Source of the DNA: Bacteroidota bacterium
GTDB lineage: Bacteria; Bacteroidota; Bacteroidia; Chitinophagales; Chitinophagaceae
DNA: 39,471 nucleotides
Direction of reading: 5' to 3'
Assembly (NCBI GenBank): GCA_013285855.1
Contig: JABDGW010000024.1
Span: 1-39,471, forward strand
The stretch's first letter is position 1. Each line of letters opens with the position of its first letter. The notes under the pieces are model-generated. The model was given only the letters and a program-made list of their open reading frames with translations, was not told where the DNA came from and did not search any database. Positions 1-39,471 of this stretch are shown piece after piece. Both the position numbers and the translations under genes were made by a program.

Positions 1-581
1 AAAAATGTCCAGCCATTTTCGTCTGCTAAATCTTCTACACTTTCTGTTATCAGCATTATAAGTTCCCGGTCAATTTTATCTAAAGATTTTGCTTCAGTTT
101 TAGGTTTGCTTTTAGTTGTAGTGGTCATTTCTATTGTTACGGCAGGTTCAGGTTTTAGTATTTCAATATAGATGAATTTATCACAGGCTGTAATAAATGG
201 TTTAGGTGTTTTCTTTTCGCCAAACCCAAATACTTTCATTCCTGCTTCCCTTAATCTTATTGCTAACCTGGTAAAGTCACTGTCGCTGGAAACAATACAG
301 AAACCATCAACTTTTCCGGAGTATAAAATATCCATTGCATCAATTATTAATGCACTGTCACTTGAATTTTTTCCTGTGGTATAACTGTATTGTTGAATTG
401 GCGTGATTGCGTTTTCAAGCAAAACATTTTTCCATCCGCCAACAGTAGGTTTTGTCCAATCCGCATAAATTCTTTTTATAGTTGGCGTACCATCTTTGGC
501 AATTTCTTCAAGCATCTCCTTGATGTTTGCGTAAGGCACATTATCAGCATCAATTAAGACTGCAAGTCTTTCTTCTTTCAT
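1..581 (-). CDS. NYN-domain protein with start of a C-terminal OST-HTH/LOTUS-like region (partial, runs off left edge)
   Basis: The reading frame is open from the ATG at 581 to the window edge, giving 193 residues with the C-terminus missing. The N-terminus LAVLIDADNVP (acidic D11, D13), the central SSDSALIIDAMD (D75, D81, D84) and VSSDSDF (D100, D102) are the acidic clusters of the NYN/LabA (DUF88) PIN-like fold, a metal-dependent ribonuclease fold. After about residue 140 comes a Thr/Lys-rich linker, then from about 167 a helix-like segment ending in ADENGWTF, which looks like the start of an OST-HTH/LOTUS RNA-binding domain; the rest is outside the window. The likely product is a cytoplasmic RNA-processing protein, but the substrate cannot be inferred. 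It is transcribed away from the ABC operon at 760. Confidence 0.85.
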   Translation of the reverse strand, partial: MKEERLAVLIDADNVPYANIKEMLEEIAKDGTPTIKRIYADWTKPTVGGWKNVLLENAITPIQQYSYTTGKNSSDSALIIDAMDILYSGKVDGFCIVSSDSDFTRLAIRLREAGMKVFGFGEKKTPKPFITACDKFIYIEILKPEPAVTIEMTTTTKSKPKTEAKSLDKIDRELIMLITESVEDLADENGWTF

Positions 582-653
582 AATGTTTAATTGTTTTTAT
601 CATGGTTATTGAAGTTAGCATCGGCATTAGAAAACTGCGGATGAACTTTTAGC

Positions 654-677
654 GCATCGTCCCTGCGGAGACGATGC
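654..677. repeat. Perfect 8-bp inverted repeat in the divergent intergenic region
   Basis: GCATCGTC at 654-661 pairs exactly with GACGATGC at 670-677 across an 8-base loop. It lies between the divergent NYN gene and the ABC operon, about 60 bases upstream of the latter's putative -7 element. It is more GC-rich than its surroundings, which fits a small mobile or REP-like palindrome better than a terminator, since no T-run follows. A regulatory role is possible but unsupported. Confidence 0.4.
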
Positions 678-734
678 TGGACAATGAATACAATAAAAAT
701 AAATTTTTTTTTAAATAAAAGGCAGTAATATTGC

Positions 735-758
735 AGTGTACTACTTAACTAATACACT
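735..758 (+). promoter_or_regulatory. Candidate YtrA-type GntR operator overlapping the operon promoter
   Basis: AGTGTA (735-740) and TACACT (753-758) are exact inverted hexamers separated by 12 bases. Extending each arm to 12 bases keeps 10 of 12 positions complementary. The published Bacillus subtilis YtrA operator, as I recall it, is AGTGTA, 13 bp, TACACT. A YtrA-type regulator is encoded as the third gene of the operon that begins 2 bases downstream (ATG 760). A one-mismatch -7 element, TAATATTG at 726-733, would place the transcription start inside the palindrome, as expected for repression. The site also explains why the in-frame GTG at 736 is not the start. Confidence 0.6.
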
Positions 759-759
759 A

Positions 760-1599
760 ATGATAGAAGTTAAAAACTTATCCTTTGGTTATAAAAAAAG
801 AAATCTTTTATACAAAGATTTAAATCTCAAACTTGAGGCGGGAAGTATTTATGGATTACTTGGTAAAAACGGGGCAGGTAAATCTACGTTGCTTAAAAAT
901 TTTATCGGCTTGTTGTTTCCCACAGATGGTAATATTACTATAAATGGTTATGCTCCTAAAAAAAGATTGCCATCATTTTTGGAAACTATATATTTTATTC
1001 CTGAAGAAGTGTATGTGCCTGCTTTAACTATTAATGGATATAAAAATTTGTTCTCACCCTTTTATCCTTCGTTTAATGAAAAACAATTTTTCAGTTATCT
1101 TGAACAGTTAGATGTAAACGATAAAGCCAGGCTAAACACACTTTCATTTGGTCAGCAAAAAAAATTCATCATCGCATTTGCGCTGGCTTGCAATACGAAA
1201 GTTTTGTTGCTGGACGAACCTACCAATGGGCTTGATATTCCTTCTAAAATAGAATTTCGTAAACTGATTGCTTCCATATTTACTGATGATAAAATCATTT
1301 TTATTTCTACGCATCAAATACGTGACCTTGATAATTTAATTGACCGCGTAATTATAGTAGATAATGGCGAATTACTTCTAAGCGCTTCCATTAACGAGAT
1401 AGCGGATAAATTATGTTTTAAAACTGTGAGCGAAATTCCATCATCCGGTAAAATATTATATTCAGAAGATACATTAAAAGGGAAAGCCATAGTAATTGAA
1501 AATACAGAGCACGAAGACTCCAAAATAAACCTTGAATATTTATTTAATGCAGTAACAGAAAACCCTGTTATTGCCAAATCAATTTTTAATAATCAATAA
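760..1599 (+). CDS. ABC transporter ATP-binding protein (YtrB-like, GntR-linked)
   Basis: This is a 279-residue cytoplasmic ATPase that would energise the membrane partner encoded next. Walker A GLLGKNGAGKST lies around residues 33-43, signature LSFGQ at 128-132, Walker B VLLLDEP at about 148-154, followed by TNGLD, and the switch His in STHQ at 185. An upstream in-frame GTG at 736 would add eight residues (start MYYLTN), but it lies inside the operator palindrome and probably at the transcription start. ATG 760, which gives the standard MIEVKNLSFGY opening, is preferred. The stop is 6 bases before the permease gene. Architecture and neighbours match Ytr/Bcr-type export or defence ABC systems; the substrate is unknown. 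Confidence 0.92.
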   Translation: MIEVKNLSFGYKKRNLLYKDLNLKLEAGSIYGLLGKNGAGKSTLLKNFIGLLFPTDGNITINGYAPKKRLPSFLETIYFIPEEVYVPALTINGYKNLFSPFYPSFNEKQFFSYLEQLDVNDKARLNTLSFGQQKKFIIAFALACNTKVLLLDEPTNGLDIPSKIEFRKLIASIFTDDKIIFISTHQIRDLDNLIDRVIIVDNGELLLSASINEIADKLCFKTVSEIPSSGKILYSEDTLKGKAIVIENTEHEDSKINLEYLFNAVTENPVIAKSIFNNQ

Positions 1600-1605
1600 A
1601 GCAGT

Positions 1606-2400
1606 ATGAATAATGCATTCAATGCAAAAAGATTTGGAAAGCTTTTCAAAAAAACATTATTGGAAAGACCTGTACAAACGTTTGGATTTACAGGATTATC
1701 ACTTACGCTCGTTCTAATATTGTATGTTGTGGCAAAATCAATAACCGGTTTTAGCGCCGCACAAAACCTAAGTTTTATCTGGGGTCTTCCTATTGGCGGT
1801 TGTCTTTTAGCTTCAATTGTTTTCGGTTACTTTTCTTCTAATGCCAGCGGTGCATCTTTTTTAACGTTGCCCGCTTCCAATTTTGAAAAATGGCTATGTA
1901 GTGCTTTAATTGCCGGCATTTTATACCCTATAATTTTCTTACTATTTTACCGGGTTATGGATAGCAGTTTTGTATCTGTTTATCATCATCATTTAGATCC
2001 ATCTGCACCGTTTTATAAAGAGCAATATGAATCAGTTTATATCTTTAATTTCAACGGCATTGTTGCCTGGAAAGTTTATCCTACATTCTTTCTCTTAATG
2101 GGTATTATGATGTTGGGTACATTGTATTTTAATAAAATACCTTTTATAAAAACAGCTATTGGTATATGTGTTCTTATTATCGGTCTTATTGGATTGAACT
2201 GGCTGGTAGCTAAAATATTTTTTGGAAGTATTAGCGATGCAAGTATTTTTTATTCTGTAACTATACCTGTAGGTAAAGAAGAAGGTTCAATTGAATTGCC
2301 TGATCAAATTTCAAAGGTGTTTTTTTACGGCTTATGGTATATCATTCCTGCAATATTGTGGTTTTTGTCATTTACACGTTTGCGTGAGAAAGAATTTTAA
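1606..2400 (+). CDS. ABC transporter membrane protein (six-helix permease partner)
   Basis: The 264-residue protein is strongly hydrophobic, with about six predicted membrane segments: roughly residues 25-45, 58-75, 95-115, 155-172, 180-200 and 240-258. One loop, at about 118-150, carries HHHLDPSAPF. It sits 6 bases after the ATPase and 9 bases before the GntR gene, so it is almost certainly the transmembrane half of that ABC complex in the inner membrane. It resembles the uncharacterised membrane subunits that accompany YtrA-type regulators in Bacteroidota; I cannot assign a substrate. The C-terminal LREKEF is cytoplasmic in a simple six-helix model. Confidence 0.8.
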   Translation: MNNAFNAKRFGKLFKKTLLERPVQTFGFTGLSLTLVLILYVVAKSITGFSAAQNLSFIWGLPIGGCLLASIVFGYFSSNASGASFLTLPASNFEKWLCSALIAGILYPIIFLLFYRVMDSSFVSVYHHHLDPSAPFYKEQYESVYIFNFNGIVAWKVYPTFFLLMGIMMLGTLYFNKIPFIKTAIGICVLIIGLIGLNWLVAKIFFGSISDASIFYSVTIPVGKEEGSIELPDQISKVFFYGLWYIIPAILWFLSFTRLREKEF

Positions 2401-2409
2401 ATTATATGC

Positions 2410-2784
2410 ATGGAGTTTAAAGAGAACCCGGCGATTTATATACAAATAGCAGAATATGTATGCGAACAGATTCTATTAAAGAAATGGAAGTTGGGAGAAA
2501 AGATTATCAGCATAAGAGACCTGGCAGTGAATATGGAAGTAAACCCAAACACGGTGCAGAGAGCGTATGATTTTTTACAGCAACGCGATATTATCACCAA
2601 TAAAAGAGGCATAGGCTATTTTACAGAAGATGATGCAATGGATCGCATACTCAGTTTTAGGCGCGAACAATTTATAGAAAATGAACTGCCAGTATTTATG
2701 CGGAACATTTATCTTTTAAAAATGGATTTTAAAGAAATAAAAGCATTGTTCGATCAATTTGTAAAAGACAATTTTAAAAAATAA
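2410..2784 (+). CDS. GntR-family transcriptional regulator, YtrA subfamily
   Basis: At 124 residues it has the size of the YtrA subfamily: an N-terminal winged helix-turn-helix and only a short C-terminal helical dimerisation tail instead of a ligand domain. The wHTH reads IYIQIAEYVCEQI, then KLGEKIISIRDLAVNMEVNPNTVQRAYDFLQQRDII (residues about 25-60), with the hallmark SIRDLA and NPNTVQRAY motifs. An overlapping ATG at 2406 reads into a stop after four codons, so 2410 is the start. It is expected to repress its own operon through the AGTGTA/TACACT palindrome at 735-758. YtrA in Bacillus responds to cell-wall antibiotics; the inducer here is unknown. Confidence 0.93.
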   Translation: MEFKENPAIYIQIAEYVCEQILLKKWKLGEKIISIRDLAVNMEVNPNTVQRAYDFLQQRDIITNKRGIGYFTEDDAMDRILSFRREQFIENELPVFMRNIYLLKMDFKEIKALFDQFVKDNFKK

Positions 2785-2787
2785 GTT

Positions 2788-3606
2788 ATGAAGTTTACAT
2801 CAAAAATATTATTAACCTTACTAATCATATTGATCGGCGCGTTAATGTCTTCTAACATTATTTTAAAAAATGAATATGATAAAATTGATAAAACTGATAT
2901 TTACTGGACCTACGAAAATATATTACAGCAACCTTTTAAATATTTAAAGATAACCGGCGGGAACGGCACCAGAATTGCTTTTGAGCAAAGCCCGAAATAT
3001 TCTGTAAGAATTCTCCAGGAATGGAAAAGGTATCATAATGGTGAAATAAAAACACATGTAAGTAATGATACACTGTTTATAAATTTTGATTTTGTCCCGG
3101 CAAATCAATATGAAATATTCTGGATGAAAAACACAACTTCTGTTCGCATCTTTTCGCCTGAACTTTTATCTGTTGATGGCTATAACACAAATTTTGAAAT
3201 GTTTAAGTTAAAGCAAAAAAGCATAAGCGTGAACATGACTGGTAAATCAAACTTTGAAGTAGAAAGTATGATACCTGCTTTGGATTCACTGAATATTTCC
3301 GAAAAAGATTCTTCAGAAATTGTTTTTGAAATGTCGCCGGATTATAAAACTGCGCCGTCAATAGCTGAACCAAAAGTTACCAAATTCAAAACCAGCAACG
3401 AAGGCACTGGTACTTTTGTACAATCATCTTCACCAATAAAAAGCAAAGAAGCAATAACCATAAATTCAGTAAAAGCAGATTTACAGGGTTATACAATACT
3501 TGATCTTGGTCATGCACAAATACAAACCTTGCAACTGCATATTGCGGATAGTTCAGCAATTGTGCTTTCCGGCGGAGCTTTGAAGAAAGCTAATAAACAG
3601 TTTTAA
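2788..3606 (+). CDS. Membrane-anchored beta-rich protein (DUF2807/GIN-like), unknown function
   Basis: An N-terminal hydrophobic segment (residues about 6-26) anchors or exports a 245-residue domain of short alternating strands rich in Asn, Ser and Thr, such as LKITGGNGTRIAFEQSP, SVDGYNT and SVNMTGKSNFEVES. This pattern is typical of the right-handed beta-helix 'putative auto-transporter adhesin head' (DUF2807, GIN) family. I make that match by pattern only. It starts 3 bases after the GntR stop and so belongs to the GntR/ABC operon as its last gene. It probably acts on the periplasmic side, perhaps as an envelope sensor or accessory of the ABC system; that is inference. Confidence 0.75.
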   Translation: MKFTSKILLTLLIILIGALMSSNIILKNEYDKIDKTDIYWTYENILQQPFKYLKITGGNGTRIAFEQSPKYSVRILQEWKRYHNGEIKTHVSNDTLFINFDFVPANQYEIFWMKNTTSVRIFSPELLSVDGYNTNFEMFKLKQKSISVNMTGKSNFEVESMIPALDSLNISEKDSSEIVFEMSPDYKTAPSIAEPKVTKFKTSNEGTGTFVQSSSPIKSKEAITINSVKADLQGYTILDLGHAQIQTLQLHIADSSAIVLSGGALKKANKQF

Positions 3607-3642
3607 CCTATTGAGAAAGATTGAAGTATAGCTTGATTAAAA

Positions 3643-3755
3643 CTGCGTGAGGGATATAAGCGTAAAGCCCACAGCTGAAGCCTTTGTGTGTTGGCTTTTG
3701 TGGCGAGGACTTGTAGCGGATAGCCCGACGCCTTGCGCAGCTTGGCGGCACGCCC
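3643..3755. repeat. Structured, partly duplicated intergenic element
   Basis: Two 21-base modules with the same spacing, AGG-6N-AGCG-3N-AGCCC, occur at 3650-3670 and 3706-3726; they match at 14 of 21 positions. Between them is a nested hairpin: CCACA 3669-3673 with TGTGG 3699-3703, and AAGCC 3678-3682 with GGCTT 3693-3697. A short CGCC...GGCG dyad follows near 3729-3747. The element fills the gap between two convergent genes and is GC-richer than its surroundings. It resembles dispersed intergenic repeats I recall from Sphingobacteriales/Chitinophagales genomes, and could also work as a transcript 3'-end structure. The family assignment is from memory. Confidence 0.55.
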
Positions 3756-3760
3756 AAAAA

Positions 3761-6700
3761 TTATACTACTTGCTTTCTATTCTTATACATCATCCTTATA
3801 AATGTTGGCAACACAACCAGCAACAACGGCAATGCAATAATAAATCCACCGATAACGGCGATAGCTAATGGCTGGTGCAATTGTGCACCGGTGCCAATGC
3901 CTAACGCTATTGGCATCAATGCAATAATAGCACCCAGTGCCGTCATTAATTTTGGACGAAGACGCGTGGAGATGGCATAGATAACAGAGCCGTCTGCATC
4001 GTTGCTTTCTTTATATGATTCTTTAAACTGGAGAAAGGTGAAGATGGCATTCTCGCCAATAATGCCGACGATCATTATCAAGCCTGTGTAACTGCCCACA
4101 TTAAGCGGCGTGCCGGTAAAATATAATGCCATAAAACTGCCTGCAATGCCGAGCATAGCAACGAGTAAAATAATGAGTGCAATGCGGTAATCGCGAAACA
4201 TAAAAAGTATTACGCCAAACACCAGCAGGCTTGATGTGATGAGTATGATGAGCAGTTCATGAAACGATTGCTGCTGATCCGCATACGCGCCGCCATATTC
4301 AATGCTGTAACCCTGTGGCAATGCAATTTTTGTAGAGACCTGTTGTTGTATTTCTTTTATAGCGCTGCCAAGATCGCGGTTATCAAGCCGCGCTTCCACC
4401 ACGCCGATGTTTTGCATGTCTTCACGTTGTATCTCTGCTTCACCTTTATTCAATTCTACATCTGCAAGCGATACAATAGATTTCAACTGGCCATTCGGTA
4501 AAAAAATCTGCATCCGTTTCATCTCGTCAAGACTGCGTGTGCTGTTGCCCGCATACATGATCCGCACGTCGGTTTGCTGGTCTTTATCATACACACTGCC
4601 TGCAACATTTCCTTCAAGCGCTGTTTGCAATTGCGCCTGAAAATTGGATGGCGTAATGCCAAACTGCGCAAGATTTGTATAGTTAGGCAACACGTTAATG
4701 GTTGGCCCGGTAACCGTGATGCCATCAAATACATCAGCCGTACCGTTTACATTTGAAACAACGTCTGCTACCTGCTTTGAAAGAGTATGCAATGTATTTT
4801 CATCGTTGCCAAAAATTTTTACTTCAATAGGTTGAACAGAAGTCATAAGATCGCCGAGCATATCGCCTATCACCTGGCCGAAATCCACGCGCAGGGCAGG
4901 TTGCGTGCTTTGAATGCGTGTGCGGATATCTGAAGAAACTTCATCGGTGCTGCGGCTCCGGTTCTTTTTTAATTGAATTAAATAATCGCCGGTATTGGGT
5001 TCAGTGATGAAGAAACCCATCTGCGTTCCGGTGCGCCTTGAATAGGCTTCCACTTCAGGAACTTTTACAATTTCTTTTTCAACCGCCTGCAGCATGCGGT
5101 CTGTTTCCGCAAGCGATGTACCCGGCGGTGATGTATAATCAAGCACAATACTTCCTTCATCCATCTCGGGCAAAAAACCTGTTTGCAAATTTGGATAGAT
5201 AAGAATGATGGCAACAATCAAGGCAATCAAAAAAATAATGCTGATGTATGAACGATGTATAAAGAACGAAACCCAGCGTTGATTTTTTACAGCGTGAGTT
5301 GTATTCTTTGCGCTTCGTGCTTTCTGCTTTTTATCTTTTGAAAACAATAAATAAATAACCGGCAACGCAAGCCATGTAACAAAAAATGAACATACTAACG
5401 TTATCAGCATGGTGTTGGTGAGCACTTTAAAATAAGCGCCGGCAACACCGCTCATTAATTTGAATGGAAGAAAAATTACAATAGTGCTTAAAGACGAACT
5501 CACCATTGCAGGAAACAAATATTTTATTGCTTTCTGCACTAATGTTACAGATGGTTCGCCAGGATATTCTTCATGCGTTCGGTGAATTTGCTCAACAACA
5601 ACTATGGCATCATCTATTATTAAACCAATAGCTGCAGCGATGGCGCCAAGCGTCATAATGTTGAGCGTTTGCCCGGTTGCATACAACACAATTAATGTAA
5701 GAAATAATGTAACCGGAATGGTAACAAGAATAACACTGCTTGCTTTAAATGAACGAAGGAAAATTATTGCAACAATTATCGCAAGCACAAGACCAATCCA
5801 TAAACTATCGGTAACACTTTTAACAGCGTCGTTCACAAAATCTGCCTGTATATAATAGGGTTTGATGGTAACATCTTTCGGCAAAATTTTTTGTAAATCA
5901 TTTACCTGTTTTGTCATCTGATTTGAAACATCAATCAGATTTGCATTAGGTTGTTTGATTATGGCAAGCAATAAACCTTCATGCCCGTTTGCATTAATCT
6001 TTACATATTCTTTTGCCTGGTTAATGCTTACATCAGCAATATCTTTTAATAAAGTGATACGCTTGTTATTGTTGCTCACCACAATGTTTTGCAATTGTTG
6101 CAACGAACTCACCGATGCGTCGGTAATAGTCAAATACATCTGCCTGTAATCATTCAGGTAGCCGTTGGATTGTATGATATTATTTTGTGCGATAACAGCG
6201 CTTACTGCATCGGGTGTAATGCCTAATGCATTCATCTTTTGCTGGTTCAAAATCACATCATATTCTTTGGTTTTACCACCAATCACCCGCACTTCAGAAA
6301 CGCCTGCAACCCTTGACAGGTAAGGCTTTGCAGTGTACATTGCCAGCATCTTCATTTCAATCGGCGACCGAGAATGGCTTTCCATTGTATAACCCATTAC
6401 TGGTAAAATAGATGGGTTCATTCGTTCAACGGTTATGTTTATACCTGCAGGTAATGTGTTTGCTATTTCGCCAATTTTTGCCTGAATACGCCCTTCCGCC
6501 AAATCAACATCTGCATTCCAGTTTAAGAACGCTGAAAGCTCGCAACTGCCGCGGCTGGTGATGCTGCGAATGGTTTGCAGATCCGGAACTTGCTTTACTG
6601 CATTTTCAAGTTGCCTTGTTACAGTAATCATCATCTTATCAACCGGCTGCTGCCCTGCATCTGCAATAATTTTTATTTTAGGAAAAGTGATCTCAGGGAA

Positions 6701-6802
6701 TAATGCAGTTTGCATTTTACTGTATGCAAATGCGCCGCCCAGCAGGATGATAACGATGAGAACGGTGATGGGGTTTTTATATGTAAGAAAAAAATTACGC
6801 AT
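3761..6802 (-). CDS. RND-family efflux pump, inner-membrane permease
   Basis: A 1013-residue proton-driven pump subunit of standard RND length (about 1000-1050) with two repeats of six helices and two large periplasmic loops. Helix 1 is ITVLIVIILLGGAFAY; helix 4 carries IGLIIDDAIVVVEQ with the proton-relay pair D397/D398 equivalent to AcrB D407/D408; the second half ends in hydrophobic helices and a KNRKQVV tail. The frame extends upstream to GTG 6838, but MRNFFLTYKNPITV from ATG 6802 gives the usual RND N-terminus, and the upstream bases look like a common intergenic repeat. With the adaptor and TolC-like genes upstream it forms a tripartite pump. Metal or drug specificity cannot be read. 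Confidence 0.94.
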   Translation of the reverse strand: MRNFFLTYKNPITVLIVIILLGGAFAYSKMQTALFPEITFPKIKIIADAGQQPVDKMMITVTRQLENAVKQVPDLQTIRSITSRGSCELSAFLNWNADVDLAEGRIQAKIGEIANTLPAGINITVERMNPSILPVMGYTMESHSRSPIEMKMLAMYTAKPYLSRVAGVSEVRVIGGKTKEYDVILNQQKMNALGITPDAVSAVIAQNNIIQSNGYLNDYRQMYLTITDASVSSLQQLQNIVVSNNNKRITLLKDIADVSINQAKEYVKINANGHEGLLLAIIKQPNANLIDVSNQMTKQVNDLQKILPKDVTIKPYYIQADFVNDAVKSVTDSLWIGLVLAIIVAIIFLRSFKASSVILVTIPVTLFLTLIVLYATGQTLNIMTLGAIAAAIGLIIDDAIVVVEQIHRTHEEYPGEPSVTLVQKAIKYLFPAMVSSSLSTIVIFLPFKLMSGVAGAYFKVLTNTMLITLVCSFFVTWLALPVIYLLFSKDKKQKARSAKNTTHAVKNQRWVSFFIHRSYISIIFLIALIVAIILIYPNLQTGFLPEMDEGSIVLDYTSPPGTSLAETDRMLQAVEKEIVKVPEVEAYSRRTGTQMGFFITEPNTGDYLIQLKKNRSRSTDEVSSDIRTRIQSTQPALRVDFGQVIGDMLGDLMTSVQPIEVKIFGNDENTLHTLSKQVADVVSNVNGTADVFDGITVTGPTINVLPNYTNLAQFGITPSNFQAQLQTALEGNVAGSVYDKDQQTDVRIMYAGNSTRSLDEMKRMQIFLPNGQLKSIVSLADVELNKGEAEIQREDMQNIGVVEARLDNRDLGSAIKEIQQQVSTKIALPQGYSIEYGGAYADQQQSFHELLIILITSSLLVFGVILFMFRDYRIALIILLVAMLGIAGSFMALYFTGTPLNVGSYTGLIMIVGIIGENAIFTFLQFKESYKESNDADGSVIYAISTRLRPKLMTALGAIIALMPIALGIGTGAQLHQPLAIAVIGGFIIALPLLLVVLPTFIRMMYKNRKQVV

Positions 6803-6854
6803 TGCACTATAAGTATTAAACCACAAAGACACTAACACACCAAGGGATTTCGGA

Positions 6855-6935
6855 CGTCATGTCGACGATAGAAGACATCTCTTGAAACTTTAAGTTACAG
6901 GAAATCATGAGACCTCTCTTATCGTCGAGATGACG
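6855..6935. repeat. Long imperfect inverted repeat (REP/MITE-like) between adaptor and RND genes
   Basis: CGTCATGTCGACGATA at 6855-6870 is complementary to 6920-6935 at 15 of 16 positions. Pairing continues inward with mismatches (GACATCTCTTGA against the complement of TCATGAGACCTC), leaving a small AT-rich core. The GC-rich ends containing TCGACGA differ from the AT-rich neighbourhood. It interrupts an otherwise close-packed efflux operon, so it may be an inserted dispersed palindrome, and its hairpin could attenuate expression of the pump gene downstream on the minus strand. Confidence 0.65.
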
Positions 6936-6992
6936 ATTTGAGTTATCACTTAATTAAACATCATTAATGTGTAAAATCTTATGTTCAAAAAA

Positions 6993-7928
6993 TTATTCAT
7001 GTTTAGTTATATTAATTTTCGCCGTATCACTCAATCCATAATTGCCTGTAAGAATAATTCTGTCTGAATCGCCTAACGCCGGGTTAATTATCTGCACGCT
7101 ATTACCCGTTTCAATTCCTTTATTCACATCAGTTTTTACAGCAACACTGTCATTCAACAGTTTCATTATCCAGAATTCAGTTTGCTCTTCATTACTTAAC
7201 ACAGCAGCTTTCGGAAGTAAGGTTGCGTTTTCAATTTGCTGTTTTATCAGCTCTACTTTTGCAACAAGGTTTTCTGGTATCAATTTATCTGTATTCACTT
7301 TAAGGATATACCGTTGTGTTTGTGCAATAGAATCAAGCGTTGGCAATTCCGATTGAATATAACCGTTTAACAAAGTGCTGTCTGAAAGATGCAGCAATAA
7401 CATTTTATTCTTAGGCAAAAAAGATTTTAGTTCATAAGGCAGGTCAAGTAAAAAGGCAAAGCTTGATTTATCTGTTATTTCAGCAAGCTGATCGCCATCC
7501 TGCACATAATCTCCTGCGATATAAGTAAGCTGTGTAATATAACCGTTGATTGGAGATCTTATTGTTGAAGTACCGTCAAAATGCAGCGACGAATCAAGAT
7601 TATTTATTGTATTTCCCAATGCAACAGCTTCTTTTGTTTTTATAGTAAAAAGTATTTTTCCCTTAGTTACATATTGGCCCAACTGAATGTTTGATGTTTC
7701 CAGGTAACCAATAGCATTTGCTTTTACAAAAGTTTTTAATGTAAATGCAGAAGTTGCATTTAATTCAACAATCTCATTAATGTTGCTGTGACCCGGATAT
7801 GTAATAGTTACAGGTGTAATTGCGTTTTCAGGAGAAATGTCTTCGTTGGCATTATCAGTATTGCTTTTACATGATTGAATTATGTAAGCAAGAAAAATCA
7901 ACAAGAATATGTTTAAAAATTTATTCAT
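6993..7928 (-). CDS. Efflux RND periplasmic adaptor (membrane fusion protein), lipoprotein
   Basis: A 311-residue lipoprotein: hydrophobic N-terminus followed by IIQSC with lipobox Cys20. After the signal comes a short beta/lipoyl-like region: VKANAIGYLETSNIQLGQYV and GKILFTIKTKE, then RSPINGYITQLTYIAGDYV, the paired half-lipoyl motifs of HlyD-type adaptors. The helical hairpin between the halves is very short (NTINNLDSSLHFDGTS), so the protein is smaller than typical adaptors of about 350-400 residues. Its start overlaps the tolC-like stop by one base (TAATG), indicating coupled translation. It would bridge the RND pump and the outer-membrane channel. Confidence 0.85.
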   Translation of the reverse strand: MNKFLNIFLLIFLAYIIQSCKSNTDNANEDISPENAITPVTITYPGHSNINEIVELNATSAFTLKTFVKANAIGYLETSNIQLGQYVTKGKILFTIKTKEAVALGNTINNLDSSLHFDGTSTIRSPINGYITQLTYIAGDYVQDGDQLAEITDKSSFAFLLDLPYELKSFLPKNKMLLLHLSDSTLLNGYIQSELPTLDSIAQTQRYILKVNTDKLIPENLVAKVELIKQQIENATLLPKAAVLSNEEQTEFWIMKLLNDSVAVKTDVNKGIETGNSVQIINPALGDSDRIILTGNYGLSDTAKINITKHE

Positions 7929-9190
7929 TATTTATTCCAGTAATTTATTTGTGTAACGATTTGAAATTGCTTTACGATATTTTGCGTGATAGTGTTTTGT
8001 GCATTCAGGTAATTGCTGATGGCAATAATATAATCTGCAATACGCACGTCTCCGGTTATTAATAATCTCCTGTTAGCATCCATTAATGTATGCACGTATT
8101 TAAGCTGGTCGTTTGTTTCATTAATAATTTGACTGGTTATTTGCAGTTGTTGCGAAAGCTGCGCAATCTGTTGCCGGTATTGGCTTGAATAAAAATCCCG
8201 GTTGCTGGTGCGTGTTTGTTCAAGAATATTTAATCGCTGGTATTGCAGCTTTCGCTGGTTACCATCATAAATAGGAATAGTAAGATTAAGTGCGGCACCC
8301 AAACCAAAGTTTTTATATGGAGTATATGTTAACGATGAAACATAACCGCCGTCTGCAGTAAAACTTAATTTCGGTTTATACGCAAATGCAACTTGCTCCG
8401 ATGCATTTTTCAGCAACAAGCTATCTGTTGTAAACTTCCTGTAAAAAATTGAATTAGTATATTCCGGTAATTGCTGCAGCGCAATACGTGGCGAATCAAG
8501 CGGCGTAAAAGCAGTATCAACTAAGCCGCATAAATAATTTAGTGTTGCATAATCGTTCTGATATTGTTGTTTCGCCAGGGTTATAGTAAGATGCTGCTGT
8601 TGCAGCGTTACCAAAAAAGTTAGGTAATCTGTTTGACGATATACGCTTGCCTGGGTAAGCTTCTTTAAAATAGTGTCTTCTTCTGAAAGCAAATTGTAAA
8701 CTTCATTATTAAAATTATATTGCCGCCAGCTTCCGTACGCGGCAATATAAGCAGCGATGATGGTGCGCCGCAAATCCTGTTCTGTTATCTTTCCTGCAAT
8801 TGATAAAGAATCGTTCAGCAACTGTATGCCATTGAATTGAATATTTAAATTTCTTTTGCCAACAAAAGTTTTTGTTGCGCTTACCTGTTCATTAAAGTTG
8901 CGTATGTTGGTAATAATTTCATCATATCCATAACCGTTTATAACAGGCGCATAATAATTATTGCTGATGCCGCTAACCTGCGGTTTGTATTGTGCAAGAA
9001 TGCGTAAACTATCTATTTTGTTTAAAAGAATACTGTTGTTTACTTCTTTTAATAGCGGGCTGTTTTGAATGCCTTGCTGAAGAAAGTAATCAAGGTTTTT
9101 CTGTTGTGCTGATAACCAAACAGGCTGAACAAGCAAAATGCAGATGAGAATTATTTTTATGCAGCTTAAAAACGGGTTAAATAATTTCAT
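7928..9190 (-). CDS. TolC-family outer-membrane efflux protein
   Basis: 420 residues with an N-terminal hydrophobic export signal ending near WLSAQ (about residue 28). The mature part has the alternating long-helix and strand pattern of TolC: NLDYFLQQGIQNSPLLKEVNN near the mature N-terminus, helical stretches rich in Gln, a strand segment LGAALNLTIPIYDGNQRKLQYQRL near residue 300, which is the usual PxxxGxR-like landmark, and a C-terminal long helix. It is first of the pump trio in transcription order and is separated from the histidine kinase gene by 77 bases. A one-mismatch -7-like element in that gap could give some independent transcription. Confidence 0.88.
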   Translation of the reverse strand: MKLFNPFLSCIKIILICILLVQPVWLSAQQKNLDYFLQQGIQNSPLLKEVNNSILLNKIDSLRILAQYKPQVSGISNNYYAPVINGYGYDEIITNIRNFNEQVSATKTFVGKRNLNIQFNGIQLLNDSLSIAGKITEQDLRRTIIAAYIAAYGSWRQYNFNNEVYNLLSEEDTILKKLTQASVYRQTDYLTFLVTLQQQHLTITLAKQQYQNDYATLNYLCGLVDTAFTPLDSPRIALQQLPEYTNSIFYRKFTTDSLLLKNASEQVAFAYKPKLSFTADGGYVSSLTYTPYKNFGLGAALNLTIPIYDGNQRKLQYQRLNILEQTRTSNRDFYSSQYRQQIAQLSQQLQITSQIINETNDQLKYVHTLMDANRRLLITGDVRIADYIIAISNYLNAQNTITQNIVKQFQIVTQINYWNK

Positions 9191-9267
9191 TACTATAATA
9201 ATAAAACGATTGCCTTTATCTTACCTGCAAAATAAGAAATTGATTTTGAAGTAAACCTGAACTTATA

Positions 9268-10524
9268 TTACCAGGCTATAGAAAAAGTATGCAGGTTAGG
9301 CAACTGAAAATTATATGTACAGTTATAACCTGAAACCTGGCATATTTGCTGAATAACAGATAATCCAAGCCCATGATTTTCTGATGAATTATGCTGCTTT
9401 GAAAATCTTTTATACAATTGCTTTTCATCAATTGCATAATTAATGCCAGTGTTGGTTATTTGCAGTGTATTGTTTAATAAAATATTTATTGTTCCGTTTT
9501 TTATATTATGTTTTGTAGCATTACTTAAAAGATTATTCAGCAAAATTTCTATGAGATACGCATTACCTGTAATTTCTTTATCTGAAAGATTTATTGCTGT
9601 AACAATATCGCGGTTTTTCCATAGCTCGTTAAACTGGTTTATTTTAGTTTGAAGTAATTCTTTCAAATTAATACTTGTTTGCTCGCTGAATTGTTTGTTC
9701 TCAATTTTCGCAAGCAATAATAAAGAATGATTGAGCTTGCTTAAACCCTGCACTGCATTATAAGCACTTTGAATAGCGTTGCTTTCGTTCTCAGATAATT
9801 TTTCATTCTGAATAAGTATATCAAGTTTGGATTGTATTACTGCAAGCGGCGTTTGCAATTCATGCGAAGCGTTTTCGGTAAACTCTTTCAATGTTTGATA
9901 ATCCTGCTGCGCTTTGCTTAATGCATTGTTCAGCGTTGTATTTAAATAAATAAACTCATCAATATCTGTATTGCTAAAATTTATTTTTTCTGTTTTATTT
10001 AAACTGAATTGCTGCATAGTTTGCAGTGTGCTGTAAAAAGGTTTCCATAACCTGCGTAATACAAACCGGTTAATAAAAAATGTAACGATAAGAATCAACG
10101 AAATTATAGTCAGCGTAATTGCAATTATTGTTTGAATAAGTTCATCTGCACCTTCTAACGATTTGCTTACGCTTACCAGGTACCAAATATTATTTACATC
10201 AACAGTAAATTCAATTGTACGCCGCAGTTCTGTTTCATGTTCCGCTTTATCGTATACTTTATTGGTAAAAATTTTATTGTTTTGGCTGGTTGGTTTTTCA
10301 ACCGGTTTATAAGTAGTGTACTGATCGCGCACTTCAATCACAGTTGGCAAATGATTAAACTGATGAACATAAGTAACCACTTCGTTCTTTTCAATTTTTA
10401 AATCTTCATCAACCTGGCTGATAATTACATAACGCAGCAGTATAGAAAAAGCTCCGCAGCCAAGTAAAAAAATTATTACGGTTGATACTACATTAATGCG
10501 GTTATATTTTGTAAACAGTTTCAT
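9268..10524 (-). CDS. Sensor histidine kinase, envelope two-component system
   Basis: 418 residues. Membrane helices at about 11-34 and 133-153 flank a periplasmic sensor loop of about 100 residues. A HAMP-like linker follows, then the H-box ENASHELQTPLAV with phospho-acceptor His221, N-box LLNNLLSNATKHN near 329-340, and G2 box NHGLGLS at about 383-389. The usual DxGxG G1 motif is degenerate (ITNTGINYAID), seen in some Bacteroidota kinases. Its ATG overlaps the stop of the response regulator by 4 bases. With the pump genes immediately downstream it probably controls efflux or envelope homeostasis; the stimulus is unknown. Confidence 0.93.
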   Translation of the reverse strand: MKLFTKYNRINVVSTVIIFLLGCGAFSILLRYVIISQVDEDLKIEKNEVVTYVHQFNHLPTVIEVRDQYTTYKPVEKPTSQNNKIFTNKVYDKAEHETELRRTIEFTVDVNNIWYLVSVSKSLEGADELIQTIIAITLTIISLILIVTFFINRFVLRRLWKPFYSTLQTMQQFSLNKTEKINFSNTDIDEFIYLNTTLNNALSKAQQDYQTLKEFTENASHELQTPLAVIQSKLDILIQNEKLSENESNAIQSAYNAVQGLSKLNHSLLLLAKIENKQFSEQTSINLKELLQTKINQFNELWKNRDIVTAINLSDKEITGNAYLIEILLNNLLSNATKHNIKNGTINILLNNTLQITNTGINYAIDEKQLYKRFSKQHNSSENHGLGLSVIQQICQVSGYNCTYNFQLPNLHTFSIAW

Positions 10525-11201
10525 CTGGGCAGGCTGAATTTATAACCCATGCCATAAACAGACCTTATATAATCCGGTGAACCAAATTGCAGCAATTTTT
10601 TGCGAAGGTTTTTTATATGCGTATAAATAAAATCGTAGTTATTGGCAAGATCCATATTATCACCCCACAAATGTTCTGCAATGGCAGATTTGCTGATGAC
10701 TTTATTTTTATTGCTGATAAAATACAACAGCAGTTCATATTCTTTTTTTGTGAGGTCTAATTCTTTACCATTAACAAAAGTTTGCTTTGCATCAAGATGG
10801 ATCTGCAGGTCATCAAACACAATTGTATTATTTCCCTCAAAAGATTTTCTGCGGATGATTGCTGCTACTCTTGCACCTAATTCTGGTAAATGAAATGGTT
10901 TGGTAAGATAATCGTCGGCACCTGCTTTTAATCCGTAAATTTTATCATCTAACGAATTTTTTGCAGAAATAATGATAACACCATCTGCTTTATTATTTCT
11001 TTTTAATTCTTTTAAAATATTTAAGCCGTTGCCACTTGGCAACGTTATATCAAGAACAATACAGGCATAATCATACAAAGAAATCTTTTCTAATGCAGAA
11101 TCAAAATCATAAGCGGTTTCGGTAATAAACTGTTCGCCGGATAAATACTGGCAAATGCTTTTTGAAAGCTCTTTTTCGTCCTCTATTATCAGCACTTTCA
11201 T
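10521..11201 (-). CDS. OmpR-family response regulator
   Basis: 226 residues with a receiver domain (acidic E7/D8, phospho-acceptor D51 in IVLDITLPSGNGL, K81 in IISAKNS) followed by a DNA-binding winged helix (KELDLTKKEYELLLYF, then IYTHIKNLRKKL and VYGMGYKF at the end), as in OmpR/CusR types. It is the partner of the kinase encoded next and overlaps both neighbours by 4 bases (ATGA), upstream with the TerC-family gene and downstream with the kinase. Likely targets are its own operon and the RND trio. Confidence 0.95.
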   Translation of the reverse strand: MKVLIIEDEKELSKSICQYLSGEQFITETAYDFDSALEKISLYDYACIVLDITLPSGNGLNILKELKRNNKADGVIIISAKNSLDDKIYGLKAGADDYLTKPFHLPELGARVAAIIRRKSFEGNNTIVFDDLQIHLDAKQTFVNGKELDLTKKEYELLLYFISNKNKVISKSAIAEHLWGDNMDLANNYDFIYTHIKNLRKKLLQFGSPDYIRSVYGMGYKFSLPR

Positions 11202-12151
11202 ACTTTCAGTTTACTGCTTTCTCTTTTATTTTTTATCATAGAAAAAATTACTGATAGTGTAATACAAACAATAATTACACCAAGCGACATGAAGATTTGC
11301 GCATTGTTATTCAACCATTCATTTATCCAATGTGCAGCTAACATTTTAAGTCCAATGAAAATTAAAACAACCGCAATGCCTTGTTGCAGGTATTCAAATT
11401 TATTAACTGCACCTTTTAGTAAAAAGAATAAACTTCTTAAACCAAGCACTGCAAAAATATTTGACGTGTAGATCACCATTTTATCTCTCGAAATCCCCAT
11501 TACGGCAGGTATTGAATCCAAAGCAAAAACCAGGTCAATTGAAGCAAGCATCATTACTACAACAAATAAAGTAGTGTACATGCGTTTGCCATTTTCTGTT
11601 ATCCAAAATTTGCCGTTCGCATCTTTTGTGGTCAATGGAAAAATTCCTTTTACAAGCTTGTATGCTTTTGATGTTTCGGGATCAAATTGTTTGTCTTCAT
11701 CTGATGAAAACATTTTAAAACCTGTGTACAAAAGAAACACTCCGAAAATATATAGTATCCATTCAAAGCGCTGAACCAAAGCAACACCAACTGAAATAAA
11801 AATTACGCGAAAAACAATTGCCATTAAAATACCGATCAGTAATACACGGGAATAATATTTTTCGCTTACTGAAAAAGAAGTGAAGATGAGTACGAACACA
11901 AAAATATTATCAATGCTTAAACTCCATTCCATTAAATATGCGCTAATATATTCAAGTGCAGGTTGGTGGCCATCTTCCATCCATAAAAATGCAAAAAAGC
12001 CAATTGCAAGCAGTACCCAGAAAATCGTTTGAAACATCGCTTTTTTTAACGTTATTTCTTTATTTTTTTTGCTCAATAAACCAAGGTCTACAACAAGCGC
12101 AACGAGTAATACAACTCCAAAAACTATATAGGTAATTATTTCTTTTGACAT
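11198..12151 (-). CDS. TerC/Alx-family integral membrane protein
   Basis: A 317-residue inner-membrane protein with about nine hydrophobic segments and TerC hallmarks: LMEWSLSIDNIFVFVLIF (E75, S79, D81, N82) and ASIDLVFALDSIPA (D206, D212), with NIFAVLGLRSLFFLL (N231) after. Alx and related TerC proteins export manganese, some supporting metalation of exoenzymes; others are tied to tellurite or membrane stress. The internal loop DEDKQFDPETSKAYK is typical of the long TerC/Alx type. It lies 12 bases downstream of gldG and overlaps the response-regulator start by 4 bases, so the sensor system is translated with it. Confidence 0.92.
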   Translation of the reverse strand: MSKEIITYIVFGVVLLVALVVDLGLLSKKNKEITLKKAMFQTIFWVLLAIGFFAFLWMEDGHQPALEYISAYLMEWSLSIDNIFVFVLIFTSFSVSEKYYSRVLLIGILMAIVFRVIFISVGVALVQRFEWILYIFGVFLLYTGFKMFSSDEDKQFDPETSKAYKLVKGIFPLTTKDANGKFWITENGKRMYTTLFVVVMMLASIDLVFALDSIPAVMGISRDKMVIYTSNIFAVLGLRSLFFLLKGAVNKFEYLQQGIAVVLIFIGLKMLAAHWINEWLNNNAQIFMSLGVIIVCITLSVIFSMIKNKRESSKLKV

Positions 12152-12163
12152 GAGGCTGCAATA

Positions 12164-14014
12164 TTACATTCCAAAACTGTTTTTTCGTTTCCATTGATAA
12201 ATCAATCCAAATAATATAATAACTGCAATCGGAATAACAATGTTGATGAGTTGCCAGCTTATCCGTTGATCTGCCACTTTCTTTTTATCTAAAAGACGCA
12301 GCGTAAAATCTTTATTGCGACTTTCAAAAATGCCACTGGTGCTGGTTAAATAATCAACACAGTTCAAAAAAAATTCGCGGTTGGCGAAGCGGTAATTTTC
12401 ATACGGCAACTCTCCCATTGGCAATGGCCCCGTTGTTTCGCTTACTTCGTTGGTTATAATATCTGCATCACTCATTACAATTTGCTGTGTTGCATTTGTA
12501 TTGCCTGCTGAAAAAGATTTGCCCAATGCTTTAGCAACAGAATCTTTTACATTTTGTGTAAGCCGGTTTGTATATAACGAAGTAAATTTTCCTTCCAGTA
12601 AAACAGCAACAGGAATATAATGTTCATTGTAAGAATTGAAATTTTGCGTACTGATATCATTCATTATTTTATTCAAACTTACAATTGCCGGCGAGCTTAT
12701 TAAACGGCTCGATGTATCACTTGACAACAAAATAGTTTTTGTAATGCCCGGTGCTTTTATCGTATCAATGCTTGATGGAAAGATTGATAAAACACGATCT
12801 AAATTTTTTGAAACAATATTGTTATTGGGTGAAGAAAGAAAAGGATAATACGGCCATGGGAAGCGTTGCATTTTCGGGCTGCCGTCTGCATTATACCCGG
12901 TAACCAACGGAATCTTGCTGCAATTCAAATCCTGCAATAAATTGCCATTGATGCGTACACCATAACGAAACAAAATATCATCAAGATTTAAGTTGCGGTC
13001 AAAAGCAACAAAATCTGCCTGGCTGCGCATTAAGCTGTCAAGCTCTGCATATAATTTATCAATGCACCAGATAATTTTCCCGCCATGCATTACATATTGA
13101 TCAAGTTTTAACTTGTCTTCATCTGTAAAAGGTTGCGTAGGTTTTACTATCAATAAAGTATTTACTATATCAGGATTTATGTATGATTCCTTAAGATCAA
13201 TTGGTCCAAAACGATAATCTGATGCGAGGCTTTTTATAAGGTCACTAACCTGCTGCGGAGGTGCTTCACCATTACCTAAACAATAAGCAACAGTCGGAAC
13301 ATTTTTCCTGGTGAGTTTATCAATTGCATTGGCAAATTTATATTCAAGCAAAGCTTCGGCTGCATTTAACGTTGCTTCTTTATCTTCCTGCGGCTCATCA
13401 TTTACCACATTATAATTTTTAAATACAGTACGGCTGCTGCGCAGATCAACTGCAACAGGACGATAACCTTCATATTCAACAATAGCAGAAGGAATAATTA
13501 ATTGTTGTGTTGATTTTTCATTGGTTTGCGACACATCATTGTTTTGTTCAAACACAACACCAAGCTTTTGCAGGCTGTCATACAAAACATTTTGAAAACT
13601 ATCTTTTAACGATTCTAATTGTTGTTGACTCAATTGCTTTGTTGCAATAGTTTCAAATGAAGAATCATCTTTCAATATTGTTACACTATCAGAAAATTTA
13701 TACTCTGGCTTTTCAAAATGAAAGCGAATATTGTTGTGGCTTATGTCTCTGAATTCAGATAACAAATCATTTGTAGCGATACTTAATTTTTTATAATCAG
13801 CAGGCAGATCACCGGTTAGAAAAACAGTAATGTTTATAGTTGAATCAATATTGTTTAATAATTTTTTTGTGGATTGATTTAAGCTAAATCTTTTTTCCGC
13901 AGTAAGATCAATACGATAACGTAATAATGCTGATGCGTAAATTATTGCAATCAGCCCGACAAATAAAATAAGCCATGTATTTTTTTGATTGAATATTTTT
14001 TTGGCTGAACTCAT
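12164..14014 (-). CDS. gldG: Gliding-motility-associated ABC transporter substrate-binding protein GldG
   Basis: 616 residues with a membrane helix near 15-31, a large periplasmic part and a C-terminal helix near 587-606 followed by QWKRKNS. The opening RYRIDLTAEKRFSLNQSTKKLL and the internal region VEYEGYRPVAVDLRSS are characteristic of GldG (DUF4350/ABC_transp_aux fold). GldG pairs with GldF, encoded 2 bases upstream, and GldA, which is not in the window, in an ABC complex required for gliding in Flavobacterium johnsoniae; many non-gliding Bacteroidota keep it too. Lacking a nearby gldA is normal because it is usually unlinked. Confidence 0.92.
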   Translation of the reverse strand: MSSAKKIFNQKNTWLILFVGLIAIIYASALLRYRIDLTAEKRFSLNQSTKKLLNNIDSTINITVFLTGDLPADYKKLSIATNDLLSEFRDISHNNIRFHFEKPEYKFSDSVTILKDDSSFETIATKQLSQQQLESLKDSFQNVLYDSLQKLGVVFEQNNDVSQTNEKSTQQLIIPSAIVEYEGYRPVAVDLRSSRTVFKNYNVVNDEPQEDKEATLNAAEALLEYKFANAIDKLTRKNVPTVAYCLGNGEAPPQQVSDLIKSLASDYRFGPIDLKESYINPDIVNTLLIVKPTQPFTDEDKLKLDQYVMHGGKIIWCIDKLYAELDSLMRSQADFVAFDRNLNLDDILFRYGVRINGNLLQDLNCSKIPLVTGYNADGSPKMQRFPWPYYPFLSSPNNNIVSKNLDRVLSIFPSSIDTIKAPGITKTILLSSDTSSRLISSPAIVSLNKIMNDISTQNFNSYNEHYIPVAVLLEGKFTSLYTNRLTQNVKDSVAKALGKSFSAGNTNATQQIVMSDADIITNEVSETTGPLPMGELPYENYRFANREFFLNCVDYLTSTSGIFESRNKDFTLRLLDKKKVADQRISWQLINIVIPIAVIILFGLIYQWKRKNSFGM

Positions 14015-14016
14015 GC

Positions 14017-14739
14017 TTATCTTGTTTCAATATTTTGTTTTGTAATGGCAATAAAAAAAATGATGACAGAAAAAAAGTAGATCATATCTCGCACATCAAT
14101 CACGCCTTTGCTGATGCTTTTATAATGAAAATTTATACCAAGCATCTGCACATAATAATCCCAGCCGTTTGTAAAAAAGGGGAGTTGACTTAAAGCGTCA
14201 AAGCCTGTATATAAAATCAAACAAACAAAAGCACCGCTTATAAATGCAACAACGGTATTATTGGTAAAACTGCTGGCGCATAAACCCACAGAAGTAAACA
14301 CTGCACCTAATAAAAACAAACCAATATAACTGCCAATGGTTGCGCCAATATCAATGCCACCTGCAGCACTTAAATGCTGTAATGAAAATGCGTAAATAGT
14401 TGTTGGAATTAATGCAAGCAGCACAATTAATAGTGCACCAAAAAATTTTCCCCAAACAATTTGTGATGATGTAAGTGGCAAAGTTTTTAACAACTCAAAT
14501 GTGCCGGCTTTATATTCATCAGCTAAACTGCGCATGGTAATGGTTGGAATAAGAAACAGCATTATCCAGGGGGCAAGAGAAAAAAATCCATCCAATGATG
14601 CGTAGCCAAAATCAAGCAAACTTGTATTGGGGAAAACAAAAAATATTAAGCCATTTAATAAAAGAAAAACAATCAATGCAATGTAACCGGTAAGGCTGCT
14701 GAAGAATTGGTTCCATTCTTTTTTGCAGATCATCCACAT
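14017..14739 (-). CDS. gldF: Gliding-motility-associated ABC transporter permease GldF
   Basis: 240 residues with six membrane segments of the ABC-2 type. The N-terminus MWMICKKEWNQFFSSLTGY aligns without gaps to the usual GldF opening, supporting the ATG at 14739 rather than the internal ATG two codons later. PWIMLFLIPTITMRSLADEYKAGTFELLKTLPLTSSQIVWGKF is the conserved ABC-2 cytoplasmic loop region (cited by its two halves around residues 57-98). It is the first gene of the long minus-strand run ending with the RND pump. A perfect TAnnTTTG element lies 5-12 bases upstream. Confidence 0.93.
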   Translation of the reverse strand: MWMICKKEWNQFFSSLTGYIALIVFLLLNGLIFFVFPNTSLLDFGYASLDGFFSLAPWIMLFLIPTITMRSLADEYKAGTFELLKTLPLTSSQIVWGKFFGALLIVLLALIPTTIYAFSLQHLSAAGGIDIGATIGSYIGLFLLGAVFTSVGLCASSFTNNTVVAFISGAFVCLILYTGFDALSQLPFFTNGWDYYVQMLGINFHYKSISKGVIDVRDMIYFFSVIIFFIAITKQNIETR

Positions 14740-14743
14740 GCTT

Positions 14744-14751
14744 CAAAACTA
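14744..14751 (-). promoter_or_regulatory. Putative Bacteroidota -7 element upstream of gldF
   Basis: CAAAACTA on the plus strand reads TAGTTTTG on the minus strand, a full match to TAnnTTTG. Its last base is only 5 bases from the gldF ATG, so the transcript would have almost no leader. No clear -33 TTTG was found, which keeps confidence low. Confidence 0.35.
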
Positions 14752-14852
14752 CTATCTATAAATTCTTAGCGAAGAAGATTTTTGTAAGGTTTGTTTAAAA
14801 CTTAGGTTTATCAGCAGAATATTTAACTTTAATAAACACTAAGACTAATAGC

Positions 14853-16514
14853 ATGAAAAAAACACTTATTGCACTCTCCGTTTGCGTTTTTGTAACAACG
14901 TTACCTGCACAAAAACTTTCAACGTTAAAAGATATTCAAAAGGGTGCCGCGTCTTCTAATCCTTCCGGCCTAACGCTGATTAATAACAAATTATATTTTG
15001 CAGCAGATGATAGTGTGCATGGCAATGAATTATGGGTTTCTTCAGGCACGCCCGGTACCACACATTTACTGGTTGATGTCAATCCCGGAACTGCAGCAAG
15101 CAATCCTCAAAATCTCATTTATTTTAAAGGTGCTTTGTTTTTTACGGCAAATGATGGCACTCATGGTATTGAATTATGGAAGTTGAATCTCTCTACTAAA
15201 AATTTACAAAGACTTACGAACACATCGGTTTCATCTCCTTTCTGGAATAAGACTGGCTTTATTATTTATCAAAACAAATTATATTTTTCTTTTAATGATG
15301 GCATACATGGTTTTAAACTTTGGAAAACAGATGGTACTCCTGCAGGAACGAAGATTGTTGATGCATCCCAATTTGCGCCGACAGTACCACGAGATTTTTT
15401 TATTTTTAAGAACCGTTTATTTTTTCATTGTAACGCCTTTGACCAAGTTAATATACAGGCGTTGTATGTAATGAACAATGATAGTTCTGCGAAAAGATTT
15501 TTTAATTGTGGTGAAGATGGTTGCTCGAATTTTACAATTTTAAATGATGCATTTTATTTTTTTAGTGATGATATGATTATCAATCATCCCGATATGGAGT
15601 TATATAAGTCTAATGGCACAGCTTCAGGTACGCATATTGTTAAACAAATTAATCCTACTGGCTGGGCTATTCCCTACGTAACAGGAAGTCCGTTAGTGGC
15701 ATCAAATAATGAATTATTTTTTACTGCGGATGATGGTGTGCATGGCTTCGAACTCTGGAAAAGCGATGGTACTGCAGATGGAACGCAAATGGTAAAAGAT
15801 ATTAATTCCGGAGAATCTCAAACAATTCTTAATTCTTTTATTCCGTATCACAATAAACTAATCTTCCAGGCCTGGCAATATGGTAAGGCTGGAACATGGA
15901 TTTCTGACGGAACTGATGCAGGAACAATTAAACTTGCAGATACGGTAAGGATTTCAAGTGGTGAGGGGGAATATATTATTGCAAACAATAAACTCTTATT
16001 CCAGGGTTATGTAGACAATTATGGCTATGAATTGTGTATAACAGATGGCACACCTGCCGGTACAAAACTTAAGCATGATATAAATAGAGGCATTACCGGA
16101 AGTTACCCTTCTGATTTTATACCGTGGGACAGTACATTATTTTTTGTTGCAGATGATGATGTAAAAGGTAATGAGGTATTTCGGTTGTCTCCGTTTAATT
16201 TTAATGATACATCAACTGCTTCTATTGTAAACGCTATTGCAATTAACAAACCTAAAACATGGTTAAATCAAAACAGTCCCAATCCATTTAAAACTATTAC
16301 TCAAATTCAATATTCATTGCCGCAAAAATACGATAACGCAAACCTCGTTGTTTACAATGCAACAGGAAGATTAATTAAGAGTATTGCATTAACTGGTAAT
16401 GAAACACAAACTCTCAGTTTAAATGCAACAGGTTTACCTGCTGGTGTTTATTATTACAATCTCGTTGTTGATGAAACGATTGTAGATTCTAAAAAATGTA
16501 TTGTTATAAAATGA
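14853..16514 (+). CDS. T9SS-exported surface protein with ELWxSDGT repeats
   Basis: 553 residues. A signal peptide (about 1-19, ending TLPAQ) is followed by at least five repeats built on HGxELWxxDGTxxGTxxVxDI; clear examples are HGNELWVSSGTPGTTHLLVDV, HGFKLWKTDGTPAGTKIVD, HGFELWKSDGTADGTQMV and YGYELCITDGTPAGTKL (partial strings). Such beta repeats occur in secreted Bacteroidota proteins and probably fold as propeller-like blades. The C-terminal 80 residues, from NQNSPNPF to SKKCIVIK, form a type-A T9SS sorting domain, with LPAGVYYYNL as the core strand. The protein is therefore expected to cross the outer membrane by T9SS and be anchored or released. Confidence 0.9.
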   Translation: MKKTLIALSVCVFVTTLPAQKLSTLKDIQKGAASSNPSGLTLINNKLYFAADDSVHGNELWVSSGTPGTTHLLVDVNPGTAASNPQNLIYFKGALFFTANDGTHGIELWKLNLSTKNLQRLTNTSVSSPFWNKTGFIIYQNKLYFSFNDGIHGFKLWKTDGTPAGTKIVDASQFAPTVPRDFFIFKNRLFFHCNAFDQVNIQALYVMNNDSSAKRFFNCGEDGCSNFTILNDAFYFFSDDMIINHPDMELYKSNGTASGTHIVKQINPTGWAIPYVTGSPLVASNNELFFTADDGVHGFELWKSDGTADGTQMVKDINSGESQTILNSFIPYHNKLIFQAWQYGKAGTWISDGTDAGTIKLADTVRISSGEGEYIIANNKLLFQGYVDNYGYELCITDGTPAGTKLKHDINRGITGSYPSDFIPWDSTLFFVADDDVKGNEVFRLSPFNFNDTSTASIVNAIAINKPKTWLNQNSPNPFKTITQIQYSLPQKYDNANLVVYNATGRLIKSIALTGNETQTLSLNATGLPAGVYYYNLVVDETIVDSKKCIVIK

Positions 16515-16946
16515 TCAATGATCTTGTTTTTGTTTTGCAAACAGTACAGATGCAATTGTGTGTTTAAACGGAGCAAGTCCATCCCAAACAAAACGGTTTT
16601 CATCATGCCCATGCTCGCCCATATCAATTACTTCAGCATGATAAATAATTTTTTCAGCTATTTTGTCAACAAAATTTATTGAAGAAAAATCCTTGACTGC
16701 CTCAGCAAATTTTTCTGCATAGACATGCGCCCATATCTCAACTTCCATTGACGCATCTGAAACTTTAAAGTCAGTATTGAATAATTCAAAATATTTCTTT
16801 TTAATATCTCTTACAAGTTCTTCAGTTGCTGCTTCTGCATTTTTTTCAAGTATAGCCGGAAGCGCATCGTTGTTAAAAATTCTTATTGCATGCAGTTCAA
16901 ATTCAAGGCTGATGTTTTTGCCGTATACCAAAAGAGATGTATTCAT
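16515..16946 (-). CDS. Conserved-looking hypothetical protein, 143 residues
   Basis: I do not recognise this family. The protein is soluble, acidic and mostly helical in appearance, with no signal peptide or membrane segment. Segments EEKLVRD-like AATEELVRDIKKKYFELF and AEKFAEAVKDF look amphipathic. A His/acid-rich stretch IDMGEHGHDENRFVWDG near 107-123 could bind metal, but that is only a suggestion. Its stop codon abuts that of the T9SS gene exactly (16514/16515), leaving no space for a terminator between the convergent genes. It diverges from the toxin-antitoxin operon. Confidence 0.65.
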   Translation of the reverse strand: MNTSLLVYGKNISLEFELHAIRIFNNDALPAILEKNAEAATEELVRDIKKKYFELFNTDFKVSDASMEVEIWAHVYAEKFAEAVKDFSSINFVDKIAEKIIYHAEVIDMGEHGHDENRFVWDGLAPFKHTIASVLFAKQKQDH

Positions 16947-17051
16947 GTTAGCCGTAAACTTAACAAATAAACTACTATCTAAAAATTGAACATAAACAAG
17001 ATTATAGTAAGATTTGCTTAAACAAGCCGCCGTATAATATAACTTAATTTT

Positions 17052-17059
17052 TATCTTTG
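17052..17059 (+). promoter_or_regulatory. Putative -7 promoter element of the toxin-antitoxin operon
   Basis: TATCTTTG is a full match to TAnnTTTG and sits 15 bases upstream of the antitoxin ATG (17075), implying a leader of about 10 bases. A TTTG at 17013-17016 is too far away to be its -33 partner. Confidence 0.5.
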
Positions 17060-17074
17060 GGTAAATAAAAAATT

Positions 17075-17272
17075 ATGGATACAATTGTTATTCAGCCTTC
17101 AGATGATAAGGAACTTGAACTGATTAAATCCTTTATTAATAACTATCATTTGAAAAGCCGTACACTAACGGAGGAAGATAAAGAAGATTTCGCTTTATTG
17201 AAATTAATGGAAGAAACAGATTATAACGATGTTGCAGATACAGATGGTTTTATAAAAAGCCTTCGCAGCTAA
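17075..17272 (+). CDS. Putative antitoxin of a RelE/ParE-type toxin-antitoxin pair
   Basis: 65 residues, acidic, with DDKELELIKSFINNYHLKSRTLTEEDKEDFALLKLM and a short C-terminal tail GFIKSLRS. The sequence has no clear DNA-binding ribbon-helix-helix, but size, acidity and position fit small Bacteroidota antitoxins that wrap around a RelE-fold toxin. Its stop overlaps the toxin ATG by one base (TAATG), so antitoxin is translated first. Assignment rests largely on the neighbour. Confidence 0.75.
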   Translation: MDTIVIQPSDDKELELIKSFINNYHLKSRTLTEEDKEDFALLKLMEETDYNDVADTDGFIKSLRS

Positions 17273-17538
17273 TGAAGATTGTAATTACAAAACAATTTGC
17301 AAAAGATGTTTCAAAAGAGCTTGATAAACCAACTCAATTATTGCTCGCTGATATCATTGAAAAAATACAACAGGCAGATTCTTTAATTGAAATTCAAAAT
17401 CTTAAAAAACTAAGTGGCCACAAATCAGCTTTCCGTATTCGTTTAGGCAATTACAGAATTGGGTTTTTATTAGAAGATAATATTATAAAACTTAGTCGCA
17501 TTCTTAACAGAAAAGATATTTATAAATTTTTCCCTTAA
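17272..17538 (+). CDS. RelE/ParE-superfamily toxin
   Basis: 88 residues with the RelE fold pattern: KIVITKQFAKDVSKEL strand-helix start, helix LLLADIIEKIQQ, then NLKKLSGHKSAFRIRLGNYRIGFLLEDNIIKLSRILNRKDIYKFFP. The FRIRLGNYRIGF and ILNRKDIY segments are the classic central and terminal strands (compare RelE/YoeB/HigB). Members cleave mRNA on ribosomes or, in the ParE branch, inhibit gyrase; which applies is not decidable here. The RIR/NYRI basic residues are intact, so it looks functional. Its stop codon directly abuts the stop of the convergent LolA-like gene. Confidence 0.88.
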   Translation: MKIVITKQFAKDVSKELDKPTQLLLADIIEKIQQADSLIEIQNLKKLSGHKSAFRIRLGNYRIGFLLEDNIIKLSRILNRKDIYKFFP

Positions 17539-18231
17539 TTATTTAAACACAGCATCATCAACGCCCTTATTTATTGTGTAAGATGAATAACTGATCTCTA
17601 CTTTACCTTTTTTATTTTTCAGCTTATCCGTATCAGAAGGTTTGGAATTCTCATTAAAGTCCATAGTAATACCTTTTGGAAGTTTATAATCTTTTGCATT
17701 AAAACTAAATTGCACCTTATCCGGTAAACCATAATCAGCATATTTTCCATAACTCATCGTGAGTTCGTACGTGCCGTTTTCACGTGTGGTGGTAATTGCT
17801 TTTTGTATTAAAAAATCCTGTTCATCTATATATAAAGTTGACAGTACAACTTCGCTGTTGTCATCATTCGGTAATAGCTTAACCACTTTTGTTTTTATAT
17901 TATTAATAACCGCATCACCGGCATCAAGCGCAGTAAAATTACTGTTACCGATTACATTCGTCATATTTACACTAATACCGCCTTTAGGTAAAACAGAAAT
18001 GCCACCGTTTTTTACTAACCGAAACCTGTTAGGCTTTTTATAGTAAATAACAACTTTGCTAACCGGCGCTTTAATAAAAACAACGTCGGTTTTTAAAACT
18101 CCGGTTGCTGTATAGTCATTCACTTTATCAAGCTTTTCTTTAACCTTATTTATAAGAGCAGTTACATCCTGGCAGTAAGCAGTGAACAATGAAGCGAAAA
18201 AAATGAAAAAGAAAATTAAAATTTTTTTCAT
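17539..18231 (-). CDS. LolA-like outer-membrane lipoprotein-sorting family protein, exported
   Basis: 230 residues starting MKKILIFFFIFFASLFTAYCQ, a signal peptide cleaved near residue 20. The frame continues to 18312 but the upstream 27 residues would precede a perfect signal sequence, so ATG 18231 is chosen. The mature part is a half-barrel of strands and loops: VKEKLDKVNDYTATGVLKTDVVF, then VIYYKKPNRFRLVKNGG, a pattern shared with LolA/LolB/RseB-type proteins that bind lipid acyl chains. It is probably periplasmic. It has no close operon partner and may be transcribed alone; the -7-like TACTTTTA about 30 bases upstream could serve. Confidence 0.75.
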   Translation of the reverse strand: MKKILIFFFIFFASLFTAYCQDVTALINKVKEKLDKVNDYTATGVLKTDVVFIKAPVSKVVIYYKKPNRFRLVKNGGISVLPKGGISVNMTNVIGNSNFTALDAGDAVINNIKTKVVKLLPNDDNSEVVLSTLYIDEQDFLIQKAITTTRENGTYELTMSYGKYADYGLPDKVQFSFNAKDYKLPKGITMDFNENSKPSDTDKLKNKKGKVEISYSSYTINKGVDDAVFK

Positions 18232-18400
18232 GAAAATTATTAAAGCTAAACGGTGCAGGTAAAAGTACACACAATAAATCTTATAAACATTGTAGCAGAA
18301 TAATGTAATCAATATAACAAAAAACCGGTGATCAAATAAATAAAAAATCTTGAAGTTTTTAACACAACAAGGTTCAAAATGACTGTATGTTATTGGGTGA

Positions 18401-18515
18401 TTACATCTTTACAAAGCTTAGAGTTTTATTGCCATCTTCTGTTTGCACGCGCATAAAATAAGTTCCTTGAAGAAGGTGAAAAGGTTACTGCATTAAAATT
18501 TATAAAAGAATAGTT
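18401..18515 (-). pseudogene. Decayed remnant of a T9SS C-terminal sorting domain
   Basis: The minus strand 18484-18401 reads PFHLLQGTYFMRVQTEDG then NKTLSFVKM and a stop, which is the terminal part of a type-A T9SS sorting domain (L..GtYfvrv...g.ktl.fvK.). Just upstream, 18515-18480, another frame reads NYSFINFNAVTF, matching the preceding strand, so the domain is broken by a frameshift. Stops lie further upstream in all frames before the MFS gene. No start codon or body of a surface protein remains. Confidence 0.65.
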
Positions 18516-18547
18516 TTATTGGAACATTGTTTTGTAGTTCATTATAA

Positions 18548-19717
18548 TTATTGAGCAACTAATTTTCCCATCTTACTAAAGTGAAAGATCAAAAAGCCAA
18601 TTGACATAAGAAAAAGAAATGCTGAAGCCAGCATGAATGTAGAGGAAACCGATAAAGCATTTAAAACGGGGAAGATGACAATCGGAGATAAGAACTGCCC
18701 CAAAAACCAGAATGTAGTGAGCTTTCCAATTTCTTTTCCCCTGATTTGAGGCGGAGCAATTTTCATTACCCACATATTTGTATTCGGAATCATCATGCCC
18801 ATGCCAAACCCTGCTATCATCATAGCAACAACATCTAACAGGTAACTTTCGGATAATGAAATGCAAAGAAAACCTATTGCCATAAGCAGGTAACCAATAG
18901 AAAAAATGGAGAGAAAACCAAGCTTGCCTCTTATACGTGAATAAAGAAATGATGATACTGCGGAAAGCAAAGTGCTTGTTGCAATGGCAGCTCCGATAAG
19001 TGAATTCTTTTCAACACCAAGAGCCTTTAGATGAAAGGGTATTTGCACCGGTATTAAGAAAAAGACGATCCACATGATCATAATATTAATAAACAACATC
19101 CAGATTATTCCGGGTGCTTTAACTTGTGGTATGATCTTGTTTACTTTTTCTGTGATTACAGGTTCTTTAAGAAAAGAAATAGTAAGCGGAAGTACTGCAA
19201 GTGAAAACAGGTAAATGAGAAAAGGATACTTCCATCCATAATCTGCGAGAACACCTCCGAGGGTTAAAAATATAATTCCTCCCAATGACATAAATGCTAT
19301 TTGCAACCCGACAAATTTCTGTCTTTCAATTCCCTCAAAATAATCAGCAATCAATGTAATTACAATAGTCATAGACATGCCGACGGATATGCCAAGCACA
19401 GCCCTTGAGATTAATATCTCATAAAGATCTTTTAAATAATATCCGGCTGATCCTGCAACGGCATACAACACCAATGCAAACCATAATATCATTAGTCTGC
19501 CATAACGATCAATCAAACGCCCGGTAATCGGAGAAAATAAAGCGATCATTAATGCCGGAATTGTTAATACAAGTTTTACAAGAAAAGATGAATTTTTAAC
19601 ACCTGAAAATGCTGCAGCCATCTGGGGTAATGCAGGAGAAATAGTAATTACCGACATTATGGTAAGGCTGCTCACAAGCAGTAGCGTAAGCTTTAATTTC
19701 CAACTTTTGTTTTGCAT
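18548..19717 (-). CDS. Major facilitator superfamily transporter (12-helix, DHA1-like)
   Basis: 389 residues, twelve hydrophobic segments. Motif A occurs between helices 2 and 3 as GRLIDRYGRLMIL (residues about 65-77). SPALPQMAAAF in helix 1 and the RAVLGISVGMSMTIV motif in helix 4 are typical of drug:H+ antiporters and related exporters. It diverges from the sulfatase gene across about 215 bases containing a small palindrome, so a shared regulator is possible. A role in export or uptake of sulfate-ester-related compounds would be speculation; substrates cannot be read from the sequence. Confidence 0.88.
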   Translation of the reverse strand: MQNKSWKLKLTLLLVSSLTIMSVITISPALPQMAAAFSGVKNSSFLVKLVLTIPALMIALFSPITGRLIDRYGRLMILWFALVLYAVAGSAGYYLKDLYEILISRAVLGISVGMSMTIVITLIADYFEGIERQKFVGLQIAFMSLGGIIFLTLGGVLADYGWKYPFLIYLFSLAVLPLTISFLKEPVITEKVNKIIPQVKAPGIIWMLFINIMIMWIVFFLIPVQIPFHLKALGVEKNSLIGAAIATSTLLSAVSSFLYSRIRGKLGFLSIFSIGYLLMAIGFLCISLSESYLLDVVAMMIAGFGMGMMIPNTNMWVMKIAPPQIRGKEIGKLTTFWFLGQFLSPIVIFPVLNALSVSSTFMLASAFLFLMSIGFLIFHFSKMGKLVAQ

Positions 19718-19799
19718 GTTTTGGTTTTAAAGTATATCAACTTATCCATCTTGTTTTAAAGAGTGCAGTAATAAGATATTATTGTAAGATAAATATTTC

Positions 19800-19814
19800 A
19801 TAACTATAAGTTAT
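19800..19814. promoter_or_regulatory. Small palindrome in the MFS-sulfatase divergent promoter region
   Basis: ATAACT (19800-19805) and AGTTAT (19809-19814) are inverted hexamers around ATA. Inverted half-sites AGTATAT (19731-19737) and ATACTAA (19841-19847) lie on either side in the same 215-base gap. A near-consensus -7 element TATCTTTA at 19885-19892 precedes the sulfatase. AT-rich palindromes arise easily by chance, so function is uncertain. Confidence 0.3.
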
Positions 19815-19932
19815 CTATTTGTTTTTAATATTTTATTATTATACTAAATCTGTTTTAATCCAATAAGGGCGTTTTGCTAATAGGTATCTTTAGATGATGA
19901 TGAGCTCAAAATAAACTTATGATACTATATTG

Positions 19933-21573
19933 ATGAAAAAAACCAACCTCATATTAATCATTCTCTGTTGTTTGTTTTTTTCTTTTCAAAAGCAAAAAAA
20001 ACAGCAGCAGAAAAAGATAAATATCGTTTTAATTGTAGCTGATGATCTTGGTTATTCAGACCTTGGATGTTTTGGAAGTGAAATCGCTACTCCCAACATT
20101 GATGCATTGGCAGATCAAGGACAATTATTTACTAATTTTTATACCGAAGCCGCTTGCTCTCCTTCAAGGGCAATGTTGCTTACAGGAACCGATAATCATA
20201 TTGCCGGGTTGGGAGATATGGCTGAAAGGGCAGTAAGTATTCCTAAAGAAGTTGGACAACCGGGATATGAAGGATATCTTAATAATAAAGTGGTTTGCGT
20301 TGCACAATTAATTAAGGATGCAGGTTATCATACGTATATGGCAGGCAAATGGCACTTAGGGCTAACCCCGGATCAGAGTCCCTTTGCCAAAGGCTTTGAG
20401 AGATCATTTGCTTTGCTTGATGCGGCAGCTAATCATTTTACTTCCGATCCGCGTGCTTACACTTTTATGGAAGATGATCATTTAGCTCAATATCCTGACG
20501 GACAATACTCAACTGATGTTTACACCGATAAAGCAATCAGCTTTATTAAGAAAGATCATGGCGATAAAAAACCTTTCTTTCTTTATGCTGCTTACACTGC
20601 ACCGCACTGGCCTTTGCAGGCTCCGCCTGAATACATTGAAAAATATCATGGGAAGTATGACATGGGTTATGATAGTTTAAGGTTGTTGCGTTTTAATGCT
20701 TTAAAACAAAAAGGTATTGTGGCGAAAGATGTTGTATTACCGCCACTTCCTGCAGTAAAGGGTGATTTATATAATATTTCCAACCAGCCTTTGCTGCCCT
20801 GGAAATCACTTGATAAAAATGAACAAAAACTTGAAGCAAGGAAGATGGAAATTTATGCCGGCATGATTGATAACCTCGATTATAATATTGGCAGGCTGGT
20901 TCAGTATTTAAAAGACATTGGAGAATACGACAATACTTTATTTGTTTTTCTATCAGACAATGGCCCTTCTTCTCTCGATTTAAATGAAACACCTGATAAA
21001 CTTAACCCTTATCCGTATATGGGTACTATAAATTCTTTTGTTGCTTATGGTTCACAGTGGGCGCATGCTTCCAGCGCTGTAAATAGTTTATATAAAGGAT
21101 ATAGTGCTGAAGGAGGTATACATGGGCCAATGATAATAAAAATGCCTTTTCAACAAGAAGATAATGGAATTGATACCGCCTTTACAACAATTATGGATAT
21201 AGCACCAACATTTCTTGACCTTGCTGGAAGTAAATATCCTTCAGTTTATAAGGGAAGACAACTTACACCTTACAAAGGAGCATCATTACTCCCCTTATTA
21301 AATAAAAAGAAAAGCTATGTTCATGATGAAAATTATATTATGGGATGGGAGCTTTTTGGAAGATGTGCCATAAGAAAAGGGAAATGGAAAATAACAAAAA
21401 TAGAACCGCCGTTTGGCAAAGGTGTGTTTGAATTATTTGATATGGAAAAAGACCCAACTGAATCTCACGACCTGGCTAAACAATATCCTGACATATACAA
21501 TGAATTGTTAGATGACTGGAAAGCTTATGTGAAAGAGAATGGTGTGATCTTATCCGATACATTATCACAATAA
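19933..21573 (+). CDS. Secreted sulfatase (arylsulfatase family)
   Basis: 546 residues; ATG 19933 follows an in-frame TTG at 19930 and gives the MKKTNLILIILCC export signal. Mature part opens KINIVLIVADDLGYSDLGCFG with metal ligands D37/D38. The signature ACSPSRAMLLTG puts C75 in the CxPSR motif that is converted to formylglycine. GKWHLG, APHWP and the late SDNGPSS (Ca2+ ligands) complete the type-I sulfatase active site. It hydrolyses sulfate esters outside the cytoplasm. Activation needs an anaerobic sulfatase-maturing enzyme or formylglycine-generating enzyme, neither of which lies in the window. It converges on two ASST genes. Confidence 0.95.
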   Translation: MKKTNLILIILCCLFFSFQKQKKQQQKKINIVLIVADDLGYSDLGCFGSEIATPNIDALADQGQLFTNFYTEAACSPSRAMLLTGTDNHIAGLGDMAERAVSIPKEVGQPGYEGYLNNKVVCVAQLIKDAGYHTYMAGKWHLGLTPDQSPFAKGFERSFALLDAAANHFTSDPRAYTFMEDDHLAQYPDGQYSTDVYTDKAISFIKKDHGDKKPFFLYAAYTAPHWPLQAPPEYIEKYHGKYDMGYDSLRLLRFNALKQKGIVAKDVVLPPLPAVKGDLYNISNQPLLPWKSLDKNEQKLEARKMEIYAGMIDNLDYNIGRLVQYLKDIGEYDNTLFVFLSDNGPSSLDLNETPDKLNPYPYMGTINSFVAYGSQWAHASSAVNSLYKGYSAEGGIHGPMIIKMPFQQEDNGIDTAFTTIMDIAPTFLDLAGSKYPSVYKGRQLTPYKGASLLPLLNKKKSYVHDENYIMGWELFGRCAIRKGKWKITKIEPPFGKGVFELFDMEKDPTESHDLAKQYPDIYNELLDDWKAYVKENGVILSDTLSQ

Positions 21574-21584
21574 AAGAACATAAA

Positions 21585-21628
21585 AAGATCATCAATCTTA
21601 TCTTGTTTATGATAATGATGATGATCTT
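21585..21628. terminator. Bidirectional hairpin between convergent sulfatase and ASST genes
   Basis: AAGATCATCA at 21585-21594 is exactly complementary to TGATGATCTT at 21619-21628, and the stem extends to 18 bases with three mismatches around an 8-base loop. It sits between the two stop codons; a short A-run on the left and T-rich bases on the right give weak terminator tails in both directions. Confidence 0.65.
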
Positions 21629-21651
21629 CTTATTGATTAGATCTGTTTTAT

Positions 21652-23232
21652 TTACTTGTCGGTTGTTGGTGGCGGCAAAATAAATACTGATGGCTGCGGA
21701 ACTATAGGCTCCAGCTTCCTATTTGCAAGTGCCGGATGATTTGCAGGAATAAAATTTCCTCTGAATTCAAAGAATGGCATTGGCATTGCGGGAATGGAAT
21801 CTCCGTTTGGCTCCCTGATATTTCCGTGATAGGGATTTAAATATTCCCAAACAATTTCACCCTGCGGTGTAACTTCAAAGAAACGCCCTTTTGCTCCTTC
21901 GTTAATAAAAGTGTTTCCATTTGGCATTCTTTGAGCGCCCGAAATAAAGCTGCTGTAAAATGAAAGTGTATCCGCCGCCCTGTAAAACCAAACAGGTTTT
22001 TCAGGACCGTAAGGCTTACCTTTTTCTATAATATAATTTCCCTTTTTGTCAATAGGTGGCGCAAACTCGTAAACCATCGAGTAGTTTTTGCCTGTGGTGC
22101 CCATATTACTCCAATCAATTTCACCGGGAGGGTGATTGTTGAATACAGTTAAATCTCCTGCTCCGGGAGTTCCTTTTTCTATCCACCGTATGTCGTGTTG
22201 ACCAAATAAAGTTCGGTTTGTTGAATCACCTCTTTTATAGTTTTGAGGGTTCCCCCAGCGGTATAGAAAATCTCCGCCTTTACCATAACGACCACCTTTA
22301 TGTCCCGCTGCTTCCTGTGTTGTGGTGCTGTGATCAATGATATAGATTTCGCTGATGTTTGGAGAGCTAAAAACGATCTGATCCAAATCAGCATTATATT
22401 TAATAGCATTAAAATGAAAAATATCTGAACCCCGGTTATCTAATGTTGAATTCCGGTGTGCCATTCCTTTAGCAATCAAAGTATCCAATGCGCCTTGGGT
22501 AATGGGTGGTGGTAATGGCGCTCCAAGGTTGAAATCCAATAATTCAGGATGGTCAGCTACATTACCGTAATCACTTTTTTTGGAATCAGCATCCTGAATA
22601 AGATGATCCCAAAGATGCCATTCCCATACAATCTTTCCTCCCGTCATGCCATCTGGAACAATCTCCACGATCTCTTCTGTCCACGGGCCGGATTTAGGTG
22701 TTAGTTCCGGCTTTCTTCCCATGGCAATTGCTTTGTCATACGGCATAACTTCATAAGCTATAGCCAGAATATGTCCGTTAGGCATTACAGCAAAATCATG
22801 ATGTGCTATATGTTGTTCGTTGGCGTATTCATAATCCCACAATATTTTGCCATCCCAGCTAATTTTTTGTATTCTTCCATACGGACCACAACAGCCAAAC
22901 ACCGGAAAGTCGGGATCATCAACGGCTTGAAACAAAGAACCATCATCTTGTAAATAGGCCTCAAATACACCGTAATTGCTTTTCCACTGATGCACCACTT
23001 CTCCCTTGCGATTGATTAAGTCTACAAATGGCGAATTTGGTACAGCAAAAAGTATATACCCATCAGCTAACCCCTCTGAGGTCTTCGTTAAACCACGCGG
23101 AATTCCATAGCCAAACATATTTCTGTGTACAGGAGCGGTTTTTTTATTTGTCGAGTCATTATCATTCATTTGGGTAAATGAGCGTGCTGAAATTGTCACA
23201 AACAGCAAGAGTATAAAATATCTTTTTTTCAT
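21652..23232 (-). CDS. Arylsulfotransferase (ASST) family protein, exported, paralogue 2
   Basis: 526 residues with signal peptide MKKRYFILLLFVTISARSF. Repeated blades of a beta-propeller follow: YILFAVPNSPFVDLINRKGEVVHQW, then GRIQKISWDGKILWDYEYAN, HHDFAVMPNGHILAIAY, GKIVWEWHLWDHLIQD, and EVTPQGEIVWEYLNPYHGN near the C-terminus (cited in parts). These are hallmarks of the ASST family, which moves sulfate between phenols without PAPS through a sulfo-histidine. Conserved His in HHDFAVMPNGH, HFNAIKYN and FGQHDIRW are candidate active-site residues. A CC pair (GCCGPYG) is unique to this copy. It follows its paralogue by 64 bases, probably one transcript. Confidence 0.88.
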   Translation of the reverse strand: MKKRYFILLLFVTISARSFTQMNDNDSTNKKTAPVHRNMFGYGIPRGLTKTSEGLADGYILFAVPNSPFVDLINRKGEVVHQWKSNYGVFEAYLQDDGSLFQAVDDPDFPVFGCCGPYGRIQKISWDGKILWDYEYANEQHIAHHDFAVMPNGHILAIAYEVMPYDKAIAMGRKPELTPKSGPWTEEIVEIVPDGMTGGKIVWEWHLWDHLIQDADSKKSDYGNVADHPELLDFNLGAPLPPPITQGALDTLIAKGMAHRNSTLDNRGSDIFHFNAIKYNADLDQIVFSSPNISEIYIIDHSTTTQEAAGHKGGRYGKGGDFLYRWGNPQNYKRGDSTNRTLFGQHDIRWIEKGTPGAGDLTVFNNHPPGEIDWSNMGTTGKNYSMVYEFAPPIDKKGNYIIEKGKPYGPEKPVWFYRAADTLSFYSSFISGAQRMPNGNTFINEGAKGRFFEVTPQGEIVWEYLNPYHGNIREPNGDSIPAMPMPFFEFRGNFIPANHPALANRKLEPIVPQPSVFILPPPTTDK

Positions 23233-23296
23233 GGCGAATTAATTATCAGTTTGATGATCAAAAACCGAAATTATTATGTGAATTAATTTGATAAAC

Positions 23297-24883
23297 CTAT
23301 TTTTTATCTCCCGGCGGAGGCATGGGTAATACAAATGTTGTTGGTTGAGGCATTATTGGTTCTAATTTTTTATTAGCAAGCCCGGGATGATCTGCCGGAA
23401 TAAATGTAGCACGAAACTCGAAATAAGTAAGCGGTATTGGGTTAACCAGATCACCGTTTGGTTTGGTAATATTTCCACGATAAGGATTCAAATATTCCCA
23501 AACAATTTTACCATCCGGAGTTACTTCAAAGAATCTTGCTTTAGCTCCTTCATTAATAAAAGTATTGCCATTACTCATTCGCATGGCGCCGGATATAAAA
23601 CTGCTCCAGAAAGAAAGTGAATCCGGTGCTACATAACTCCATACAGGTTTATCCGGCCCAAAGGTTGTGTCCTTTCTTAAAAGGTAATTTCCCTTATCAT
23701 CTGTTGGGGGAATAAATTCATAAACAGCCGAACAAACGGTGCTGTCTTTATAAACCGGAATATCATTATTAAATACCATTAAATTACCAGCTCCCGGTTT
23801 ACCTTTTTCAATCCAGTGAATGTTATGCTGACCAAATAACATTTGATTAGAAGAATCCCCGTGATGATAGTTTTTTGGATTACCCCACCGGTATAAAAAA
23901 TCGCCGCCCTTACCCCACCTGCCACCTGTATGCCCGGCAGCTTCTTTAGTAGTGGTACTATGATCTATGATGAAAATTTCGCTTAGGTTTGGAGAACTAA
24001 AAACAATTTGATCGAGGTCAGGATTATAATGGATTGCATTAAAATGATACACTTCAGAGCCTATATTTTCAGGTGTCTGATTTCTCCAGGCAAAACCCTG
24101 TTTATGCAAAATATCCATACTGTCCTGCGAAATCATTGGTGGCACTGTATCGCCTACATTAAAATCCAATAATTCCGGATGGTTTGCAGGCTTTCCGTAA
24201 TTGGCTTTTTTAGCATCATAGTCCTGTATCAAATGATCCCATATATGCCATTCCCAAACAATTTTACCGCCGGTCTTTCCTTCAGGTTCTATCTCAACTA
24301 TTTCATCAGGCCATAAGCCTGCTTTGGGGATCATGTTGGGTTTTCTGCCTGCTGCCGCAACTTGCTCTGCTGTTTTAGCCGTCCATGCAATAGCGAGAAT
24401 ATGGCCGTTGGGCATTACAGTTAAATCATGATGATGGAGATGATCTTCATTCGCATATTCAAAGTCCCATAATATTTTGCTATCCCATGAAATTTTTTGT
24501 ATTCTTCCTGCTTCACCACCTCCTGCAAATACAGGAAAATCGGGATCAACCGCAGTTTGAATTAACGAGCCATCGTTCTGCAGATAGCCCCCCAATACAC
24601 CATAATTCCCTTTCCACTCATGCACCACTTCTCCTCTCCGATTAATAAGATAAAACGAAGCAGAATTTGGAACGGCAAATAATACATAACCGTCAGCCAC
24701 ATCAGGCGAATTAATTTTTAAACCACGAGGTATATGCAATCCAAACATGTTCCTGTCTTTTGGAGGTTCTGGCTTTTTGGCTGTTGAATCTTTATTTGTG
24801 AGCACAGAATCTTTATTAACCTGGCAAAATGATACTATTGATATGCATGTAAACAGGCAAGTTAGCAGGTAAAGCTTTTTCAT
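23297..24883 (-). CDS. Arylsulfotransferase (ASST) family protein, exported, paralogue 1
   Basis: 528 residues with signal peptide ending near SFCQ, and a Lys/Asp/Pro-rich linker before RNMFGLHIPRGLK. It is collinear with the paralogue downstream over its whole length: the propeller motifs GRIQKISWDSKILWDFEYAN, HHDLTVMPNGHILAIAW, GKIVWEWHIWDHLIQDYD, HFNAIHYNPDLDQIVFSSPN and FGQHNIHWIEKG recur with conservative changes. By eye about 60 percent of positions agree. It is first in transcription order, with an AT-rich palindrome about 45 bases upstream. The reaction (sulfate-ester transfer versus binding only) is not proven by sequence. Confidence 0.88.
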   Translation of the reverse strand: MKKLYLLTCLFTCISIVSFCQVNKDSVLTNKDSTAKKPEPPKDRNMFGLHIPRGLKINSPDVADGYVLFAVPNSASFYLINRRGEVVHEWKGNYGVLGGYLQNDGSLIQTAVDPDFPVFAGGGEAGRIQKISWDSKILWDFEYANEDHLHHHDLTVMPNGHILAIAWTAKTAEQVAAAGRKPNMIPKAGLWPDEIVEIEPEGKTGGKIVWEWHIWDHLIQDYDAKKANYGKPANHPELLDFNVGDTVPPMISQDSMDILHKQGFAWRNQTPENIGSEVYHFNAIHYNPDLDQIVFSSPNLSEIFIIDHSTTTKEAAGHTGGRWGKGGDFLYRWGNPKNYHHGDSSNQMLFGQHNIHWIEKGKPGAGNLMVFNNDIPVYKDSTVCSAVYEFIPPTDDKGNYLLRKDTTFGPDKPVWSYVAPDSLSFWSSFISGAMRMSNGNTFINEGAKARFFEVTPDGKIVWEYLNPYRGNITKPNGDLVNPIPLTYFEFRATFIPADHPGLANKKLEPIMPQPTTFVLPMPPPGDKK

Positions 24884-24928
24884 TTAAATTGATTGAAGTG
24901 TGGTGAGTGATTTGAATAAAACCTTTGT

Positions 24929-24950
24929 AATATACTAATTTCAGTATATT
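24929..24950. promoter_or_regulatory. Perfect palindrome upstream of the ASST operon
   Basis: AATATACT (24929-24936) and AGTATATT (24943-24950) are exact inverted octamers around a 6-base centre, 45 bases upstream of the ASST start at 24883. The arm resembles the half-sites seen singly in the MFS-sulfatase gap. It could be an operator; AT-rich composition makes chance occurrence a serious alternative. The rest of the 24884-25106 gap shows no gene. Confidence 0.4.
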
Positions 24951-25106
24951 TATTTTCTTATGCAATAAATTTAATCTTATAAATTACAAACAGAATACCT
25001 GGAGATGAACATTAGAGTTAATACAACAGCCATAACTAAATAGTGTTTATGATGCCTGGTTCAAACAAAGTATAGATGTTAACTATAACGATTTACAAAA
25101 CAATTA

Positions 25107-25979
25107 TCAACTCAAAATATCTTTTTTCTTCATTACAAAAATTGTAGCGCTAATCAATACAATTATATAAATGGAAAGAATGATCAAAGAGTGAATTATT
25201 GCCGGCATATCCTGTATGCTTCCTGCAATAGCTTCATTATTCGCGTTTACTTTTTCATCAAAAAATTCTTTCCATATTACCATGTTGGAAGTAAATAAAT
25301 ATGGATTGATTGCATTAAATATTCGCAGGTTTAGAGTTCCCAATACAGTAAACAAAATAATTACGCTCATAGTTGTAATTATTGGGCCAATAGAATTTTC
25401 TGCAAATGACGAAAGAAAAAAGCCCACAGAAGCTACAGTAATTAATGACACAAAAGCAAAACAAAAAGCGCAGCAGTAACGCCAGAAAACATCATCCTGT
25501 TTTATTAAAACGATGTAGTCTGTTTTCATTAAAAAGAGATCGCTTGTTCCAAATATCATAACACTCACAAACAATGCGAGAAAGGCAATCCAGATCAACA
25601 ACAATAAAGTATAAATACCTGTGGCAAAAAATTTTGCAAGTACAACAGATGAACGGCTGTAAGGCTTTGATAATACCAGCCGCAAAGTGCCTGCATTAGC
25701 TTCGCCGGATATCACATCTGCAGCAACAAGTGTTACCAGCAAGGGAACATGTACCAACATTAATTGCAGTATAAGATAACACACCATGTAACCGTTCAGC
25801 AATTTGCCCTGCACATCAAAATTGCCAAGGTTCTGCAGCATGAAATCGGCATATTCCTGCCCGTCAACCTTTAAACCAAACTGCAGCAATATTATTAATG
25901 TGGTAATAGCGCCAAAAGCAATATACGTTCTCGGACGCCCGAATATTTTATACAGTTCAATTTGTAAAAGCTGCCACAT
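25107..25979 (-). CDS. ABC-2 type transporter permease
   Basis: 290 residues with six membrane segments and a large N-terminal loop. The pattern MWQLLQIELYKIFGRPRTYIAFG opening, VAADVISGEANAGTLRLVLSKPYSRSSVVLAKF after helix 2, is typical of ABC-2/BcrB-like permeases. Its start overlaps the end of the ATPase gene by 23 bases, so it is translated from the same message. It forms the membrane half of an exporter of unknown substrate; these are often lipid, peptide or antibiotic exporters. Confidence 0.9.
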   Translation of the reverse strand: MWQLLQIELYKIFGRPRTYIAFGAITTLIILLQFGLKVDGQEYADFMLQNLGNFDVQGKLLNGYMVCYLILQLMLVHVPLLVTLVAADVISGEANAGTLRLVLSKPYSRSSVVLAKFFATGIYTLLLLIWIAFLALFVSVMIFGTSDLFLMKTDYIVLIKQDDVFWRYCCAFCFAFVSLITVASVGFFLSSFAENSIGPIITTMSVIILFTVLGTLNLRIFNAINPYLFTSNMVIWKEFFDEKVNANNEAIAGSIQDMPAIIHSLIILSIYIIVLISATIFVMKKKDILS

Positions 25980-26892
25980 GTTGTGTTCCGCTTGTTATTT
26001 GTAAAAAATAGTCTTCCAGTGAATGCCTTGCCTGTAATGAAACAATTTTTGCATTATGCTGCACCAGCCAAATATGAAAATCAGGAATAGTATTGCGATG
26101 CAGCTTTATTAATATATTGTTATTGCGCTGCGGCTGCAAACCGGTTTGCCATTCGCTGTTTTTTATCAATGCAAGCGTTTCTGCATTATTCAGCGTTTCC
26201 AGTTCAAGTAATGTTTGCGCCGGATCAAATAATTCCGCTGTTGTTCCTTCAACAATTTTTTTCCCTTTATCAATAATTAATAATCTTGTTGCAACCTGTT
26301 CCATTTCATTTAGCAGGTGCGATGAAATAAGCAACGTCTTATTCATTTCACGGCTTAAATGAAGTATTAAATTTCTTATATCGGCAATGCCCTGCGGATC
26401 TAAACCATTTGTGGGTTCATCTAAAATTATTAAACGCGGATCATGAATTAATGCAATGGCAATTCCCAATCTCTGCTTCATGCCCTGGCTGTACGTTTGA
26501 ACTTTATCATACGCTCTTTCTTTCAACCCAACCATATCTAATTGCTCTAATATTTTTTTTTCTTTTGGATGAATGCCACTCATGCGTGCAAACAATTTTA
26601 AATTATTGTAAGCAGATAAATATTTATATACATCAGGCTTTTCTATTACTGCGCCAATGTTGCGTAAAATTTCATTGCGATGCATATTCAACTTCAGCCC
26701 AAACAATTCTATTTCACCTTCAGTTGGCTTAATTAAGGTAAGCAACATGCGTATAGTAGTTGATTTGCCGGCACCGTTCTGTCCTAAAAAACCATAAACA
26801 TCACCTTCATTTACGGTAAATGAAAGCGCATCAACTGCCTTAATATTTTTATATTGCTTTGAAAGATGTTGAACCTGTATTACCGGTTGCAT
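25957..26892 (-). CDS. ABC transporter ATP-binding protein (BcrA/NatA-like)
   Basis: 311 residues: Walker A FLGQNGAGKSTT at about 35-46, signature YSQGMKQRLG at about 138-147, Walker B LIILDEPTNGLDPQG, H-switch SSHLLNEME. The C-terminal 90 residues are a typical accessory region of BcrA-type ATPases. It overlaps the permease by 23 bases. A perfect -7 element lies 6-13 bases upstream of its start. It is not GldA: it sits with its own permease and lacks linkage to gldF/gldG. Confidence 0.93.
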   Translation of the reverse strand: MQPVIQVQHLSKQYKNIKAVDALSFTVNEGDVYGFLGQNGAGKSTTIRMLLTLIKPTEGEIELFGLKLNMHRNEILRNIGAVIEKPDVYKYLSAYNNLKLFARMSGIHPKEKKILEQLDMVGLKERAYDKVQTYSQGMKQRLGIAIALIHDPRLIILDEPTNGLDPQGIADIRNLILHLSREMNKTLLISSHLLNEMEQVATRLLIIDKGKKIVEGTTAELFDPAQTLLELETLNNAETLALIKNSEWQTGLQPQRNNNILIKLHRNTIPDFHIWLVQHNAKIVSLQARHSLEDYFLQITSGTQHVAAFTN

Positions 26893-26897
26893 TGCAT

Positions 26898-26905
26898 CAA
26901 AGATA
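26898..26905 (-). promoter_or_regulatory. Putative -7 promoter element of the ABC exporter operon
   Basis: The minus strand reads TATCTTTG, a full TAnnTTTG match, ending 6 bases before the ATG at 26892. The implied leader is nearly absent. No convincing -33 element was found. Confidence 0.45.
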
Positions 26906-27014
26906 ACACCGCTATAAAAGCGTTGAGAAATTTATATCTTTAAAAATTGAAGTTTAAATTTCAGATTAAACCTTAGCTTAACAGTACAAAAATTTTAAAA
27001 CAAAAACACTTGCC

Positions 27015-28400
27015 ATGACCAAACGAAGAAATTTTATTAAACAATTAGGCGGCTCTGCATTATTGCTTGGCGCAGGATCATTAAAAAGTTTAGCACAGGA
27101 GCAACGCGAAAAAATAATTCTTGCGCAACAAAAAAAATATTCAGCAAACGATACAGTTCGCATTGCAGGAATAGGCATGGGAATTATGGGTTACAATGAT
27201 GTAAATGACGCGATTAAAGTTCCGGGTGTTGAATTAGTTGCCTGTTGCGATTTATATGACGGAAGATTGGCACATGCAAAAGAAATGTATGGCAATAATA
27301 TCATCACGGTAAAACATTATGAAGATATTTTAAGCAGAAAAGATATTGATGCAGTAATTGTTGCTACCAGCGATAACTGGCACAGCCGTATATGTATTGA
27401 CGCAATGAAAGCGGGCAAAGCAGTGTACAGCGAAAAGCCCATGGTGCATAAAGCAAACCAGGGTTTGGATGTGATACATGCACAGCAGGAAACAAAAAAA
27501 GTAATGCAGATTGGCAGCCAGCGTGTAAGCAGTATTGTGTATGCAAAGGCAAAAGAAATGTATGAAGCCGGTGATATTGGAAAAATAAATTCTGTTGAAG
27601 CCGTATTTAACAGGCAAAGCGCTTTAGGTGCATGGCAATATACCATTCCATTAGATTCATCTCCGCAAACAGTTGACTGGGAACGCTACCAGGAATTTGC
27701 GGAAAGGAAAATGCCGTATGATGAAAAAAGATTTTTCCGCTGGCGAAATTATCATGAATACGGAACCGGTGTTGCCGGCGATTTGTTTGTGCATTTATTA
27801 AGCGGGTTGCATTTTATTACAAGTAGTAAAGGACCTGAAAAAATTTATTCTATCGGCGGATTAACTTACTGGAAAGATGGGCGCAATGTGCCTGATGTAA
27901 TGACGGCCGTTTTACAATATCCTGAAATGCCGGAGCACGCCGCATTCCAGGTTACGTTGCGTGTAAATTTTGTAAGTGGTGAAGGAGAAACCGGTTTTAC
28001 AAAAATCACAGGTACTGAAGGTGTAATGGAAATGCATGGTGAAGGTTTTACAATCAAACGGCATAAAATGAGTAAGGCGCCCGGCATTGGTGGCTGGGAT
28101 TCTCTAACTACTTATACCAAAGCCATGCAACAGCAATTGATGGATGCTTACAATAAAAAATATTCTGCTGATGACCAGGCCGAACCAAAACTGGATGATA
28201 TAACTTATGCTGCGCCTGAAAATTATAATGAACATTTAGATCACTTGACCAATTTTTTTAATAGTGTGAGAACTGGTGCGCCTGTTGTTGAAGATCCAAT
28301 ATTTGGTTTCCGCGCTTGCGGGCCTTGTTTGGCTTGTAATGAAAGTTATTTTCAGAACAAAGTGATTTATTGGGATGCGGAGAAGATGAAGATGAGTTGA
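27015..28400 (+). CDS. Tat-exported Gfo/Idh/MocA-family oxidoreductase
   Basis: 461 residues beginning MTKRRNFIKQLGGSALLLGAG, a Tat signal with twin Arg4/Arg5. After residue 45, VRIAGIGMGIMGYNDV is the dinucleotide-binding fold (G-x-G-x-x-G), CCDLYDGRL follows the second strand, and AVYSEKPMVHK carries the family EKP motif with catalytic Lys. The C-terminal part has the usual beta-sheet domain with WRNYHEYGTGVAGDLFVH, including the His of the active-site region. Such periplasmic members act on sugars or related polyols with tightly bound NAD(P); the substrate is unknown. It diverges from the ABC exporter and has a near-consensus -7 (TATCTTTA 26935-26942). Confidence 0.92.
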   Translation: MTKRRNFIKQLGGSALLLGAGSLKSLAQEQREKIILAQQKKYSANDTVRIAGIGMGIMGYNDVNDAIKVPGVELVACCDLYDGRLAHAKEMYGNNIITVKHYEDILSRKDIDAVIVATSDNWHSRICIDAMKAGKAVYSEKPMVHKANQGLDVIHAQQETKKVMQIGSQRVSSIVYAKAKEMYEAGDIGKINSVEAVFNRQSALGAWQYTIPLDSSPQTVDWERYQEFAERKMPYDEKRFFRWRNYHEYGTGVAGDLFVHLLSGLHFITSSKGPEKIYSIGGLTYWKDGRNVPDVMTAVLQYPEMPEHAAFQVTLRVNFVSGEGETGFTKITGTEGVMEMHGEGFTIKRHKMSKAPGIGGWDSLTTYTKAMQQQLMDAYNKKYSADDQAEPKLDDITYAAPENYNEHLDHLTNFFNSVRTGAPVVEDPIFGFRACGPCLACNESYFQNKVIYWDAEKMKMS

Positions 28401-28429
28401 TACCATTATTACATCTATAAATTTTAATT

Positions 28430-28894
28430 ATGATTGCTAATCTTATTGCAGAAAATATTCTTGAAGTTTATGAAGGCAATAACTGGACAGGTGTAAGTAT
28501 TACCGATGCAATTAAAGATGTGAACTGGCAACAGGCACAACACAAAACCATTGCTTCACAAAATACAATTGCTTCTCTGTTGCATCATTTATATTACTGG
28601 AACGGAGTTATGATGCAAAGAATTAATGGAATCAATCCATCAATTCCTGAAACAAATGGGTTTGATGTAGGTGAATTAAAGAGCGAAAGTGATTGGAATG
28701 ACTTAAAAGAAAAAACGCATCAGTCATTTATAAAATTAGCTGATGCTATTAAAAATTTCCCTGAGGAAAAATTATATGAAACTTCGCCGACAGGTAAATC
28801 AACCTATTATAAAAACTTGCAGGGAATGGTGGAACATGCGCATTATCATTTAGGGCAGATGGTTATTATAAAGAAAGTAATAAATGATAGTTGA
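28430..28894 (+). CDS. DinB/DfsB-like four-helix metal-binding protein
   Basis: 154 residues of an all-helical, cytoplasmic fold. The metal triad of DinB-like proteins is present: His52 in LLHHLYYWNG and His136 and His140 in VEHAHYHLGQM, the usual spacing. These proteins include thiol-S-transferases and many uncharacterised members. It starts 29 bases after the oxidoreductase stop and may share its transcript. It converges on the barrel gene at 28940. Confidence 0.85.
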   Translation: MIANLIAENILEVYEGNNWTGVSITDAIKDVNWQQAQHKTIASQNTIASLLHHLYYWNGVMMQRINGINPSIPETNGFDVGELKSESDWNDLKEKTHQSFIKLADAIKNFPEEKLYETSPTGKSTYYKNLQGMVEHAHYHLGQMVIIKKVINDS

Positions 28895-28939
28895 CTGTAA
28901 TAATTGCGGAGGATAAAGATGCAAACTTTGGGATGTAAT

Positions 28940-29422
28940 TTAAAAAGTATAGCGAACGCCAATGCCGCCCCAGCCACCTTCAAAATAATTGTAGCCAACA
29001 AAAGTGAAAGATGGCTGCCAGTCAAGGCTCACATCTATTGGCGCATTTTTTATTTTATAATCAAGCCCAATCACACCATCTACCCCAAACTGTACGCCGC
29101 CATCACGTGTTGGATATTTATCTGTCCAGGTATTGTTCCAGAAACCAATATGCACGCCCGGACCTGCATACCATTTTAATCCATCAACACCGTTTATAGA
29201 TGAATAAAATTCATAAAGCCCGGTAACTCGTGTGCCGTAATTCCAGAAAGAAAGCAAACCTTCAACGGCGGTATTTTGCTTGAGAAAAGTTTTTGCGGTA
29301 ATTGAAAACGGGTAATATTTTAAACCGATAGCGGTTTTATAATCTGAGCCCGTCGCTGTTTCTTGCGCCGATGCAGTTGCAGCAATACAAATGAAACTAA
29401 AAACGATAATGAGTTTTTGCAT
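28940..29422 (-). CDS. Small outer-membrane beta-barrel-like protein, copy B
   Basis: 160 residues with signal MQKLIIVFSFICIAATASAQ. The rest is alternating strands ending in Phe (GIGVRYTF), with FLKQNTAVEGLLSFW, GLYEFYSSI and WYAGPGVHIGFW. This is the pattern of small Bacteroidota outer-membrane barrels of unknown role. Paralogue of the next gene: shared elements are AGPGxHIGFWxx, GVDGxIGLDYKxKNAPIxVSxDWxP and a C-terminal VRYTF/IRYTF. Spacing is 21 bases. Confidence 0.8.
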   Translation of the reverse strand: MQKLIIVFSFICIAATASAQETATGSDYKTAIGLKYYPFSITAKTFLKQNTAVEGLLSFWNYGTRVTGLYEFYSSINGVDGLKWYAGPGVHIGFWNNTWTDKYPTRDGGVQFGVDGVIGLDYKIKNAPIDVSLDWQPSFTFVGYNYFEGGWGGIGVRYTF

Positions 29423-29443
29423 GTTGATTTTTATGAAGTGCTG

Positions 29444-29917
29444 TTAAAAAGTATAGCGAATAGCAACGCCGCCAAACACAGGTGTAAAGCCGGCTGAACC
29501 AATTAAAGTAATTGCAGGCTCCCAATCAACGCTAACATTTATAGGGGCGTTTTTAAATTTATAATCAAGCCCGATGATGCCGTCAACACCAATATCTGCC
29601 TGTGAATTATAATTTTTTGTGCTATCATCATTGTGCTTCCAAAAACCGATGTGTGCGCCAGGCCCAACAAACCATGATAATTCGGGCACTTTATCAAAAC
29701 TGTAAAAATTAAATTCATACAAACCCGCTACGCGAAAACCCTGGTGCCACGCAGTAAACTGCGCTTCAAGGTTATGTGTATTGCTGATAAATTTTTTATA
29801 AGTAAGTGATAAACCGCCGGGAAATTTTACACCTAAAGCTCTGTCGTAAGGAGCTTGCGCATTTGCTGTAGTAATAAAAATAAGTGTTGTTAGAAGTGCT
29901 AAGCTGATTGTTCTCAT
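29444..29917 (-). CDS. Small outer-membrane beta-barrel-like protein, copy A
   Basis: 157 residues with signal MRTISLALLTTLIFITTANAQ. Aligns over its full length with the copy downstream (shared core FVGPGAHIGFWKHN, GVDGIIGLDYKFKNAPINVSVDWEP and terminal AIRYTF), consistent with a tandem duplication. Start at 29917. Structural or receptor function unknown. Confidence 0.8.
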   Translation of the reverse strand: MRTISLALLTTLIFITTANAQAPYDRALGVKFPGGLSLTYKKFISNTHNLEAQFTAWHQGFRVAGLYEFNFYSFDKVPELSWFVGPGAHIGFWKHNDDSTKNYNSQADIGVDGIIGLDYKFKNAPINVSVDWEPAITLIGSAGFTPVFGGVAIRYTF

Positions 29918-29989
29918 GTATACTATTTGAACATCGCTTTAACGCTTCAAAAAATATTTTAGATATTATAAAGATGTTAAACTGTTGTT

Positions 29990-31111
29990 TCAATTTGCGA
30001 TTTGGCCGGCGGCAAGTTTTTTGTATAATTCAACAATTTCATGCACTTGTTTGGTGAGTGAGTAATTTTTTTCAACAAAACTTCTTGCATTTAAACTTTC
30101 AGTTTTAAATTTCTGTTGATCGGCTGCATACGCTGCTATCACTTTTGCAATGGATGTTGCATCAAATTCATCAAACTTATAACCGAACCCATCGAAAGGT
30201 AATTGTTTTATGCCGCCAACATTACTTACAACAGGCACGCAACCTGTACTCATGGCTTCCATAATAGCAAGTGGTAATCCTTCAAAATCGCTTGTCAGTA
30301 AAAAAATATCAATGTGTTTAAAAGCAGCAACTGTATCACTTAACATGCCGGGCAATTCTATTTTGCCTTCCATGTTTAATGATTTTATTTTCTCACGTAA
30401 CATTTCATCATCAGGTCCATCACCTACCATTAAAAATTTTATGTTAGGATTGAGTTTATGCACTTCAGCAGCTACTTCAACCCAATGGTCAACACGCTTT
30501 TGAGGACGAAACCTTGCCACTAAACCAACAGTGAAATTTTCGTTTAAGTTTTCATTCAACCGATGTGCATTTGAAAACTTATCGGTGTTGATCCCGTTTA
30601 AAATAGTAACCGCTTTTTTTGTTTTGAAGAACCAACCTTTATGTGATTTGTTTACCACTTCACCAACTTCATGCGATACATAAATGAGGTAATCAAAAAA
30701 GCCATACGTTAAACCACTTAAGTAGTAATTGTATTTTGCATGGAATGTAACAAGGTTATGCTCGTTATAAATAAATTTTGTTTTACGATTGAAGAGTTTT
30801 GCAGGAATAGTCATCCAGCCTGCAACAGGCAAATGCATGTGCACTATATCATATTTATCGCGAATGATATGACGCAGAAACTTTGCATACGCAATAAAAA
30901 ATCTCCATGTTGTGATCCTGTAAAAATGAATAGAGTTTACGTGGGGTTTAACTTCAGGAACAAGACCTAATTTTTTATGATCAAGAATATACAAATCCGA
31001 TTCAACATGTTCTTTAAAATATGGATGCGCAAAACATTCACGCAATAAAACTTCTGCGCCACCATAGCTAAACACACGAATAACATGCGCTACTTTTATC
31101 TTTTTTTCCAT
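29990..31111 (-). CDS. Glycosyltransferase family 4 protein
   Basis: 373 residues with two Rossmann-like halves of GT-B type: N-terminal KVAHVIRVFSYGGAEVLLREC, middle VGLVARFRPQKRVDHWVEVA, and the donor site MVGDGPDDEM, SDFEGLPLAIMEAMSTGCVPVVSNVGG (E-x7-E motif). Retaining GT4 enzymes use nucleotide sugars or related donors. It is the last gene of the minus-strand glycan operon, 39 bases after the frameshifted sulfotransferase. It probably builds the glycan that the other cluster members decorate; donor and acceptor are not predictable. Confidence 0.93.
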   Translation of the reverse strand: MEKKIKVAHVIRVFSYGGAEVLLRECFAHPYFKEHVESDLYILDHKKLGLVPEVKPHVNSIHFYRITTWRFFIAYAKFLRHIIRDKYDIVHMHLPVAGWMTIPAKLFNRKTKFIYNEHNLVTFHAKYNYYLSGLTYGFFDYLIYVSHEVGEVVNKSHKGWFFKTKKAVTILNGINTDKFSNAHRLNENLNENFTVGLVARFRPQKRVDHWVEVAAEVHKLNPNIKFLMVGDGPDDEMLREKIKSLNMEGKIELPGMLSDTVAAFKHIDIFLLTSDFEGLPLAIMEAMSTGCVPVVSNVGGIKQLPFDGFGYKFDEFDATSIAKVIAAYAADQQKFKTESLNARSFVEKNYSLTKQVHEIVELYKKLAAGQIAN

Positions 31112-31150
31112 TCTTTCCTTTAAGTTGATAAGTTGAATGTTGATCGGTTA

Positions 31151-32097
31151 ATCAACTATAATTACCCGTAATTGCAAGAATTTGTTGTTTGATATCTTCC
31201 GGCATTACACTTTTTTTGGTTGCAGATGCCCGTTCATTCCTGTTATCAATGATCATATTGTCAAGATAAGCATCTACTTTTTTTGATGACGGCAATTGCA
31301 TAAACTCCATCATACTATGCATAAATGTTTTTTGGATCTTTTACAAAATCCTCATAACGACATTCATACACGTTCAAACCGAGCTTATCAATTTCCCATT
31401 GCGTAGTTTCCATCAGCTTTTTATACTGCAATGCAGTGATCAATGCAGGCTTGTCTTTTATTGTTTCTGCATACGCAATCTCATCAGGTGTGTATGCACC
31501 GCGCCACCATAATTTATCAATACCCATGCGTTGCCAGAAACCAACTTCCAGCCATGATCGAACCGTTGCCACCGGTTCACGAATTACATTTACGATCAAT
31601 GCATCCGGAAAAATACTCGTTAAATATTCTAATCTTGCAGGGCCGGTAAATTTCATTATCAATCTTTTTCTGCCCTGGTATTTTACCTGTTTATTTAAAA
31701 ATGAACGAATGTGTTTTATTTCTCCAGGTGTTGCTTTTTCATTTATTAAAAAACCGCGTGAAAAATCTATGCGTTTACCTGTAATATATTCCCAAAAATT
31801 ATAACGCTCAATTGGGCTAAATAAAACCAAATCAAATTTTGATTGATTTTTTTGTCTTGTGTTTTTACTTACACCAACATATTTATAAAACTTTTTGAAG
31901 CGCCATAATTTATTATCGAAAAAACGGCGTAATAAATTTATTAATGGTGTAAAAACAATTGTTTCCTGGTAATTGGAATGCCATGCTAAATCTTCGTGCT
32001 GAAAAATTATTTCAGACATTATTGTTGTACCAGAGCGTCCGCTGCCAATTATAATAACAGGTTTATCAAGATATTTTTCATCAGCAGCTTTAGACAT
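31151..32097 (-). pseudogene. PAPS-dependent sulfotransferase-family gene broken by a one-base frameshift
   Basis: The intact part (260 residues from ATG 32097) has the PAPS 5'-phosphosulfate loop GSGRSGTT, HSNYQE and the 3'-phosphate loop NVIREPVATVRSW. It runs collinear with the next sulfotransferase up to KDPK and then stops at 31315. In the +1 frame the sequence continues TFMHSMMEFMQLPSSKKV to NERASATKK and QQILAITGNYS, ending at 31151, matching the paralogue's C-terminus throughout. The shift falls in six consecutive A (minus strand; 31328-31333); five would restore the frame. It is a recent mutation, phase variation or a sequence error. Even truncated, the protein retains both PAPS loops. 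Confidence 0.85.
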
Positions 32098-32119
32098 TCA
32101 TAGTTTTTTTAAGACCTGT

Positions 32120-33034
32120 TTAAGCGTTTACAATTTCAAGTATCTGCTGTTTTGTAACTTCAGATATTTCAGATTTGTTGGATGCTGATCTTCTTTCATT
32201 TCGATTTAAAATAGATAACTTATTTATGAATTTATCAACCAGTTTTGATGGTTGAAGATGCACGAATTGCATCATATCATTAATAAATGCTTTTGGGTTT
32301 TTTGTAAAATCTTCGTAGGATGTTGTATATACATCAGGATTGCATTTATCAATTTCCTGTTGCGTGGTTTCCATTATTTTTTTATATTGGAATGCAGCGA
32401 ATAAAAATTTGTTTGATGAAAGTTCTTCAGCTTTTTTAAGTTCGTCTTTTGTATAAGCGCCCTGCCACCAAAGCTGGTTTACAATTTGTTCGTTCCAGTG
32501 AATTTCCATCCATGAACGGATTATAGCAACAGGCTCGCGTATAATATTTATAAATTGTGCATCAGGAAAAATACTCATTAAATATTCTATGCGTGCAGGG
32601 CCTGTAATTTTTATTGCAAGCCTTTTGCGTTTTTGATATTTAACTATTCTTGCAAAAAAAGTTCTTATGTGTTCACGCTCTTCATCAGTTGCTTTTTCAT
32701 TCAATAAAAAACTGCGTGAAAAATCTATCCGCTCACCGGTAACCGCTTCCCAAAAATCATAACGTTCAATAGGGCGGAATAACATGTAGTTTGTAAATGA
32801 GCGGTCGTTTTGTGTATTCATCCCTATTATTCGCCAAAATTTATTATCAAACAAACGGCGCATATAATTTACCGGCGCAAACTTTGGAAAAAGTTCCTGG
32901 TAATTGGAATGCCATGCTAAATCTTCATGCTGAAAAATTATTTCTGAAATAACAGTTGTGCCGGACCGGCCTGAACCAAAAATTATAATTGGTTTTTCTA
33001 ACAGGTTTTCATTTTTTGAAAGGAAGTCATTCAT
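32120..33034 (-). CDS. PAPS-dependent sulfotransferase-family protein
   Basis: 304 residues, soluble, typical length of bacterial sulfotransferases. PAPS 5'-loop FGSGRSGTTVIS at residues 19-30, conserved HEDLAWHSNYQE at about 36-47, and 3'-loop INIIREPVAIIRSW with R166 and S174. C-terminal half is helical with ERRSASNKSEISEV near the end. It should transfer sulfuryl groups from PAPS to a carbohydrate hydroxyl. Its neighbours (MBOAT, SGNH partner, GT4) point to a surface polysaccharide. A tandem duplicate, broken at the C-terminus, follows 22 bases downstream. Confidence 0.9.
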   Translation of the reverse strand: MNDFLSKNENLLEKPIIIFGSGRSGTTVISEIIFQHEDLAWHSNYQELFPKFAPVNYMRRLFDNKFWRIIGMNTQNDRSFTNYMLFRPIERYDFWEAVTGERIDFSRSFLLNEKATDEEREHIRTFFARIVKYQKRKRLAIKITGPARIEYLMSIFPDAQFINIIREPVAIIRSWMEIHWNEQIVNQLWWQGAYTKDELKKAEELSSNKFLFAAFQYKKIMETTQQEIDKCNPDVYTTSYEDFTKNPKAFINDMMQFVHLQPSKLVDKFINKLSILNRNERRSASNKSEISEVTKQQILEIVNA

Positions 33035-33063
33035 TATTTAGTTGATTGCGGATGAATTAAAAG

Positions 33064-34017
33064 CTAAGGCTGATTTTTTTTTACGTCTGCCTTAATATCT
33101 GATACGAGTTTCGCAGAAAAAAGTGTTGCGCCCGTTGTATTCAAATGAAGATTATCATAAAAATATTGCTTTTTGGCAAAGGCGGTATCAAACCCATAAT
33201 CCCAAAATGGTTCATTGTACCTGTTAAGAATACTTTTAATTGTATCCAATGAAATGGTAGACTTAAAATGTTGTACTAAAAGCGGGGATTGAATTACATA
33301 TAACCTTATATTTTTTTCTTTTAATGTTCTTACAAACTCTTCGAAATTTTGTGTTGTCAATATATCTGTTTTATCATTTTCATCGGTAAAAGATGGAAGT
33401 TTGCCTTGTATTTTATTACCATGAAGCGGTACATAACCGTTTAAATTTTTATCGTGTTTAATTTTTCTTTTCCCTACAGCTAATGAAAGCACTAAAGAAT
33501 TGTAGGCATATATTTTTGAAACTTCTGCTTTTCTTAATTCATCAGGAAAAAGATGTTCTGCTATATTTTTAAAAGATGTATCATTACGTACATAAGGTAA
33601 TATCATAGAAGCAAGCACGAGCTTGCTGTTTTCTGCAGCACGCCATGTAAGTTCTTTTGCAGAAATATCAAGCACCACAATTTCAGGTGTATGCTTTTTA
33701 AGCATTTCTTTTAAAATAGCAGTGTGGTATAAAATATTTGAATTCTCTCTTCCGCAGTTAAAACATGAAAGGCCAAGACTATCAGTAAATATAGCAGGAT
33801 CATAGGCATGAACGGCTCTTGAACTTCCATAAATAAATATATCTTCTGAAGGATTTGTAATACTGTGTGTAAATGTTTTTATATCGCCCTGCGGTGCAGT
33901 TTTGTAAGCGTTTTCTAAAAAAGTTCCAATAATCCTGTCAAAAACAAATAATAATACCAGCAGTATAAAAAGTTTTTTAAATAGCCGCCCAACTTGCTTC
34001 GTTTCTTCTTTAGTCAT
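33064..34017 (-). CDS. SGNH-hydrolase-like membrane-anchored partner of MBOAT
   Basis: 317 residues: one N-terminal membrane segment (about 13-35), then a periplasmic SGNH-like domain with FIYGSSRAVHAY (nucleophile Ser65 or 66 in GSSRA), VVLDISAKE and the late DNLHLNTTG with D288/H291 as the catalytic pair. This matches the DltD/AlgX/PatB-like acyl-handling partners that work with MBOAT acyltransferases in O-acetylation. It lies 14 bases downstream of the MBOAT gene. Strict substrate is not predictable. Confidence 0.82.
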   Translation of the reverse strand: MTKEETKQVGRLFKKLFILLVLLFVFDRIIGTFLENAYKTAPQGDIKTFTHSITNPSEDIFIYGSSRAVHAYDPAIFTDSLGLSCFNCGRENSNILYHTAILKEMLKKHTPEIVVLDISAKELTWRAAENSKLVLASMILPYVRNDTSFKNIAEHLFPDELRKAEVSKIYAYNSLVLSLAVGKRKIKHDKNLNGYVPLHGNKIQGKLPSFTDENDKTDILTTQNFEEFVRTLKEKNIRLYVIQSPLLVQHFKSTISLDTIKSILNRYNEPFWDYGFDTAFAKKQYFYDNLHLNTTGATLFSAKLVSDIKADVKKNQP

Positions 34018-34031
34018 TAATTCTTTTAATC

Positions 34032-35456
34032 TTAAAATTGAAAGTAGATGAACTGGCTTCCATTAAAAACACCAATCATCAGTATTATCATCAATATTAA
34101 AACGTATCCGGTATACCTAAGGACTAAATGTTTGCTGTTTAATAATTTAACCTGTGGTAAATACTCCTGGCAAAATTCTACAGAAAGCAAGGTAAGGGCT
34201 ACTAACAGGTAGTAGTAAAAATTTATAGGCGGACTACCCTTAAAAAGTGCGCCGGGCTTCATTGTAATAATTGACTTGCTTATATGAAATATATCTTTAA
34301 CTGAGTTAGCTCTGAAAAACATACCTGCTGTACCAGTGATAAAAAAAGTAATTATAGTGCCTAATATTTTCATCCATAACCTGGAAATGTATTTTTGCGG
34401 TTTTACCTTATCTCTGTAAATTCTTTCTGCTACTATACTTAACCCGGTAAACCCTCCCCACATAACATAAGTCCAGTTAGCGCCATGCCATAAACCGCTT
34501 AAAAGAAAAACTATTACTACATATGCTAATAATTTTGTTCTGTTGCGGCGGGCAGTTTTTGCTAAAGGTGTAAATACATAATCTCTGAACCACGAGTATA
34601 ATGAAAGATGCCATCGGTTCCAGAAGTTTGTTATACTTCCACCAAACATAGGCCTGTGGAAATTTTCCATAAGATTATAGCCCATCACTTTTGCAGTTCC
34701 AATAGCGATGTCTGAATAACCGGAAAAATCGCAATATATCTGAAGCCAAAAGAAAAACGTTGCAATAAAAAAGGTTTTGCCGCTATGATGGGATGGATTA
34801 TTGAACACTGCATTTACATATATGCTTAGCCTGTCAGCTATTACAAGCTTTTTAAAAAACCCCCATAAGATTATTTTTAAGCCTGCAACTACACGGTTGT
34901 ATTCAAATTTTTTAGGTTCATAAAACTGGTGTATCATATTTTGAGGGCGTTCAATAGGGCCTGCCACCAATTGAGGGTAGAACATTACATACAATGCATA
35001 AATACCAAATTTTCTTTCTGCTTTTTGATTGCCGTGATAAACTTCTATCGTATAACTCATTGCCTGAAAAGTATGAAACGATAACCCGATAGGTAATGCA
35101 AACCCACTTAAATTAGAAACCGGGTTTGTAAAATGAAACAGTTTAAGCAGGAAGCTAATATTGTCATTAAAGAAATTAAAGTATTTAAAAAAACTGAGTA
35201 TGCTAATATTGGCAACAATGCTCATACGCAGAAACCACTTTCTTTTTGCGCCGGCCGATTTTTCAATAAGTATTCCCGCAAAATAATCTACAACAATAGT
35301 AAAAGCTAAAACCAATATATAAATTGGAATAAAAGCCATGTAAAAATAGCAACTGCTTAAGAGCAATAATAACCACCTGTATTTGTGCGGAAGAATAAAG
35401 AAAAGGGATGTGACAATAAGAAAGAAGCCAACAAACTCTAAAGAATTAAATAGCAT
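34032..35456 (-). CDS. MBOAT-family O-acyltransferase (AlgI/DltB-like)
   Basis: 474 residues, about eleven membrane helices. Family landmarks are LPIGLSFHTFQAMSYTIEVYHG (first part), GPIERPQNMIHQF, NFWNRWHLSLYSWFRDYVFTPL and LLSGLWHGANWTYVMWG, with catalytic His324 in the last. Such proteins pass acetyl groups across the membrane to a periplasmic partner for O-acetylation of polysaccharides. It is first in the glycan operon, diverging from the sugar transferase over about 175 bases. Confidence 0.94.
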   Translation of the reverse strand: MLFNSLEFVGFFLIVTSLFFILPHKYRWLLLLLSSCYFYMAFIPIYILVLAFTIVVDYFAGILIEKSAGAKRKWFLRMSIVANISILSFFKYFNFFNDNISFLLKLFHFTNPVSNLSGFALPIGLSFHTFQAMSYTIEVYHGNQKAERKFGIYALYVMFYPQLVAGPIERPQNMIHQFYEPKKFEYNRVVAGLKIILWGFFKKLVIADRLSIYVNAVFNNPSHHSGKTFFIATFFFWLQIYCDFSGYSDIAIGTAKVMGYNLMENFHRPMFGGSITNFWNRWHLSLYSWFRDYVFTPLAKTARRNRTKLLAYVVIVFLLSGLWHGANWTYVMWGGFTGLSIVAERIYRDKVKPQKYISRLWMKILGTIITFFITGTAGMFFRANSVKDIFHISKSIITMKPGALFKGSPPINFYYYLLVALTLLSVEFCQEYLPQVKLLNSKHLVLRYTGYVLILMIILMIGVFNGSQFIYFQF

Positions 35457-35627
35457 TTCCTGCGCAGTTGTTTAGGGCAACAATGTTAGTAATAATTCTA
35501 CAAATATTATAGGAAAACACAGGAAGGTAATTATTGGAAAAATAATTCATTTTGGAATGCTTTTATATAGCTGGTTATTAATTAATCGGTTATTAAAAAT
35601 TCGTTAAAGACATTTAACTGTTTTCTA

Positions 35628-35635
35628 TATCTTTG
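35628..35635 (+). promoter_or_regulatory. Putative -7 promoter element of the sugar-transferase gene
   Basis: TATCTTTG, a full TAnnTTTG match, ends 27 bases before ATG 35663. A transcription start near 35641 would place the alternative TTG at 35633 upstream of the message, supporting the 35663 start. Confidence 0.55.
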
Positions 35636-35662
35636 TTTTGTACTGGTAAAGCCTCACTAACT

Positions 35663-36388
35663 ATGGAAATAAAACTGAATGGTCAAACCGTAAAGAATGA
35701 AAAAATATTGCACATACATTTATCTACACAGGTTCCGGAAAGATATGAACAGCTTGAACAATCACTAAGTAACAAAAAATTTCAGTTGTTTTTAAAGCGC
35801 AGTTTTGATATAATTGTTGCCACTACACTTATCCTATTGTTTTTGCCTATATTAATTACGATAGCTTTAATAATAAAACTAACTTCAAGAGGGCCTGTCT
35901 TATACAGCAATGAACGTGTTGGTCTAAAGGGTAAACATTTTAAGTGCCATAAATTCCGTTCAATGGTTATTGACAATTCAAGAAAACAGCCTGACCACAA
36001 ACGCTATATTGAGCATGCTGAAAAAGGTATTTTGCACAAAGAAAAAAATGATACACGCATAACCCTGATTGGAAAATTTATTCGCAGAACAAGCATTGAC
36101 GAACTGCCGCAACTTTTTAATGTATTATATGGCGATATGAGTATTGTAGGACCAAGACCGCTGGTACCTTTCATGCTTAGCCCTTTTCCTGAATTTAAAG
36201 AAATACGCAGTCTTGTACGCCCCGGCATTACAGGTTTATGGCAAATAAAAGCCAGGGAGCGTAATACCAGCGCTGAATTTATGATACAACATGATATTGA
36301 ATATATAGAGAAATACAGCTTGTTTTTTGATATAAAAATTCTTGCAGAAACTCCTCTTGTTGTATTGTCTGGCAAAGGAGCATATTGA
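35663..36388 (+). CDS. Polyprenyl-phosphate sugar-1-phosphate transferase (bacterial sugar transferase)
   Basis: 241 residues from ATG 35663; the frame extends to a TTG at 35633 that lies inside the -7 element. Membrane re-entrant helix near 45-68 ([19 protein letters not shown], basic start), then [51 protein letters not shown] and [13 protein letters not shown]. These are the complete PF02397 motifs of the catalytic core of WcaJ/WbaP-type enzymes, which load the first sugar phosphate onto undecaprenyl phosphate. The short form lacks the N-terminal multi-helix domain. It likely initiates the glycan of this cluster. Confidence 0.94.
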
Positions 36389-36440
36389 TTTTTTTACTTA
36401 TTCTCGCGACTGCTACAGCGAATAATAAAAAAATAAATTA

Positions 36441-37553
36441 ATGATTAAAAAAGATTTTGTTATTGTTGGCGCCGGGCTAACAGGTACTACAATTGCCAGA
36501 ATTTTAACTGATCATGAGCAGGAAGTAATTATTGTAGACCGGAAAGATCATTTGGCCGGCAATGCGTATGATTACAGGCATGAGTCTGGTGCAATGATTC
36601 ATAAATACGGCCCGCATTATTTTCGCTGTGGCTCTGAAAAAATCTGGAATTTTCTTAACCGCTTCACTGAGTTTTACAATTGGTCTGCAAATCTTCTTTC
36701 ACAGGTAAACGACGAGTATTTTAACTGGCCCGTAAACCAGGATTATATTGAAAAAATTGCGGGAAAGAATTGGGAAGCTTTTAAAGACGAACCTTCCAAT
36801 TTTGAAGAAGCATGCCTTACAAAAATGCCCTGGGAGTTATACGAATTATTTATAAAAGGATATACAGAAAAACAATGGGGTGTAAAAGCAACTGATCTTG
36901 ATAAAGAACTTGCTGTAAGAATCACTATTAATAAATCTAATGTAAACAGTCTTACGCCGAACCATAAATGGAATGCTTTACCGCGCAACGGTTATACAGA
37001 AATGGTAAAGAATATGATTGATGATATTCCTATAAAACTAGAGTTTGATTACCTGCAGCATAAAGAAAATATTGTTGCAAATAAGATGTTGATCTTTACC
37101 GGGCCAATAGATGAGTTCTTTGAATATAAATATGGAAGGCTAAAATACCGCGGGCAAAAACGTTATATAGAACATCTTGAAAATACTGATCAATACCAGC
37201 CATCTATTCAGGTAAATTATCCAGATGCAAAAGAACCTCGCATTAGAACCATTGAATGGAAGCACCTTATGCTTCCTGATGAAAAAGATAAGGTGAAAGG
37301 AACCCTACTTACACACGAAACGCCATTCACACCTGAACATTCCAACCAATACGAATATCCATTTCCTGATAAAATAAACAAGCATCTGTATGAGCAATAC
37401 AAAGCAGATGCTGAAAGTTTGGATAATATATTAATCTGCGGAAGATTAGGCGAATACCGTTATTATGATATGGACCAGGCAATTGGCAGAGCTATGAAAC
37501 TTGCTTCGGAGATATTGGAGAAATTTAAAATCCCTTCAGAACAATACGCCTAA
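36441..37553 (+). CDS. glf: UDP-galactopyranose mutase
   Basis: 370 residues. FAD-binding VIVGAGLTGTTIAR near residues 7-20, then VDRKDHLAGNAYDY, HKYGPHYFRC (the family HxYGPHxF loop), EKQWGVKATDL, and C-terminal LGEYRYYDMDQAIGRAMKLA. Converts UDP-galactopyranose to UDP-galactofuranose in the cytoplasm using reduced FAD. It is 52 bases downstream of the sugar-transferase gene and provides a donor for galactofuranose-containing glycans. It ends in a 4-base convergent overlap with the hydrolase gene. Confidence 0.95.
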   Translation: MIKKDFVIVGAGLTGTTIARILTDHEQEVIIVDRKDHLAGNAYDYRHESGAMIHKYGPHYFRCGSEKIWNFLNRFTEFYNWSANLLSQVNDEYFNWPVNQDYIEKIAGKNWEAFKDEPSNFEEACLTKMPWELYELFIKGYTEKQWGVKATDLDKELAVRITINKSNVNSLTPNHKWNALPRNGYTEMVKNMIDDIPIKLEFDYLQHKENIVANKMLIFTGPIDEFFEYKYGRLKYRGQKRYIEHLENTDQYQPSIQVNYPDAKEPRIRTIEWKHLMLPDEKDKVKGTLLTHETPFTPEHSNQYEYPFPDKINKHLYEQYKADAESLDNILICGRLGEYRYYDMDQAIGRAMKLASEILEKFKIPSEQYA

Positions 37554-38593
37554 TATTTATCGCAACTGTATTGAATGCCGGTTAGGTAAACCTGCTTTTT
37601 AATTCCCTGCCTTACATTATTCAAAAAACAAAGAATATTTTCTACGCGGAAGTTTTCTTCAAAAACACCGTGGCCTCCTTCCGGATCAACATGCGCAATT
37701 ACAGTTTCTCCTAAAACTTTTAAGCGGTTATATAAAGGTGACGTGCCATATAGAATAGTTGAATTATCACAAGGCACAAATGGCTTTGAATAAAATGGAA
37801 CAGCTTTATCTTTTTCGCCCTGGAAAAATATGGTTGGTAAGGCTGTCTCACTTGTTATTAATTCCGGATTTACAAAAGCGCCCCACATACTTATAATGCC
37901 TTTTAAATTAAAAGAAGCATTAGTATCATCTTCATCAGGCGGACCAAATTTTTGTATGTAATCATCCGGAAAAAATGCAGCTATATCTTTATCTTTTAAA
38001 TAAGCTGTTAGCAATACAGTTATGGCACCGGCACTTTGGCCGCCAATAAAAATCCAGTTCTTATCAATATTATATTCATCTGCATGTTTTGCTATATAGC
38101 GCAATGCAGTATGTACGTCCTGTGCAGCGCGATACATCGCCTGTTTCAGATGATTTGTATCATCACATGTTGTAGCTGTACGCGATATAAACCCCCACCC
38201 TAACCTGTAATTAACAGAAACAGCAACGTAGCCATTGTTTGCAAGTTTAGAACAGGTTGATGCTAAATTATTTTTATCGCCGCCGGTAAAACTTCCGCCA
38301 TGAATAAGAATAACCGCAGGAAATTTTTTTTCATTTGCATTAGCAGGTTTATATACATCAAAAAGAAGCTGCTGCTCTGCACCTTTATAATTTGCGGCGT
38401 TGTTATAAACAACATTTTTTACAACGCTACCTTTAAAAACATTACTGGTATCGTATGAAAAATTATTTACAGTTACAGTATTATTGCCGTTTGGTTTTTT
38501 TGCTGTTTTAGATGGTTTTAAAAAATGGCTGCATGATGTGAGCACAATTATAAGCAATACAGATAATCCAAAGCTGATAATGATTTTTAGCAT
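37550..38593 (-). CDS. Lipoprotein alpha/beta-hydrolase (esterase/lipase-like)
   Basis: 347 residues. Lipobox LTSC with Cys21, Asn/Thr-rich linker, then the alpha/beta-hydrolase core: VILIHGGSFTGG (oxyanion HGG), GGQSAGA with nucleophile Ser187, QGEKDKAVPF with Asp262 and PEGGHGVFEE with His308. This is the BD-FAE/carboxylesterase type often acting on acetylated sugars or small esters. It is expected at the outer membrane or periplasm. Possible link to O-acetylation in the neighbouring cluster is speculative. 30 bases separate it from the cyclotransferase gene upstream. Confidence 0.9.
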   Translation of the reverse strand: MLKIIISFGLSVLLIIVLTSCSHFLKPSKTAKKPNGNNTVTVNNFSYDTSNVFKGSVVKNVVYNNAANYKGAEQQLLFDVYKPANANEKKFPAVILIHGGSFTGGDKNNLASTCSKLANNGYVAVSVNYRLGWGFISRTATTCDDTNHLKQAMYRAAQDVHTALRYIAKHADEYNIDKNWIFIGGQSAGAITVLLTAYLKDKDIAAFFPDDYIQKFGPPDEDDTNASFNLKGIISMWGAFVNPELITSETALPTIFFQGEKDKAVPFYSKPFVPCDNSTILYGTSPLYNRLKVLGETVIAHVDPEGGHGVFEENFRVENILCFLNNVRQGIKKQVYLTGIQYSCDKY

Positions 38594-38623
38594 ATACTAT
38601 TACAGCTAATGAGAAGCTAAAGC

Positions 38624-39436
38624 TTAGCTGTTAATTTTTACTTCAAATAAAGCAGGCCACATTTTACCGGTAACATAAAAAACTTTTTTTGTTGAATCGT
38701 AAGCAATTCCATTCAGCACATTGCCATTGCTTCCGGGGTAATTTTGTACGTTATAATTCATGCCGCTTTTTTGCAATAACCCGCTAAAATCTATCTTACC
38801 AATTACATTGCCGGTTTGCGGATCAATTTTTAAAATATTATTGGTTTCATAAACATTCGCATAAATTAATCCGTTTACATACTCCAGCTCATTCACTAAA
38901 CTTACCGGGCCATAATTATCAGCAACGCTTATTTGGTTCAGGATTTTAAAATTTTCCGGATCAACAAAATAAAGATTACTGCTTCCTGTGCTGATAATTA
39001 AATCTTTCCCATTGTTTGTCATTCCCCAGCCTTCATACGGCCAGCTTAATTCATTTACTTTTTTAAATGTTAATGCATCATACACAAACACTTTGTGTTC
39101 ATTCCATGTAAGCTGGTAAATTTTATTATTTAATATAGTAATGCCTTCGCCAAAATATTGTTTTGTAAGGCTTATTGATTTTTCAATTTTACCATTAAGA
39201 TCTTTCTGCACTAATTTACTCGAACCATAATTACCGCCGCTTTCATACAAACTGTTATTCACCCATTCCAAGCCTTCTGTGTAAGATGAAGTATCGTGTG
39301 GATAAACTTTTACAATAGAATAATTAATTAAAGGCGGTGGTGGATTACTGCTATCTTCAACACCTGTATTTTCAGGCTCCTTGGTATTACAAGCAAAAAA
39401 AACAAGCAGCAGGCAAAAACTTAAACGAAATTTCAT
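38624..39436 (-). CDS. Glutaminyl-peptide cyclotransferase (plant/bacterial beta-propeller type), lipoprotein
   Basis: 270 residues. Lipobox FFAC with Cys16 and a Pro-rich linker. The rest has the five-bladed propeller motifs of the PF05096 family: SSYTEGLEW, LYESGGNYGSS, YFGEGIT, YQLTWNEHKVFVYD, WPYEGWGMTNNG, NELEYVNGLIYANVYETN, LNGIAYDS and FYVTGKMWPALFEVK. It cyclises N-terminal Gln to pyroglutamate on exported peptides. It is outer-membrane or periplasmic. Upstream of the start only 35 bases remain in the window. Confidence 0.94.
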   Translation of the reverse strand: MKFRLSFCLLLVFFACNTKEPENTGVEDSSNPPPPLINYSIVKVYPHDTSSYTEGLEWVNNSLYESGGNYGSSKLVQKDLNGKIEKSISLTKQYFGEGITILNNKIYQLTWNEHKVFVYDALTFKKVNELSWPYEGWGMTNNGKDLIISTGSSNLYFVDPENFKILNQISVADNYGPVSLVNELEYVNGLIYANVYETNNILKIDPQTGNVIGKIDFSGLLQKSGMNYNVQNYPGSNGNVLNGIAYDSTKKVFYVTGKMWPALFEVKINS

Positions 39437-39471
39437 GCAGAATAAAACATTATTTTATAAGATTGAGACAA

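Follow-up and report, generated by a model that had tools for sequence, protein, structure and literature searches.

The closest described relatives of the element analysed here are the operators of the YtrA subfamily of GntR regulators. In this subfamily the C-terminal domain consists of two helices, about 50 residues in length (PMC4494728). The operators are long palindromes whose GT and AC lie well away from the centre (PMC4494728, PMC6746942), and the typical motif spans 24 bp (PMC6746942). In B. subtilis the YtrA site is AGTGTA-13bp-TACACT, with ytrGABCDEF and ywoBCD as targets (PMC8060467). The 36-bp footprint of PmtR in S. aureus overlaps its transcription start (PMC5080381). A survey of 229 YtrA-subfamily regulators includes none from Bacteroidetes (PMC4494728).

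The window, by which we mean the whole stretch of DNA that was analysed (39,471 bases), contains a candidate operator of this kind in front of an ABC transporter operon. The relevant features are the following:

3-581, minus strand: gene of an NYN-domain protein, incomplete at the window edge and transcribed away from the operon (PF01936, E 1.1e-39)
726-733, plus strand: candidate -7 box TAATATTG, with 5 of the 6 letters of TAnnTTTG and the same offset in orthologs
735-758, no strand assigned: candidate operator palindrome of 24 bp, AGTGTACTACTTAACTAATACACT, seen in the sequence and recurring in orthologous operons
760-1599, plus strand: ABC transporter ATP-binding protein (PF00005, E 4.2e-27), start codon 1 base after the operator
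1606-2400, plus strand: putative membrane permease partner of 264 aa, an ORF that is hydrophobic by inspection
2410-2784, plus strand: putative YtrA-subfamily GntR regulator of 124 aa (PF00392, E 3.2e-8; AlphaFold2 model; best Foldseek match 3ic7)
2788-3606, plus strand: DUF2807 / head-GIN domain protein of 272 aa (PF10988, E 1.6e-10)

The palindrome AGTGTACTACTTAACTAATACACT reads AGTGTA-N12-TACACT. A first-pass annotation of this DNA had described these hexamers with 12 bases between them, symmetry at 10 of 12 arm positions, a place directly at the start of the operon and a GntR protein of YtrA size encoded within it. All of this is borne out: the complementary arm positions are 1-6, 8, 9, 11 and 12, the ATG of the ABC gene lies at 760, and the 124-aa protein fits the YtrA subfamily by its predicted fold, size and gene context. 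The GntR gene is the third of the operon, not the first. For the permease-like ORF there is no Pfam or NCBIfam match at E 0.001, and the DUF2807 gene, probably the last of the operon, begins 3 bases past the GntR stop codon.

Two neighbouring features are worth recording. The space that separates the NYN gene from the operator promoter contains a perfect 8-bp GC-rich inverted repeat (654-677; GCATCGTC, an 8-base loop CCTGCGGA, then GACGATGC), which may act as a hairpin or bind a protein. The repeat is not dispersed: its core gives one match in the window with up to 3 mismatches allowed, and a related pattern gives one in the genome with up to 1 mismatch. On the other side of the operon, on the minus strand, an efflux-type cluster (3761-11201) encodes a 1025-aa RND-like transporter, a 311-aa periplasmic adaptor-like protein and a 420-aa outer-membrane-factor-like protein, together with a pair resembling a histidine kinase and a response regulator (9268-11201); all these names were given by inspection.

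Taken alone, the hexamer pair is weak evidence. It has one exact match in the window and one in the source genome assembly (3.15 Mb, 67% complete). If up to 2 mismatches are allowed, there are 2 places in the window versus 1.32 expected, and 99 in the genome versus 80 for a reversed-pattern control. Since the pair on its own is hardly enriched, the significance of the palindrome rests on its position and its conservation.

To assess conservation, we looked for regulator orthologs in 394 genomes from the family of the window, of which 100 gave a match at E 1e-12 or better, and in 395 genomes of its phylum, 36 of which gave a match; the family and phylum of these sets are inferred from 20 named relative loci (Chitinophagaceae and other Bacteroidota). 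Of the 102 places from the family search, we fetched 67 in addition to that of the window, leaving 34; from the phylum search we fetched all 33 new places. The window, the 20 named loci and the 100 fetched stretches make 121 loci. An ABC match lies upstream of the GntR gene in 116 of them, as is characteristic of YtrA-subfamily operons; four of the other five have fewer than 700 bases upstream, and only L075 lacks the match with 3,200 bases available. After dropping five near-duplicates (L103, L104, L105, L108, L109) and eight loci with no ABC start or fewer than 150 bases upstream (L050, L053, L059, L075, L107, L133, L138, L151), we counted 108 non-redundant loci. Because near relatives are correlated, the number of independent events is below 108.

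At least 10 of the 12 hexamer letters are present at spacer 12 in 104 of the 108 loci (searched from -130 to +20 of the ABC start), and all 12 in 44. By dinucleotide shuffles only 1.05 loci would be expected to reach 10, and 7 of 1055 control windows within the same operons do so. In these 104 loci the palindrome spans 24 bp and has GT and AC at its outer ends. With the hexamers present at the same position in orthologous operons, the conservation claimed for the site is not refuted. A wider search, to -300, raises the count to 105, with L080, L084 and L088 still below 10 letters. In L086 the site stands 221 bases before an aligned ABC start position that reads TCA; as this is no start codon, the gene start is uncertain there. 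The aligned position is ATG in 105 of the 108 loci. L058 has an intact right half-site and a damaged left one. Even where the GntR ortholog is less than 48% identical, the site is kept in 34 of 37 loci (wider search), and all of the 105 sites retain the G at operator position 4 and the C at position 21.

The site is present in several named hosts, among them Pinibacter (L049), Ginsengibacter (L056), Ferruginibacter (L047, L048, L057) and Fulvivirga (L064), and a Bacteroidales MAG (L063) carries it with 10 of 12 letters. Beyond the 108 loci, two plasmids have the site 15 or 16 bases ahead of the annotated ABC gene, one of Spirosoma with 11 of 12 letters and one of Parabacteroides with 12 of 12. 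On the Parabacteroides plasmid (L204, 4378-7140) the gene after GntR encodes 135 aa with no family match and is followed by an outer-membrane barrel gene (OMP_b-brl_3), which means that the partner downstream of GntR can differ from the DUF2807 protein of the window. Spacer 17 gives another peak, with 10 or more letters in 39 of the 108 loci; judged by inspection, the TTTGT of the -7 box and the first operator base probably imitate AGTGTA there. As a separate observation, the inner pair 10/15 is complementary in 9 of 105 sites, compared to 29 predicted by independence, with C-C, T-C and G-G as the commonest combinations. Symmetry thus seems to be avoided at these positions; the relatedness of the sequences may explain this.

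The promoter adds a fixed point of reference. In Bacteroidota the -7 consensus is TAnnTTTG, and the commonest leader length in B. thetaiotaomicron is 23 (PMC7366714). Relative to the operator, a TAnnTTTG with at least 5 of 6 letters begins at -9 in 67 of 105 loci (34 of them perfect) and at each other offset tried in at most 8, and TTTGG (at least 4 of 5 letters) peaks at -32, in 41 of 105 loci. In the window no clear -33 box is seen upstream of 726-733. Since the -7 box keeps a fixed spacing to the operator that follows it, the expected transcription start lies within the operator, as the first-pass annotation had also proposed. By this register transcription should begin in the operator's left half, leaving a leader of roughly 20 bases in the window's branch. 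Among the 108 loci the operator stands at different distances from the ABC start (0 or 1 base in 23, 12 bases in 30), but the -7 box stays in the same position relative to it; this fits a repressor that blocks the polymerase, not an element acting on translation.

The site also travels with the regulator gene. Exact matches to an extended motif, GTGTAYTA-N6-TARTACAC, occur in 77 of the 394 family genomes, one site in each, and those to its reversed-pattern control in none. A regulator ortholog is present in 72 of these 77 genomes (Fisher p 5e-49, a value that ignores the kinship of relatives). The underlying table assumes a single set of 394 genomes for both searches; the handles agree, and 274 match-free genomes are unlisted in the ortholog search. 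Among the 28 of 100 ortholog-bearing genomes that lack the exact motif, several fetched loci show one-letter variants (e.g., L144, L148, L154) and in others a contig ends near the gene (e.g., L107, L133, L138). As for the five motif genomes without ortholog, the contig ends inside the ABC gene in two (G077, G110), and in the fetched stretches of the other three (G028, G270, G405) the motif stands without a regulator or ABC match. The sites in these three genomes are at L201 2782, L198 3616 and L202 3386; the one in L202 is 92 bases from a contig end, and by eye the one in L201 lies in a G+C-rich, repetitive-looking stretch. At exact stringency we found no further regulon members, either with the hexamer pair in the source genome or with the extended motif in the 77 genomes. 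A very small regulon is therefore predicted, so the inducer can be sought with a single reporter.

The regulator itself looks like a member of the YtrA subfamily. Its N-terminal GntR winged helix-turn-helix matches PF00392 with 33.6 bits (cut-off 27). The AlphaFold2 model, made with 61 orthologs in the alignment, has a mean pLDDT of 93.6 and predicts helices 9-22, 35-42 and 46-58 with strands 62-65 and 69-72 for the helix-turn-helix and wing, followed by a reduced C-terminal domain of two helices (77-102 and 107-121). In Foldseek 3ic7 from B. thetaiotaomicron ranks first, ahead of 4r1h, 2ek5/2du9, 3tqn, 3neu and 3by6, and the model aligns over 113-122 columns with 2ek5_A/C, 2du9, 3neu and 4r1h. 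The 108 orthologs measure 115 to 133 residues. Residues invariant in the 61-ortholog alignment include R36, N47, T48, R66, G67 and G69; the first three lie in the helix-turn-helix, which agrees with a proposal of Arg-G and Asn-A contacts for this family (PMC4494728).

Could the palindrome have arisen by chance and be conserved only through its overlap with promoter and start-codon sequence? Promoter overlap does constrain flanking letters, and the near-absence of enrichment at 2 mismatches (99 versus 80) points the same way. Yet the half-sites carry up to 2.9 bits of information, far above the 0.74 bits reached by the promoter boxes, in 105 of the 108 loci (including L084, which scores only 8) the ABC start follows the best site at a distance of 0 to 30 bases, and at spacer 13 not one of the 108 loci reaches 10 of 12 letters. 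This explanation is strongly disfavoured, and we see next to no chance that it is right. Slightly more credit, though still very little, is due to the idea that the inverted repeat forms a hairpin in the leader RNA, immediately before the start codon of the ABC gene, and controls how that gene is translated. Inverted repeats are able to pair in RNA, and in the 23 loci mentioned above the repeat stands 0 or 1 base before that codon. We rejected the idea because arm pairing is not kept across the 105 sites: pair 7/18 is complementary in 55 (plus 12 G-U) and pair 10/15 in only 9 (plus 15 G-U), and what is conserved is the sequence of each half. In addition, with the -7 box ending 1 base upstream, a large part of the left half is not expected to be transcribed, and the repeat is less constant in its distance to the start codon than in its distance to the -7 box.

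It is similarly improbable that the palindrome serves another DNA-binding protein and not the GntR protein of its operon. The link between palindrome and GntR protein is a predicted one, which leaves room for such a protein. Against it stand the co-occurrence of motif and ortholog (72 of 77 genomes), the resemblance of the site to the B. subtilis YtrA operator (PMC8060467) and the fact that the source genome, 67% complete, has two GntR-family matches, one of them of YtrA size.

We are thus left, with high confidence, with the palindrome as the operator of the putative YtrA-subfamily GntR repressor encoded in the same operon, which would repress the ABC transporter operon and with it its own synthesis. 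As closely similar sites occupy the same place in most related operons, the palindrome is very probably the operon's on/off switch. From the observed site, its conservation, fixed spacing, promoter register and co-occurrence with the regulator, and from the predicted fold of the latter, we infer dimer binding, repression, the transcription start and an inducer. A homodimer of the third-gene regulator would read both AGTGTA half-sites; their conserved letters, G at position 4 and C at position 21, are separated by 17 bp, which is under two turns of the helix. As the site starts 1 base after the -7 box and covers the expected transcription start, the bound repressor would block RNA polymerase and keep the ABC-permease-GntR-DUF2807 operon off, its own gene included. 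Release would come from an inducer, perhaps a molecule that the transporter handles and that is membrane-active or related to envelope stress.

How far the element extends beyond Bacteroidota was judged from 11 plasmid loci out of 133 matching records (first 60 listed): 2 from Bacteroidota, 8 from Bacillota and 1 from Streptomyces. Outside Bacteroidota, sites were scored within 120 bases upstream of the GntR gene against 500 shuffles. Sites with 10 or 11 of 12 letters occur in Acetoanaerobium (spacer 13; score reached by 14 of 500 shuffles), Priestia (spacer 11; 0 of 500), Lactococcus (spacer 13; 6 of 500) and Subdoligranulum (spacer 12; 9 of 500). The Paenibacillus plasmid site AGTGTACTATTTAACTAGTACAGA (spacer 12, 10 of 12 letters, score reached by 21 of 500 shuffles) matches the L117 site in the first 22 of 24 letters; it comes from a separate reading, the automatic scan having chosen another place of equal score. 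Within the same 120 bases, Macrococcoides, S. salivarius, Parageobacillus and Streptomyces have no site better than shuffles.

The first-pass annotation had given a spacer of 13 for the Bacillus YtrA site, in agreement with PMC8060467, and had suggested a Firmicutes-type operator conserved in a Bacteroidota. The conservation stands (104 of 108 loci); the Firmicutes label does not, since the spacer is 12, not 13, and spacers on Bacillota plasmids are 11, 12 or 13, so the element is not specifically Bacillus-type. To judge by these loci, it looks like a YtrA-subfamily operator that two or more phyla have in common and whose spacer is fixed at 12 in Bacteroidota. A bolder reading, to which we give an even chance, is that a regulator-operator pair has been kept nearly letter for letter in one transporter operon from Bacteroidota into Bacillota. 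In Bacteroidota it would be fused in a fixed register to the phylum's -7 box, and in the window's branch operator, transcription start, whole leader and start codon would fall within about 30 bases.

Among solved structures the closest relative is 3ic7, a B. thetaiotaomicron GntR-family protein (phmmer E 6.3e-29 over residues 1-119; Foldseek 42% identity), known as a structure only and annotated as a putative regulator. A search of the open-licence PubMed Central literature returned no paper naming 3IC7, and a search there of titles and abstract openings returned no Bacteroidota YtrA operator among the matches listed. The candidate operator suggests a target for relatives of 3ic7, and it is a widely conserved, directly testable one for a subfamily with no Bacteroidetes member in the survey of PMC4494728.

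The YtrA of S. acidocaldarius is likewise a YtrA-type autorepressor whose palindrome covers the transcription start; its core motif has 14 bp, compared to 24 bp here, and it has a shorter helix (PMC6746942). In S. aureus, PmtR is a YtrA-subfamily repressor of the ABC exporter operon pmt (PMC5080381). PmtA is the best NCBIfam match of our ABC protein and the regulator also matches PmtR (NF047563), but the scores are far below the cut-offs (135.8 of 350 bits for PmtA; 44.8 bits versus a curated 200 for PmtR), and there is no reason to expect the same export substrate as that of S. aureus Pmt. With B. subtilis YtrA, a GntR-family negative regulator, the window shares the hexamers and an ABC operon that includes the regulator's own gene (PMC8060467). 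It differs from the B. subtilis operator proper in its spacer (12 versus 13) and from that system in having the regulator gene third, a DUF2807 partner gene, and one exact extended site per genome instead of two target operons (PMC8060467). This kind of switch is already known from other bacteria, and the window's site is a very well conserved further case.
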